From: a virus
Virus record (IMG/VR): IMGVR_UViG_3300048997_000032
Coordinates: 1 to 46,712 of that record
Length of the DNA: 46,712 nucleotides
Direction: 5' to 3' (one strand)
Program-made: the position numbers and the translations under genes
In this document: piece by piece, positions 1 to 46,712 of the stretch
Numbering within the stretch: the stretch's first letter is position 1
Layout: every line of letters begins with the position of its first letter
The notes under the pieces: model-generated
The model's input: only the letters and a program-made list of their open reading frames with translations
Database searches by the model: none
What the model was told of the DNA's origin: nothing

Positions 1-1319
1 TGCCGATTGATCTTGATTTAGCCATTGCCATCGCGGCACGACGAACCGAAATTGAGCATGAAACGTCCGAACAACTGATGGAGCTAACCAACGGCGCGGT
101 TGAAAAGGTAACGCAGCGTCAACGCATCATCGGGTGGGCAAATAATCTCGGGTCAAACCTTTCTGGTACCAAAAAACACGAAGTGGCGGAAGCGCTGGAA
201 AACCCGGAGTTACATCCAGACGTGCGCAACGTGCTGGAAATTTTGCAAGAAAGCGGCGGCAGCGCTCCGACCAAGGCGCAGGCGTTGCTAAACCGGCACG
301 TCAATGGCTGGTACAAGGACGCCACGCGATACTTTGGCGCGCGGTCCGGACGTGGCACATCCGAAGGCGCTAATATGTTCAACATCGCGAAGCCGTCAGA
401 AAGGGAGTATGACATCAATGAAGTTATTCGCGGGCTGAAAGCAGGTTTCAAATATGACAATATCGCCCTCACAGACGCGCTGCGCGGTTGCATTGTCGCG
501 CCACGCGGTTACGCCGTCATCGATAATGATCTATCAAACGCTGAACTTCGTCTTGCCTTGTGGCAGTCTGGTGACCGCGAACGGTTGGGTGTTCTCGCCG
601 CTGGCGGGGACCTTTACATGCATAATGCTATCACCATGTGGAACTTGCCGGTGTCGGCAACCAAAGACACTCATCCAACCGAACGCTTCAACGGAAAAAC
701 CACCACCTTAGGCGGCAACTACCAACTGGGGTGGAAAACCTACAAAGCGCATATGCGGAAAATCGGAAAACCTGTTTCCGATATTAAGGCGCAGGACGAT
801 ATCAAGAATTATCGCCGTGCTAACCCGTTGTTAACCGCGCTATGGGAGCAATTGAAAACCGCATTTTACAATTGCCTGTACGAACCGCCCGGACGGTATT
901 TTTTCGCTGGCAAAATCGCTTTGATTAAAGACGGTACCACAATCTGGATGACGCTGCCAAGCGGTCGCAGCATCCCGCATTATTCCTGCTTTGTCGGACA
1001 AGACGGCAACATGGGTTTTTTCCGCGCCAAGTTCGGCGCAATGTTACCGCAAAAAGTTTTTGGCGGCAGTTTGTTGGAGATTTCTTGTCAGGCCATGACG
1101 CGGGATGTCATAACGGTTTGTGAAACGGATATCGAAAACGAAATGCCCGATACCGTCTTGCTTTTGGATGTATACGACTCTATAGTAGCTCTGGCACCGG
1201 TCGAAGTGGCAAAACAACGTGAGGAACAGATGCGCGCAATCATGCGACGGCAACGAAGCTGGACCGAAGGGTTACCGCTGGACGCGGAAGGGTACAGCGC
1301 ACCGAGAATGAAAAAATGA
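1..1319 (+). CDS. DNA polymerase, family A (PolA-like), 3' part
   Basis: This is the C-terminal 438 residues of a family A DNA polymerase that copies the phage genome. The frame is open to the left edge, so the start and any exonuclease domain lie outside the window. Palm motif A is DNDLSNAELR. The O-helix (motif B) reads RFNGKTTTLGGNYQLGW with the expected R-x3-K-x7-Y spacing. Motif C is DVYDS, keeping the catalytic Asp but with Tyr-Asp-Ser in place of the usual His-Asp-Glu. The residue four after the motif B Lys, equivalent to E. coli Phe762, is Leu (codon 708-710). The stop overlaps the next start (ATGA), so the two genes are probably translationally coupled. Confidence 0.93.
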   Translation, partial: PIDLDLAIAIAARRTEIEHETSEQLMELTNGAVEKVTQRQRIIGWANNLGSNLSGTKKHEVAEALENPELHPDVRNVLEILQESGGSAPTKAQALLNRHVNGWYKDATRYFGARSGRGTSEGANMFNIAKPSEREYDINEVIRGLKAGFKYDNIALTDALRGCIVAPRGYAVIDNDLSNAELRLALWQSGDRERLGVLAAGGDLYMHNAITMWNLPVSATKDTHPTERFNGKTTTLGGNYQLGWKTYKAHMRKIGKPVSDIKAQDDIKNYRRANPLLTALWEQLKTAFYNCLYEPPGRYFFAGKIALIKDGTTIWMTLPSGRSIPHYSCFVGQDGNMGFFRAKFGAMLPQKVFGGSLLEISCQAMTRDVITVCETDIENEMPDTVLLLDVYDSIVALAPVEVAKQREEQMRAIMRRQRSWTEGLPLDAEGYSAPRMKK

Positions 1320-1711
1320 AAAACGTCGGTTTGTGTGCTCATTGCGGATGCGAAGTTTGGCTTCCTGATGCTTTACACAAAGCTGCAGCAGAAGGAGCGC
1401 CTAACATTAGCTTCTATTGTGGATACGGGCACGTAATGGCGTTTTCCAAAGGCGAAACGGAAGAAACCAAACTGCGCAGGGAGCGTGATCGATTAGCGCA
1501 ACGCATCGCAGAAAAAGACGATGAAATTAAACATCAACTACGATTGTTAAATGCTGCGGAAAGGAGAGTAACGGCAGCACGCGGGCAAGTTACAAAAATT
1601 AAGAACCGTGTTGGTCGTGGTGTTTGCCCGTGTTGCAACCGAACTTTTGAAAATTTGCACCGACACGTGTCAAGCCAGCATCCGACGTTTACCTCGGAAG
1701 CTGCCGAATGA
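1316..1711 (+). CDS. small zinc-finger protein with coiled coil
   Basis: A 131-residue protein of unknown function. The N-terminus has a CAHCGC knuckle and a later Cys, a central charged helix (about residues 40-95) looks like a coiled coil, and the C-terminus has a C2H2-type finger (CPCCNRTF, then HRHVSSQH). Such an arrangement suggests nucleic-acid binding, but no family is recognised. It overlaps the polymerase stop and the next gene by 4 nt each, placing it in the replication operon. Confidence 0.7.
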   Translation: MKNVGLCAHCGCEVWLPDALHKAAAEGAPNISFYCGYGHVMAFSKGETEETKLRRERDRLAQRIAEKDDEIKHQLRLLNAAERRVTAARGQVTKIKNRVGRGVCPCCNRTFENLHRHVSSQHPTFTSEAAE

Positions 1712-1899
1712 TCGGACAGCGTTTCGGACTGGTAACCATTCTGGAACGCGACCACACGCCAAGCACGTTGCTAGGCAGCATCAGGTACAAAGTTAAATGC
1801 GAATGCGGTACCACCTATTGGCTTCGTGGTAACAATCTGAAACGAGAACCACCGGTAACGCATCTGCGTTGCAGACGCGAACAACAAAAGGAAATTTGA
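1708..1899 (+). CDS. small AP2/HNH-associated zinc-ribbon-like protein
   Basis: A 63-residue protein starting GQRFGLVTILE and followed by KCECGTTYWLRGNNL and a late Cys. This resembles the short phage domain (G-x-R-F-G-x-L-T-V-L ... C-x-C-G ... L) often found next to AP2 or HNH DNA-binding domains or on its own. It probably binds zinc and may bind DNA. It starts inside the previous gene's stop (ATGA). Confidence 0.65.
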   Translation: MIGQRFGLVTILERDHTPSTLLGSIRYKVKCECGTTYWLRGNNLKREPPVTHLRCRREQQKEI

Positions 1900-1901
1900 T
1901 T

Positions 1902-2183
1902 ATGCTTGAAGATACTTCGACCGAAGTTGTTGCCGCTCCCGCCAAGAAGCCGCCGCGCAAACCGCGACCGAGTGAGATCGCGGCCAAGGCTGCGAAGAAG
2001 GCCAAACCGAAGAAAGCCATCAAGAAAACAGTTGGCAGGCCATTCCTCTATCCTGACATGACGTTGGTCCGCATGCCCAAGGGCACCCTGAAGCGCGTTC
2101 ACGCCGCCTGCAAAACTGACGAAGGTCAGGGCGATTTCATGCGCGCCGCCATCATGACTGAATTGAAGCGCCGTCGGAAATAG
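1902..2183 (+). CDS. basic protein with Lys/Pro/Ala-rich N-terminus
   Basis: A 93-residue protein. The ATG at 1902 is preferred because AAAAGGAAATT sits just upstream; an in-frame GTG/TTG-type start 33 nt earlier would overlap the preceding gene. Residues 10-45 are rich in Ala, Lys and Pro, like a flexible nucleic-acid-binding tail. The C-terminal half (about 50-93) has two predicted helices ending in KRRRK. Function unknown. Its TAG abuts the TAG of the leftward neighbour, giving TAGCTA, with no terminator between them. Confidence 0.65.
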   Translation: MLEDTSTEVVAAPAKKPPRKPRPSEIAAKAAKKAKPKKAIKKTVGRPFLYPDMTLVRMPKGTLKRVHAACKTDEGQGDFMRAAIMTELKRRRK

Positions 2184-2864
2184 CTACTTGAAGAAGCTAC
2201 CTAAGATGCCGCTGAACAGGCTGCCCAAGCCGCTGCCAAAGCTGTTTCCGGCAGCGGCGGTCTGACTTGCGAGCCCGCCATACAGCGAACCGACCGCCCG
2301 CGCGCCCTGCGCGTAGGTGCCAGCCTGACCGAGCCCGGCATTTTCGCCTAGCGCTTCCTGCCCATACAAATTGCTGAACGATTGCTGGCGCTGGTTGAAA
2401 TCTTGCTGCTGGCCGCTTTCGGTGGCTTGGAACTGTGATAGCAGGTCCTGATTGGCAATGCCTTCGGCGATGCCAGTTTGTGCCCGGAGATTGGCCCCGG
2501 ACAGTAGACCGCCCCGGGCGGCTGCGCTGTTGTCCTGTGCCGAACGCGCCGTGTCCATCAGATATTGCGCACCTTCGGACGTGTTATAGTTCTTGGCGAA
2601 GTCCTGAAAATCGGTCGGGTTGCCGGAAGCGTTGATCCGGCCCAAACCGATGCTGTTCGAACCCGCTCCCGAGCCCGTCAGTGTGCTGTTAATAGGATCG
2701 ATGTAGTTCATGCCAGAGAAGTTGTAGGGGGCCAGCAGGCCCGCGCCTTGGTCCGTGATCTGCCCTACGGCGCTGACGCCCGCTTGCGTACTGGCGAGGC
2801 TGCTGAGGCCGCCGAACAGCCCCCCAAGGGCTGAGCCGAGACCGGAAAAAAGGTCGTCTGCCAT
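2184..2864 (-). CDS. DNA transfer / ejection-type virion protein
   Basis: A 226-residue protein rich in Gly, Ala, Ser and Gln. The middle has the pattern seen in proteins annotated as phage DNA transfer proteins: GAQYLMDTARSAQDNSAAAR, then GGLLSGANLRAQTG, then Gln/Asn-rich heptads (FNQRQQSFSNLYG). Glycine-rich segments at both ends (LGGLFGGLSSL; GSGLGSLFSGILGSFF) could interact with membrane. It is probably a minor virion protein. It stands alone on the minus strand between rightward genes. Confidence 0.6.
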   Translation of the reverse strand: MADDLFSGLGSALGGLFGGLSSLASTQAGVSAVGQITDQGAGLLAPYNFSGMNYIDPINSTLTGSGAGSNSIGLGRINASGNPTDFQDFAKNYNTSEGAQYLMDTARSAQDNSAAARGGLLSGANLRAQTGIAEGIANQDLLSQFQATESGQQQDFNQRQQSFSNLYGQEALGENAGLGQAGTYAQGARAVGSLYGGLASQTAAAGNSFGSGLGSLFSGILGSFFK

Positions 2865-2869
2865 TTTAG

Positions 2870-2898
2870 TTGACCTGTATACAGTTCAATGGTAGACG
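2870..2898 (+). promoter_or_regulatory. possible promoter with embedded 10-bp palindrome
   Basis: A -35-like TTGACC (2870-2875) and a weak -10-like TAGACG (2893-2898) are 17 nt apart. The perfect palindrome CTGTATACAG (2875-2884) overlaps the -35 edge and spacer. The site lies between divergent genes starting at 2864 (minus) and 2909 (plus). A similar TTGACC-17-TAGACC occurs at 30543. The -10 match is poor. Confidence 0.35.
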
Positions 2899-2908
2899 CC
2901 AGCATAGC

Positions 2909-3103
2909 ATGAAGAAATCTAGAAAAACAGCGGTTGTGTCGGGCCGGGTGAGTCTCAACCTTGCCAATAGGCTCGACTGGTTGGTGAGAAATCATGGTGA
3001 GGTCGAAAGCCGCGCGGAAGCCGTCAAAGCCGCCATCGTCCCATGGATCGAAGCGCGTGAAGCGGAATGCGCCGCGCAAGGGCTCGCCCCTCCGGTTGCC
3101 TAG
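2909..3103 (+). CDS. small ribbon-helix-helix-like DNA-binding protein
   Basis: A 64-residue protein. A basic start (MKKSRKTAVVSGRVSLNLANRL) is followed by two helices (DWLVRNHG; SRAEAVKAAIVPWIEAREAE). A short strand followed by two helices, with S-R-x-E-A-V at the second helix, fits the ribbon-helix-helix fold of small repressors and antitoxins. A TTG start at 2870 would add 13 residues, but 2909 leaves room for the promoter. It may bind the nearby TGTATACA palindrome; that is inference from position only. Confidence 0.6.
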   Translation: MKKSRKTAVVSGRVSLNLANRLDWLVRNHGEVESRAEAVKAAIVPWIEAREAECAAQGLAPPVA

Positions 3104-3431
3104 CGAGAATGAAATTCACATGCACGCCTGCCAATGGCTACGAAAAGAGATTAGCGGGCTGCTGATCTTTCACGTCCCGAACGGTGGGCACCGGCATATT
3201 GCGGTAGCGAAAAAACTGCAACGCATGGGCGTGCTGCCCGGCGTGGCGGATTTTCTTTGTTTCACGCCATCGCGCAAAATCGCCATCGAACTGAAAGATC
3301 AAGACGGTGACCAATCCAAGGATCAGGAAAAATTTGAAAAACGCTGGCGGTCACTAGGTGGTGAGTATCATCTTTGCCGAACGCTGGAAAACTTTAAAAG
3401 TCTGGTTACCGGAATTATGTTGTTTAATTGA
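3096..3431 (+). CDS. VRR-NUC domain nuclease
   Basis: A stand-alone VRR-NUC (PD-(D/E)XK superfamily) nuclease, a family that cuts branched or structured DNA. It shows an early Glu (SENEIHMHACQWL), an invariant-type NGGHRHIAVAKKLQRMGV, PGVADFLC (catalytic Asp), and IELKDQDGD with the E-x-K pair followed by SKDQEKFEKRW and a Gly-Gly turn. I favour the TTG at 3096, which overlaps the upstream stop and keeps the first conserved Glu. An ATG at 3120 would lose it, and an ATG at 2994 with a fair ribosome site would add 34 basic residues but overlap the preceding gene by 110 nt. Confidence 0.8.
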   Translation: MPSENEIHMHACQWLRKEISGLLIFHVPNGGHRHIAVAKKLQRMGVLPGVADFLCFTPSRKIAIELKDQDGDQSKDQEKFEKRWRSLGGEYHLCRTLENFKSLVTGIMLFN

Positions 3432-3444
3432 AAAAGGTGCGCCA

Positions 3445-3558
3445 ATGAAAATCATTGTTTGGGGTTCGATTGGCATCGCCGCTTTAATGGCTCTCATTTT
3501 GGCTGGAATGATAGTCATGTCGGGCGATGCGTCGTTTTTGCATAACTGGCGATACTAA
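3445..3558 (+). CDS. 37-residue single-span membrane protein
   Basis: The ATG at 3445 follows AAAAAGGTGCGCCA. The product has one hydrophobic helix (IIVWGSIGIAALMALILAG, residues 3-21) and a short polar tail. Function unknown. Its stop overlaps that of the convergent gene by 4 nt. Confidence 0.55.
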   Translation: MKIIVWGSIGIAALMALILAGMIVMSGDASFLHNWRY

Positions 3559-3992
3559 ACAATTACCACCCAAGCCCCGGCAACCTTGACGTAAATATGC
3601 GTGGCCGCCGAAGTCTTGGCGTACCAGTCGCCGTCCTGACCTAGCCCAGCGCCGGGCGCACCGGTCCCGTTCAGCACGCGCGCACGCGCGTTCAGATTGT
3701 TAACCGCCAGCGTGTTTATGCTGGTTTGTGATTGAAGCGAAGTTATGTTAATATTAGCGGTAGCAATCGCGCTGGTGTTCGCCGCTATGTTAACTGTGTT
3801 GGACGCAATTTCTATCGAATGCAGGTTGACGGTAGAGACAAGCGCGTCGTAACCCGGTATAAGTGACGGATCAATGCCGCCACCCCCGCTGTTGATGATC
3901 GAGGTTAAATCAATGAGCCACTTGTTAAACGCGGGATCGTTGACCGCCAAAGGGGGCGGGGGCGGCACTCTGCTGAGAACGGGTGTTACCAT
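3555..3992 (-). CDS. small fibre/tail-like structural protein
   Basis: A 145-residue protein with three parts: a Pro-rich N-terminus (RVPPPPPLAVNDPAFNKWL), a central stretch rich in Asn, Ser, Thr and Ile with heptad-like spacing (about residues 50-100) suggesting a trimeric coiled coil, and a C-terminal module (GTGAPGAGLGQDGDWYAKT, then THIYVKVAGAW) of the type found in tail fibre and baseplate proteins. It is probably a virion attachment or linker protein. Its ATG overlaps the ATG of the opposite-strand gene (CATG). Confidence 0.6.
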   Translation of the reverse strand: MVTPVLSRVPPPPPLAVNDPAFNKWLIDLTSIINSGGGGIDPSLIPGYDALVSTVNLHSIEIASNTVNIAANTSAIATANINITSLQSQTSINTLAVNNLNARARVLNGTGAPGAGLGQDGDWYAKTSAATHIYVKVAGAWVVIV

Positions 3993-4092
3993 GTATCGCC
4001 CCGGTGAAATCGTGGTGGCTGGACCTGACTATGATATTGTAGCGGAACCGGACAACAATGGAAAGTTGCGTTGTGTTGTGCGCATGCGGTAG
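3991..4092 (+). CDS. possible 33-residue protein
   Basis: A short frame from the ATG at 3991, reading MYRPGEIVVAGPDYDIVAEP and onward. Composition is protein-like and it is followed in the same direction by the better-supported gene at 4117. The ribosome site (GGGTG) is weak. It shares its start with the divergent gene through CATG. Confidence 0.35.
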   Translation: MYRPGEIVVAGPDYDIVAEPDNNGKLRCVVRMR

Positions 4093-4116
4093 AGAGCAGA
4101 ACGACAACGGTGGAAT

Positions 4117-4302
4117 ATGCAAACTGGGAGCGACACATTTTGTAGAACCGTGGGTGAAACGGTTTTCGCCGGAAACTGTCCCGGTCGCATCGTATCCGTG
4201 GGAGCAAACACTTTCACCCTTGAATGGTCAGACGGAGACTTTCCCGTGGTCTATCCCAACGATACCGAACAAGTAAGAAAACGCTGGCCTTGGGAGGTTT
4301 AG
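4117..4302 (+). CDS. small hypothetical protein, possible beta-barrel
   Basis: A 61-residue protein with GGTGGAAT just before the ATG. The segment PGRIVSVGANTFTLEWSDGD alternates like a small KOW/SH3-type beta domain with a D-G turn, followed by a basic C-terminus (RKRWPWEV). Function unknown. Its stop overlaps the convergent gene's stop. Confidence 0.5.
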   Translation: MQTGSDTFCRTVGETVFAGNCPGRIVSVGANTFTLEWSDGDFPVVYPNDTEQVRKRWPWEV

Positions 4303-4307
4303 CTCCC
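4292..4307. terminator. weak bidirectional hairpin over convergent stops
   Basis: GGGAG (4292-4296) can pair with CTCCC (4303-4307) around a 6-nt loop that contains both stop codons. The stem is short and neither strand has a clear U-tract, so any termination would be weak. Confidence 0.25.
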
Positions 4308-5720
4308 GTTGCTAATTTGCAGAAAAAATTCGTCAACTTCGAACGGCGCGGCAGTGTTGTTATAAGTCAATCGTATTTGCCTACGACGAGCGCTTCCCAT
4401 TGCGCGAGCAATCGCGCGGCGAACGCCGGGTTCAGGCCATGTGATGGTGCGCAACCCCTTGTAAACGGTACCGTCTTCGGTCCAGTCCAGTTCAAACGTC
4501 CCGGCATCCGGCCCCATGTAACTTGTAACATCCGCGCTGTTGATGACGTGGCGATTGTCTTCGTTGCCAAGCCACATCGTCTGAATACTACGTTCCAGTA
4601 CACCAGCCGGTTCGCTTGCAGTTGCCAAGTTGACCATGCAGATTTCTCCGGTAACCAGTCCAATATAAGTCACGCCGATGTCGTGCTCTAAAGCGCAACG
4701 TCCGACATGATCGGAACGTCCGTTGGTTTGACGATAGCACCATGACATGGTGGACAACGCGACTTCAATTGACCAATCATTTTCGCTGGTGAGCACATAA
4801 AACTCGTCACCACCTTGCGCGTACATATACGCAGTTAAGTTCGTTATGACGGTTTGCTGCAATAACAAGTCAACCCATCCCGGCGATATCGCTTGACCAT
4901 TTTGCCCTTTGCCGAGCCAGATACGGCGGTCAGTGCCAACCCACATCACCATGCCATGCAAGCTGGCAAGGGTGCGGCGGGCAGCCAAGCCGACTTCGAT
5001 CAACGAATTGGTGAACGCGACGAAGGCAAAATCAGCGTTGCCGCCCTGCGCGTACCACATCTCGACTGATCGCGTGCCGAACGGCCAAAAAGTACGGCCA
5101 AGCGTTACCACATCAAGCACGGCGTCGGCGCGGGCTTCCGCTGTGGCGAACGAATTGGGTTGCACCGTGGCCGGTGCCAGTGGATCGGACGAATACATTT
5201 TGTCAGACTGGTTGGCGTAGGTATTGGACGCCCCTGCCCATACTGTGATGTTATCCAGTTCACAGACCGCAGATGGATCGAAGTTGATCGATGTTTGAAA
5301 CCCGGTGAACACCACGCCACCACCGAGAGTTGCCGTGTACGCCGAACCCATACCACCGTTAGCGGTACCGTTTGAAGCAATGCATAGCGCGGTGCGATCT
5401 TCTACCAACCGAATGATTGGCGTGGTGCCGTCAACCGTAACGGTACCTTGCAAGACTGGAAAACCAGTGTCTATGCCGCTATAAATCTGTCCGTTTTCGT
5501 GCGCGCTCCAGATAGAACCGACTGCATGGCATAGCGCGATGCACGGAGATGCAACCGGCAGACAAATTTGAGTTAATCCGGGCGAACCGACCAGACGCAC
5601 CCGCCCCAACCGCTGTTCCTCACCTTTGCGTGGTACTACGCGGCAGTTGACCAGTTTTGCCGCGCCAAGGTCTTGGTTGAGCGGATCGGCAAACGAACCC
5701 AGTACGTCCATTACAGGCAT
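4299..5720 (-). CDS. P22 gp10-like tail hub / packaged DNA stabilisation protein
   Basis: A protein of 473 residues from the ATG at 5720, close to P22 gp10 (about 472). An in-frame TTG at 5735 would add five residues and overlap the upstream gene. Features fitting the family are the opening FADPLNQDLGAAKLVNCRVV, the G-S-P-G-L turn, repeated short beta motifs of a propeller-like hub (GSIWSAHENGQIYS; LASLHGMVMWVGTDRRIWLG) and the ending FFLQISNGS. In P22 this protein sits below gp4, plugs the portal and holds the packaged DNA. Two small membrane-protein genes and a gp4-like gene precede it in the operon. Confidence 0.85.
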   Translation of the reverse strand: MPVMDVLGSFADPLNQDLGAAKLVNCRVVPRKGEEQRLGRVRLVGSPGLTQICLPVASPCIALCHAVGSIWSAHENGQIYSGIDTGFPVLQGTVTVDGTTPIIRLVEDRTALCIASNGTANGGMGSAYTATLGGGVVFTGFQTSINFDPSAVCELDNITVWAGASNTYANQSDKMYSSDPLAPATVQPNSFATAEARADAVLDVVTLGRTFWPFGTRSVEMWYAQGGNADFAFVAFTNSLIEVGLAARRTLASLHGMVMWVGTDRRIWLGKGQNGQAISPGWVDLLLQQTVITNLTAYMYAQGGDEFYVLTSENDWSIEVALSTMSWCYRQTNGRSDHVGRCALEHDIGVTYIGLVTGEICMVNLATASEPAGVLERSIQTMWLGNEDNRHVINSADVTSYMGPDAGTFELDWTEDGTVYKGLRTITWPEPGVRRAIARAMGSARRRQIRLTYNNTAAPFEVDEFFLQISNGS

Positions 5721-5721
5721 G

Positions 5722-5856
5722 TCAGGCCAACCCAAAAACCAACGCGGTTATGATATAGAGCAAGAAGAACCAAAGATTTCCGGTAGTGACCACGATGATG
5801 GTTGGACCCAGTATCAAAGCCCAGCACAGTAGCGCGAAACCGTAGTCGGGGTACAT
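5722..5856 (-). CDS. 44-residue membrane protein
   Basis: Translated by hand. The ATG at 5856 follows the preceding TGA directly (TGAATG) and the TGA is at 5722-5724. It has two hydrophobic stretches (YGFALLCWALILGPTIIVV and LWFFLLYIITALVFGLA), so probably two membrane spans. It lies between the gp10-like gene and another tiny membrane protein. Function unknown; roles near lysis or entry are possible. Confidence 0.5.
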   Translation of the reverse strand: MYPDYGFALLCWALILGPTIIVVTTGNLWFFLLYIITALVFGLA

Positions 5857-5982
5857 TCAATGTCCAGACCTGAACGGATTGAACAGCCAGACAAGAAACA
5901 AGAAAAACGCACCCATTCCACACAGCCCAGTAATGATTACTACGGGCCAGAAAATGTCACCAACAGTTACCGCGTGGCTCAT
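5857..5982 (-). CDS. 41-residue membrane protein
   Basis: From the ATG at 5982, a short polar N-terminus (MSHAVTVGDIF) precedes one long hydrophobic helix (WPVVIITGLCGMGAFFLFLV) and a polar tail. The frame continues upstream to 6051, but the 5982 start clears the neighbouring gene. Function unknown. Confidence 0.5.
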   Translation of the reverse strand: MSHAVTVGDIFWPVVIITGLCGMGAFFLFLVWLFNPFRSGH

Positions 5983-5999
5983 GATTGCACCTTCAATTT

Positions 6000-6668
6000 T
6001 CACGACCGCACCATTCGCATCCATTGCTGACCCCGTGCCCAATCGCGCCAACGCCGATCAACGGCTTCGCTGTCCTGCAATACAACGCCAACGTCTTGCG
6101 GGTTGCGCCCATAGGTGCCCATGATACGCCGCCCCAGCATCAGCGTTACGTCATGAATGCCTTCCGGCGGCAGTCCTACTTCATTGGTGCCCGCCGTAAT
6201 TGCGGCGATGCGACCGCCATATTCGATCAACAGCGGCGTTGCGTTGGCCGGGGGCTGCCACGCGGTCACGCGGATCGATCCATCGATCTGGCGTTCTTGG
6301 TGCCATTTAGTGATGATCGCCGGAAACGTGGTGCGTACCACATCAGAGTAAGACGCCTGCCGGGTTTCGCGGTTGACCGTCGGTCCGATGTCGTTGCACC
6401 AAATGGCCTTGACGGCTACCGCGTCCACATTAACAAATTTTCCGGTACCGATTTCAAATGTGTAGATCGAACCGGATACGCCAGCCGGAACGGTTGCAGT
6501 CACCCGGTTCATGAGATATTGCGCGCAACCGTCCATGTGATCACTGCGCAGCATCGTATCCAGCACCTTGACATTGTTAGTGATGTCAACGGTCGTCGGG
6601 GTTTCAGTTTGGTCAACGATACCGAAAAGGTGCAGCGCTTCCGTGATGACTTCTGCGGCAATTGTCAT
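6000..6668 (-). CDS. P22 gp4-like tail accessory / head completion protein
   Basis: A 222-residue protein. The start (MTIAAEVITEALHLFGI) and the pattern VLDTMLRSDHMDG match gp4-type packaged-DNA stabilisation proteins, which bind under the portal and recruit the gp10 hub. The C-terminal helical part (GIHDVTLMLGRRIMGTYGRN, then DRRWRDWARGQQ) is also family-like. It is longer than P22 gp4 (166) because of a middle insertion. It lies directly upstream of the gp10-like gene, as in P22. Confidence 0.8.
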   Translation of the reverse strand: MTIAAEVITEALHLFGIVDQTETPTTVDITNNVKVLDTMLRSDHMDGCAQYLMNRVTATVPAGVSGSIYTFEIGTGKFVNVDAVAVKAIWCNDIGPTVNRETRQASYSDVVRTTFPAIITKWHQERQIDGSIRVTAWQPPANATPLLIEYGGRIAAITAGTNEVGLPPEGIHDVTLMLGRRIMGTYGRNPQDVGVVLQDSEAVDRRWRDWARGQQWMRMVRS

Positions 6669-7495
6669 ACTGTCAATTCACTAAGGCCAGCGGTTGAAGG
6701 TAGTGGGTCATAAATAGCGACGGACTGGAGGGCAGTGTTTACCCCCGCGCCAGCATCAATGACAACCGCTATCAAATCAACAGCCGAGTGTGCGCCAGCA
6801 ATGGCAGGGCTGCCATTCACGGCAGCATCGAACCTCGCATCAGTAACCGTGATCGCCGCTATGTTGATAGCACCGTCACCACCACTGACCGTCGCCGTTG
6901 TATTGTGGTCTAGCGGGCCTGACCATTCGAACGCATGGCCTACGGACCCTTGCGCGGGTGCCTGTAGATCAAATTCCAGAGCGTCAGAGCCGTCAGCGGC
7001 AATTTTGACAAATGGAAAATGAGTTTGTTGGGTTGATGTGATCTGTTTCATCTTTATGATGACTGTAGCACCCGCTACCACCTTGGTACGCGCACCGCCA
7101 ATCAAAGCAGGCGGATGGTCATGTTCAACATAGCCGTCCGCAGTCAATCGCGCTGGATCGTATTCAGTTGTATCCCATCCCGCACTTGTATTTGGGTCGG
7201 CCCCAAGCAAAGTATCGACGGTCACTACGCCATCAGTCTCAGTCCATGCGCGGTTGCCGACTAGGTCAATAAAAATCTTCGCATCGGAAGGAACCCATTC
7301 TGGTGGCCCTCCCCCGCCTCCACCAGCTACTTCAAGGACCGGCCGTAAACCGCTCTGCCCGCCACCGCGCGCAAAACCCTTGGCAACTTTAACCACGCCA
7401 TCAGGCGCACGTTGATACGGCGGAATAATCTTCGGTGCCTTAGCTGATTTAAGCAAGCCGCTGCTAAAAGCGTTCGGGCCTTTGTAGTTGGTCAT
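6665..7495 (-). CDS. virion-associated beta-rich protein with YxGxNxF adaptor
   Basis: A 276-residue protein from the ATG at 7495. A short N-terminal segment (MTNYKGPNAFSSGLLKSAK) and a Gly-rich linker (VAGGGGGGPPEW) lead into a beta-rich domain of about 190 residues with Asp/Asn/Thr turns, like a LamG/concanavalin-type sandwich. The N-terminal motif also occurs in the small protein at 21976-22221, suggesting a shared docking peptide. It overlaps the gp4-like gene by 4 nt, so it is probably a tail appendage. Confidence 0.55.
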   Translation of the reverse strand: MTNYKGPNAFSSGLLKSAKAPKIIPPYQRAPDGVVKVAKGFARGGGQSGLRPVLEVAGGGGGGPPEWVPSDAKIFIDLVGNRAWTETDGVVTVDTLLGADPNTSAGWDTTEYDPARLTADGYVEHDHPPALIGGARTKVVAGATVIIKMKQITSTQQTHFPFVKIAADGSDALEFDLQAPAQGSVGHAFEWSGPLDHNTTATVSGGDGAINIAAITVTDARFDAAVNGSPAIAGAHSAVDLIAVVIDAGAGVNTALQSVAIYDPLPSTAGLSELTV

Positions 7496-7497
7496 GC

Positions 7498-8082
7498 CTA
7501 GATGCCTTTCACAACCGACCATGGCGGTACCGTCTCGCCTTGTATCGCAGCTTCTGGTTCGGGCGGGAACGATGTGCGGACTGAATTGCTAGGAACGTAA
7601 GTTCCGTCATAACTTGCCGGGTTGATGGTTACCAGCGTTGCGCGGTCCTGATTTTGGTTCAGCGAATTGGCGTAGTTGGAAAAGTTCGCGGTACCGCGCA
7701 TGATGCTGCCAACCGGTGGCGTGAGCAACGCCTGCAACCGTTCCTTATCGCTGGGAGCAGCCTTCGGCGCGTTGGCGTAGGCCAAGGGCGTGTTGGCGGC
7801 GACTGAATGGTAGGTGGACGCGGAAAAGATGTTGTCCAGCATCCAGCGGGCCGGGAGCGGTTCTGGCGGGGGTTCTATCGAACGATCGGGAAAGGCTTGA
7901 AAGTCATACACGGCGGGCCATGGATCAAGGCATGGCGTCACGGGCCGTCCGCTGGCGCGAGTGCAAACCAGCAAACCGGTCAGGCGTTCACGGGCTAGTG
8001 TTTTAATGTTGACACGAGCACCGCACCGGGAACATGCGCCCCAAGTGTTGAACCGTCCGAACTTGGGTTTCTGCTCTGGCAT
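7498..8082 (-). CDS. head-tail region protein with zinc knuckle
   Basis: A 194-residue protein opening FGRFNTWGACSRCGARVN, with further Cys at LLVC and TPC, consistent with a small zinc site. This resembles short phage neck-region proteins that combine a C-x2-C knuckle with a C-x-D-P-W/P turn. The remainder is low in recognisable motifs (ANTPLAYANAPKAAPSDKER; SNYANSLNQNQDRATL). It is co-oriented with, and next to, the neck genes. Function not certain. Confidence 0.5.
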   Translation of the reverse strand: MPEQKPKFGRFNTWGACSRCGARVNIKTLARERLTGLLVCTRASGRPVTPCLDPWPAVYDFQAFPDRSIEPPPEPLPARWMLDNIFSASTYHSVAANTPLAYANAPKAAPSDKERLQALLTPPVGSIMRGTANFSNYANSLNQNQDRATLVTINPASYDGTYVPSNSVRTSFPPEPEAAIQGETVPPWSVVKGI

Positions 8083-8222
8083 GCCGGGGGCTCACAGGGG
8101 CCTATAATTTGATCCGGGTCAAATCCTATCGGTTCCGCGATGCCAGCACAATACCATAGACCAGCGTCGAAAAGTACAACAAAAGTCGTGCCTTCCGGAT
8201 GCAGAGCCCAAAAATATGACAT
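7995..8222 (-). CDS. 75-residue hypothetical protein
   Basis: Starts at the ATG at 8222 (a TTG precedes it by one codon). The first half (SYFWALHPEGTTFVVLFDAG then LWYCAGIAEPIGF) looks like a small beta domain, while the tail after QIIGPCEPP is low-complexity. The last 88 nt overlap the next gene in another frame, an unusually long overlap, so confidence is moderate. Confidence 0.45.
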   Translation of the reverse strand: MSYFWALHPEGTTFVVLFDAGLWYCAGIAEPIGFDPDQIIGPCEPPACQSRNPSSDGSTLGAHVPGAVLVSTLKH

Positions 8223-8302
8223 CAAAAGAACCCCGCTGTATGTCAGCTACCGGACGTTGGAATGTTGCATAAGCTTAAAACAGTGATTTGGCAAGTTACG
8301 TC

Positions 8303-8346
8303 TTGACAGATATCAACCAATAAATTTACGGTAGCGATATCGTAAA
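8303..8346 (+). promoter_or_regulatory. promoter with imperfect 22-bp palindrome operator
   Basis: TTGACA (8303-8308) is followed 18 nt later by TACGGT (8327-8332). The -10 region lies inside an imperfect 22-bp inverted repeat (8325-8346) with arms TTTACGGTA and TATCGTAAA. Nine of eleven base pairs match. This half-site recurs in the early region (39938-39959). A repressor bound here would cover the -10 of the ParB-like gene. Confidence 0.5.
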
Positions 8347-8370
8347 CTTAACGGGAGATTAGGAGCTACC

Positions 8371-9246
8371 ATGAGCATACTAAACGGAAATGGAACTTGT
8401 GAACCGTGGAAAATGCCTTGGGAATTAACCTCGGCTACCATTAATGAAGTCGCGCAACCGATGGATGTTGCAACCGCCGCGCTGAACGTCGATACCACTT
8501 ACCAAGCGCTCGCACCGCGCAATCCCAAGCTTATCAAGGAAATTTCCGCGCATTTGGACATGGCGCTGTTCGGTAGGCTGCACGTCGCGCGCCGAACCAA
8601 TGGTGCGCTGTTTGTCGTGAATGGCCGCCATCGCTTTGAAGGCGCACGCAACGCAGGCAAAATCTGGCTGCCGTGCGACGTGTATGATATCGCGGACCGC
8701 CGCGGGGAAATCGAGATTTTCATTTCGCTGAACACACGCATCCGGAAAGTGCCGCAGGGAATGCTGTTCATGGCGGAAGTCGCCGCCGGGCAGCAAGACG
8801 CCGTGATGCTGAACCGGCTGGTGCAGGAAGCTGGCTTGGCGATTGTGGATGGCAACAGCAAACGACAGGAGTTTACGGTACCAAAACTGTCCTGCATCGC
8901 CGCGCTGAAATCGCTATACGGCCACGGTACTAAGAGCTACGCGCGCCGCGCGGCCCCCATCGAGCATTGGCAGTTGCGCGAAGCGCTGGATATCATCGCG
9001 GACATTGCACCACCGAATGTCGAAGTAACCGAGCACATGGTTTTGGGCATGACGTGGCTAATCCAGAACCATCCGGCCATTCGTGTGCAAACGGATCGGC
9101 TGCATAGGATCGGCTGGCGCAAACTGGATGCCGCCGCCCGTTCCGTAGGACCGCGCCCGATAGCAAAAGACGCCGGGCTGGCGCTGTTGGCGGTGATCGA
9201 TTGGAAGCGCCCCAAGGGCGCGCGACTGTCGCCTGAAGCACAGTGA
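8371..9246 (+). CDS. ParB-like nuclease domain protein
   Basis: A 291-residue protein. Residues about 40-105 show a ParB/Srx-type fold: VDTTYQALAPRNPKLIKEIS, then LHVARRTNGALFVVNGRHRF with the G-R-H-R motif, then LPCDVYD. The remaining two-thirds is helical and resembles phage ParB-like domain proteins of unknown role, possibly regulatory or nucleolytic. It is the only rightward gene between 4302 and 10375, has its own promoter (8303) and a strong terminator (9272), and so forms a single-gene unit within the leftward structural block. The start has AGGAGCT before the ATG. Confidence 0.75.
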   Translation: MSILNGNGTCEPWKMPWELTSATINEVAQPMDVATAALNVDTTYQALAPRNPKLIKEISAHLDMALFGRLHVARRTNGALFVVNGRHRFEGARNAGKIWLPCDVYDIADRRGEIEIFISLNTRIRKVPQGMLFMAEVAAGQQDAVMLNRLVQEAGLAIVDGNSKRQEFTVPKLSCIAALKSLYGHGTKSYARRAAPIEHWQLREALDIIADIAPPNVEVTEHMVLGMTWLIQNHPAIRVQTDRLHRIGWRKLDAAARSVGPRPIAKDAGLALLAVIDWKRPKGARLSPEAQ

Positions 9247-9271
9247 TGAATGGATATTGCCAATGACAGAA

Positions 9272-9299
9272 GCCCCCGGTTTTTATGCCGGGGGTTTTT
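9272..9299 (+). terminator. intrinsic terminator of the ParB-like gene
   Basis: CCCCCGG (9273-9279), an 8-nt loop, and CCGGGGG (9288-9294) form a perfect 7-bp GC stem followed by TTTTTA. The U-tract is on the plus strand, so it ends the ParB-like transcript; the reverse strand has no comparable U-run. Confidence 0.85.
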
Positions 9300-9316
9300 A
9301 GTTTCGGGAGGAACTG

Positions 9317-10249
9317 TTATGCGTTATCTGCGCCCGGGCTACCGTAGACGCATCTCCAATCAACGATGGAAGCCGAGCAGCGGAACCACAAGGCAGCGAG
9401 GCTGGCCTGATTGCTCCAATTGCTGTCTTCGCGCATTTCGACACCGGAGCGTTCCCAAAACGTAAAGCCCTCGCCATTGTCCATGTTCTGAATGCTGGTC
9501 TGAATGAACCAGTTATCCTTGTCGGTGAGGTACGGCGTTTCGGTGACTTCCGGCAGCGCACCGGTCGCGCGTAGCACGTTGATGTTGTTGGTTTGTGAGT
9601 TCCATTGCAGCGGCGAGCCGAGAATGCGCCGGGTTTCCGGGCCGCTTTCCGGTGACAGGATGACCTGCTTAGGCAGCGTGTTGATAATGAAGCCGCGACC
9701 GGTGCGGGTGTAACCAATCTGGATCACGGCGTTTTCGAAAGCCAGTTCGGAAACGTTGGCCGATACCAGCAGGTTGGATTGCAAGCCGGAAGCGGTGGGA
9801 TGTGAAGCCGAAAGCAGCGGTACGCCATCGGCGCGTAAGCCGTTCACCACGTCAACAGCAACCTGAAGCGGCGCGTGTGCGATGTATTCTTCGGTCTGCC
9901 GCGCGCTGTAGGCCAATTCCTTCATCATGCGCGACATGACATCTTCGTACAGATTGTCATCCTTGGCTTCGCGCGATACCGCAACGGCAAGGCCGTAGCT
10001 GGCGTGGGTCACCTGAGTGCGGTAGCCTTCGTTCGGGAAATCGAACTGCACCGGCTCAAGTTCGGGCTGCTGCGTTGCAAGCCCAAGGCCCGCCCGTTCA
10101 ACCATAAATTCCTCAAAAGCTTTTTCTGAGGGTTTGGTGTCAAAAAAGGCCGGGTAAATCGGCGCTAGTCGTTCGTAGTCCATTCCGAATAGCGCATAGA
10201 GGCCGGGCCAGTATTGCGACGGCTGAAGACTGCGATCTATAACGATCAA
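9317..10249 (-). CDS. major capsid protein (Mu-type / HK97-fold)
   Basis: A 310-residue protein that forms the head shell. Family-like features are the opening PSQYWPGLYALFGMDYERL, FDTKPSEKAFEEFM, NEGYRTQVTHASYGLAVAVS, VPLLSASHPTA and NNINVLRATGALPEV. The frame opens at TTG (10249) with AAGGA 8 nt upstream. An ATG with the same ribosome site lies 5 nt earlier but meets a stop after one codon (ATG CCT TGA). It is on the strand opposite the portal and scaffold, with an HNH endonuclease gene in between. No co-oriented neighbour lies directly downstream; the ParB terminator region follows. Confidence 0.85.
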   Translation of the reverse strand: MIVIDRSLQPSQYWPGLYALFGMDYERLAPIYPAFFDTKPSEKAFEEFMVERAGLGLATQQPELEPVQFDFPNEGYRTQVTHASYGLAVAVSREAKDDNLYEDVMSRMMKELAYSARQTEEYIAHAPLQVAVDVVNGLRADGVPLLSASHPTASGLQSNLLVSANVSELAFENAVIQIGYTRTGRGFIINTLPKQVILSPESGPETRRILGSPLQWNSQTNNINVLRATGALPEVTETPYLTDKDNWFIQTSIQNMDNGEGFTFWERSGVEMREDSNWSNQASLAALWFRCSASIVDWRCVYGSPGADNA

Positions 10250-10374
10250 GGCATTATTCCTTCTAGTTACCGGCCATGAAACAAGCCCGACAAAACAATA
10301 TTACCGTACTCTACTCTATTGCGCAAATCAGCATTTTAATGTAATTCTTCAAATACTTTTCAGAGTATCACACG

Positions 10375-10908
10375 ATGGCATTTAAGAATTTAGAAACTGA
10401 ACGTGAATATCAAAAGCGGTATCGCGAAGAAAATAAAAATGAACTACTAGCGGACGCTAGGGAACGCAGTAAAATTTATTACGAAGAAAACAGAGAACGT
10501 AAGCTGGCTACGCAAAAAACTGTTCGCGACATGAACCCTGAAAAGTTCAGGGACCGAACGCGAAAGTCAAGATTAAAACATTCCGCCCGTGTGATGGTAA
10601 GCGATGCTAAAAACAGAGCCGTTAGGAAAAAAGTACCTTTCGAACTTACTAATGAAGACGTGAAGAAATTGCAGGCAGTTATAGATATCGGTGTTTGTCA
10701 AATTTCAGGGCTGTCCTTCGCGACCGGAGTACGGTTTAGAGACCCCCGGTCACCTTCAATTGACCGCATCAAACCAGAACTTGGCTACGTGCCGGGGAAC
10801 GTTCGAATAGTGTTATGGGCGGTAAACGTCGGAATGGCTACTTGGGGTTTTGACGAGTATTTTGCGGTTGCTCGTGCTATTGTTGACAAAGTGTCTACAA
10901 AACCTTAG
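10375..10908 (+). CDS. HNH-family (homing-type) endonuclease
   Basis: A 177-residue protein. A long charged N-terminal helix (REYQKRYREENKNELL) resembles the DNA-binding helices of phage HNH enzymes. The C-terminal core PSIDRIKPELGYVPGNVRIV with a following Asn (WAVNVGM) is the S-x-D-R-I ... G-Y-x-x-G-N-V-R ... N signature of this endonuclease group. The gene is clearly richer in A+T than its neighbours, suggesting later arrival. It sits between the divergent capsid and portal genes, a typical insertion place for a free-standing homing endonuclease. Confidence 0.8.
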   Translation: MAFKNLETEREYQKRYREENKNELLADARERSKIYYEENRERKLATQKTVRDMNPEKFRDRTRKSRLKHSARVMVSDAKNRAVRKKVPFELTNEDVKKLQAVIDIGVCQISGLSFATGVRFRDPRSPSIDRIKPELGYVPGNVRIVLWAVNVGMATWGFDEYFAVARAIVDKVSTKP

Positions 10909-10919
10909 AGCATTGGCCC

Positions 10920-12887
10920 ATGACATTCGTCAGCCCCGAGCTAAAAATCGACCTGAAGGCCCCGGAGAAGATCGAAAATCTTGCTGAGAAGCTGGACGAA
11001 AACCAGCAACGCGACATCGCAACCAACGTTCTGGAACTGGTTGGTATCGACAAGAACAGCATGAGCGACTGGCTTGGCAAGGCGAAAGGCTATCTTGACA
11101 GCATCGATAGCGATATCAACGAAAGCGCTCCGAAAGACAGCGCCAATGCCGGTAGCGGCAACGATCAGCCGCCCTCGACAGCATTGACGCTTTCGGCAGT
11201 CATCCAGTTCACCGCCCGCATCACCAGTGCGCTACTGTCCGAACCGGACTTGGCGCGTGCATCCGAACCCGGCGGTGAAGCATTGGCGTCATGGATGTCA
11301 TCGCAGTTGCGCACCGTTGACCCGGACTGGGTGACCGATACCGATCCGCTGGTGTTGCACATGGCGGTGACCGGCTTGGGTTGGCGCAAGCGCTGGTTTG
11401 ACGAGCATGTTGGCGAGTACCGCAGCACGTGGTTGCCGGTCGAGGAAGTCATCGTCAATGCCAACGTCAAATCGCTGGAACGCGCGCCGCGCGTCACGCA
11501 CGATATCAAGAAATATCCTTATGAAATTCTGCGTTCAATCCAGTTAGGGCACTGGATCGATTACCAACCGCGCTTTGATGATATTGATCCACAGGAGCTT
11601 CAGGAATTTTATGAAGTTGACATGTGGCTGGACATGGATGGCGATGGTTATGACGAACCTTGGACGCTGACGGTATCGCGCGAAGACACGCCTTGCGTGG
11701 TCAAATGCACGCCACGCTGGTCCGCCAAGACAGTCATTGATACCAAGGAAATGCTGATCTTTCGCCCGTCACGGCGCTACTATGCCTACAAGATGATACC
11801 CGACCCGAAGGGCTCGTTCTTTCCGCGCGGGTTCGGCTGGCTACTCAACCGGATCGAGAAATCCGCTGATAGCCTGCTGGCGTCGATTGACGACACCGCA
11901 AAATCTTCGGCGCAGAATGGTGGCATTGCTTCCATCGGCGGTATCGGTGTTCCCGACAAGATCGAACTGAACAACGACACGTTAACCACTATTCCAACGG
12001 ACGGACAGAAGATTGGCGACGTGCTTTCGCTGTTTCCCGCCAAGCAAGTCAGTCCCGGCATGATTGGCACGTTGGACAAGGTTCTGACGTTGGGTGACCG
12101 CTTGGCGGGCACCTTGAACCTGCTGGAAAATGCCCCGGCATCGATGACGGCCACGCTGGCGAAAGGCATTCTCGACAACGGCGCGCAAGTTCAGAACGCG
12201 GTGCATCGTCGTCTTGTCGGCAGCATCACGGAAGAACTACGCGCCTTCGCTGCGATGGCGAACGCCAGCGGTCACATCCCGCAAGGGATCGACGGTAACT
12301 CGCCTATCGAAGTGACCGCTGATCCGAACATGGCAACCGAAATGCACCGTGGCGTGATCGCACAAGCCTACCACGACATGCTGAAGTTTCCGATGGTGTT
12401 CAACCCGTTCGAAGTCGGCAAGCGCTACGCGCAGACAATGCGCTTCCCCGATCCGGAAAAGCTGATGGCCCCGCCGATGCCGAAACCGCAAGCGACACCA
12501 CAAGAGCAATCCGAGTTCATGCTCAACACGGAGAAAGAAAAGACCGCTCGCATGAAAGTGCAGGCCGATGCCGTGCTGAAAGTAGCGCAAGGCATGCAGG
12601 CGCTGGCCGAGACAGCGGCGATCACCGGCAACCTTGACGGCATGCGAAATTATATTCTACAACTCGAACAAGCTGTGGGGCAGATGAGCAATGCAGATAG
12701 TGTCGGAAGCGGAAGCCCGGGAATGGCTCAACCACCCGTTGACCCTGCAACTCAAGTCGCAAGTGGCGTTCAAGCAGGAACGGCTAATAATGGAATTGCT
12801 GGGGGGCAGCCCGGCCAACCCAATCCGGCAGGGGGAGGGCAAGTGTTACCGCTGGCTGCTAACCCTGCTCAACTTGCCGCCAGCTAG
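10920..12887 (+). CDS. portal protein
   Basis: A 655-residue portal of the P22-like podovirus type; it forms the dodecameric ring through which DNA enters and leaves the head. Recognisable stretches are LSAVIQFTARITSALLSEPD, the WLPVEEVIVNANVKSLERAP wing segment, the helical stem region near GWLLNRIEKSADSLL, and MTATLAKGILDNGAQVQNAV near the C-terminal barrel. The last ~65 residues are a Gly/Ala/Pro/Gln-rich tail, and that DNA also encodes another gene in a second frame (12691-12921). It begins the rightward portal-scaffold operon. Confidence 0.9.
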   Translation: MTFVSPELKIDLKAPEKIENLAEKLDENQQRDIATNVLELVGIDKNSMSDWLGKAKGYLDSIDSDINESAPKDSANAGSGNDQPPSTALTLSAVIQFTARITSALLSEPDLARASEPGGEALASWMSSQLRTVDPDWVTDTDPLVLHMAVTGLGWRKRWFDEHVGEYRSTWLPVEEVIVNANVKSLERAPRVTHDIKKYPYEILRSIQLGHWIDYQPRFDDIDPQELQEFYEVDMWLDMDGDGYDEPWTLTVSREDTPCVVKCTPRWSAKTVIDTKEMLIFRPSRRYYAYKMIPDPKGSFFPRGFGWLLNRIEKSADSLLASIDDTAKSSAQNGGIASIGGIGVPDKIELNNDTLTTIPTDGQKIGDVLSLFPAKQVSPGMIGTLDKVLTLGDRLAGTLNLLENAPASMTATLAKGILDNGAQVQNAVHRRLVGSITEELRAFAAMANASGHIPQGIDGNSPIEVTADPNMATEMHRGVIAQAYHDMLKFPMVFNPFEVGKRYAQTMRFPDPEKLMAPPMPKPQATPQEQSEFMLNTEKEKTARMKVQADAVLKVAQGMQALAETAAITGNLDGMRNYILQLEQAVGQMSNADSVGSGSPGMAQPPVDPATQVASGVQAGTANNGIAGGQPGQPNPAGGGQVLPLAANPAQLAAS

Positions 12888-12921
12888 TTTGATATCGGAA
12901 ATCAGGGAGAATAAATCTTGA
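12691..12921 (+). CDS. small protein overprinted on the portal 3' end
   Basis: A 76-residue frame that overlaps the portal by 197 nt in another phase. It has protein-like composition: SEAEAREWLNHPLTLQLKSQ and AFKQERLIMELLGG look like two amphipathic helices, as in small phage proteins encoded just after portals. GGGG precedes its ATG, and its stop overlaps the next start (TTGA). Low complexity of the portal in this stretch is consistent with the second frame being the constrained one. Function unknown. Confidence 0.55.
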   Translation: MQIVSEAEAREWLNHPLTLQLKSQVAFKQERLIMELLGGSPANPIRQGEGKCYRWLLTLLNLPPASLISEIRENKS

Positions 12922-13406
12922 GCGTCTATGGCTTCGACATACCCCATGAAGCGGGCGAACCGTGCCGCGATATTATTGCCATCCAATTGCCGTACCCACC
13001 GAGCAAAGTCCGCAGTTTGTGGATACCGGATATCGCACGGGACTACGGTCAGCATGGCGTGCAATGCGGCGTCATCCGCCAGATGGGACCGCTGGCTTTC
13101 CAGTACAAGGATGGCAACGGCGTAGCCCGGCAGGAAGCCAAGATTGGCGACTGGGTTCTGATCCGCTGGGGCGCGGGCACTATGTTTCAGGCTGGCAAGG
13201 GCATCCTGAACGCCGTCGGCGGCTGGCGCTATCTGTCCAGTTTCAACGACGTCATCAAGATCATTCCGGCTGCCGCGATGCCCAAACCCGAAACACTGGA
13301 ATGGACGGACGAAGGGGTGATCGATGGGGTAGCACCTGACACAGAAGGCGCTATCGCTGATAACGTCGGCGTGCGCGAACGCACCGTGTATCCGGCGCGA
13401 AATTAG
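12918..13406 (+). CDS. GroES-like small-barrel virion or assembly protein
   Basis: A 162-residue protein starting at TTG (12918) with AGGGAGA 8 nt upstream, overlapping the preceding stop. The pattern SLWIPD, GVIRQMGPLAFQ, KIGDWVLIRWGAGTMF and DVIKIIP resembles the co-chaperonin (GroES) barrel used by some phage proteins. The C-terminal 45 residues are acidic. A role in capsid folding is inference; it could also be a structural barrel protein. Confidence 0.5.
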   Translation: MSVYGFDIPHEAGEPCRDIIAIQLPYPPSKVRSLWIPDIARDYGQHGVQCGVIRQMGPLAFQYKDGNGVARQEAKIGDWVLIRWGAGTMFQAGKGILNAVGGWRYLSSFNDVIKIIPAAAMPKPETLEWTDEGVIDGVAPDTEGAIADNVGVRERTVYPARN

Positions 13407-13418
13407 GAGCTAAAAATT

Positions 13419-13682
13419 ATGCAATACCAGAAAAAACACACCGTTGTGGACGCTGTACAAGTGCCGCTACCAAAAGAATACCCTGAATGGGTGGCGCAAG
13501 CACACGCGTCCGGTCACCTGTGGGCACTTCAAGATGGCAGCGTGCGGGTCAAAACAAACCACGGTACAGCAATGGCAAAGCTAGGTGATTGGATCATACG
13601 AAACGCATCAGGCGAAGTGTACCCATGCAACGCTGCGATTTTCGATGCATCTTATGAACCCGCCAAGGAACCGCAAGCATGA
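13419..13682 (+). CDS. conserved small phage protein (GDWIIR...YPC type)
   Basis: An 87-residue protein with AGGAGCT upstream. It shows the widespread phage pattern of an N-terminal beta strand (YQKKHTVVDAVQV), then GDWIIRNASGEVYPCNAAIF and a closing D-A-S-Y-E-P. Members are common but functionally unknown. The stop overlaps the scaffold start. Confidence 0.65.
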   Translation: MQYQKKHTVVDAVQVPLPKEYPEWVAQAHASGHLWALQDGSVRVKTNHGTAMAKLGDWIIRNASGEVYPCNAAIFDASYEPAKEPQA

Positions 13683-14317
13683 CCGACATGGCAACGCTGA
13701 TGCGCAACCAGTTGAACGCATCCCTGACCAACCAGTTGAACGCGGCGGTGCAGGCGGGCGATATCGCCGCCGCGCATGCTGCCACCAAGAGCATCGCAGA
13801 ACTAGCCGCCGCGTCCGTACCGCAGCAGGTCGCAGCGGCGGCAGGGCCGAAGTTCAGCAACGACGACATTCGCAAAACCATGCAAACCAAAGCGCCGTGG
13901 TTTGGTACCGATCCGCGCCGGTCCGCGAAAGCAGTCGAGTTTGCCAAGAACATGGAACCGAGCGCATTTGAAACCGTCGAAAAATTTTCCGATGCGCTTA
14001 TCAAGGCGGTAGACGACGAGTTCAAACCGGCAGCCGCCGAACCTGAGCCAGAAGACGAAGAGGACGAACCCGAAGCCGAACCAGTCGCACGCAAGAAAAC
14101 CGATGCGCCAACCGGCGATACCGGGCGGTCCGCTTCGCGCGGTGGTTCGTCCGGGCCGTGGGGCAAACTGTCCGATGCGCCAAAGGATGTTTCCGATAAC
14201 ATCAAGCGGCAAGCCGACAAGTTCACACGCACCAAGGAAGCGCGCGACAAATTCATTGTGACCGCATTGGGCAGTGCTTATGCGGATCACCAGCGCAAGG
14301 CGGGAGCCAAGAAATGA
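13679..14317 (+). CDS. putative capsid scaffolding protein
   Basis: A 212-residue, Ala/Glu/Lys-rich, mostly helical protein: an N-terminal Gln/Asn/Ala helix, an acidic stretch (EPEPEDEEDEPEAEP, about residues 121-136), a flexible Gly/Ser region and a basic C-terminal helix (KRQADKFTRTKEARDKF). This charge layout and its place after the portal fit a scaffold whose basic C-terminus binds the coat protein. The coat gene lies 3.4 kb away on the other strand. Confidence 0.6.
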   Translation: MTDMATLMRNQLNASLTNQLNAAVQAGDIAAAHAATKSIAELAAASVPQQVAAAAGPKFSNDDIRKTMQTKAPWFGTDPRRSAKAVEFAKNMEPSAFETVEKFSDALIKAVDDEFKPAAAEPEPEDEEDEPEAEPVARKKTDAPTGDTGRSASRGGSSGPWGKLSDAPKDVSDNIKRQADKFTRTKEARDKFIVTALGSAYADHQRKAGAKK

Positions 14318-14865
14318 ACGTCAACCCGAACCCGAGCCCGTTTGGCGGTCTCGCGCCGAACCTCATTCCGAACCCGCCCGCCGACATGCCGGAAGCACCC
14401 GGCGCGGGTGACGCGATGGTGTCGCTGTCGCCGTTCAGCAAGCCGCAGGACGTTGACAGCATCATTGCGTCCCTCACGCTAGACCGCCCATTGACGCTGT
14501 ACATCCCAAACCGGGAGAAGTATCCGAACTACCAATTCCGGATCATCAACGACACGCCGCAGGAAATGGCGGAAGCGCAGCGCAAGGGCTGGATGCCGGT
14601 TGACGATCAAGAGCTAATCAAGTTGTTTCAGGACAAGGTTTCCGGTATCGACAAAACCGGCAAGATCACCCGCCCGCTGCTGATGGCGCGGTCAAAGCAA
14701 ATCGGAGAAATTGTTGCCAAGCGTTACCGGCAAATGCTACACGATCTTTATCAGGGCATGGACCCGGCCAAGAAACAGTTCAACAGCAAATACGTCAACA
14801 TCAAGCCAACGGTGTCCAGCGGCGATACCGCTGGCGCGTTCAGCTTCGCAAAAATCAAGGTATGA
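14314..14865 (+). CDS. hypothetical protein of the portal operon
   Basis: A 183-residue protein: a Pro-rich N-terminus (NPNPSPFGGLAPNLIPNPP), a globular middle (RPLTLYIPNREKYPNYQFRI and MAEAQRKGWMPVDD), and a basic helical end. The middle suggests a virion or assembly protein, but no family is recognised. It overlaps both neighbours by 4 nt. Confidence 0.6.
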   Translation: MNVNPNPSPFGGLAPNLIPNPPADMPEAPGAGDAMVSLSPFSKPQDVDSIIASLTLDRPLTLYIPNREKYPNYQFRIINDTPQEMAEAQRKGWMPVDDQELIKLFQDKVSGIDKTGKITRPLLMARSKQIGEIVAKRYRQMLHDLYQGMDPAKKQFNSKYVNIKPTVSSGDTAGAFSFAKIKV

Positions 14866-15113
14866 GACACCAACCGCTTATTGAACGGTTGACGGAACAA
14901 CTAGGCGGCAACCGGGAAATGGCGCTGTCGATCTTGCGCGATAGAGGCCATGTCGAGCGCAACTCCGAACGGTTGACCGCTGAAGGGCTGCACCGTGAAA
15001 TGCTGGGACCGGCGGGCCGCGCGATTGATCGCGCCATGAAATCCAGCGGACGGCTGGCGCGTGATTATGTGTACGACCAACGAACCAACCGCGCCACGCT
15101 GAAAAAGAAATGA
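14862..15113 (+). CDS. small conserved phage protein
   Basis: An 83-residue helical, basic protein (LIERLTEQLGGNREMALSIL, HREMLGPAGRAIDRAMKSSG, then DYVYDQRTNRATLKKK). Similar short basic proteins occur in phage structural operons. It starts within the preceding stop (ATGA). Function unknown. Confidence 0.6.
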   Translation: MRHQPLIERLTEQLGGNREMALSILRDRGHVERNSERLTAEGLHREMLGPAGRAIDRAMKSSGRLARDYVYDQRTNRATLKKK

Positions 15114-15295
15114 TCGCCCCCGACGCAAAACCACGACGACATGATCCGCCATACAAGCGAATTGACATTGCGCACATAGGCCGCAAAGCTGTCATCACGG
15201 CAGAAGAACTGGCGCAATCCGGTGGCCGCGAACCCGATCCGGCGGCTTATCGGTATGATGCCGTGCTACGCACGTATTTGCTAAAAGATGGATAA
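15110..15295 (+). CDS. 61-residue hypothetical protein
   Basis: A basic N-terminus (MIAPDAKPRRHDPPYKRID), a short helix (AVITAEELAQSGGREPDPA) and a C-terminal strand-like end (RYDAVLRTYLLKDG). Overlaps its neighbours by a few bases (ATGA before, TAATG after). Function unknown. Confidence 0.5.
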   Translation: MIAPDAKPRRHDPPYKRIDIAHIGRKAVITAEELAQSGGREPDPAAYRYDAVLRTYLLKDG

Positions 15296-15438
15296 TGACA
15301 TATACGGTAGCTAAGCGAGGCATCACAAGTCGGCGCATTAGGTTAAACCCGTGGATGCGCATTCCAAACGACGGTGAGATAGTCCGGTCATACTGCTGTT
15401 GCGAACCTAGACGACGGTTGGTCTGCGCTCACTGCTGA
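15295..15438 (+). CDS. 47-residue basic zinc-knuckle protein
   Basis: Translated by hand. The ATG at 15295 overlaps the previous stop (TAATG) and the TGA is at 15436-15438. It is Arg-rich and ends SYCCCEPRRRLVCAHC, with Cys spacing that could bind zinc. It is the last gene of the portal operon; the convergent terminase gene ends 21 nt away. Confidence 0.45.
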   Translation: MTYTVAKRGITSRRIRLNPWMRIPNDGEIVRSYCCCEPRRRLVCAHC

Positions 15439-15458
15439 GGGCCAGTCGCGATGCCTCG

Positions 15459-16997
15459 CTACTTGTCGCCTTGTAACGCATAGTCGTTCACGCCAAAACT
15501 GTTGACCACGGCGTCCAGTTGATCCGGTGATCGCCCTAACTCTGCGCGTATCTTTTCCTTTGGCGTCATGAACAACCGGTTAAGCTCGTCGCGACGGCAC
15601 GCGCCCGAACCCCATTTGTATTTCGAACATTCTTCCTGCAACATTTTGTCTTGCGGCATCCGAACCGAACCGTTCAGCCACATCATGAATTTGAAATGCA
15701 GTTCTGCGCGCTTGTTGCCGAACTGCACGGCGTTAGCCGCGCCGCTGCCGAAGTTAATCGCTACTACCCGATCAGCTTGGTTGCGCATGCGCAAACGGCA
15801 GGCGTCAACCAGTCCCTTACCCAACCCTCCCGTGTCAATAACGATAACGTCCATTTGAAAACGTCTAAACTGTTGCACCAGCCAATCGGCTTGTACGTTC
15901 TGATCTTTGGATTTGATGGCCCCCCAAATTCGTTTACCAATAACCTGCCCTTCGCGGTCACAGCACCATGTAGCATCACTGCCGTCGCCGCCGGGATCAA
16001 CTGAAATGATTTTTAGCGCACCGTGAGTTGGTTCGATCTTGGACAGCATCGCCTGTTGCACCAGCGACGCCGGAAAGAAGTCCATCGTGCTATCGGTCAT
16101 AAAACATTCGGCGTAGGTGGCCGGAAATTCCTGCCGCGTTAGCCGATGGATCATATCGGGCTGACCGCCGTTCATTACGGCAAGCGCATAGTTTTCACGC
16201 CAGTACCAATAGAGTTGCGCCAGCGTCAGACTGTGCATCTTGCCGTAGTCGGCAAATTCACGTGGCGGCTGCCAGTCCGCCGACGGCGTGAACACATATT
16301 CCGGCATCGTGGCCCAAGGCAGGAAATGCAGCCGCCACATTCCCTTATTGCCGTCGCGGTGCGCCTGCTCGCACATGTCAAAAAACATACCGCTCGCGCC
16401 GTTGCCGGTGCTTTCCATGACAATTTCAGTACCGGGAATGTCGAGCACGGTTTTCATCAGGCCGGAAGACAAGTCTTCACTGTTGTCAAAAAAGCCTGCT
16501 TCCGACATGTGCAACAAATGCGTGTCGTCCGACCGACCAACATCGCCGCCTTCCGCAGACGACACCTTGTAAACCGATTGCAACCGGTCAAAAATCAATT
16601 CACGGGCGTTCGAAGCGCTGATGGACGGCTGCAATTGCGGTGGCAGCCCGTTGTAAAATTCCTTCACCTCACGGTGCAGGTTGGTCGCGCTGTCCGTTCG
16701 GTGCGCCACGACATGGGCGCGAACACCGCGTCCGGTAGCGGTGCGATGAAAGAACCGCGAACCGATGTAGGTACTGACACCCATGCGCCGGGCTTTGGGT
16801 ACCAGCGCGCGAATACGACCGTGCTCTTTCAATTCTTCGGCAAAGCGCTGGTCCAGCACGGTCTGCGCTCTGTTGAGCACGAACAGCTTGCGCTGCCCAC
16901 CTTCACGCGGACGTATTTTCAAGTATTTTTCGCGGTACCAGACAAAATCGCGCAAGCGATCAGATATTGAAACTTCCCAAGGAAATCGGAAATTCAT
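15459..16997 (-). CDS. terminase large subunit
   Basis: A 512-residue packaging motor. The N-terminal ATPase has a deviant Walker A (PKARRMGVST, about residues 67-76), a region with an acidic pair near HLLHMSEAGFF (161-170) that probably holds Walker B, and a coupling motif MESTGNG (194-200). The C-terminal RNase H-like nuclease shows SVDPGGDGSDATW (332-344) and VIVIDTGGLGKG with the second catalytic Asp. It translocates DNA through the portal and cuts it. No small terminase was identified. It is leftward, opposite the portal operon. Confidence 0.92.
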   Translation of the reverse strand: MNFRFPWEVSISDRLRDFVWYREKYLKIRPREGGQRKLFVLNRAQTVLDQRFAEELKEHGRIRALVPKARRMGVSTYIGSRFFHRTATGRGVRAHVVAHRTDSATNLHREVKEFYNGLPPQLQPSISASNARELIFDRLQSVYKVSSAEGGDVGRSDDTHLLHMSEAGFFDNSEDLSSGLMKTVLDIPGTEIVMESTGNGASGMFFDMCEQAHRDGNKGMWRLHFLPWATMPEYVFTPSADWQPPREFADYGKMHSLTLAQLYWYWRENYALAVMNGGQPDMIHRLTRQEFPATYAECFMTDSTMDFFPASLVQQAMLSKIEPTHGALKIISVDPGGDGSDATWCCDREGQVIGKRIWGAIKSKDQNVQADWLVQQFRRFQMDVIVIDTGGLGKGLVDACRLRMRNQADRVVAINFGSGAANAVQFGNKRAELHFKFMMWLNGSVRMPQDKMLQEECSKYKWGSGACRRDELNRLFMTPKEKIRAELGRSPDQLDAVVNSFGVNDYALQGDK

Positions 16998-17031
16998 CCA
17001 TGTGGCCCGCCGTGGTAACGACCGAGCGGGC

Positions 17032-17322
17032 TTACTTTAAAGGGGCGTTGACGACCACCCCGCCTGTACCGCTCTTGACCACCTGCACGCCGTTTTCAGT
17101 GCTGTTGATGATCGGAATTTGGATACCCTGCGAATTGGCAAAACCGTGGATCAACGTCGAAACCGCCACGGCGATCATCGAAACAATCGGCGTGATATCA
17201 CCCAGCGGGTTGCCCTTGGCAACGGAATAACCGATAACGGACGCGCCAGCGGCGCTGATCGCGTTGTTGACCATTGAGCCAATCGGCCCAGCGAACAATC
17301 CAACCAAAAATTGCCAGTTCAT
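17032..17322 (-). CDS. holin-like small membrane protein
   Basis: A 95-residue protein from the ATG at 17322 with GGAGCAAGG upstream. Two hydrophobic segments (LVGLFAGPIGSMVNNAISAA, about 6-35, and PIVSMIAVAVSTLIHGF, about 46-62) are followed by a polar tail containing NGVQVV, a pattern seen in some putative phage holins. It lies next to the terminase and within 2 kb of the endolysin. The holin role is inference. Confidence 0.5.
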   Translation of the reverse strand: MNWQFLVGLFAGPIGSMVNNAISAAGASVIGYSVAKGNPLGDITPIVSMIAVAVSTLIHGFANSQGIQIPIINSTENGVQVVKSGTGGVVVNAPLK

Positions 17323-17349
17323 TTTAAGCCTTGCTCCTGTGATGCGTGT

Positions 17350-17361
17350 AGTGTATACACT
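17350..17361. promoter_or_regulatory. 12-bp perfect palindrome in divergent gap
   Basis: AGTGTATACACT lies between the divergent genes starting at 17322 (minus) and 17403 (plus). Its core TGTATACA also forms the palindrome at 2875-2884, likewise in a divergent gap. It may be an operator; no clear promoter boxes were placed around it. Confidence 0.4.
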
Positions 17362-17402
17362 TTTTTGATGTCGCACGGTAACACAACGCAAAGGGGCTAA
17401 CA

Positions 17403-17585
17403 ATGCACACCAGTTTTGAAGGCAAAATCTACCGAATGGGTAAAGACGGCAAACCGATGTGGGAGCGCCCGCGCACCCCGCGCGAAGCCGGAACGTCCCG
17501 CATCCTGACCGCCTTGGTAATTGCGGCGATAGCGACGACGGTACCGCTTGCTGTCGTGCTGGGGATTTTGCTGGCTAGGATGTAG
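17403..17585 (+). CDS. 60-residue single-span membrane protein
   Basis: A basic, soluble N-terminus (KIYRMGKDGKPMWERPRTPR) followed by a C-terminal hydrophobic helix (ILTALVIAAIATTVPLAVVL). AAAGGGG lies 9 nt before the ATG. It may be a lysis accessory given its neighbours; function unknown. It ends 11 nt inside the convergent gene. Confidence 0.55.
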   Translation: MHTSFEGKIYRMGKDGKPMWERPRTPREAGTSRILTALVIAAIATTVPLAVVLGILLARM

Positions 17586-18843
17586 GCTGAAACCCGAGCC
17601 AAGGGTACTGCGCCAGCAGGATCGATCCAGCCGGGTTGATGAAATTCAGCCCGCCACCAACGCCAAAGCCGGTATCGGCGTTCACGGCGTTGGCGAGTGC
17701 TGCGCTGACTGATGGACTGCCACTCGTTGCTGTGCCAAGGGCGCTAGGAGCGGCAGCCGTGGCCGGTGAGGGGCTGAACCCCGCGAACCCCGTGTTGATG
17801 CCGGGAGACACGCCAGCCACGCCAGTAGGGCTTGGGCTGAAACCCTGAAAACCGATATTGACGCCGGTCTGACCGAAGTTTTCGCCAAATTCTCCCGCTA
17901 GGTTGCCGAAGTTGTTGGCTGGCTGCGAGTTAGCCAGATTGGCATGCGCCTGATTGGACGCCTGCGAAGCCAGCCCTTCCGCCACCGTCGGCCCGAACGT
18001 TGCGTTGTTAACCGAGGTTGACGTGGTAGTTACACCCTTACCGGGCAGACCTTCAGCAGTCATGTAACCTAGATTGATAGCTTCCTGATTAATTTGGGCC
18101 AGTGTGGCAGCATCTTCTTCTGCCGTTGGTTCTGACGACACCGCGTTGTCTGCGGTGGCAGCCGCCAAGCTGGCTTGTTGCGCGTTCAACCCTGCTGCCA
18201 GATTACCATAGCCCGTTGCAACTGCCGCCGTGGCAGGCGAGGCGGGAGTGCCGATGTTCTCCCCAAGCGTACCCAAAGCCGCGCTGACAGAGTTACCAAG
18301 GGACGCCTGCGCCGCCGGACCAAACCCTAAGCCATTCGATGGACTGAGCCCCATGGCCGCCGCAGACGGTCCTATGCCTGCGATGTTACCAAAGCTCGCG
18401 TCACCGGGATCGGAGATGCCGGTGTTGCCAAAACCGCCCGGCGCGCCAAAACCGCCGAAGCCGCCGATGCCGCCAATCGAGCCCGCCGCTGGCGCATTGC
18501 CGATGCCAAGCCCGCCAATCGAGCCAAAGCCGCCAAGGCCCTCGCCGATGCCCTCGCCAACGCCATTAAGCCCGGACACGCTGCCGAACCCGCCGGGAAC
18601 ACCCACGCCGATACCGCCAAAATCACTCAGGCTGCCGAAGTCACCAAGCGCTACGCCCGTAGTGGCAGCCGCAGCCGCGTCGGCGTCCGATAACGATGCG
18701 TTGTCACCGAAACCGCCGACATCACCAACGCTGAAGCCGCCGCTATCGCTAGAACCGCTGTTGTCACTTACGCCGCCGTCGCCAACGCCGCCATTCGAGC
18801 CGTCGCCGCCGCCACCGCCGTCACCGCCGCCATCACCACCCAT
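17575..18843 (-). CDS. glycine-rich structural protein
   Basis: A 422-residue protein from the ATG at 18843 (TAATG overlap with the endolysin stop). The first half is almost entirely Gly with Ser, Asp, Phe and Ile (GGFGGFGAPGGFGNTG type). The second half is Ala/Asn/Thr-rich with a repeated unit (NIGFQGFSPSP and NTGFAGFSPSP). Such composition occurs in fibre tips and elastic or membrane-active virion proteins. Codon-level repeats make its DNA look like a tandem repeat. Function unknown. Confidence 0.55.
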   Translation of the reverse strand: MGGDGGGDGGGGGDGSNGGVGDGGVSDNSGSSDSGGFSVGDVGGFGDNASLSDADAAAAATTGVALGDFGSLSDFGGIGVGVPGGFGSVSGLNGVGEGIGEGLGGFGSIGGLGIGNAPAAGSIGGIGGFGGFGAPGGFGNTGISDPGDASFGNIAGIGPSAAAMGLSPSNGLGFGPAAQASLGNSVSAALGTLGENIGTPASPATAAVATGYGNLAAGLNAQQASLAAATADNAVSSEPTAEEDAATLAQINQEAINLGYMTAEGLPGKGVTTTSTSVNNATFGPTVAEGLASQASNQAHANLANSQPANNFGNLAGEFGENFGQTGVNIGFQGFSPSPTGVAGVSPGINTGFAGFSPSPATAAAPSALGTATSGSPSVSAALANAVNADTGFGVGGGLNFINPAGSILLAQYPWLGFQPTS

Positions 18844-19352
18844 TACGCCACCCCATGCACTTTTTGGTCTGCGAAAGGATCGTAGTTGATCGGCGGATAC
18901 CATGCACCGCTGAACAGCGCGGGTTGCCTAAAAATCGGAACCCGCTGCACATGACCGCTATCGATGAACCCATGATTTGGGTAGCTGTGCCCCCATGTCA
19001 GTCCGCTAACCGTTCCGTGTTTTCGAGCCAATGCGTCTAGGAACTGGTATGGCTTGTTATTCTCCATATATTTGCCGTTTTCGAAAACTCCGAAATCCAC
19101 AGCAACACCGTAACCATGACAACCGACAACACGAAGCTGAGTAGCGTGTTTGGTAAAAAGATAGCTTTGGCGCGTTTGCGAACGATACGTTTCGAGCACA
19201 CGCAAATCATGACCGCCCGCTTTTGCGTCTGCCAGCATGCCGTCAACAGCCATGCGAGTACCAGGTTCGAGCAAGGCCATATCCTTGCAAATCTGATCTG
19301 AGCCGAACGCTTCCGAATTGCGGATGACGGTATCGTAAAAGGACGGCATCAT
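18843..19352 (-). CDS. endolysin, M15 (VanY/L-Ala-D-Glu) peptidase
   Basis: A 169-residue peptidoglycan peptidase from the ATG at 19352 (ATGA overlap). Zinc-site signatures are the R-S-x-x-R-Q segment (LRVLETYRSQTRQSYLF), the first His and Asp ligands in GCHGYGVAVDFGVFENG, and the late HVQ. The W-G-H-S-Y region precedes the final His. Size fits a single-domain cytoplasmic endolysin with no signal peptide, so a holin is needed; a candidate lies at 17032-17322. Confidence 0.8.
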   Translation of the reverse strand: MMPSFYDTVIRNSEAFGSDQICKDMALLEPGTRMAVDGMLADAKAGGHDLRVLETYRSQTRQSYLFTKHATQLRVVGCHGYGVAVDFGVFENGKYMENNKPYQFLDALARKHGTVSGLTWGHSYPNHGFIDSGHVQRVPIFRQPALFSGAWYPPINYDPFADQKVHGVA

Positions 19353-19642
19353 CCAACTGCTGCGAGATAGTCGTTGAACAGCGCCGGGGTCGCCGCAACA
19401 TAAGCAGCACCGTTCCATAACCGCAACGTGCCCTCCGCTGAGTAGCTTGGCGTAGCTGGCTGGAACCACATCGTTGTCGCTTGGTTGGCAACCGGCTGTG
19501 TAGCCGATACCGACACATTGATAAGACCGGACCGCCGAAGAATGTCAACGATGACATCCAGTCCGGGAATTTCAGCTTTCTGAACGCCGCCGGTTACGGC
19601 ACGCGCCAGCGCAATGAAGTCAGTCGTGGGTGCGTAGCTCAT
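19349..19642 (-). CDS. stand-alone copy of fibre N-terminal domain
   Basis: A 97-residue protein clearly paralogous to the first ~95 residues of the adjacent fibre gene: both have TDF, then TGGV-K-AE-PGLD, then N-QATT-WF-PA-P-Y-AEG, then LWNG. It consists of that domain alone. It probably arose by duplication and may cap or decorate the same attachment point. Confidence 0.65.
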   Translation of the reverse strand: MSYAPTTDFIALARAVTGGVQKAEIPGLDVIVDILRRSGLINVSVSATQPVANQATTMWFQPATPSYSAEGTLRLWNGAAYVAATPALFNDYLAAVG

Positions 19643-19654
19643 CTGTGTCGTTCC

Positions 19655-20941
19655 TCATGCCGTTCTGAAATAAAGATACATGGACACGCCCAATGTGCCA
19701 ACACCAGACAACCCAACCGAAACCCAAGTTTGACCATTAGGAACGGGCACGCCGCTCTCGCCAAACGATTGCGCGCCGTTGGCGACGAACGATGACCCGT
19801 AGTCACCGGTCCCACCGCCGCGTATAATGGCGTATGTCCCGATACCGCCCGCGCCTGCCACAGTTGTGTTGGCCCACGCCGGGTTGGCCCCCGTACCATT
19901 GGTTTTCAAGAACTGCCCGGAAACGCCCGGTGCCAGCGCCACCCATGCGGTAGCGTTGCGGTACAGGATGCTGCCTTGCACGCCACCAAACAAAGCGTCC
20001 AGCCCGGCGGAAGTCACGGAAGGGTTTTGGAAAGTTGGTGCCGCTGCGCCGTTCGAAGTCAACACCTGACCGGCAGCGCCTGCGCCCGAGTTGGTCCAAG
20101 CCGCACCGCGCACAAGCACACCGCCAGCGGTTGCGCCAAATGCAGCGTCCACCTTAGCTGAGTTCAGCACGTAGGCAGCCGCAGCACTCACCCATGACGG
20201 GTTAGCCGCCACGCCGCCGGTTTGCAGAAGTTGCCCGGCAGCACCGGGTGCGAGCACCGTCCATACTGTCGCATTGCGGTAAAGAATATCGCCTTGCACG
20301 TTACCGATAGCGTCCAGCCCTTCGCTGACAACTGCGGAAGAACTGGCCCATGACGGATTAGCAGCCGCGCCACCGGATTGAAGAAGTTGCCCGTTCGTGC
20401 CCGGTGCCAGAACCGCCCAGTTGCCAGCATCGCGGTAAATGATATCGCCTTGTGCGGTACCAAGCACGTCCAGAAAATCACTGATTTGGCTGTACGACGT
20501 TCCCGGCAGTGGATCGGCGGGCCACGACCCGGCAGCCTTCGGGCCATAGATGCCGCCCGGCGCATCCGTGCGCAAAGCGATGTCGCCATTGTTGCCAACC
20601 AAATCGGAAGGCGCACCGGTCACGAGCCAGATGGCGAGCCCGGACGCGCCAAGACTGACTGACAAAAATGTGTAGAACAGCCCCGGCGTGGCCGGAACGT
20701 ACATCGTGCCGTTCCACAGATACAGTACGCCTTCGGCGGCGTAGTCCGGGACGGCAGGCTTGAACCATGCAGTAGTTGCTTGGTTGACGACAGGCGGCGA
20801 ACCGGAAATAACAAGGTTGAGAATGCCAGCGCGACCAAGCGCGGCAACGACAAAATCAAGCCCCGGCATTTCGGCTTTTTCAACGCCGCCAGTTGTCGCG
20901 CGCCATAGTCCTACAAAGTCTGTTAAAAAATTGTAAGCCAT
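19655..20941 (-). CDS. tail fibre protein with tandem repeats
   Basis: A 428-residue fibre. Residues 1-95 form the domain shared with the neighbour at 19349. Residues about 115-150 carry an NNGDIALRTDAPGGIYGPK module common in fibres and baseplates. Residues about 161-357 hold four imperfect repeats of about 40-45 residues (core QGDILYRNAT-W-VLAPG then GQLLQTGG-AANPSW). The end is Gly-rich. It probably forms a trimeric host-binding fibre. Confidence 0.75.
   Translation of the reverse strand: MAYNFLTDFVGLWRATTGGVEKAEMPGLDFVVAALGRAGILNLVISGSPPVVNQATTAWFKPAVPDYAAEGVLYLWNGTMYVPATPGLFYTFLSVSLGASGLAIWLVTGAPSDLVGNNGDIALRTDAPGGIYGPKAAGSWPADPLPGTSYSQISDFLDVLGTAQGDIIYRDAGNWAVLAPGTNGQLLQSGGAAANPSWASSSAVVSEGLDAIGNVQGDILYRNATVWTVLAPGAAGQLLQTGGVAANPSWVSAAAAYVLNSAKVDAAFGATAGGVLVRGAAWTNSGAGAAGQVLTSNGAAAPTFQNPSVTSAGLDALFGGVQGSILYRNATAWVALAPGVSGQFLKTNGTGANPAWANTTVAGAGGIGTYAIIRGGGTGDYGSSFVANGAQSFGESGVPVPNGQTWVSVGLSGVGTLGVSMYLYFRTA
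19871..20461 (-). repeat. four coding repeats in the tail fibre
   Basis: Four units encode residues about 161-203, 211-253, 265-306 and 316-357 of the fibre. Units 1, 2 and 4 are alike; unit 3 is more diverged (GGVLVRGAAWTNSGAGAAGQ). They could recombine to change fibre length. Confidence 0.7.
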
Positions 20942-21561
20942 TACAGCGCTTTTTCGTCCTCGGCGGTGTAGAGCGTATTGATGGTAACTGGAACCAGCAT
21001 GCCAGATGACTGCAATCCGAGTTCAAGCACTGGGTCACCCGAAGCCGCCGTTACGGGTACCGGGATGATGTACTCAGAAAGCAGGCCAACCGCGATCAAA
21101 CGTGACGGTTGAACGTCTGCGAGCGGTGCGCCTTCGGACAGCAAGCCGAGCGGCAGAACCGTGTCGCCGACAATAACGGTACCGGGACCATCACCGTTTT
21201 CGGGCCACCCGGTCCAAGTCTTCGGCCCCCATATGATAGGCTGCATGCCGTAATTGGGGTAGCCAGCCCATTGCAGGAAGTAGTCGCCGACCACGCCGAT
21301 TTCATTGTTCAGCCCATTCGGTCCGAACCATTTCAACGTGGTCTGGTAGGTAACCGGAACAACCCAGAGATAATGGCCCCAGTCGTCTAGCCCGTTGATA
21401 TCGCGCTTTTCGAAAAGTTGAAATGTGACATTATCGATGTACAAGTCACCGACAACGCCAGCTTGCGGCACGGGAGGGCCGAACCCGCGCAAGATCGGGC
21501 CAAACTGTTTTGCCATGAACGGAATGCTGGTACCGGGGAGCCCCGTGTCGAAACCACTCAT
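20941..21561 (-). CDS. tail/baseplate-like structural protein
   Basis: A 206-residue protein from the ATG at 21561 (ATGA overlap). It has aromatic, Gly/Pro-rich beta segments (FGPILRGFGPPVPQAGVVGD, NEIGVVGDYFLQWAGYPNYG, WTGWPENGDGPG) typical of fibre or baseplate modules, then two similar C-terminal repeats (VLPLGLLSEGAPL and VLELGLQSSGMLV). Probably a virion appendage. Confidence 0.55.
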   Translation of the reverse strand: MSGFDTGLPGTSIPFMAKQFGPILRGFGPPVPQAGVVGDLYIDNVTFQLFEKRDINGLDDWGHYLWVVPVTYQTTLKWFGPNGLNNEIGVVGDYFLQWAGYPNYGMQPIIWGPKTWTGWPENGDGPGTVIVGDTVLPLGLLSEGAPLADVQPSRLIAVGLLSEYIIPVPVTAASGDPVLELGLQSSGMLVPVTINTLYTAEDEKAL

Positions 21562-21968
21562 GGCGAAACCCCGTTTCGAGATACTTGCAGCGCCATGGCT
21601 AAACCGGTACCGTCCATGTTGTTGATGTTCAAAATGCGCAACCGCACCCATCCATCACGATTGGCATTCATCCCTTTCGCGACAATTGTGTTTTGATAGT
21701 TGTCAATCGGCCATGCTTCCGCATCCGACTGACCGCCAATGGTTTTCATTTCCAGTATTAACTGCATTTCCGGCGCGGACCCCGGCTGTTTTGTTACCAC
21801 CGAAGACGCCGAGTTGACAAAAGTAAGTAACGCGCGACAGACGTTCACCGCGATCCAGTCGCCTTTATTGATGGGTAGCCAGCCGGTAGCGCCGCCAATT
21901 TGATCGGCGTACACTTCATCGAACTGCACGCTGATCCGGCTGTCAGAGCCACCGGGACGGAAGAACAT
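21558..21968 (-). CDS. hypothetical virion-like protein
   Basis: A 136-residue protein from the ATG at 21968. Beta-rich composition, with GGSDSRISVQFDEVYADQIG and GWVRLRILNINNMDGTGLAM suggesting a carbohydrate-binding-like sandwich. It sits among fibre genes. Function not known. Confidence 0.5.
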   Translation of the reverse strand: MFFRPGGSDSRISVQFDEVYADQIGGATGWLPINKGDWIAVNVCRALLTFVNSASSVVTKQPGSAPEMQLILEMKTIGGQSDAEAWPIDNYQNTIVAKGMNANRDGWVRLRILNINNMDGTGLAMALQVSRNGVSP

Positions 21969-21975
21969 TGCAAAC

Positions 21976-22221
21976 CTACTTTCGCTTGCCACCCTTACTG
22001 AAAGCGTTGGTACCACGCATGGCGACCCCGCTACCGTCGCCAGCGCCGTGGTTGGACTTCGCGAGACGGCGGTTGCCGTTCGAAACGTCCGCTACCGCAC
22101 TTGGGTAGTGCTTCAGCTTGCCCTTCGGCATGCCGCTGCGACCACCGTAATTGGTGCAGTTTTCACTGATGCTGTCCCCAGCGCTGTTGCCGAAACCGTT
22201 AACCCCGCGATAGTTGGTCAT
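21976..22221 (-). CDS. small Gly/Asn-rich protein with YxGxNxF repeats
   Basis: An 81-residue basic protein. It starts MTNYRGVNGFGNSAG and ends MRGTNAFSKGGKRK, so the R-G-x-N-x-F motif occurs twice. The same motif starts the protein at 6665-7495. It may be a disordered adaptor peptide. AAAAGGAAAAAGCG precedes the ATG. Confidence 0.5.
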   Translation of the reverse strand: MTNYRGVNGFGNSAGDSISENCTNYGGRSGMPKGKLKHYPSAVADVSNGNRRLAKSNHGAGDGSGVAMRGTNAFSKGGKRK

Positions 22222-22363
22222 TTGCGCTTTTTCCTTTTCGAGCCGGAATGCTGTTCGCGAGTATAGTTGAAGCCCCCGGGCGGAACAAGCCGGACTTCCG
22301 CGCCAGAAAATAGGTGGCTTTCGCCTGATCCGGGTTAATTTTTGGCAGCTTTTTCGGCTTCAT
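22199..22363 (-). CDS. 54-residue basic protein
   Basis: Translated by hand. The ATG at 22363 overlaps the upstream stop (TAATG) and the TAA is at 22199-22201. It is Lys/Pro-rich at the N-terminus (MKPKKLPKINPDQAKATYF) and Ser/Gly-rich after. It overlaps the next gene by 23 nt in another frame. Function unknown. Confidence 0.4.
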   Translation of the reverse strand: MKPKKLPKINPDQAKATYFLARKSGLFRPGASTILANSIPARKGKSANDQLSRG

Positions 22364-22797
22364 TAGTCAACCCGCCTGTGTTTACGGTTTTCCTCAATTG
22401 ACATGGACACCGCGCTAACCTGTTCCTGCAACCGGTCAAACCCAGCGTGCATTTCCTGTTTCAAGTCATCATGAGCATCGCGCACGTCGCGTTTAAATTC
22501 GTCGGTTGCCTTGTTGTAGTCTTCGCGCCGCATGTACAGTTGCAAGGTTTCAGCCGTGACCGCCCGCGTTTTCATCGCTTCCAGTTCGATGTTGTGTATT
22601 CGGTCACTGATATTAGCGGTAACGTTACCAATATTTACCGATTGCAATTCGATGCTGGCTCGCAATTCATTCTTGACGGAACTAAGCCCCTCATGATGTG
22701 ACGTTGCGCTGCCCCATATCATTTTCAAAAGCACCACGAACAGCCCGATGGTTTGGGCAGCCATGCCGCAAAGAATACCAACTTCAGTTAGCGTCAC
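22363..22797 (-). CDS. membrane-anchored coiled-coil protein (spanin/holin accessory-like)
   Basis: A 144-residue protein: one N-terminal hydrophobic helix (ILCGMAAQTIGLFVVLLKMI, about 8-27) followed by a long charged coiled coil (about 35-140). This layout is shared by inner-membrane spanins and some phage lysis accessory proteins. No outer-membrane partner was identified. It overlaps the upstream gene by 14 nt. Confidence 0.5.
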   Translation of the reverse strand: MTLTEVGILCGMAAQTIGLFVVLLKMIWGSATSHHEGLSSVKNELRASIELQSVNIGNVTANISDRIHNIELEAMKTRAVTAETLQLYMRREDYNKATDEFKRDVRDAHDDLKQEMHAGFDRLQEQVSAVSMSIEENRKHRRVD

Positions 22798-25615
22798 GAT
22801 AAACGTACCCAGTACCAGTGAAACCCATGTAAACGCGACCGTAGTTGTTTAAGTCGCCCGTGATGAAAGACGGGTTATCGTAAATCCCCATCGGGTAACC
22901 GTCGCCCATGCTTGTCCAAGTTGGCGTAGCTTGATCTGCATCATCAGAGCGCCAAACGCCGTAAACGTTACTGACGTAACCGAGAACATAAACTGCCGGG
23001 TATCCTGCTGCGACCGCCTTGCCATATCCAAAGCTAACCAAACTTTTGACACTAGGAACAGCCGCCCATGTCGCCCCACCGTCAGTTGATCTGTAGAACA
23101 GATTAGTATTCGGTAACGCGCCGTGAGGGTCCGATCCGCTCGACGCAAACAGATGTCCTGCATTTGCGGGAACGGAAATCATGTGGAACGCGCCGCCGTT
23201 CGGCCCAACAAGCTGACCGGTTGAAGATGCCTGCCGCGCGAACGTGTGGCCGTCAGTTGACTTGTAGACCCCTTCCGTGTTGGTGCCGGTGCCATCATTG
23301 TAGAGGTAGTACGTCGTCGTAAGGACACGATCAACAGTCAGCGCAACCCGGCTATAAAATTGCGCGTGGTGCCAGCCGCCCCCGCCAATGGTACCTCCCG
23401 TAATGATGCACGGTGCCCACGTCGCGCCGCCGTTCGTCGTGAAATACGGTCCAGCGTCATCCGACAATAACCAGACCATATTTGTGGCTGAAGCCGCAGC
23501 AAGGTTGCCACCAACTGCGCTGACACCAGCCGGTGTTGGCTGCGTTGCGAAGGTCGCCCATGTAGAACCGCTGTTGGCTGAAATCTGTCCGTTCTGGATC
23601 GTCGAAGTCTCGACCAATGTTGAGGTCCCCGCCGCATATTCAGCGTACCAGCCCGGATCAATCTGACCAAAGCTGCCATTCGGGTAGTAGGTTGATTGGT
23701 AGGTGGTAGGATCGGTCACGATCCAGAGCGGGCGATCATACGAAGTCAATAGAATTGGGCCACTCGGTACCGTTGTTCCGAACGTCGTCGCGAGACTTTC
23801 AATTCCGACACTATCGAATGTCCAAGTAACGCTGACGTTGGTCGTCGGCGGGTTTGTCTTGGCAACGCCGACGCCAGTCGTGACATACATCGTATTGACC
23901 TGCGATGGATCAAACTTGATGACGGCGTAGGCTTCCGTTGAAGTCGCGGCAGCGGCGAGCCACGGTATCGTAGCAGACGATCTTGTGAAGGCAGTTGGGC
24001 CAACCCATGAACCGCCGCCGTTGGTCGTTATGTACAGGTTGCCCGTGTAGTTGAGCGCGTAAACATGGCAGGCACCAGCAGACGCGCAGTTGTTCGGGTC
24101 AACCGCCACGCCGGACAGTTGCGGCGTACCGGATGCAATCGATGTGCTCCATGTTCCGTTGTAGCGTAGCAGGCTTCCAGCCCCGCCCCCGCAACAGTCG
24201 GTATTGGTGAGCCATAGAACGCCATCCGGCCCAATGGCCATTTGGTTGTGCGTCGTCGGCGTGCTGGTTGTCAGCGTCCACCCGGAGGCAAGAGGGCCGC
24301 CCGTCGTCGTATGGTAGACGCCAGTGCCGTAGGTCGAAACGTAAATACCTTGGGTGACGCCGCCAACCACGCTTGAGGTCGGATCAAAAACAATGAGGTG
24401 TCCGAGCCCCATCTGTGCGCCGGGCGGCGTGGTACCGCTTCCGACTGCGGTAACCCGGTTCCAAGTTGTTCCGCCGTCTGTCGTTTTCCACAGACCGGAT
24501 GACGGCGTACTGGCGAAAACGATATCAGCATTGGCAGGATCGACCGCCATATGCGGTCCAGCAAGACGCGAGTTGGGCTCACCCTGATCGTTGGCGTCGG
24601 CGGCAACACTAAGAAATCCAGTACGCGCCCAAGTCAGGCCCTTGTCGTCAGACCGGAAGATGTAGCCATAACAGGCAGGATTGCCTGTATACATGTAGAG
24701 GCGTGATGAGTTACTTGGCGCAATTGCGATAGCATAGGCACCATACGCGCAAGCAATTGTCGCGTCCGCTCCCGGCATCCTACTTTTAACGTTCACCTGC
24801 GCCCATGGATCAGACGAAGATGATCGAACATAAGCGCCAGAGGTGTCCGTTCGAACAAACTGCGTTCCATCAGAAGCAATTTGGATGCCGGTGACAAAGC
24901 CGCCCGCACCAATTTTGACTTGCTGCCATGCAACTGACGGTGCAGACACCAATACCGTGATTGTCTGATCGGCGTGGCCGCCGGTATTTAATGCTCGCGC
25001 GACAACTTGGTAACTGCCTGCGGCTTGCGTTGCCAGTAGAGCTAGAACACCTGTAGACGAGTTGATGGTGAACAGCCCGGCATTGATGCCACCGAAAATC
25101 GAATAGGTGATCGGTGCCGAGCCCGTAGCGGTGACGGTAGTAACAGCCGTTTGTGCCGTGGTGATATTGACGGTAGCGGCAGAGCCCCCGCCGTTGGACG
25201 TGATCGTTGGCGGGGTAATGACCGGTGCGACTGTCAACGTAATGTTCTGGCTGCTTGCGCCCGCCGTGTTAGTCGCGGTCACCGTCACATGGTAGTCGGC
25301 AGCCGCCTGCGTTGTCAGCAGTGCCAGCACGCCGGTAGAACTGCCGATGGAGAAAAGCGCAGCATCCGCGCCGCTCTTAGTGTAGGTGATCGGCGTAGTG
25401 CCGCTGGCGGTAACCGTCGTGACGGCAGTTTGCGCGGTTGTGATTGTAATTGTTGCTGTCGCACCGCCGCCATTTGACGTAACAACGGGCGCGGTAACGA
25501 CAACCGGATGACCGTGCAGCTTGATCCCGCCGCGCGCCGCTTCCGCTGCGCTATCGATGATAGGAGCGCATGCGGCGAGCGCGACGGCAAAAACGATGCA
25601 AAGAAACTTTTTCAT
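22784..25615 (-). CDS. GH74-like Asp-box propeller lipoprotein
   Basis: A 943-residue protein. A lipoprotein signal (MKKFLCIVFAVALAACAP, Cys16 after L-A-A) is followed by two near-identical cadherin/Ig-like domains (about 40-130 and 130-225, each with LF-I-SSTGVLALL). The rest (about 230-943) carries at least six Asp-box-type turns, including WKTTDGGTTWNRV, FRSDDKGLTWAR, YFTTNGGATW and YRSTDGGATWAAV. Spacing and size match GH74/sortilin-type beta-propellers, which include xyloglucanases. It may bind or cut surface polysaccharide. Why a phage protein would have a lipobox is unclear. Confidence 0.7.
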   Translation of the reverse strand: MKKFLCIVFAVALAACAPIIDSAAEAARGGIKLHGHPVVVTAPVVTSNGGGATATITITTAQTAVTTVTASGTTPITYTKSGADAALFSIGSSTGVLALLTTQAAADYHVTVTATNTAGASSQNITLTVAPVITPPTITSNGGGSAATVNITTAQTAVTTVTATGSAPITYSIFGGINAGLFTINSSTGVLALLATQAAGSYQVVARALNTGGHADQTITVLVSAPSVAWQQVKIGAGGFVTGIQIASDGTQFVRTDTSGAYVRSSSSDPWAQVNVKSRMPGADATIACAYGAYAIAIAPSNSSRLYMYTGNPACYGYIFRSDDKGLTWARTGFLSVAADANDQGEPNSRLAGPHMAVDPANADIVFASTPSSGLWKTTDGGTTWNRVTAVGSGTTPPGAQMGLGHLIVFDPTSSVVGGVTQGIYVSTYGTGVYHTTTGGPLASGWTLTTSTPTTHNQMAIGPDGVLWLTNTDCCGGGAGSLLRYNGTWSTSIASGTPQLSGVAVDPNNCASAGACHVYALNYTGNLYITTNGGGSWVGPTAFTRSSATIPWLAAAATSTEAYAVIKFDPSQVNTMYVTTGVGVAKTNPPTTNVSVTWTFDSVGIESLATTFGTTVPSGPILLTSYDRPLWIVTDPTTYQSTYYPNGSFGQIDPGWYAEYAAGTSTLVETSTIQNGQISANSGSTWATFATQPTPAGVSAVGGNLAAASATNMVWLLSDDAGPYFTTNGGATWAPCIITGGTIGGGGWHHAQFYSRVALTVDRVLTTTYYLYNDGTGTNTEGVYKSTDGHTFARQASSTGQLVGPNGGAFHMISVPANAGHLFASSGSDPHGALPNTNLFYRSTDGGATWAAVPSVKSLVSFGYGKAVAAGYPAVYVLGYVSNVYGVWRSDDADQATPTWTSMGDGYPMGIYDNPSFITGDLNNYGRVYMGFTGTGYVYRDAN

Positions 25616-27142
25616 TTACGGCCATCCCAGTGTGGTACCGAAAGTGCGCAGAGAATTATAGAAGTTTAATTCGTCGGCGGGTGACATAGGACCGCCTGCG
25701 TGCGACATGGAAAGTTGCCACGGGCTGCCTGCGGGGGTTCCCGCTAAGTTACCAGCTATGGCGTAAAAATTTCCATTGTTCACAGACAGCGCCGCCGTGC
25801 CGTCAGTTTGTACGTTCGATCCGTTTATGTACCCCTGTTGCGAATTAGCATTATTGCGGTTGGCGAAATAGTGACCTGTTGAGTTCGCATTCGTTACGCC
25901 CGCGATGGCCTGCGCGTTTATGCGAAAATAAGCGTTACCGTCTATCAAGCGCGGGGACAGATACGTACCAGTACCGCCAGCCGTAAACGCGCCAAAAGCC
26001 GCGAAATTTTGGAACGTATTATTTAATGCCCAAAAAGACGCGCTCGCCGCATCTTTGATGTACCATGGTGTTGTGGCTGTGGCAGGGTTGAAATTGGTGT
26101 CTATATAAACAGTCGTACTAGCAGTTACCCCCGTGTAGCCACGGTCAGTTGTAAAAGTTGGTGAACCATTAACGGTAGCGGTGTAACTGGAATTAATCAG
26201 GTTAAGAACGGCAGCGGTGGCGTTCTGTGTTCCATACGTATGAAGAAAGTCCAAACGGCACGATAGCGCAAAACTATCAAGCGAGTTAAGCAATGCAGTA
26301 TAGGCGCTAATATGCGTCGCGTCTAAACTGGCACCCGACGCGCGCGTGAGAAATGCCGCAGCGTGACCGGAGTTAGCACACGCAACGCCTGAAGTTGCTT
26401 GCGGCCAGCAACCAAAGCCAGTTGGTGGAGCGGCATCGTAAATCGTCTGTCCCGTGTTAAGCGTGAAATTGTCGTTTGTGGCGGTGCCTGTACCGCCAAA
26501 ACCAACGGCAGGAGAAAATTGGCCAGCCGCCGCCATCGCAACACCAGCAACACCAGTCGCGGGGTCAGCCGTTGCGTCTCCATTCCAGTCAGTTGTTGCG
26601 CCCCCAGCGTTGTGTCTGCGAACCCATATTTTACGCGCAGTAAAATCAATCGCGAAGTGGAAAGTAGCAACGGTGCCAGTTGCGAGCGAACCGAGAGTTT
26701 TGGTGCTGTCTACATCGTTCGCGAAGATATTCCCAGAAGCCCTGTAAACCGTAACGGAGTTGGTGCCGTTGGTAACAAAATTAGTGAAAGTTCCAACATC
26801 TTTAAGAATGCCGATAGCATCATTAGCGCCCGTGCTGGTGCCTACCGCGACCTCAAAATAAAATTTACCTGCTGTCTGAAAGGATTGGCTGCGCACCCCG
26901 GCGTTGTTATTGGTGTTGGCGTGAGTAGCAGTTAAATCAAGATTGGATACGGTAACGTCGGTAGCCAACAAGTCATACGAAGCAGTGACGTTGGACAAAC
27001 AAGTTGGACCAGCAGGGGCAGCGCCATTCTGTTCACGTGACTGCCAATAAGAGTTTGCGCCGCCAATCGTCAGGAACGAAAATAAAGCGACGACTGCCCA
27101 TGCCGCGAGATAACGTCGCGATTTCACAGTTTGTAGCCCCAT
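25616..27142 (-). CDS. SPRY/LamG-like adhesin with N-terminal membrane signal
   Basis: A 508-residue protein. An N-terminal hydrophobic segment (LAAWAVVALFSFLTIGGA) after basic residues looks like a signal anchor. Residues about 85-240 form a SPRY/concanavalin-like domain (GKFYFEVAVG, then IGILKDVG, then FHFAIDFTARKIWVRR). The C-terminal ~200 residues look like a second sandwich with Asn/Ser-rich loops. Such modules bind glycans or proteins. It overlaps its neighbour by 19 nt. Confidence 0.6.
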   Translation of the reverse strand: MGLQTVKSRRYLAAWAVVALFSFLTIGGANSYWQSREQNGAAPAGPTCLSNVTASYDLLATDVTVSNLDLTATHANTNNNAGVRSQSFQTAGKFYFEVAVGTSTGANDAIGILKDVGTFTNFVTNGTNSVTVYRASGNIFANDVDSTKTLGSLATGTVATFHFAIDFTARKIWVRRHNAGGATTDWNGDATADPATGVAGVAMAAAGQFSPAVGFGGTGTATNDNFTLNTGQTIYDAAPPTGFGCWPQATSGVACANSGHAAAFLTRASGASLDATHISAYTALLNSLDSFALSCRLDFLHTYGTQNATAAVLNLINSSYTATVNGSPTFTTDRGYTGVTASTTVYIDTNFNPATATTPWYIKDAASASFWALNNTFQNFAAFGAFTAGGTGTYLSPRLIDGNAYFRINAQAIAGVTNANSTGHYFANRNNANSQQGYINGSNVQTDGTAALSVNNGNFYAIAGNLAGTPAGSPWQLSMSHAGGPMSPADELNFYNSLRTFGTTLGWP

Positions 27143-28008
27143 GATGTGACTGATACGACGCCGCCCGAACCCGGTGCTGCCGACACCACCGCGATTGACG
27201 TATTAGTGGCGCTGGCTGGAACGCAAGGCGAAAAAATCATTTCAGCGATACCTAGTCCGGAAGCGAGCGGCGCGGTCCATTGTGTAAAGTTGAGTGTACC
27301 CGTAATTGTTCCTGTTACTGTAGCGTTACCCGTAGCTGCTGCGGTTGCGTTAGCGCGAATTGAAAAACCACAGATATAAGTGGTAACGGAAGACGCACCG
27401 GTCAAAGTTGCGGTTGTCGCGCCTGTTGTTCCGGTTGCGGACGCTGTATAGGGAGTAGCGCCAACCGGATACGCGAGCGGACTGACGGGAACTGGATTTG
27501 CGTTCGATATTGCGGTACCGGCGACTGCCGCCAAATCGGTTTTGGTGCCCTGCGTGCCAATCGGCGGCTGGTTCGATCCGGCGGACGCATTCAACGTACC
27601 GGTAAACGTTCCGCCGCTGATCGCGGTTAACCGCGCACGCATCAACTGGTAACCTGCCGCTTGGCAGGTCCACGTGCCGTTGGCGCTGCCGCCGGTTACG
27701 ATGGCACCCGTTGACGGTACCACGCACGGCGCGGAAACATAATTGGTACCGTCCACGCTGCCTTCGAAAACAAACGTCAAGCCGGTACCAGAACCGCGCA
27801 CGTCGATACCGACCGAACCCGAGCCCTGCGAGTTGACAGAAACACTGCCGGTGCTAGTCAGATTGGTCGGACCGCTGATAACGTCGTTCGGCGGTGAATT
27901 AATGGTAATTTTCTGGCCGTTGGCTGTGATTTGCGGTGTCGAGTTGACTGCCTGCCCGAACGCAGGGCCAGCCAGCAACAGCAGCGCCAGAACAAGAAAT
28001 TTCTTCAT
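27124..28008 (-). CDS. secreted beta-rich phage protein
   Basis: A 294-residue protein from the ATG at 28008 (ATGA overlap). A Sec signal peptide (MKKFLVLALLLLAGPAFGQA) is followed by a Gly/Ser/Thr-rich beta region (GSGSVGIDVRGSGTGLTFVF then EGSVDGTNYVSAPCV), a type seen in phage structural proteins. It has a few Cys residues (APCVVP, TWTCQ, YICGF, SPCVP) that could form periplasmic disulfides. Function unknown. Confidence 0.6.
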   Translation of the reverse strand: MKKFLVLALLLLAGPAFGQAVNSTPQITANGQKITINSPPNDVISGPTNLTSTGSVSVNSQGSGSVGIDVRGSGTGLTFVFEGSVDGTNYVSAPCVVPSTGAIVTGGSANGTWTCQAAGYQLMRARLTAISGGTFTGTLNASAGSNQPPIGTQGTKTDLAAVAGTAISNANPVPVSPLAYPVGATPYTASATGTTGATTATLTGASSVTTYICGFSIRANATAAATGNATVTGTITGTLNFTQWTAPLASGLGIAEMIFSPCVPASATNTSIAVVSAAPGSGGVVSVTSWGYKL

Positions 28009-28700
28009 TTCACAGACCCCGAGATAAACGCCGTAATGGTGCCGGTCGTCTTGGTGAAGCATGTGCTGGCACTGGTGACGACGGCGGTGATGCCGGTACT
28101 GTACGCACCCGGCGGCCCCGGTGCATAATTGATGGACGCGTTACCGTTGGCCGACAGCGGCGCGCAGGCCAGCGGTGTGATTGCGCCGTCCGCCGGGGCG
28201 GCGGTCAAATTCAGCAATACCAGAAAACCGTTGGTGGAAGTCAGATTGGTCGCGTAGGCCGAATAGGCGTTTCCCGCGCTGGCTTTTAAAACATGCGCGG
28301 CTTCTGCTGCTGCGGACACGACTGGCGTGATGCCGTCGCCTGATAACGAAGACGGAGCCATCACCACGTTGACAGGCGTGGTATCGACTACCGCCGCGTT
28401 GAGGTATTTAACCAACGCGTTAAGCGTACACGTACCGGTCGAGCTGCTGCAAACCGCGTCAGCTTTGGCACCTAGTGTTACGCTGGCACCATCAGCTATT
28501 GTAACCGCCGTCCCGCCGCCTCCACCGCCTGTTCCGGTGCAAAGCGTGCCAGTCAAATCCTGTGTGACGGCGTAGAGCAACCCGGCGGTGAGGCTCTGGC
28601 CGCCGCATGTTGCGACCGCCGTTGCCAGCATTTTGGTTTGCTGTGCGTAAACAGGACTGGCGACAAGCAGCAATGCGAGAAATAGAAGACGTTTGAACAT
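28005..28700 (-). CDS. secreted virion-like protein
   Basis: A 231-residue protein with a clear signal peptide (MFKRLLFLALLLVASPVYAQ), then TATCGGQ-type and CTGTGGGGGGT Gly runs and an Ala/Thr/Ser-rich beta body with paired Cys (DAVCSSSTGTC). Upstream and downstream genes share the secreted character. Function unknown. Confidence 0.6.
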   Translation of the reverse strand: MFKRLLFLALLLVASPVYAQQTKMLATAVATCGGQSLTAGLLYAVTQDLTGTLCTGTGGGGGGTAVTIADGASVTLGAKADAVCSSSTGTCTLNALVKYLNAAVVDTTPVNVVMAPSSLSGDGITPVVSAAAEAAHVLKASAGNAYSAYATNLTSTNGFLVLLNLTAAPADGAITPLACAPLSANGNASINYAPGPPGAYSTGITAVVTSASTCFTKTTGTITAFISGSVK

Positions 28701-28703
28701 GCT

Positions 28704-29162
28704 TCAAATTCCCGAATAGAGGACAACCACCACGTCACCAGCCGCCAGCGTCAACGTTACCGAGTTATTGGCGACCGATACGTTGGTAAAAGACACCGCA
28801 GCACCTTGCGAATACACTGCCGAGCCCGCACCGCGCGCGATAGTAATGCCCGCTGCCGACGTGATGACGGCGATGGACAATGTGGAAAAACTGCTAACCA
28901 GCCCGGCGGCTGCCAGCAGCGTTGCAGTGTTCTTAACCCCCGCCGTGTTCAGCGTGAACACGCCCGCTTGCGCGCTACCGCTTGCACCGCCGATCAGAAC
29001 CACGTCTTCGCTGCCGTCTGAAACATTCGCAACGGTCGCAACCGGGTTCAGCGTGGCCGGAATTTCGACGCCTTCATTTGACTGAAAACGCGACAGTCCC
29101 AATCTAGCAGCGACCGCCATCTTGGAACCCGGATACAGGTCAAAAAGATCGATACCGGCCAT
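28704..29162 (-). CDS. beta-rich virion-like protein without signal
   Basis: A 152-residue protein with no signal peptide. An N-terminal part (AGIDLFDLYPGSKMAVAARL) precedes an Ala/Gly/Val/Ser/Thr-rich body with repeating beta patterns (TLSIAVITSAAGITIARG; NNSVTLTLAAGDVVVVLYSG). It could be a decoration or fibre subunit. Confidence 0.5.
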   Translation of the reverse strand: MAGIDLFDLYPGSKMAVAARLGLSRFQSNEGVEIPATLNPVATVANVSDGSEDVVLIGGASGSAQAGVFTLNTAGVKNTATLLAAAGLVSSFSTLSIAVITSAAGITIARGAGSAVYSQGAAVSFTNVSVANNSVTLTLAAGDVVVVLYSGI

Positions 29163-29168
29163 GGCGTG

Positions 29169-29732
29169 CTACCAACCATTGACGTTGAAGTTTGACCCGG
29201 TGATGCCGCTCTGCTGCCCGCTGTACACGCACAATCGCGCGTAGGTCCGCATCGGTACCGCTGCGGGCGGGAAGCTGCCGGTGGCGCGCAACTCAGCGGG
29301 GGAACTGATACCTGTTACCGCGTTGGGCTGCCCCGAAGTCGGGCATGCCATGCCCCATGACAGCGCGGTACTGGCAGCAACCGTCATCGCTGCGGACAGT
29401 GTAACGCCCGTGGTACCGTTGAAAGCCGCTACCGTGGTGCCAGCGGTAATACCGGTACCGGAAATTACGCAACCAACGCAAGGCGGGCTGGCTGCGGCGG
29501 TTGCGGTCAGCGTCAAGGCGGTAGATGAGCCAGATGTACTGCCGACACCGCTCCCCAGCATGGTGTAGACGGTACCGCTTCCCTGCAAGGCGAGAACAAC
29601 CGTCGGACCATTGCCAAGGTCGAGCCACGAGTTGTTAGGAGCAAACCACGGCTGCCGCGAAACGGAAGTCTGCGCCAAAGCAAGCCCCGGCAGCAGCGCC
29701 AGCAACGCAACCAAAAGAATTTTCTTGAGCAT
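29169..29732 (-). CDS. secreted phage protein with Cys pairs
   Basis: A 187-residue protein from the ATG at 29732. Signal peptide MLKKILLVALLALLPGLALA-Q, then SRQPWFAPNNSWLDLGNG and a Thr/Ser/Ala-rich body with C-V-G-C and further Cys (MACPTSG, RLCVY). The Cys content suits an oxidising periplasm. Function unknown. Confidence 0.6.
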   Translation of the reverse strand: MLKKILLVALLALLPGLALAQTSVSRQPWFAPNNSWLDLGNGPTVVLALQGSGTVYTMLGSGVGSTSGSSTALTLTATAAASPPCVGCVISGTGITAGTTVAAFNGTTGVTLSAAMTVAASTALSWGMACPTSGQPNAVTGISSPAELRATGSFPPAAVPMRTYARLCVYSGQQSGITGSNFNVNGW

Positions 29733-29766
29733 TTTAGGTATCCTTATTTGAGTGCGATGTTGGCGA

Positions 29767-30501
29767 TCAGGTAGCGACAAACGCAGCCGTACCTTGGAAG
29801 TGTCGCGTGAGGTTGAAGTTCACCTTGGCGATGAACCCGGCAGCAGTCGGATCATTGCCGATTTCCTCGCCGCTGTTCAGGATGCGCAGCGGCAGCGTCG
29901 AAGTCAGCGCGATTGTCGCGGGATCAAGCGAAACGCCCGAAGTGCCGTACAGCGCGGACTGCGAGCCTGCGTTCGCTTTGACATCGATGCCGCTGTTTAG
30001 TTGCAGTCGGAACGCGGTACCGGGAACGGTTGGCACGGTCGCGTACATTTCAACGCGCGGATCGGTTTCGACGCTGGCCCATGCTTCGACGGAAGCCGGG
30101 ATGTACTGGAAACCGTTCTTCGCCATGTACAGCGTAATCGGACCGAAGCCGACGACCACGCCAGCGATAACGGACGTGGTATCGCCCGGTGTCCAGCGCA
30201 TGATATTCGGGGCCATCGATTGGTTGCCGAGCCCGGAACCGCCACCGTTACCAATAACCACCGAAGCGGACGGCGCGGAAATGTTGGCCGGAAGGTCAGC
30301 CGCGCCCTGCGTGCCGATGGCAGCGCTCGCCATCACGACGATATCGCCTCGGAAGATGGCAACGGCATTGGCAGCCGGGCTGTGAAACAGTTTGACGGAA
30401 GCAGCCGCCGCAGCGTTACCGCTGCCAAGCTGAACAGGCACCAAACCGGAGTAGTGTCTAAAACCGCCGCCTAGGGTGCCAGCGTTTACGATATTGACCA
30501 T
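29767..30501 (-). CDS. decoration-type virion protein
   Basis: A 244-residue protein from the ATG at 30501 with AAAGGGATACC upstream. Pattern: GTLGGGFRHYSGLVPVQLGS, then DTTSVIAGVVVGFGPITLY, YIPASVEAWASVETDPRVEM, and a closing LDPATIALTSTLPLRIL with IAKVNFNLTRHF. This matches a common phage head or decoration protein pattern (GDPV, VAG-V-G, DP--F--Q, APLRI). It precedes the secreted-protein cluster in the same direction. Confidence 0.55.
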   Translation of the reverse strand: MVNIVNAGTLGGGFRHYSGLVPVQLGSGNAAAAASVKLFHSPAANAVAIFRGDIVVMASAAIGTQGAADLPANISAPSASVVIGNGGGSGLGNQSMAPNIMRWTPGDTTSVIAGVVVGFGPITLYMAKNGFQYIPASVEAWASVETDPRVEMYATVPTVPGTAFRLQLNSGIDVKANAGSQSALYGTSGVSLDPATIALTSTLPLRILNSGEEIGNDPTAAGFIAKVNFNLTRHFQGTAAFVAT

Positions 30502-30542
30502 AATCGGTATCCCTTTTCGGGGGTTTGAGGTGAACCAATGGC

Positions 30543-30571
30543 TTGACCATGACATGGTTTACCTGTAGACC
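30543..30571 (+). promoter_or_regulatory. possible rightward promoter
   Basis: TTGACC (30543-30548), a 17-nt spacer, and TAGACC (30566-30571), the same layout as the site at 2870. It points toward the rightward genes from 30698. The -10 match is weak. The gap 30502-30697 also has a short inverted repeat CGAAAT/ATTTCG (30572-30577, 30586-30591), and otherwise only a doubtful short frame. Confidence 0.3.
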
Positions 30572-30697
30572 CGAAATGGTTTTTTATTTCGCGGTATACC
30601 AAGGGGTTTTTGGGGCTTTGCAGTCAGGCGTATCCACATGCACCGAACAACGCCGGATGATCGCAGCGCTTAAACGAACCGGAATAGGACGCCCAAA

Positions 30698-30901
30698 ATG
30701 GACAGCCAAGCCGCGTTGCAGGAACGTCTGAACAACGCCAAGCGGATACCGTTAACTAACGAAGAAAACATGATCTTGGCACACAATTCGAGCGCCATCG
30801 GATGGGTAATCGCCAAGGTTAGCGAGCGCACCGGAATTCCGCTATCGTCCGGTCGCGTGGCACACGCGCCAGCACTGAAATGTCTGCTAGTGGTGGATTG
30901 A
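30698..30901 (+). CDS. 67-residue hypothetical protein
   Basis: A helical N-terminal region (DSQAALQERLNNAKRIPLTN) followed by a mixed segment (GWVIAKVSERTGIPLSSG). GGAATAGGACG precedes the ATG. It is the first of three small rightward genes. Function unknown. Confidence 0.55.
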   Translation: MDSQAALQERLNNAKRIPLTNEENMILAHNSSAIGWVIAKVSERTGIPLSSGRVAHAPALKCLLVVD

Positions 30902-30916
30902 CAAGCGATACCGCTT

Positions 30917-31174
30917 ATGTTACCGAAAATCATGCACATCCTAGTAACGATAGCCGCCATTACCGCAGGATTGGCCTTTGCATTCGGCGAGGGCATCGCG
31001 CGCGGTTTCGTGCAGGGCTTGTTTATTCTGGCAGCGCTCGCCGTCGGATTGCTGCTGTGGGATTTCTACCGGGGGATACCGGAAAAGAAACCGGATCGTT
31101 ACAAGGTTCTGGAACTGGAATATATGCCGAAGCAGCGGCAGGTCAGCCCGACGTTAGGATGGACATTCAGATGA
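30917..31174 (+). CDS. 85-residue two-span membrane protein
   Basis: Two hydrophobic helices (IMHILVTIAAITAGLAFAFG and GLFILAALAVGLLLWDFY) separated by EGIARGFVQ, then a basic cytoplasmic-type tail. It could be a holin or a membrane accessory. Its stop overlaps the next start (ATGA). Confidence 0.55.
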   Translation: MLPKIMHILVTIAAITAGLAFAFGEGIARGFVQGLFILAALAVGLLLWDFYRGIPEKKPDRYKVLELEYMPKQRQVSPTLGWTFR

Positions 31175-31374
31175 CACGCATTTTGGTCGGATTTTTCTTT
31201 GGGTTGATGGCAGCAGGCGCGTTGGCGCAAACCACTTCAACACCGGGTTTACTACTTCACGACGGAGGTGTTAGAGCTACGCTAAACGCAGGCGTAGACC
31301 CCGACGGCAGGATGGCTAAAATTCTTGTCGATAAAAATGGTTACGTGATTTGCTCGACAGAGCGGCCTAGTTAA
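31171..31374 (+). CDS. 67-residue secreted protein
   Basis: A signal peptide (MTRILVGFFFGLMAAGALAQ) followed by a short polar domain (GGVRATLNAGVDPDGRMAKI) ending near a Cys. It is the only signal-peptide gene on the plus strand seen here and lies next to a membrane protein. Function unknown. It ends in an 8-nt overlap with the convergent gene. Confidence 0.55.
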   Translation: MTRILVGFFFGLMAAGALAQTTSTPGLLLHDGGVRATLNAGVDPDGRMAKILVDKNGYVICSTERPS

Positions 31375-31684
31375 TGAAATCTTCGATACTCTGTTGCGGC
31401 GCAGGTTCGGCCCGCTGCACCCATGACCGCGTTTCGTTCTTGAGCGCCACGCGCGCGATATCCGCCCCGCGCCCGGTCGCGATCAACTGCTGCTCGTAGG
31501 CGTGCTGGCGCTTGTTGCTGGCAATCTCGTAGTCGCGCGGGTTAGCTGCTGCATACGTCTTGGCTTCGTCGTCAGTCCAGCCTGCCACGCCAGCAGCCGC
31601 CTTGTCGGTATGTCCAAACGATATCGCTTCCAGAAACAGCATTTCCGGGTTAGTTCGGAACGGGTTGGCAAATCCGAAGTTCAT
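31367..31684 (-). CDS. hypothetical protein downstream of the ejection protein
   Basis: A 105-residue, Ala/Asn-rich, mostly helical protein (WTDDEAKTYAAANPRDYEIA; YEQQLIATGRGADIARVAL). Its ATG overlaps the stop of the large ejection protein gene (ATGA), suggesting co-translation and perhaps a shared role in DNA delivery. Confidence 0.55.
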   Translation of the reverse strand: MNFGFANPFRTNPEMLFLEAISFGHTDKAAAGVAGWTDDEAKTYAAANPRDYEIASNKRQHAYEQQLIATGRGADIARVALKNETRSWVQRAEPAPQQSIEDFIN

Positions 31685-34600
31685 TGCGCCATCTGGTTGC
31701 CAATACTGCTGCCGACAACGCTACCGGCGCGGCGCGCGTGTCCTAACTCTCTATCCAAAATAGTTTTGAACGTCACCGATGCGCCCGCGCCGCGTTTAAC
31801 CATGTAGTCACGGATCATCTGGCCCGCTTTAACTGCCGTGATCGCAGTAGCGGCAGCGCTGCCAACTACTGGAACCATGTGCAGCAATTGCGCGCCGCCG
31901 ATAATTGCTGCGCCAACCCCGAAACGCTCTAATTTACTTTTCTCCATTTCTACAAGTGAACGCACCATGCGCTTTGCTGCCGGATCGTTACCGGCGAGCG
32001 CGTCAAATGCCGCCTGCGCTTCGCGGCCTTCTGCACCACCTTTGGCGATAGCTTTAACGATATCGCCTTTCTCTCCCGCACCAGCAGCCATTGCGCGAGC
32101 ATAGCGCTTATCCGCCGTTTCGAGACGCTGGATAATGACTTGGCCTTCCGGACCGGGTTTTACCATCTTTATCAGCGCTACCTGCTGCGCGCGCACACTG
32201 TCAGCAATGTCGCGCATGGCATCCGCAGTGATGCCGCTGGTTTCGCCACCGCTCTCTTTCGCCTTCATTTCCGCTTTGAGCAGTTTGGTACGGACTTCGC
32301 CCAACTGGTTCCATTTTTGGTCAACCGACTTGGCAGGCGCATTGACGTTCATTTGCGCCCAATCAACAATTTTTTGAAACGATCCGGGCACCTTGCCGGT
32401 TTCAATGGTTGACTTCGGATCATCAGGCAGCCGCGCGGCAGGCTGTAAAGCACCCGTTCCGCTCTGAACGCCAGCTTCTTTCACGTCTTGACGAACGCCT
32501 TCGAGGTCACGTCCTGCCGCTACTCGTTCAATTTCCGCCGGGCGCTTTGCCAACGTCTCACCCTTGGGCGTGCCTGCCATCATTGCGCGCGTGTTGTGCG
32601 CCACTTCATCCGGGTTTTTCCCGATGGCTTCGATATCCTGTTTTGCTTTCGCGTACGCCGGATTTGGCACCATCTTCCCGGCGGCGTCTGCGATCTTCGG
32701 TTCCTGCGTCGCCAGCACCTTGGCGGCAGCAGTCAATTCCTTTTGCGGCCCCGGACCTAACTTGCTCCACAACGCATGTCCGAAGATGCCAGCGCCTTCG
32801 CCAATGATGCCGCCAACTGCGCCTGCCGCGCCGCTCTCAATTGCGCCAGCGGTATCTTCGCCGCCCGTGTCATACAGTTTTTCGGCAGCGGGCACCGCGC
32901 TACCGGCCACCACGCGAGCGGCAGTCGCCAGCGGCCGCACCCCGGGAATGGCAGCCGGGACCGCTTCCAACGCACCACGGGCCATCTGGTCCACGTAGCC
33001 GGGGCCACCATTAAAACCCTGCCGGACCGCGCCACCAGCCGCGCCACCAGCCACCACGCCAGCCGGTCCCAGCGGCATGCCTGCGACCGCCCCGAGTGCG
33101 GGGGCGATGTTGGCGGCGTTGTGCGTGGCGCTGGCAGCCATCTTGGCCCGGGTTGCTGCAAAGCCTTCCCGGTTGGCGTTGTAGGCAGCAACCTGTTCTG
33201 CCGTCGGCTGGTTCATGACCTTGGCGTAACGTGCCTTGGCTTCCGCAACCGTCGGGTCACCTTTGAAAAACAGCGGATTGTTGTTCGCGGCGACTTCCCC
33301 GACCACGGCGCGGGCCTTGGCGTCGTCGCGCGCTTTCATGAAATTGACCGCACCGGCAGCACCAAGATTATGCGCGATGTATGCCGTGGTATCGTTGACC
33401 GGGATATCGTTACGCGCCAGCACCTTGGCGTTGGCGTTGGTCAGGTTGTTCGCGGCTTCAGTCTGCTGCTGCGGCGTGGCTTCAGCAGCACGGTTTGGTG
33501 CGCCCGGCGGCTTATACTGGTTCCATGTCGCGTTGGTAAACTGGAAAGCACCGGATGCGCTAGTTTTGCTGTTGCCAGAACCCCAAGGGTCAGGCTCATT
33601 ACCGCTTTCAACCTTGGCAGTTTTAATCAAATAGTCTGGAGAAATGCCGCTGGCGGGAGCCCCACCCCCACCGCCGGGACCGGAGGACGACCCGTTGGTG
33701 AGAGTGGCATTCGCGGGCCCCTGCGAAGGAGCAATTTCACCATTACCACCTTGCCCGGCTTTCGGCAACCCCTTGGCGTAGCTGCCCGCCGGGATCATGC
33801 CCGGTACCTGCGCGTCCTGCGGGAGAATGACGCGGCGATCGCCTTTAATGATGGCCGGATACTCGTCATATTTTAGGCGAGTTTTTTCAACGCCAGCCTG
33901 CCAAACTCCCTTCGCAGCTTCCTGCAAATCCGGTTCGAGCCCCAACTTGTCCAGTCCGATGCCAAACGTCCCAGCGCGGTTCACAGCACCGGCCATCCGC
34001 GCGGACATGTCTTTGTCGCTATACCCTTTGATAAAATCCATCACATCGCGAACTTGCTTCTGCGTTAGAGACGACAAATAATCACGTTCTTTGCCGGTGA
34101 CCGCGCCTGTGCCCGCAATGTTCGAAATGATGCCGTCAACGGCTGTTTGCGCCCAGCCGCGTTTCGCCAACTCGATTTTCAACAATCCCACGTTCGCACC
34201 ACCCGCGCCACCGCGTAGCGTGGAAGCTAAACCTTCGGCGATACCTTGCTGAATGTTGGGATTGGTGTTTATTTTGTCGGCAGGAAGCGCGTTGCCTTTG
34301 CTGTCATGTGTTGCGCCCTCGTAGACGCGGTTAAACGCAACGTATTTTTCACGGTCCTGCTTTGGTACTGCTGCCGTTAATTCTTCGTTAAACACTTTGA
34401 CGTTTTCTGGCGTGGCGTTGTTCCAACCATCCGGACCGAAATGGGCGATATCCTTTGAACCCGGTTGCGCCAAACCACCTTGCGCGCCACCCGCGCCCGG
34501 CAGCGATACCGCTTTCAAATTTGGCAGCGGTGCGCCCTCAAAACCAGTCAAGTTGCTGACAACAGCTTCAGCCGCTTCCTTGTTGACAATCGGGACCGCC

Positions 34601-35424
34601 TGCGACAGCGATGCCTGCTTTTGCTTGAACTGCTCAACCACTTGCGACGCGCTGTTCAGCTTTGCGGTAACCGCGCCACGTTTCTGTTCCCATTCGGTGC
34701 GGTATTTCGGCAGGTTGCCTTCGTTCATCCCGAGCGACGAAAAATCAGGATGCTTTAGCACGTTGCTGCGAATGGAATTATATTCGGACTGGTTGGTTGC
34801 GCTGTTCAACTGCTCGACAGCGCGTTGCGCGGCTTCAGTCTGTTTGCCGAGTGCGCTAACGCCTTCGTCCATGTACAAATCGGCGCGTGCGCCTTGCCCT
34901 GCACCATGCAAACCGCGATAGGCGTCATAATTACCGTTTTCGCGCCACTCGCGCAGTGCTTCTTCGGTGATATCGCCCAGTCCTGCCGTTGGCGACATGC
35001 CGCGCGTCAAGCCCATGTTGCGCGCCAGCGCTTGGTTGGTCTGCTGCTGCTGTTTCTTTTCCTGAATTTGCTGGATTTGCAAGCTTTTTTGTGCGGCTTC
35101 GTCCGCCATTTTCTTGGCTTCATCGCGCCAAAGAAACTGCACTATGGGCCGCGAAGCCGCGCCTTGCAGCTTATCGCGCTCTGCGGTTAACAAACGTTCG
35201 GCGTTGTCGAGCGGATTAACTTCGGCAGTTGGCTTAATCATCAGCCGGTTGCTGCCGAACAACCCCGCGCCCTGCCCGGGGTAGAGCGGACCGCTGCTGG
35301 GGCCAAGGTTCGGCGTGCCGCTTAGATCAGGGCCAGCCTGCGGCGTTAGGCTTTCAAACGCCAGCGGACCCCTCGGAGTAAGGTCTAGCGGGTTACCCGA
35401 CGAAAGATCAACTTCGTTTTCCAT
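31681..35424 (-). CDS. large ejection protein with lytic transglycosylase domain
   Basis: A 1247-residue internal virion protein. Residues 1-590 are helical and Gln/Ala/Lys-rich, with a Gly/Ser linker at about 575-592. Residues about 595-740 form an SLT-type transglycosylase: AKVESGNEP with the catalytic Glu606, SASGAFQFTNATW, and AYIAHNLGAAG. Residues about 770-880 contain Gly/Ala zipper helices (LGAVAGMPLGPAGVVAGGAA) that may cross membrane. The C-terminus is charged helices. It probably opens the wall and forms part of the channel for DNA entry. A hairpin overlaps its ribosome site. Confidence 0.8.
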   Translation of the reverse strand: MENEVDLSSGNPLDLTPRGPLAFESLTPQAGPDLSGTPNLGPSSGPLYPGQGAGLFGSNRLMIKPTAEVNPLDNAERLLTAERDKLQGAASRPIVQFLWRDEAKKMADEAAQKSLQIQQIQEKKQQQQTNQALARNMGLTRGMSPTAGLGDITEEALREWRENGNYDAYRGLHGAGQGARADLYMDEGVSALGKQTEAAQRAVEQLNSATNQSEYNSIRSNVLKHPDFSSLGMNEGNLPKYRTEWEQKRGAVTAKLNSASQVVEQFKQKQASLSQAVPIVNKEAAEAVVSNLTGFEGAPLPNLKAVSLPGAGGAQGGLAQPGSKDIAHFGPDGWNNATPENVKVFNEELTAAVPKQDREKYVAFNRVYEGATHDSKGNALPADKINTNPNIQQGIAEGLASTLRGGAGGANVGLLKIELAKRGWAQTAVDGIISNIAGTGAVTGKERDYLSSLTQKQVRDVMDFIKGYSDKDMSARMAGAVNRAGTFGIGLDKLGLEPDLQEAAKGVWQAGVEKTRLKYDEYPAIIKGDRRVILPQDAQVPGMIPAGSYAKGLPKAGQGGNGEIAPSQGPANATLTNGSSSGPGGGGGAPASGISPDYLIKTAKVESGNEPDPWGSGNSKTSASGAFQFTNATWNQYKPPGAPNRAAEATPQQQTEAANNLTNANAKVLARNDIPVNDTTAYIAHNLGAAGAVNFMKARDDAKARAVVGEVAANNNPLFFKGDPTVAEAKARYAKVMNQPTAEQVAAYNANREGFAATRAKMAASATHNAANIAPALGAVAGMPLGPAGVVAGGAAGGAVRQGFNGGPGYVDQMARGALEAVPAAIPGVRPLATAARVVAGSAVPAAEKLYDTGGEDTAGAIESGAAGAVGGIIGEGAGIFGHALWSKLGPGPQKELTAAAKVLATQEPKIADAAGKMVPNPAYAKAKQDIEAIGKNPDEVAHNTRAMMAGTPKGETLAKRPAEIERVAAGRDLEGVRQDVKEAGVQSGTGALQPAARLPDDPKSTIETGKVPGSFQKIVDWAQMNVNAPAKSVDQKWNQLGEVRTKLLKAEMKAKESGGETSGITADAMRDIADSVRAQQVALIKMVKPGPEGQVIIQRLETADKRYARAMAAGAGEKGDIVKAIAKGGAEGREAQAAFDALAGNDPAAKRMVRSLVEMEKSKLERFGVGAAIIGGAQLLHMVPVVGSAAATAITAVKAGQMIRDYMVKRGAGASVTFKTILDRELGHARRAGSVVGSSIGNQMAQ

Positions 35425-35427
35425 GGT

Positions 35428-35452
35428 GCCTCACTGCGTTGCACAGTGAGGC
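35428..35452 (-). promoter_or_regulatory. hairpin sequestering the ejection-protein ribosome site
   Basis: Perfect 9-bp inverted repeat, GCCTCACTG (35428-35436) and CAGTGAGGC (35444-35452), with a 7-nt loop. On the minus-strand mRNA the 3' arm contains GAGG just upstream of the ATG at 35424, so folding would hide the ribosome site. No U-tract follows, so it is not an obvious terminator. Confidence 0.5.
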
Positions 35453-35475
35453 TTACCACAGGAACCGGACAGAGG

Positions 35476-35889
35476 CTAGGCGGCTGGCGGGACGAACGGG
35501 TTGGGTTCGGCTGGCGCGGGTGCAGGGGCCGGTTCAGTTGTGCCCGCCTGCGCCGGGGTAACACCGGTCAAATTTGCCGCCATCGCGTCGGCATCCGATT
35601 TGGTGTTGCTCTCGATTTGCGAAGCCAGCGCCATCAGCGCAGCCGCCGTGGTGTCGTCTTTGGTCTGCCCGGCCAAATCGGCCAATTGCTTCTGGATGCC
35701 AGCGACGTAAACCGACATGCCAGCGACGACGGTGGTTTGCGCAGCCACGTCCGCACTGACTTTTGCGAGCGCGTCTGCGATATCCTGCTGAACTGCCATT
35801 TCGTAATGTTCCTTTCTCAAGATGCGGTCAAGTTTGAACTCTATCGCGTCCAGCCTATCATTGACCGAACGCCAGAACCAGTCAAACAT
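35476..35889 (-). CDS. hypothetical protein, possible second start
   Basis: A 137-residue protein. The first 30 residues (MFDWFWRSVNDRLDAIEFKL) form an amphipathic helix. An in-frame ATG at 35799 follows an AAAGGA ribosome site, so a 107-residue form (MAVQQDIADALAKVS and onward) may also be made. The C-terminus is Ala/Pro-rich. Helical and coiled; function unknown. Confidence 0.5.
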   Translation of the reverse strand: MFDWFWRSVNDRLDAIEFKLDRILRKEHYEMAVQQDIADALAKVSADVAAQTTVVAGMSVYVAGIQKQLADLAGQTKDDTTAAALMALASQIESNTKSDADAMAANLTGVTPAQAGTTEPAPAPAPAEPNPFVPPAA

Positions 35890-36118
35890 TTGGTGTAGCC
35901 GCTATCGGATACAGCATTCCGTTCTCATAGCGCCAATCACCCTGCAACCCCATGACCGCCTTGGTTTCGTCCCATACGTCCTTGGATGCTACCGCCAGCG
36001 CCCGTGCTTCGCTTTGGATGCTGCGCGAAAACGCATCGGCCTTGAACTGAAGCGCCAATTGGCCGTTGTGGATTTCTTCAAAGGCTTGGTTTAGCTCGTC
36101 CGGAACCGCGAGGCCCAT
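35882..36118 (-). CDS. small helical hypothetical protein
   Basis: A 78-residue protein from the ATG at 36118, preceded by GGAGCGCAAGAAA; a TTG five codons upstream is less likely. Features: LNQAFEEIHNGQLALQFKAD and SRSIQSEARALAVASKDVWD as helices. Overlaps both neighbours. Function unknown. Confidence 0.5.
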   Translation of the reverse strand: MGLAVPDELNQAFEEIHNGQLALQFKADAFSRSIQSEARALAVASKDVWDETKAVMGLQGDWRYENGMLYPIAATPNV

Positions 36119-36260
36119 TTTCTTGCGCTCCAAAGATCATTGCTGTAGCCGCTTCGTCCTTTGGCGTCAATGTCAGTTTTCCGGCCAGCGTGGTCTGCCC
36201 AATCATGTTGTTTTGCTTCAGCCACGCGCACATGCGGGCGATTTGTTCGTCGCTAGTCAC
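36078..36260 (-). CDS. 60-residue hypothetical protein
   Basis: Starts at GTG (36260), overlapping the preceding stop as GTGA. TSDEQIARMCAWLKQNNMIG looks like a small helix-turn region and the C-terminus is Gly/Pro-rich. Overlaps the next gene by 41 nt. Function unknown. Confidence 0.45.
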   Translation of the reverse strand: MTSDEQIARMCAWLKQNNMIGQTTLAGKLTLTPKDEAATAMIFGAQENGPRGSGRAKPSL

Positions 36261-36574
36261 GCTAGCTCGTGCCACTGCCGAAGATGACGCTTTTTTCTTT
36301 CTGCTCGTTCGTTGATGCGCGACAAATTAAGATCAAAGCGTCTTTCCACTAGCGCGATATTTGCTTTAACATCAGCTATTTCGTCCTCAAGCCATGCAAT
36401 ATTAATTTTACCGGTAACAGGCTCGCACTCGTAAATGCCCTGAATAATACACCGCGCAACCGCGCTGCTCAACTCTCCGCACTCTTCTGCTAACTTGCCT
36501 AGATGTTTTAAATCTACCTTGTTATCAATCGGGTGCCATGGGTTCGCGTCGTGTAAGTTATCGGTGTTACTCAT
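36257..36574 (-). CDS. MazG-like nucleotide pyrophosphohydrolase
   Basis: A 105-residue protein from the ATG at 36574. The metal site E-E-x-x-E is at residues 30-34 (LKHLGKLAEECGELSSAV) and the second acidic pair is in WLEDEIADVKANIALVE, giving the ExxE ... ExxD pattern of MazG/dUTPase-like enzymes. It probably hydrolyses NTPs, dNTPs or (p)ppGpp. A C-terminal basic helix follows. It is coupled to the neighbouring genes by start/stop overlaps. Confidence 0.7.
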   Translation of the reverse strand: MSNTDNLHDANPWHPIDNKVDLKHLGKLAEECGELSSAVARCIIQGIYECEPVTGKINIAWLEDEIADVKANIALVERRFDLNLSRINERAERKKRHLRQWHELA

Positions 36575-36684
36575 TTGCTTTTCACCTTTGGCGGCGAACA
36601 ATGACTGCACACCACTTTGAGTTCACTGGCGAGACGGAACGGCTGCACCGTCCAGAACTTACCGCACTGGCAACGCGCGATCAT
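36571..36684 (-). CDS. 37-residue zinc-ribbon peptide
   Basis: Translated by hand. The ATG at 36684 overlaps the preceding stop (ATGA) and the stop overlaps the MazG-like start. It has C-x-C-G near the start (ARCQCGKFW) and C-x2-C near the end (VVCSHCSPP), enough for a single zinc ribbon. Function unknown. Confidence 0.5.
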   Translation of the reverse strand: MIARCQCGKFWTVQPFRLASELKVVCSHCSPPKVKSK

Positions 36685-37466
36685 GTTCCGAACCTCGGGA
36701 ACGGCAAGGTTGCCGGAACATAGCCGCCATCGCCGGGGTAGCGGTCAACGTCCATTGTCATCCTGAATTCCTGCATGTAGCCCACATAGGAAAATGCTCC
36801 TAACTGGTTGGCCCCGAACATCAGAAATTGCAGCGAGTTGAAAACCGTGTAGAGCGTGGTGGATTTTGCCACCATCACGCCGTTGATAAAACCACGATAA
36901 GCGGTCCCGTCGAAAGTGACTGCGCCCGCGTACCAGTTATTGGCAGCCAGAACGCCCGCGCTCGCCAGCAGCGCGATGACGTTTGATCCGGTCGTGCTGA
37001 TGCTTTCGAGATAAGCATCACTCTGACCGACAACCCAGCCAAGGTCACCGACTGCATCCGACCATTGACAAACATGAAACGCAAATGCCGTCGAAGCCGG
37101 GCGAAACCAATATTCGATAGTGTAGCGCCGATTGGACAGATTGAAATCTTCGCTGTCGGGAAACCAGAACCGGCCGCCACCACCCGCAAAATGCATCGAT
37201 GTATTGTAACCAAGCTGCGATTGCGTATCGCTCAATGATCCAGCGCCGATGAACGGCGTGATCGCGGTACCGTGCAAAGCCGGACTTTCATCGGTAAAAC
37301 CCGCGCCGGTCACGTCGCCGTTCGCGCCGTCGAAGCTCAACAGCAGCACGACGTTGTTCCAGTAAGGGTCACCGCCGCTGCCGCCCCCGGCCACACCAGC
37401 GATCAACGGGCGCTTTGGCGTGCCTTCCGGCGACGAGCCGAACCGGATGGGAACCAGCGCTGGCAT
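36681..37466 (-). CDS. LamG-domain virion protein
   Basis: A 261-residue protein. After a short linker (PALVPIRFGSSPEGTPKRPL), residues about 40-255 form a LamG/concanavalin-like jelly roll: NVVLLLSFDGANGDVTGAG, then YTIEYWFRPAS, NWYAGAVTFDGTAYRGFING, and MQEFRMTMDVDRYPGD. Such domains bind sugars. It is probably a tail or surface appendage. It lies in an operon of small early-type genes. Confidence 0.65.
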   Translation of the reverse strand: MPALVPIRFGSSPEGTPKRPLIAGVAGGGSGGDPYWNNVVLLLSFDGANGDVTGAGFTDESPALHGTAITPFIGAGSLSDTQSQLGYNTSMHFAGGGGRFWFPDSEDFNLSNRRYTIEYWFRPASTAFAFHVCQWSDAVGDLGWVVGQSDAYLESISTTGSNVIALLASAGVLAANNWYAGAVTFDGTAYRGFINGVMVAKSTTLYTVFNSLQFLMFGANQLGAFSYVGYMQEFRMTMDVDRYPGDGGYVPATLPFPRFGT

Positions 37467-37652
37467 CTACAGCCCCACCTCGACCAATGCGTTGGCTTCC
37501 GGCAACAGTTCTTTGTCGATTTCACCTACCGCGCAGTGCGGGTAATATTCCAGCAAACGCCGCACGACGTGGCGCGATACCACGTAAACATGCAGATGGC
37601 CCGCGCTGCAACGCTGCTCAAGTATCATAGGCGTTTGGTCGCGTGTGGTCAT
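37467..37652 (-). CDS. 61-residue hypothetical protein
   Basis: From the ATG at 37652: MTTRDQTPMILEQRCSAGHL, then a helical region (HVVRRLLEYYPHCAVGEIDK) ending EANALVEVGL. Frame and overlap with the preceding gene look coding. Function unknown. Confidence 0.5.
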   Translation of the reverse strand: MTTRDQTPMILEQRCSAGHLHVYVVSRHVVRRLLEYYPHCAVGEIDKELLPEANALVEVGL

Positions 37653-37842
37653 TGAAAATGATCGCCTTGGAAACATCGTGCGCCAGGCAGTAGCGAGCCA
37701 ATACCACATTGTTGATGATCTCGAATGACCGCCATGCTCGGCCTGTTGCCACCATACGTTCAAGTTCCGTGGTCACGTAGGGTATCGTCTGCCATTGGGT
37801 TGTCAGCGTGACCACACAGCGCAGGTTACGCGCTTCGAACAA
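37618..37842 (-). CDS. 74-residue hypothetical protein
   Basis: Starts at TTG (37842) directly after the preceding TAA, suggesting coupled re-initiation. LRCVVTLTTQWQTIPYVTTE and SFEIINNVVLARYCLAHDVS look like a small alpha/beta fold. Overlaps the next gene by 35 nt. Function unknown. Confidence 0.45.
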   Translation of the reverse strand: MFEARNLRCVVTLTTQWQTIPYVTTELERMVATGRAWRSFEIINNVVLARYCLAHDVSKAIIFNDHTRPNAYDT

Positions 37843-38025
37843 TTATTGCAATGCGTACCTGCGCCACGCCACCGGCAACACCGATGCCTTATCCCGGCAG
37901 ACCGTCCCGAGATAGTTGCAGACGAACGCGCCATGCGCACCGTCAAAGTCCGGTTTGTGCGTTGTGGTGAAAGCCAGCATGAAAACCGGCGAGAGCAAAA
38001 ACAAACCAGCCATAAAATATTTCAT
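37843..38025 (-). CDS. 60-residue protein with signal peptide or anchor
   Basis: MKYFMAGLFLLSPVFMLAF is a hydrophobic N-terminus, followed by a short Cys-containing polar domain (VCNYLGTVCRD). AAAGGATAAGTT precedes the ATG. It may be exported. Function unknown. Confidence 0.5.
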   Translation of the reverse strand: MKYFMAGLFLLSPVFMLAFTTTHKPDFDGAHGAFVCNYLGTVCRDKASVLPVAWRRYALQ

Positions 38026-38276
38026 AACTTATCCTTTCGTGGTGGTGGTGCATAGGGGTCCTCACGCAAATTACACAACACGTCCACCCGCGCTTCAATC
38101 CGGAATAGCCCTTGCAGCAACGGCATGTAGGCAATCAACAACCGCAACCGGATGATTTCTTTAAGCGCGTCTTTGGTGACCGCCAGTTCGGGACCAAGAC
38201 GCGGCGGAATAACACCCAACCGCCAGCCGGTCAGCGTCTCGGCCACCGTGGCGCGGTATCGGTCACGAGCGGTCAT
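38022..38276 (-). CDS. 84-residue basic helical protein
   Basis: MTARDRYRATVAETLTGWRL opens a protein with a helical core (DALKEIIRLRLLIAYMPLLQ) and a basic Pro-rich end. Overlaps the next gene by 4 nt. The opening resembles that of the gene at 38263-38439 (MTARERVIIR). Function unknown. Confidence 0.5.
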   Translation of the reverse strand: MTARDRYRATVAETLTGWRLGVIPPRLGPELAVTKDALKEIIRLRLLIAYMPLLQGLFRIEARVDVLCNLREDPYAPPPRKDKL

Positions 38277-38439
38277 TTGTCACCAACGCGTTCAACAGCG
38301 CCGCAGCGCGGTCTTTAATCGGATGGTTATTGTGGATGGACAACCCGTAAGACGACGAATAGGCGTCCATCTTTTCCGTGTCACCTTCACGTAGTGCCCT
38401 TGCTACGGCGCGAATTATCACACGTTCACGCGCGGTCAT
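38263..38439 (-). CDS. 58-residue hypothetical protein
   Basis: From the ATG at 38439: MTARERVIIRAVARALREGD, then a helical stretch ending AAALLNALVTNDRS. Shares its first four residues with the downstream gene at 38022. Function unknown. Confidence 0.45.
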   Translation of the reverse strand: MTARERVIIRAVARALREGDTEKMDAYSSSYGLSIHNNHPIKDRAAALLNALVTNDRS

Positions 38440-38593
38440 TAGACGTTTCCAACGCGCGCTGTTCCGCGCTCGCCGCGCAGTACGCATTAAGCGCTGCAAT
38501 TGACTGTTCCCCTGCGGGCGCGTTCTGCCACGCAAAATATGCTGCGCGTTGTTTACGGCTTGCTGCGATGGATTTTTGCTGTTGTTCGGTCAT
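38426..38593 (-). CDS. 55-residue Ala/Gln-rich protein
   Basis: Translated by hand. The ATG at 38593 overlaps the preceding stop (ATGA) and the TGA is at 38426-38428. Highly helical (EQQQKSIAASRKQRAAYFAW; GEQSIAALNAYCAASAEQRA). Overlaps the next gene by 14 nt. Function unknown. Confidence 0.5.
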   Translation of the reverse strand: MTEQQQKSIAASRKQRAAYFAWQNAPAGEQSIAALNAYCAASAEQRALETSNDRA

Positions 38594-38775
38594 TCGTCAC
38601 CTATTACGTTGGCATGGTAATCCGCAATCGCGGCCAACGGCGTATCGCCAAATCCGCGATATTCGCCCTCATCGTCTTCGCCGGTTACCCCATACTCGCC
38701 TGTGGGAAACCGTGTTACCGTCACGCTTCCTTCGGAAAACCAAACTTTGCGGCTTTCATAAACGGCGAGGAACAT
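38590..38775 (-). CDS. 61-residue hypothetical protein
   Basis: From the ATG at 38775, with GGAGGG upstream on the minus strand. MFLAVYESRKVWFSEGSVTV and TGEYGVTGEDDEGEYRGFG form a small beta-type protein with an acidic turn. It is the first gene of the long leftward run and shares CATG with the rightward gene at 38774. Function unknown. Confidence 0.5.
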   Translation of the reverse strand: MFLAVYESRKVWFSEGSVTVTRFPTGEYGVTGEDDEGEYRGFGDTPLAAIADYHANVIGDE

Positions 38776-39211
38776 GACCAACCCTCCAAATCAGATCACC
38801 ACATTAACGGTATCGCTTACCGCTGTCAACAGCGAATTGCAGGAAATCAGCGAAGCGGGCGCAAAAAGTCTGAAACCGCTTGGCGTGGACGTACAGCCGG
38901 TCAAAGCCAGCATGCTGCGGTTACCGGACGCGCAGACCGCGCTTGTCATCAAGGCATGCGACATGCTGTTCGCCGCATGCCTCGAATACGAGGAAGGCAT
39001 CTGGCAGGAACGTAAAGCCAAATCATCCGTCCAACTGGTGACCGCGCGGGTTGCGGCAGGCCGCGCCAACGCAGTGATCGAAAGTCTATTTTACGGCCCA
39101 ACCCAACAATTACTGTGGTTAGCACTGGACCGCGCGCCAATTGCCTACAGCGGTTTGGCAGCCGCTTCCCCGAGCCAAAACATCATAGACCGGACTTATC
39201 GTCAAAAATAA
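38774..39211 (+). CDS. early-region hypothetical protein
   Basis: A 145-residue, mainly helical protein (LTVSLTAVNSELQEISEAGA; TALVIKACDMLFAACLEYEE; AGRANAVIESLFYGPTQQLL). A GAGGAA ribosome site lies inside the opposite-strand gene. It is the first rightward gene of the replication region. Function unknown. Confidence 0.55.
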   Translation: MTNPPNQITTLTVSLTAVNSELQEISEAGAKSLKPLGVDVQPVKASMLRLPDAQTALVIKACDMLFAACLEYEEGIWQERKAKSSVQLVTARVAAGRANAVIESLFYGPTQQLLWLALDRAPIAYSGLAAASPSQNIIDRTYRQK

Positions 39212-39276
39212 CCCCACATGTAAACACCCCTTCTGAGTCTATATTTGTGGGGTTGTAGTAGTAGGGAGTATTAACG

Positions 39277-39305
39277 TTATGTTTTCTAAGCTGCTATGCT
39301 ATACT
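39277..39305 (+). promoter_or_regulatory. possible promoter with extended -10
   Basis: TTATGT (39277-39282), a 17-nt spacer, and TATACT (39300-39305) with a preceding TGC (TGCTATACT), an extended -10. The -35 is poor. Transcription would start near 39312 and enter the GGTCATGTT hairpin. Confidence 0.4.
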
Positions 39306-39530
39306 ACAGGCCTTGTAGGGTGCTAGTGGGATTCAAAATCTGTAGTTTTGGTCATGTTGGGTTACTGATGTTTTTAACATGACCCCCACACAGAGGTGCT
39401 CCCTATAGGAAAACAGGGGTTATTGATGTGGTATTTTACAACTTTAGCCAGTGATTTCAACGCTCGGTCAAAAATACAAACATTGCGGCCCACAACGATT
39501 TCCGCTTTGTGGGTTGGTAATTTTATTTCG

Positions 39531-39564
39531 TTGACAAGCCACAAAATTTATGTAATTATTTTGT
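39531..39564 (+). promoter_or_regulatory. promoter and inverted repeat of gene 39566
   Basis: TTGACA (39531-39536), a 16-nt spacer and TAATTA (39553-39558). The inverted repeat ACAAAAT/ATTTTGT (39541-39547, 39558-39564) spans the -10. The ATG at 39566 is only about 7 nt beyond the -10, so the mRNA would be leaderless or nearly so. Confidence 0.5.
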
Positions 39565-39565
39565 C

Positions 39566-39802
39566 ATGAAAACAAAATCAGACAGATTGCTGTATGCATT
39601 GGAAGCAGCCTCGGGGGGCCTTCCAACCCGCCACCTGTTGGACCTAGTCCCGCACCCGCACCTATCTGCGTTCTATGACAACATGCGGCTGGCGCAGCGC
39701 AACGCGCATCGGGAAGGATACTCAATCGAGCGTCGGGACGGAACGAAGAAACCCGGTCAGGTAGGACGCCCACCCAGCTTGTACATATTGGTAAAGTTGT
39801 GA
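39566..39802 (+). CDS. 78-residue early protein, possible regulator
   Basis: A small protein with helical N-terminus (KSDRLLYALEAASGGLPTRH), a middle helix (SAFYDNMRLAQRNAHREGY) and a basic wing-like end (IERRDGTKKPGQVGRP). This could be a small winged-helix protein. Its promoter region carries the inverted repeat ACAAAAT/ATTTTGT, so autoregulation is possible but unproven. Confidence 0.5.
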   Translation: MKTKSDRLLYALEAASGGLPTRHLLDLVPHPHLSAFYDNMRLAQRNAHREGYSIERRDGTKKPGQVGRPPSLYILVKL

Positions 39803-39937
39803 TAAACGGCAATCACACGTCAGAACAAAACACGAAAACCCCATCCACGCGTTATTTCCGGTATCTGCTACCTAACTGTCAAAAACCGGCAAAACGCACC
39901 AGCGAACCCCACAAGCCCGGCAAAGCTGTCAAGTGTT

Positions 39938-39959
39938 TATTTTACGGTACCGTAAAATA
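39938..39959 (+). promoter_or_regulatory. 22-bp perfect palindrome (operator-like)
   Basis: Perfect palindrome built on TTTACGGTACCGTAAA and extended by TAT/ATA at the ends, centred between 39948 and 39949. It ends 6 nt before the -35 of the next promoter. A near-palindromic relative is at 40312-40333 and a spaced version at 8325-8346. Confidence 0.55.
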
Positions 39960-39965
39960 TTTATG

Positions 39966-39993
39966 TTGATTTAGTTTCCGGTATCGTTATTGT
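39966..39993 (+). promoter_or_regulatory. promoter of gene 40025
   Basis: TTGATT (39966-39971), a 16-nt spacer and TATTGT (39988-39993). The spacer TAGTTTCCGGTATCGT is nearly identical to that of the promoter at 40337. It follows the palindrome at 39938. Confidence 0.5.
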
Positions 39994-40024
39994 AAGACAT
40001 CAGCAACGAAGGGAACAGCAGATC

Positions 40025-40306
40025 ATGACGCTGCATCAGCCCCCGGTCATCGCAGCCATCGCCGTTGACGAACTCGCCGAAGTCAAGGCGGCTATTGCCA
40101 AGTTGCAGGAACGCGAAAAAGCGCTGGTTGCCGCTCTGAAGGCAACCGGCATGGAGCGGATCGTCGGCACGCTTCACGAAGCGGTCATCAGCCTGTCCGA
40201 ACGCGAAACGGTTGACGTGAAGGCCATGCCCGCCGAACTCAAAGCCCCGTACCTGCGCCTGACACTGGTCGAAACCCTGAAACTCACAGCTAGGAAAACC
40301 AGCTAA
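40025..40306 (+). CDS. 93-residue early coiled-coil protein
   Basis: Helical N-terminal two-thirds (VDELAEVKAAIAKLQEREKA; VVAALKATG-type helix) and a beta/helix C-terminus (AVISLSERETVDVKAMP). Such proteins include nuclease inhibitors and small early regulators; none is certain. GAAGGGAACAG precedes the ATG. Driven by its own promoter. Confidence 0.5.
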   Translation: MTLHQPPVIAAIAVDELAEVKAAIAKLQEREKALVAALKATGMERIVGTLHEAVISLSERETVDVKAMPAELKAPYLRLTLVETLKLTARKTS

Positions 40307-40311
40307 TTTAT

Positions 40312-40333
40312 TTTTGTATGGTACCCTACAAAA
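40312..40333 (+). promoter_or_regulatory. 22-bp near-perfect palindrome (operator-like)
   Basis: TTTTGTATGGT pairs with ACCCTACAAAA, ten of eleven base pairs, centred on GGTACC. It ends 3 nt before the -35 of the next promoter, the same arrangement as the perfect 22-bp palindrome upstream of gene 40025. Confidence 0.5.
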
Positions 40334-40336
40334 CGA

Positions 40337-40364
40337 TTGACTTGGTTTCCGGTACCGTTATTGT
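40337..40364 (+). promoter_or_regulatory. promoter of gene 40394
   Basis: TTGACT (40337-40342), a 16-nt spacer TGGTTTCCGGTACCGT and TATTGT (40359-40364). It matches the promoter at 39966 base for base at most positions, indicating a duplicated promoter unit. Confidence 0.5.
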
Positions 40365-40393
40365 GTGGCTATCGGAAACAGGGAGTTAGGCAG

Positions 40394-40681
40394 ATGAAAA
40401 AGAAATTGGTGCTAGTTTGGGTGGACGACAGCGGATTAGAATTAACTGGCCGCTACCGCGATAGGCTACGTCACTACGCAGAAACCCGCGCAGTGCCGAA
40501 AGCCAGCGCAGTTTGCTTTGGTGACAATACTCCAAAACTACTGGAACGTTTAGTTAAGCACATTGAACAAGAAAAACATAACTACAGATGGATGGGGTAT
40601 TTTAGTTTGGACAACACTAGCAAATTACTAGATATCGCTCGCACAAAAGCACTAGAAGCGGCTTCGCAGGTGCAATCATGA
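40394..40681 (+). CDS. 95-residue hypothetical early protein
   Basis: From the ATG at 40394 with a GGGAG ribosome site. KKKLVLVWVDDSGLELTGRY and PKASAVCFGDNTPKLLERLV suggest a small alpha/beta protein. It is more A+T-rich than its neighbours. The stop overlaps the SprT-like start (ATGA). Function unknown. Confidence 0.5.
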   Translation: MKKKLVLVWVDDSGLELTGRYRDRLRHYAETRAVPKASAVCFGDNTPKLLERLVKHIEQEKHNYRWMGYFSLDNTSKLLDIARTKALEAASQVQS

Positions 40682-41265
40682 AACCGATGGAAACCTATGA
40701 CGTGCTTCACGAAGCGTTCCAGTTTTTCAACCGGGAACTGTTCGCCGACAAGTTGTCCGATTGCCTGATTTTGCTGCACCGGCACCGGTCAGCCTATGGC
40801 TATTTTTGGGCTGAACAGTTCACCGGCAAAATTCACGAGATAGCGCTCAACCCTACCCACATTCGCACCCGCAAGCCGCGCGATACGTTCTCAACATTGG
40901 CGCATGAAATGGTGCATCAGTTGCAGCAGGAACACGGCAAACCGCCGAAAAATGCCTATCACAACAAGCAATGGGCTGGCATGATGAAAACCATCGGCCT
41001 GCAACCCGATGACGGCGAGGGCAAGGAAACCGGGCGCTACGTCTCGCACAAGATCATTGCGGATGGCCCATTTGATACCGCTTTCGCCAAGTTCGCCAAG
41101 AAATACGATTGCAACCTGCTAGGCACCATGCCCAACATCAAAAAGCAAAAAGGCAAAACCAGCAAGTTCAAGTTTGTCTGTCCGGATTGCGATCAGAACG
41201 CATGGGCAAAGGAAACCGCGAAACTGGTTTGCGGCGAATGCAGCACGGAAATGGAAGGGGTTTAG
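40678..41265 (+). CDS. SprT-like zinc metalloprotease
   Basis: A 195-residue protein. The zinc-binding, catalytic helix is HEMVH (76-80), with a downstream His near HNKQW (95). The C-terminus (about 165-193) is a zinc ribbon with C-P-D-C and C-G-E-C. This is the SprT/Spartan layout; cellular relatives cut DNA-protein crosslinks. In a phage replication region it may clear replication blocks or process proteins. It overlaps the preceding gene by 4 nt. Confidence 0.8.
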   Translation: MKPMETYDVLHEAFQFFNRELFADKLSDCLILLHRHRSAYGYFWAEQFTGKIHEIALNPTHIRTRKPRDTFSTLAHEMVHQLQQEHGKPPKNAYHNKQWAGMMKTIGLQPDDGEGKETGRYVSHKIIADGPFDTAFAKFAKKYDCNLLGTMPNIKKQKGKTSKFKFVCPDCDQNAWAKETAKLVCGECSTEMEGV

Positions 41266-41405
41266 ATTATATTTATCTTAGAACCGTTTGGACTGACTTA
41301 CCCTGACCTTGGCGCGGGTGTCGCAAAATACCGTCGCAAGGCCAATCAAGTCGCGACGCAACAATGCTAAATAAATCCTAGGTTTTTAGTCTCTATTGCA
41401 AATCA

Positions 41406-41445
41406 CTTCGACCGGATGGTAGCAATGCCGTCCGGTCTTTCGAAG
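41406..41445 (+). promoter_or_regulatory. hairpin upstream of the primase-helicase gene
   Basis: GACCGGATGG (41410-41419) can pair with CCGTCCGGTC (41428-41437) around an 8-nt loop with one G-U, and flanking CTTC/GAAG (41406-41409, 41442-41445) may extend it. Only three T residues follow. It ends just before the ribosome site, so it may be a weak terminator, a translation control element or part of an origin. The rest of the gap (41266-41405) shows nothing clear. Confidence 0.35.
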
Positions 41446-41455
41446 GCGGATCATC

Positions 41456-43753
41456 TTGAACATGCTGGAACTGGCAAAGGGCCTGTACGCTACGCACGGC
41501 CTGCTGCCTGTCCCCGTGTCCGGAAAGATACCGATGGGCACCGGCTGGAACATGGCATCCATCGCAACTCGGCTGGCTCACATTGCTGCACCGCAATGTA
41601 CCGGCATCGGCATCCAGTGCGGTCTGGTGCTCCACCCGGTTCTAGGCTGGCGTGACGCGCGCATACTCGACATGGACATAGACGACGCCGGACAGCGCAA
41701 CGCTTTTCACCGGGCTTTTCTGCCCGTTCAAAGCTGGCGCTGGGGAAGACGCCCGGCAACCCTGCTGTTTACCGATCCCGGGGTTATCAACCGAGAAAAG
41801 TTTGGCCCCGTCCAACTGCTAGGCGCAGGCAAACAGGCCGTATGGTTCGGACGCTATATCAATGCCAGCCCGCTACCCAACGATCCGACAGACTACTGGC
41901 ATGAAGGCGCTGACATTCTGGACGCGCCAGCGGTCAGCGTTCCCGCTGCCACGCTACAGGCAGCCATCGAAACGGCCCTGACTGCCGCTGGCGTCCCGTT
42001 GCAACAAAAAAGCATGCTTTTGGAGCATGCGAAGCCGTTGAGTCAGGAAGATATCGCTTTTCTCACGCCTGACAATTTTGCCCGCTTCGACGCTGAAATA
42101 AAAAGCATGCTTTTTGATGCTTTGAACAAGCCAACCGGTTCGGGACGTGGTGATCGCTTCTATCATTTGGGTTTGAAATACGGCGCACTGATTAAAGCCA
42201 GCGGATCGGCGCAGGCGTTGACGGACGCAGCTTGCCAGATTTGCCCGGCAGACAAGCTGATCGAATACGAAATCACGAAAAAGCATGCTTTCCTGTACGA
42301 TATCGGAAATATCGCCGATACCGTATTCTCGCAACTGCCCGGTGACTTGGGCGCGGGCGACAAGCGCGACTTCGCCCGGGGCGTCGGCATGTCCATGGGG
42401 CTGGGACAACGTGTCGAGGTAGAAAAGAAAAAGCATGCTTTATTGATGCCAACGGGGCGCGGTTACGCTGGTCAGACCGCCACGGATTTGATGCGGGAAA
42501 ATCTGCCGCCGTTACGTTTTTTAGTTAATCGTTTTTTAAGTGATAGCGGCTGCATCGTGCTCGCTGGCAAACCCAAAGTAGGCAAAGGCTGGATCATTCT
42601 GGAACTGGCGCTGGGGATTGCCGAAGGCGGTCAGTTTTGGGGCGAGCAATGCGAACAGGGCGAGGTGCTGTTGTACATGCTGGAAGACAGCAAGCGCCGG
42701 GCCAAAGAGCGTTTGCAAATCATGCGCCCGAATGGATTGACTACCGGCAACAGCATGCGGTTTCGCTATTCAATGGATGGGCCGTTCTACATCAACGCCG
42801 ATGGTTCGGGTTCATTGCTGGACGACATCAAAGAACATCTACGCTGCTTCCCCGGCATCCGCCTTGTGGTGGTGGACGTGCTGCAACGCATTCGCGGCAT
42901 CATCGATAAAAGCGATAACGCTTATCAGGTTGACTACAAAATCATTGGTGCTATACAAAAACTGTGCGCCGAACATGGCGTCTTGAGCGTCGTGGTTCAC
43001 CACACCAAGAAGGGTAAAGTTGACGAAGCCATTGACAGCATCAACGGCAGCTTTGGCGTGATCGGCGCGGCAGACGGCGGCATCGTGATCGCCCGCGAAG
43101 GCGATATCATGCGGGCAATGAGCATGATGCGCGACGTGGAAGATTTCGAATTTGAGTTGACCAAAGAAGGAAAAAACCCCGTGTGGAAACCTGCGCAAAC
43201 CGCCTCTGAAATGCTGGCCCCCGGCGACGGTTCGAAAACCAACACGGTGCTGCATGCGCTGCTGGCTGCCGCATGCCAACTGACCGCTGGCGATATTTCC
43301 AAGCGCACCGGCATCCCGGAAAACAACGTTGCCACCTATTTGGGCCGCTTGGTGCAGAACAACCAAGCCACCCGGCCGTCGCGCGGCTACTACATGGCGC
43401 ACGGCCTGCCGCCGCGCGAACGCATTGAAGGCATCAAGGACAAGATAAAAAGCATGCTTTTAACCCCGGTCAGTCCTGACATCGAAATGAAGTACGCACC
43501 GAAGGGTGCCCCGGAAGGTGCTAGGTTTATGCTGCTGACCGACGTAACGATCAAGGAAATCGAGGGCAGCTTTATCGGCGGCGAACGCGCGCTGAAAAGT
43601 TTGAAGCTGCGCGGGCTGTGCGAGTACAATGCCGACACGGTATGGCTGATCGGCAGCGAGTGGGGTGGTGCGCAACATCAGGTTTATTTTCCTAACCCAT
43701 TCGCGGTACCGGAAAAAGCATGCTTTAAGTTTCCATGGGAGGTAGGACAGTGA
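41456..43753 (+). CDS. primase-polymerase / RecA-like helicase fusion
   Basis: A 765-residue replication protein. Residues about 1-160 are a prim-pol domain (GLLPVPVSGKIPMGTGW; ILDMDIDD with catalytic acids near 72-76). Residues about 345-600 are a RepA/AAA-type motor: Walker A LAGKPKVGKGW (about 368-378), YMLEDSKRRAKERL, Walker B LVVVDVLQ (about 468-475) and the VVHHTKKGK sensor. The C-terminus has a winged-helix-like part (GDISKRTGIPENNVATYLG). The frame opens at TTG (41456) with GAAGGCGGA upstream; an ATG lies two codons later. The gene contains six of seven AAAGCATGCTTT palindromes, all outside the motor core. Confidence 0.85.
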   Translation: MNMLELAKGLYATHGLLPVPVSGKIPMGTGWNMASIATRLAHIAAPQCTGIGIQCGLVLHPVLGWRDARILDMDIDDAGQRNAFHRAFLPVQSWRWGRRPATLLFTDPGVINREKFGPVQLLGAGKQAVWFGRYINASPLPNDPTDYWHEGADILDAPAVSVPAATLQAAIETALTAAGVPLQQKSMLLEHAKPLSQEDIAFLTPDNFARFDAEIKSMLFDALNKPTGSGRGDRFYHLGLKYGALIKASGSAQALTDAACQICPADKLIEYEITKKHAFLYDIGNIADTVFSQLPGDLGAGDKRDFARGVGMSMGLGQRVEVEKKKHALLMPTGRGYAGQTATDLMRENLPPLRFLVNRFLSDSGCIVLAGKPKVGKGWIILELALGIAEGGQFWGEQCEQGEVLLYMLEDSKRRAKERLQIMRPNGLTTGNSMRFRYSMDGPFYINADGSGSLLDDIKEHLRCFPGIRLVVVDVLQRIRGIIDKSDNAYQVDYKIIGAIQKLCAEHGVLSVVVHHTKKGKVDEAIDSINGSFGVIGAADGGIVIAREGDIMRAMSMMRDVEDFEFELTKEGKNPVWKPAQTASEMLAPGDGSKTNTVLHALLAAACQLTAGDISKRTGIPENNVATYLGRLVQNNQATRPSRGYYMAHGLPPRERIEGIKDKIKSMLLTPVSPDIEMKYAPKGAPEGARFMLLTDVTIKEIEGSFIGGERALKSLKLRGLCEYNADTVWLIGSEWGGAQHQVYFPNPFAVPEKACFKFPWEVGQ

Positions 43754-43798
43754 AATACCCATGGGAAACCGAACCCGAACCGGAAAAAAGCATGCTTT
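42008..43798. repeat. seven AAAGCATGCTTT palindromes
   Basis: Perfect palindromes with core AAAGCATGCTTT at 42008-42021, 42100-42115 (longest, A5GCATGCT5), 42280-42291, 42430-42441, 43448-43461, 43715-43726 and 43787-43798. They are read as K-S-M-L (three in the primase gene, one in the next gene), K-H-A (two) and K-A-C (one), so all three codon phases are used. No further copy was noticed in the window. A bare GCATGC lies at 42025. Such phase-independent repetition suggests a DNA-level role. Confidence 0.85.
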
Positions 43799-44028
43799 CT
43801 GATTTGGACACCTACATCAATTTTATGGATGGCCATGTTCGCGTCCGCGCGTTCAAGGACGGCGTTCAACTCGGCACATTCTCGATCACCAGCGACGGCA
43901 CCGAGCTAGGCGCGGAAATCTCGTTGCAGAACGGTGCAAACTACAAAATTGTCGTTGTCGGCCATCCCGTCACCACTGATCCGATCATGACGCCGGAAGA
44001 ACTGGCAAACTACTTGTTAACAATATGA
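43750..44028 (+). CDS. 92-residue early protein
   Basis: Starts at GTG (43750) with GGAGGT 7 nt upstream, overlapping the primase stop. YPWETEPEPEKSMLSDLDTY precedes a beta-rich domain (GHVRVRAFKDGVQLGTF; GANYKIVVVGHPVTTD). The seventh palindrome lies in its N-terminus. Overlaps the methyltransferase start. Function unknown. Confidence 0.55.
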   Translation: MKYPWETEPEPEKSMLSDLDTYINFMDGHVRVRAFKDGVQLGTFSITSDGTELGAEISLQNGANYKIVVVGHPVTTDPIMTPEELANYLLTI

Positions 44029-44768
44029 CTGCGTATTACAACGAAAATAATGCATACGCCGCTAGCCGTTTGCGGTATTTGATAGCCAACAACTTGATCG
44101 CTCCGGGGGATGTTGATGAAAGAAGCATTCTGGAAGTCACGTCCAGCGATCTTGTCGGATACCAACAATGCCACTTTTTTGCCGGTATCGGAGGTTGGAG
44201 CCTGGCCTTTCGATATGCAGGCGTCCCCGATAGCGAACCTGTCTGGAGTGGTTCTTGTCCCTGCCAGCCCTTTTCCGCAGCCGGATTGCAAGCCGGTTTT
44301 GCTGACAAACGGCATTTATGGCCCGCATGGCACGGCATCATCCGCAAGTGCAGACCTGCAATTATTTTTGGAGAGCAGGTTACAAACGCAATTCGGCTTG
44401 AATGGCTTGACCAAGTTTTCGGTAACCTTGAAGAAGATCAGTACGCCTGTGGGGCGGCAGTTCTGCCAGCTAACACGGTCGGTGCAGACCATGAACGCAA
44501 AAGAATATATTGGGTTGCCTACGCCTTGCGCAAGAGACACGCAGGACTTGGGCCGATTTGGACCCTTCAAAGCGAGCATGGCCCGCCGCACCCGTTCGCT
44601 AACGACCCATTTGTTGGCGCTAGGAATGCCGTGGGGGGTGATTTCATCAGCTTGTTGCCTGGTAATGGGCTATCCCTTGCCATGGAACGTCAGGCGATAC
44701 GCGCCTACGGTAACGCAATCGTTCCGCAAGCAGCCGCTGCTTTCATAAGAGCTACCTTGACAAAATAA
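44025..44768 (+). CDS. C5 cytosine-specific DNA methyltransferase
   Basis: A compact 247-residue enzyme. Motif I is HFFAGIGGW (SAM binding, about 50-58), motif IV GSCPCQPFSAAG with catalytic Cys80, motif VI GEQV in place of ENV, motif VIII GADHERKRIYWV, and motif X YGNAIVPQAAAAFI. The target-recognition region is short. No cognate restriction gene is nearby, so it is an orphan enzyme, probably masking phage DNA from host restriction. ATGA overlap with the previous gene. Confidence 0.85.
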   Translation: MTAYYNENNAYAASRLRYLIANNLIAPGDVDERSILEVTSSDLVGYQQCHFFAGIGGWSLAFRYAGVPDSEPVWSGSCPCQPFSAAGLQAGFADKRHLWPAWHGIIRKCRPAIIFGEQVTNAIRLEWLDQVFGNLEEDQYACGAAVLPANTVGADHERKRIYWVAYALRKRHAGLGPIWTLQSEHGPPHPFANDPFVGARNAVGGDFISLLPGNGLSLAMERQAIRAYGNAIVPQAAAAFIRATLTK

Positions 44769-44785
44769 AAACGGTACCGTAAACT
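44757..44785 (+). promoter_or_regulatory. strong-looking promoter of the SF2 helicase
   Basis: TTGACA (44757-44762), exactly 17 nt, and TAAACT (44780-44785), just before the helicase ATG at 44793. The spacer contains the palindrome ACGGTACCGT (44771-44780), which recalls the 22-bp elements upstream. The TSS would lie near the start codon. Confidence 0.55.
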
Positions 44786-44792
44786 TAACAAA

Positions 44793-46388
44793 ATGAAACA
44801 ACAGATTATCCTTCGACCACATCAGCAGAAGTGCATCGATATGTTGCGCTCGTATCCTGATAAGTATGCCGTGGCCGAAGTTGCTGTAGCTGGCGGCAAG
44901 TCGCTGGTGCTGGGGTGTCTCGCCGGTTTTAACAACACCGGGCGAACGTTGATCTTGGCGCACAACAAGGAACTGGTACACCAAAACGCGGAAGCTTGCC
45001 GCCAAGTCAACATTCAGCCCGGTATCTGTTCGGCTTCCATCGGCAAGAACGTGTTCAGCAAGGTCACGGTCGGAACCGTGCAAACCGTGGTCCGGCGCAC
45101 CAAGTCGTTTCAGGATGTGAATTTAATCCTAGTGGATGAAGTGCATCGAACGCCGGTCAACAAAACCTCAAGCTATCGCAAAGTGTTCGAAGCCATCCCG
45201 CATGCCAAGGTGCGCGGCCTGACCGGCACGCCGTTCCGGGCGGACGGTACCGGCAGTTTGGAAAAAACCTTCGGTCCGATCATTTATCGCTACAGTTTTC
45301 TGGACGCACTGCGCGATGGCTATGTCAAGCCATTGATCCCGGCGCATTCCGAAATGGCAGCCGAAATAAATGTGGAAGGCGTTAAGACGATTGGTGAAGA
45401 TTATGACCTTGACGAGCTTGCCTCACGCGCTATTGCACTGTCCCCGTTGCACTCCAAAGCTATTGTGCAAACAATGCAACGACAGGGTCGCAAATGCGTA
45501 TTGGTATTTGCCTGCAACTGCGAACATGCCGACGTACTGGAAAAACAACTCGGCTCTATCGCGGCGTCCGTTCATAGTAAATCGCCAAAAGGCAAACGCG
45601 AAAAGATGGTGGCCGCTTTTAAGAACGGAACACTTAAAATTTTGATATCGGTTGCGATGTTCGATACCGGCTTCAACGCCGTCGATATCGATCTACTGGC
45701 GTTCTGCCGCGCAACAAAATCCCCGGTGTTCTTTGCGCAGGCATTGGGGCGCGGCGCGCGGTTGACACCGCATGCGGAAAACTGCGCCGTGCTGGACTTC
45801 GGCGGTAACGTCAGTCGCCATGGTGCGCTCGATCAAATTGCAGCGTCGCCCGGCGTTGAACTGCAATGCGACCCCTGCGGCAAACGCTGGGAAACATGGA
45901 AACATGGGCGAACGTGTCCCAAATGCAAAGCAGTCCACAAGAGCGCCACCAAATGCAAGGGTTGTCAGGACCGCTTTGACCAGTTCTACCACGGTGCAAC
46001 CTGCCCTCATTGCGGCCTGATGCAGTCCAGCGTCAAGACGTGCAACGCATGCAGCAACATCTATGCGGTTTGGCTGCATCCGACGTGCCCTCATTGCGGT
46101 TACGACAATACCAACCTACAGAGCCCCGGCAAGGATTTGACTGAAAGCGGAGCGTTGGAAGAATTAATCAACACCACTGATATCATCAAGGCGCAGCCAT
46201 GGCAGCGCGTTACCCGACCTCCGTTCAAAACATCCAGTTGGCAAATACCTACACAATATACCACAGCAAAATGGCCTTACGACACGTTACCGGAAAATAT
46301 CCAAGCGGTGTACTTGACAAAAGCCGGTAACGGCCACATAACCATCAAAGGTTGGTACGATGCCAACGGCGCGGTTCATCAAATTTAG
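44793..46388 (+). CDS. SF2 DEAD/DEAH-type helicase with tandem zinc ribbons
   Basis: A 531-residue helicase. Q-motif-like LRPHQQKCIDML, Walker A AVAGGKS (31-37), Ia LILAHNKELV, II DEVH (115-118), III GLTGTPFR, V/VI near FAQALGRGARL. After about residue 350 come three tandem zinc ribbons, C-x2-C pairs CDPC/CPKC, CKGC/CPHC and CNAC/CPHC, about 30 residues each. It probably unwinds DNA or RNA with extra nucleic-acid binding from the ribbons. It has its own promoter. Confidence 0.85.
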   Translation: MKQQIILRPHQQKCIDMLRSYPDKYAVAEVAVAGGKSLVLGCLAGFNNTGRTLILAHNKELVHQNAEACRQVNIQPGICSASIGKNVFSKVTVGTVQTVVRRTKSFQDVNLILVDEVHRTPVNKTSSYRKVFEAIPHAKVRGLTGTPFRADGTGSLEKTFGPIIYRYSFLDALRDGYVKPLIPAHSEMAAEINVEGVKTIGEDYDLDELASRAIALSPLHSKAIVQTMQRQGRKCVLVFACNCEHADVLEKQLGSIAASVHSKSPKGKREKMVAAFKNGTLKILISVAMFDTGFNAVDIDLLAFCRATKSPVFFAQALGRGARLTPHAENCAVLDFGGNVSRHGALDQIAASPGVELQCDPCGKRWETWKHGRTCPKCKAVHKSATKCKGCQDRFDQFYHGATCPHCGLMQSSVKTCNACSNIYAVWLHPTCPHCGYDNTNLQSPGKDLTESGALEELINTTDIIKAQPWQRVTRPPFKTSSWQIPTQYTTAKWPYDTLPENIQAVYLTKAGNGHITIKGWYDANGAVHQI

Positions 46389-46399
46389 GAAGTGGTGCT

Positions 46400-46588
46400 A
46401 TGAAAAACGAAAATCAAATCACAGCAGCGCAAATTGACAAAGTAGCCCGTGCCATTTGGAATGACCGCGTACAGCGCAATGCTACACTAGGCATTGATCT
46501 TGAGCCACGGGGCGACGGCGACATACCAGCTAGAAACGGCATTTTCAAAGAAGCAATAGCAGCGATAAAGGCGATGAAAGAAGTCTAA
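46400..46588 (+). CDS. 62-residue hypothetical protein
   Basis: From the ATG at 46400 with TTAGGAAGTGG upstream. AQIDKVARAIWNDRVQRNAT and EAIAAIKAMKEV are helices. Co-transcribed with the helicase. Function unknown. Confidence 0.5.
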   Translation: MKNENQITAAQIDKVARAIWNDRVQRNATLGIDLEPRGDGDIPARNGIFKEAIAAIKAMKEV

Positions 46589-46618
46589 GGGATGGTCCCT
46601 GAACATAGGAGCTACAAA

Positions 46619-46712
46619 ATGAAATTGTGTTTTGACAGTATCGAAGAAGTGAAAACGTTCGTTTCGCAATTGAAGGGCACGCGCGGCAAAAAGGACGAAC
46701 CAGAAGAGACCG
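46619..46712 (+). CDS. gene running off the right edge
   Basis: The ATG at 46619 follows TAGGAGCTAC, a good ribosome site. The visible part (MKLCFDSIEEVKTFVSQLKG and a basic stretch) continues past the window end. Not recognised. Confidence 0.45.
   Translation, partial: MKLCFDSIEEVKTFVSQLKGTRGKKDEPEET

Follow-up and report, generated by a model that had tools for sequence, protein, structure and literature searches.

Stoperators of the mycobacteriophage L5 type are short, repeated, directional protein-binding sites in a phage genome, aligned with transcription and spread across the genome at gene ends and in short gaps. The parS-type centromere sites of ParABS systems are clusters of a palindrome of 12-16 bp, and the Rickettsia RPE is a palindromic element inserted in genes. 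The lambda ori contains four iterons with an 18-bp inverted repeat, located inside gene O (PMC6022878). The site considered here, AAAGCATGCTTT, was analyzed in a stretch of 46,712 bases from an IMG/VR virus record (the window), where it occurs seven times, with all copies lying within positions 42009-43798. The original prediction of seven copies of a 12-bp palindrome in 1.8 kb was thus correct, apart from a true start at 42009, one base later than given, and with 0 copies outside this interval the 12-mer is not common across the rest of the genome.

AAAGCATGCTTT ranks first among the 12-mers of the window, the next unrelated 12-mer having 3 copies, and none of its seven copies is reproduced by chance (0 copies in 100 shuffles of the window). 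A single further place in the window lies within two mismatches of it. The palindrome extends to a maximum of 16 bp at 42102, as predicted. The longer word AAAAAGCATGCTTT, with five A's at its left, is present in all seven copies in one orientation; the site is therefore directional, with the palindrome as its core.

Six of the seven sites are located in a primase-helicase-like replication gene (P0001; 41456..43753, plus strand, 765 aa), open reading frames in this analysis being mechanically called. The P0001 protein matches Pfam AAA_25 at residues 344-520 (E 7e-26), and its PHROG matches are primase/helicase and DnaB-like. In its structure model, which is of moderate confidence (mean pLDDT 67), the helicase region resembles DnaB and RSF1010 RepA, and the predicted fold resembles that of a replicative helicase of the DnaB/RepA kind. 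The C-terminal region of P0001 is winged-helix-like. The two structure models of this study (P0001 and a small protein encoded at 1902-2180) used nine sequences each and have a mean pLDDT near 70. The six copies in the gene start near residues 185, 216, 276, 326, 665, and 754; none falls within AAA_25, in agreement with the expectation that the copies avoid the helicase motor.

All seven sites are on the plus strand and are distributed over all three reading frames. Four encode KSML: sites 1 (42009..42020), 2 (42102..42113, the 16-bp palindrome), and 5 (43449..43460) in the primase-helicase gene, and site 7 (43787..43798) in the next gene (43750..44028, plus strand, 92 aa from a GTG start), whose product is 84% identical in the related phage G003. 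Two encode KKHA (sites 3, 42280..42291, and 4, 42430..42441) and one encodes KACF (site 6, 43715..43726), so that the proposed K-S-M-L, K-H-A, or K-A-C by phase, with one copy in the next gene, is what the sequence holds. Synonymous-codon shuffles of the primase-helicase gene gave 0.13 copies on average and 2 at most, vs. the 6 observed.

With respect to the relatives of P0001, searches against named phages and plasmids, at both the DNA and the protein level, yielded no close relative, and an initial single-protein scan of viral contigs yielded none. The first set of relatives was found via the motif and is hence biased; relatives were therefore sought again by protein alone. This second search returned nine loci, two of them with the same region, that is, eight distinct relatives. 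Seven of the eight carry 5-9 copies of the motif in or near the primase-helicase gene, and the exception is the most distant one (G005, 49% identity). The window and seven related phages (G001-G004 and G026-G028) are referred to below as group A; these genomes are not independent, and the site numbers given should not be read as numbers of events.

In a codon alignment, the site is found at about ten columns in three frames, each column being filled in a subset of the phages. The column of site 1 is occupied in G001, G002, G004, G026, and G027; site 2 is common to G002, G003, G004, and G026; site 3 to G002, G003, and G004; sites 4 and 5 to G003 and G004, whereas site 6 is found in the window only. 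A copy of site 7 is present in the corresponding gene of G003. Thus, four sites are common to the window, G003, and G004, despite the G004 protein being only 61% identical. Among these proteins of 58-78% identity, the phages with a site at a given column encode KSML, KHA, or KAC there, and those without one mostly show unrelated residues, which indicates that the DNA word and not the peptide is conserved. In one column, G001 still encodes KSML but carries two silent changes (AAG AGC ATG CTC), a decayed or nascent site. On this alignment the word is conserved yet turning over, and the peptide is not what is kept. The claim of a DNA-level element is supported by these comparisons, since the word is retained while the surrounding residues change; conservation of the amino acids with loss of the DNA motif, the finding that was to speak against it, was looked for in the relatives, and the opposite was seen.

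The suggestion that a small palindrome spreads by insertion, with orthologs lacking the inserted residues, agrees with the alignment at site 6. This site lies within 3-6 extra codons of the C-terminal tail and has its left flank, CCGGAAAAA, in common with site 7; extra copies located upstream of the primase-helicase gene in G001, G002, G004, and G028 are also in line with spreading. However, the other sites in the gene differ from the relatives by substitution, with little or no change in length, several of them hold their codon position in phages 60% identical, and half-decayed forms such as that of G001 exist. Insertion is mostly contradicted by these data, 43715 being the exception, and is very unlikely to account for the copies as a set.

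In motif-less G005 (the record of L126), three copies of another word, CTTTAAAG, were observed within 190 bp upstream of the helicase gene (contig positions 28091-28276), adjoining a small gene that gives a weak CopG-type RHH match. The trio is a possible replacement site, three copies being too few for a claim. Separately, L126:13-507 consists of 15-bp tandem repeats with more than 20 units.

The consensus of the 57 group A sites, oriented on the gene, is AAAAAGCATGCTTWTTK, and the conserved unit is 13-17 bp long. Its left flank is nearly invariant and its right flank looser: A occupies two flanking positions in 100 and 98% of the sites, whereas T occupies the mirror positions in 77 and 79%. 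When each site was scored with a matrix built without its own genome, 40 sites were forward, 4 reverse, and 13 neutral. In other lineages the orientation is mostly uniform within many clusters, but not in all. The uniform orientation and the asymmetric flanks argue for a directional site, as a plain palindrome would not need a direction. Helical phasing of the site spacings was not evident. The same orientation relative to the gene might also be expected of an RNA-level element, that is, a hairpin or terminator in the transcript; nonetheless, the seven copies have no common hairpin, only two are clearly below their shuffles, and no Rfam match was obtained, all of which makes such an element highly improbable.

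Immediately downstream of the small gene lies a gene for a C5-cytosine DNA methyltransferase (44025..44768, plus strand; Pfam DNA_methylase, phrog_363), followed by an SF2 DEAD-type helicase gene (44793..46388, plus strand), a conserved neighbor whose family is present in approximately 20 motif-bearing loci. The location of the methyltransferase gene directly next to the sites is consistent with the proposal that GCATGC is a restriction or methylation target tied to this enzyme. The hexamer, however, is at chance level across the window (32 copies vs. 30.3 expected), the conserved unit is longer than it, tblastn gave no match to the methyltransferase in the other motif-bearing group A genomes, and motif-less G005 has its own C5-methyltransferase-like gene, matching that of G007. 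The proposal therefore finds no backing here and has hardly any probability left; the methyltransferase is probably a neighbor and not part of the element. Relatives of this methyltransferase are also encoded by the phages L059, L085, L092, and L253, in which four tandem 47-bp repeats, each with AAAAAGCATGCTTT, were observed. Another repeated word of the window, CGGTACCG, has 20 copies scattered from 4466 to 45245, vs. approximately 1 expected from composition; its copy at 44772 has the right flank TAAACTTAAC in common with CGATATCG at 8335.

Beyond group A, the paired motif (two copies 9-39 bases apart) was found in 69 IMG/VR viral stretches, as compared with 2, 4, and 3 stretches for three paired control palindromes of identical composition. 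The 69 stretches constitute 46 groups that have no long blastn match to one another, and 29 of these groups have three or more copies. Many clusters lie in or beside replication genes; a preference for such places is a strong impression rather than a rate measured against random phage regions. The neighboring genes include AAA_25 primase-helicases with and without a PrimPol match, VapE, DUF3987 with an NrS-1-like domain, PHROG primase families 1829 and 3022, and polymerases. Similar clusters near the replication genes of unrelated phages support the original proposal of probable protein-binding sites near a replication origin. In the cultured Serratia phage MyoSmar (L340:2472-2575), three copies, each followed by ATTTTTT, lie 1.4 kb from a virE-domain gene and within a predicted direct terminal repeat. 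Some clusters are located near tail, head, or terminase genes. A literature search found no paper describing the motif, and none of the 38 papers containing the 10-mer is about a phage origin as far as titles and abstracts tell.

The named phages Nipunavirus PaMx25, Variovorax phage VPv62, and Croceibacter phage P2559Y encode relatives of the group C and D helicases but have no motif near the gene. Thus, those helicases do not need the motif, and the site is not tied to one replication protein, so that one has to assume either an accessory factor common to the carriers or similar operators that evolved independently. It is possible, if doubtful, that AAAAAGCATGCTTWTTK is a widespread origin box for a single phage- or host-encoded factor in many unrelated phages; equally tentatively, the site would then have been exchanged independently of the replication proteins, given that it accompanies primase-helicases of different families.

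Some clusters appear to be something else, such as repressor operators in L260, a rhodopsin-gene gap in L209, and arrays in MAGs. In L260 (168-955), AAGCATGCTT stands at both ends of an HTH_3/S24 phage repressor gene, in the form of GTAAAGCATGCTTTAC-like sites, and these copies are probably operators of that repressor. Paired AAGCATGCTT was observed near rhodopsin and carotenoid genes in the Bacteroidota stretches L187, L192, L195, L199, L206, and L209, the L209 pair being located in the gap that immediately follows the rhodopsin gene. Six copies with a spacing of exactly 21 bp were observed in an Azoarcus MAG (L200:7463-7577).

The L260 case bears on the window as well, since proteins of the HTH_3/S24 kind may well use the word. 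The window sites could be operators or stoperators, at which a phage repressor or activator binds many sites of the early replication operon and controls transcription, the uniform orientation reflecting a polar effect on RNA polymerase. Such a role is somewhat unlikely. In its favor, orientation is uniform within clusters, and the G031 sites, which lie in short gaps between consecutive genes, look more like transcriptional control. By contrast, the window sites are all inside genes, with no copy in the upstream gap 41266-41455, they are confined to the replication region rather than genome-wide, and neither ORF clustering nor an HTH profile search found a common regulator gene.

The search for a common trans-acting factor was likewise negative. 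ORF clustering of approximately 36 genomes or loci gave no convincing candidate, nor did the genes present in motif carriers and absent from G005, and no single protein was found to track the motif across lineages. A candidate DNA-binding protein of ribbon-helix-helix-like topology, with a GRP (AT-hook-like) motif, is encoded at 1902..2180 (plus strand). Its model has a strand-helix-helix arrangement (mean pLDDT 70), it has no Pfam match, and it is present in all group A genomes and in motif-less G005. Recruitment of a host protein by the phages, or a partition-type site, is improbable. The occurrence of the word in phages with unrelated replication proteins, and its absence near related helicases in phages that infect other hosts, would suit a host protein. 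On the other hand, the 14-mer has only 5 copies in 369 Gammaproteobacteria genomes, about the chance level, which speaks against a host regulon in these bacteria, and few copies of the motif are present in the twelve genomes that gave the cellular matches. As for partition, the ParB-like gene of the window has a counterpart only in motif-less G005 in the group A comparison.

Taken as sequence evidence, the above makes it very probable that the element works at the DNA level, as a binding site for a protein, and there is about an even chance that the copies are iteron-like binding sites for a protein at a replication origin or in the region that controls it. The seven copies would be binding sites for a sequence-specific DNA-binding protein, each with the palindromic core AAGCATGCTT embedded in the directional site AAAAAGCATGCTTWTTK on the gene strand. 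With spacings of approximately 20 bp to 1 kb in the phages studied, the putative sites would allow several molecules of the protein to gather on the primase-helicase region, and the assembly would most likely open or load an origin there, or control its firing, on the model of lambda O on the iterons inside gene O. Support for an origin from base composition is weak. The detrended GC-skew minimum of the window (42136) is inside the cluster, a weak signal confounded by gene direction; in most relatives the minimum lies up to 9 kb upstream, and in two this fails. In the window the AT-richest stretches are located outside the cluster, whereas an AT-rich stretch lies next to the sites in G004 and near the cluster in G003.

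Origins are unknown for most environmental phages. A word marking the replication region of dozens of unrelated phages, if real, would allow origin prediction from sequence, and its sharing would point to a common control factor. The locus also offers a clear case in which putative DNA binding sites are retained within a protein-coding gene at the expense of its amino acids. MyoSmar, being cultured and having three copies, may make the idea testable.

Compared with the known systems, the element resembles the Rickettsia RPE in that a palindrome recurs within genes and is read in more than one frame; however, it is much shorter, is conserved position by position in relatives, and, except at 43715, shows no sizeable insertion relative to orthologs at most sites. 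With parS it has in common a clustered palindrome of the 12-16 bp class, but no matching ParB accompanies it, the ParB-like gene of the window being absent from the other motif-bearing group A genomes. Like L5-type stoperators, the sites are asymmetric and aligned with transcription (by the 40:4:13 split above), whereas they have a palindromic core, are clustered in the replication region of both the window and its relatives instead of being scattered, and have no known repressor. As in the lambda ori, several repeated sites with inverted symmetry lie inside a phage replication gene, or, for group A, in that gene or its upstream region. In contrast to lambda, the copies extend over approximately 1.8 kb and in relatives partly lie upstream of the gene, the core is a 12-bp palindrome without a gap, the gene encodes a primase-helicase, and phages whose replication proteins are unrelated have the same word. 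The anatomy of the site, with several identical, directional, palindrome-cored copies clustered at a primase-helicase gene, is nonetheless most similar to that of intragenic iterons, of which those of lambda are an example.
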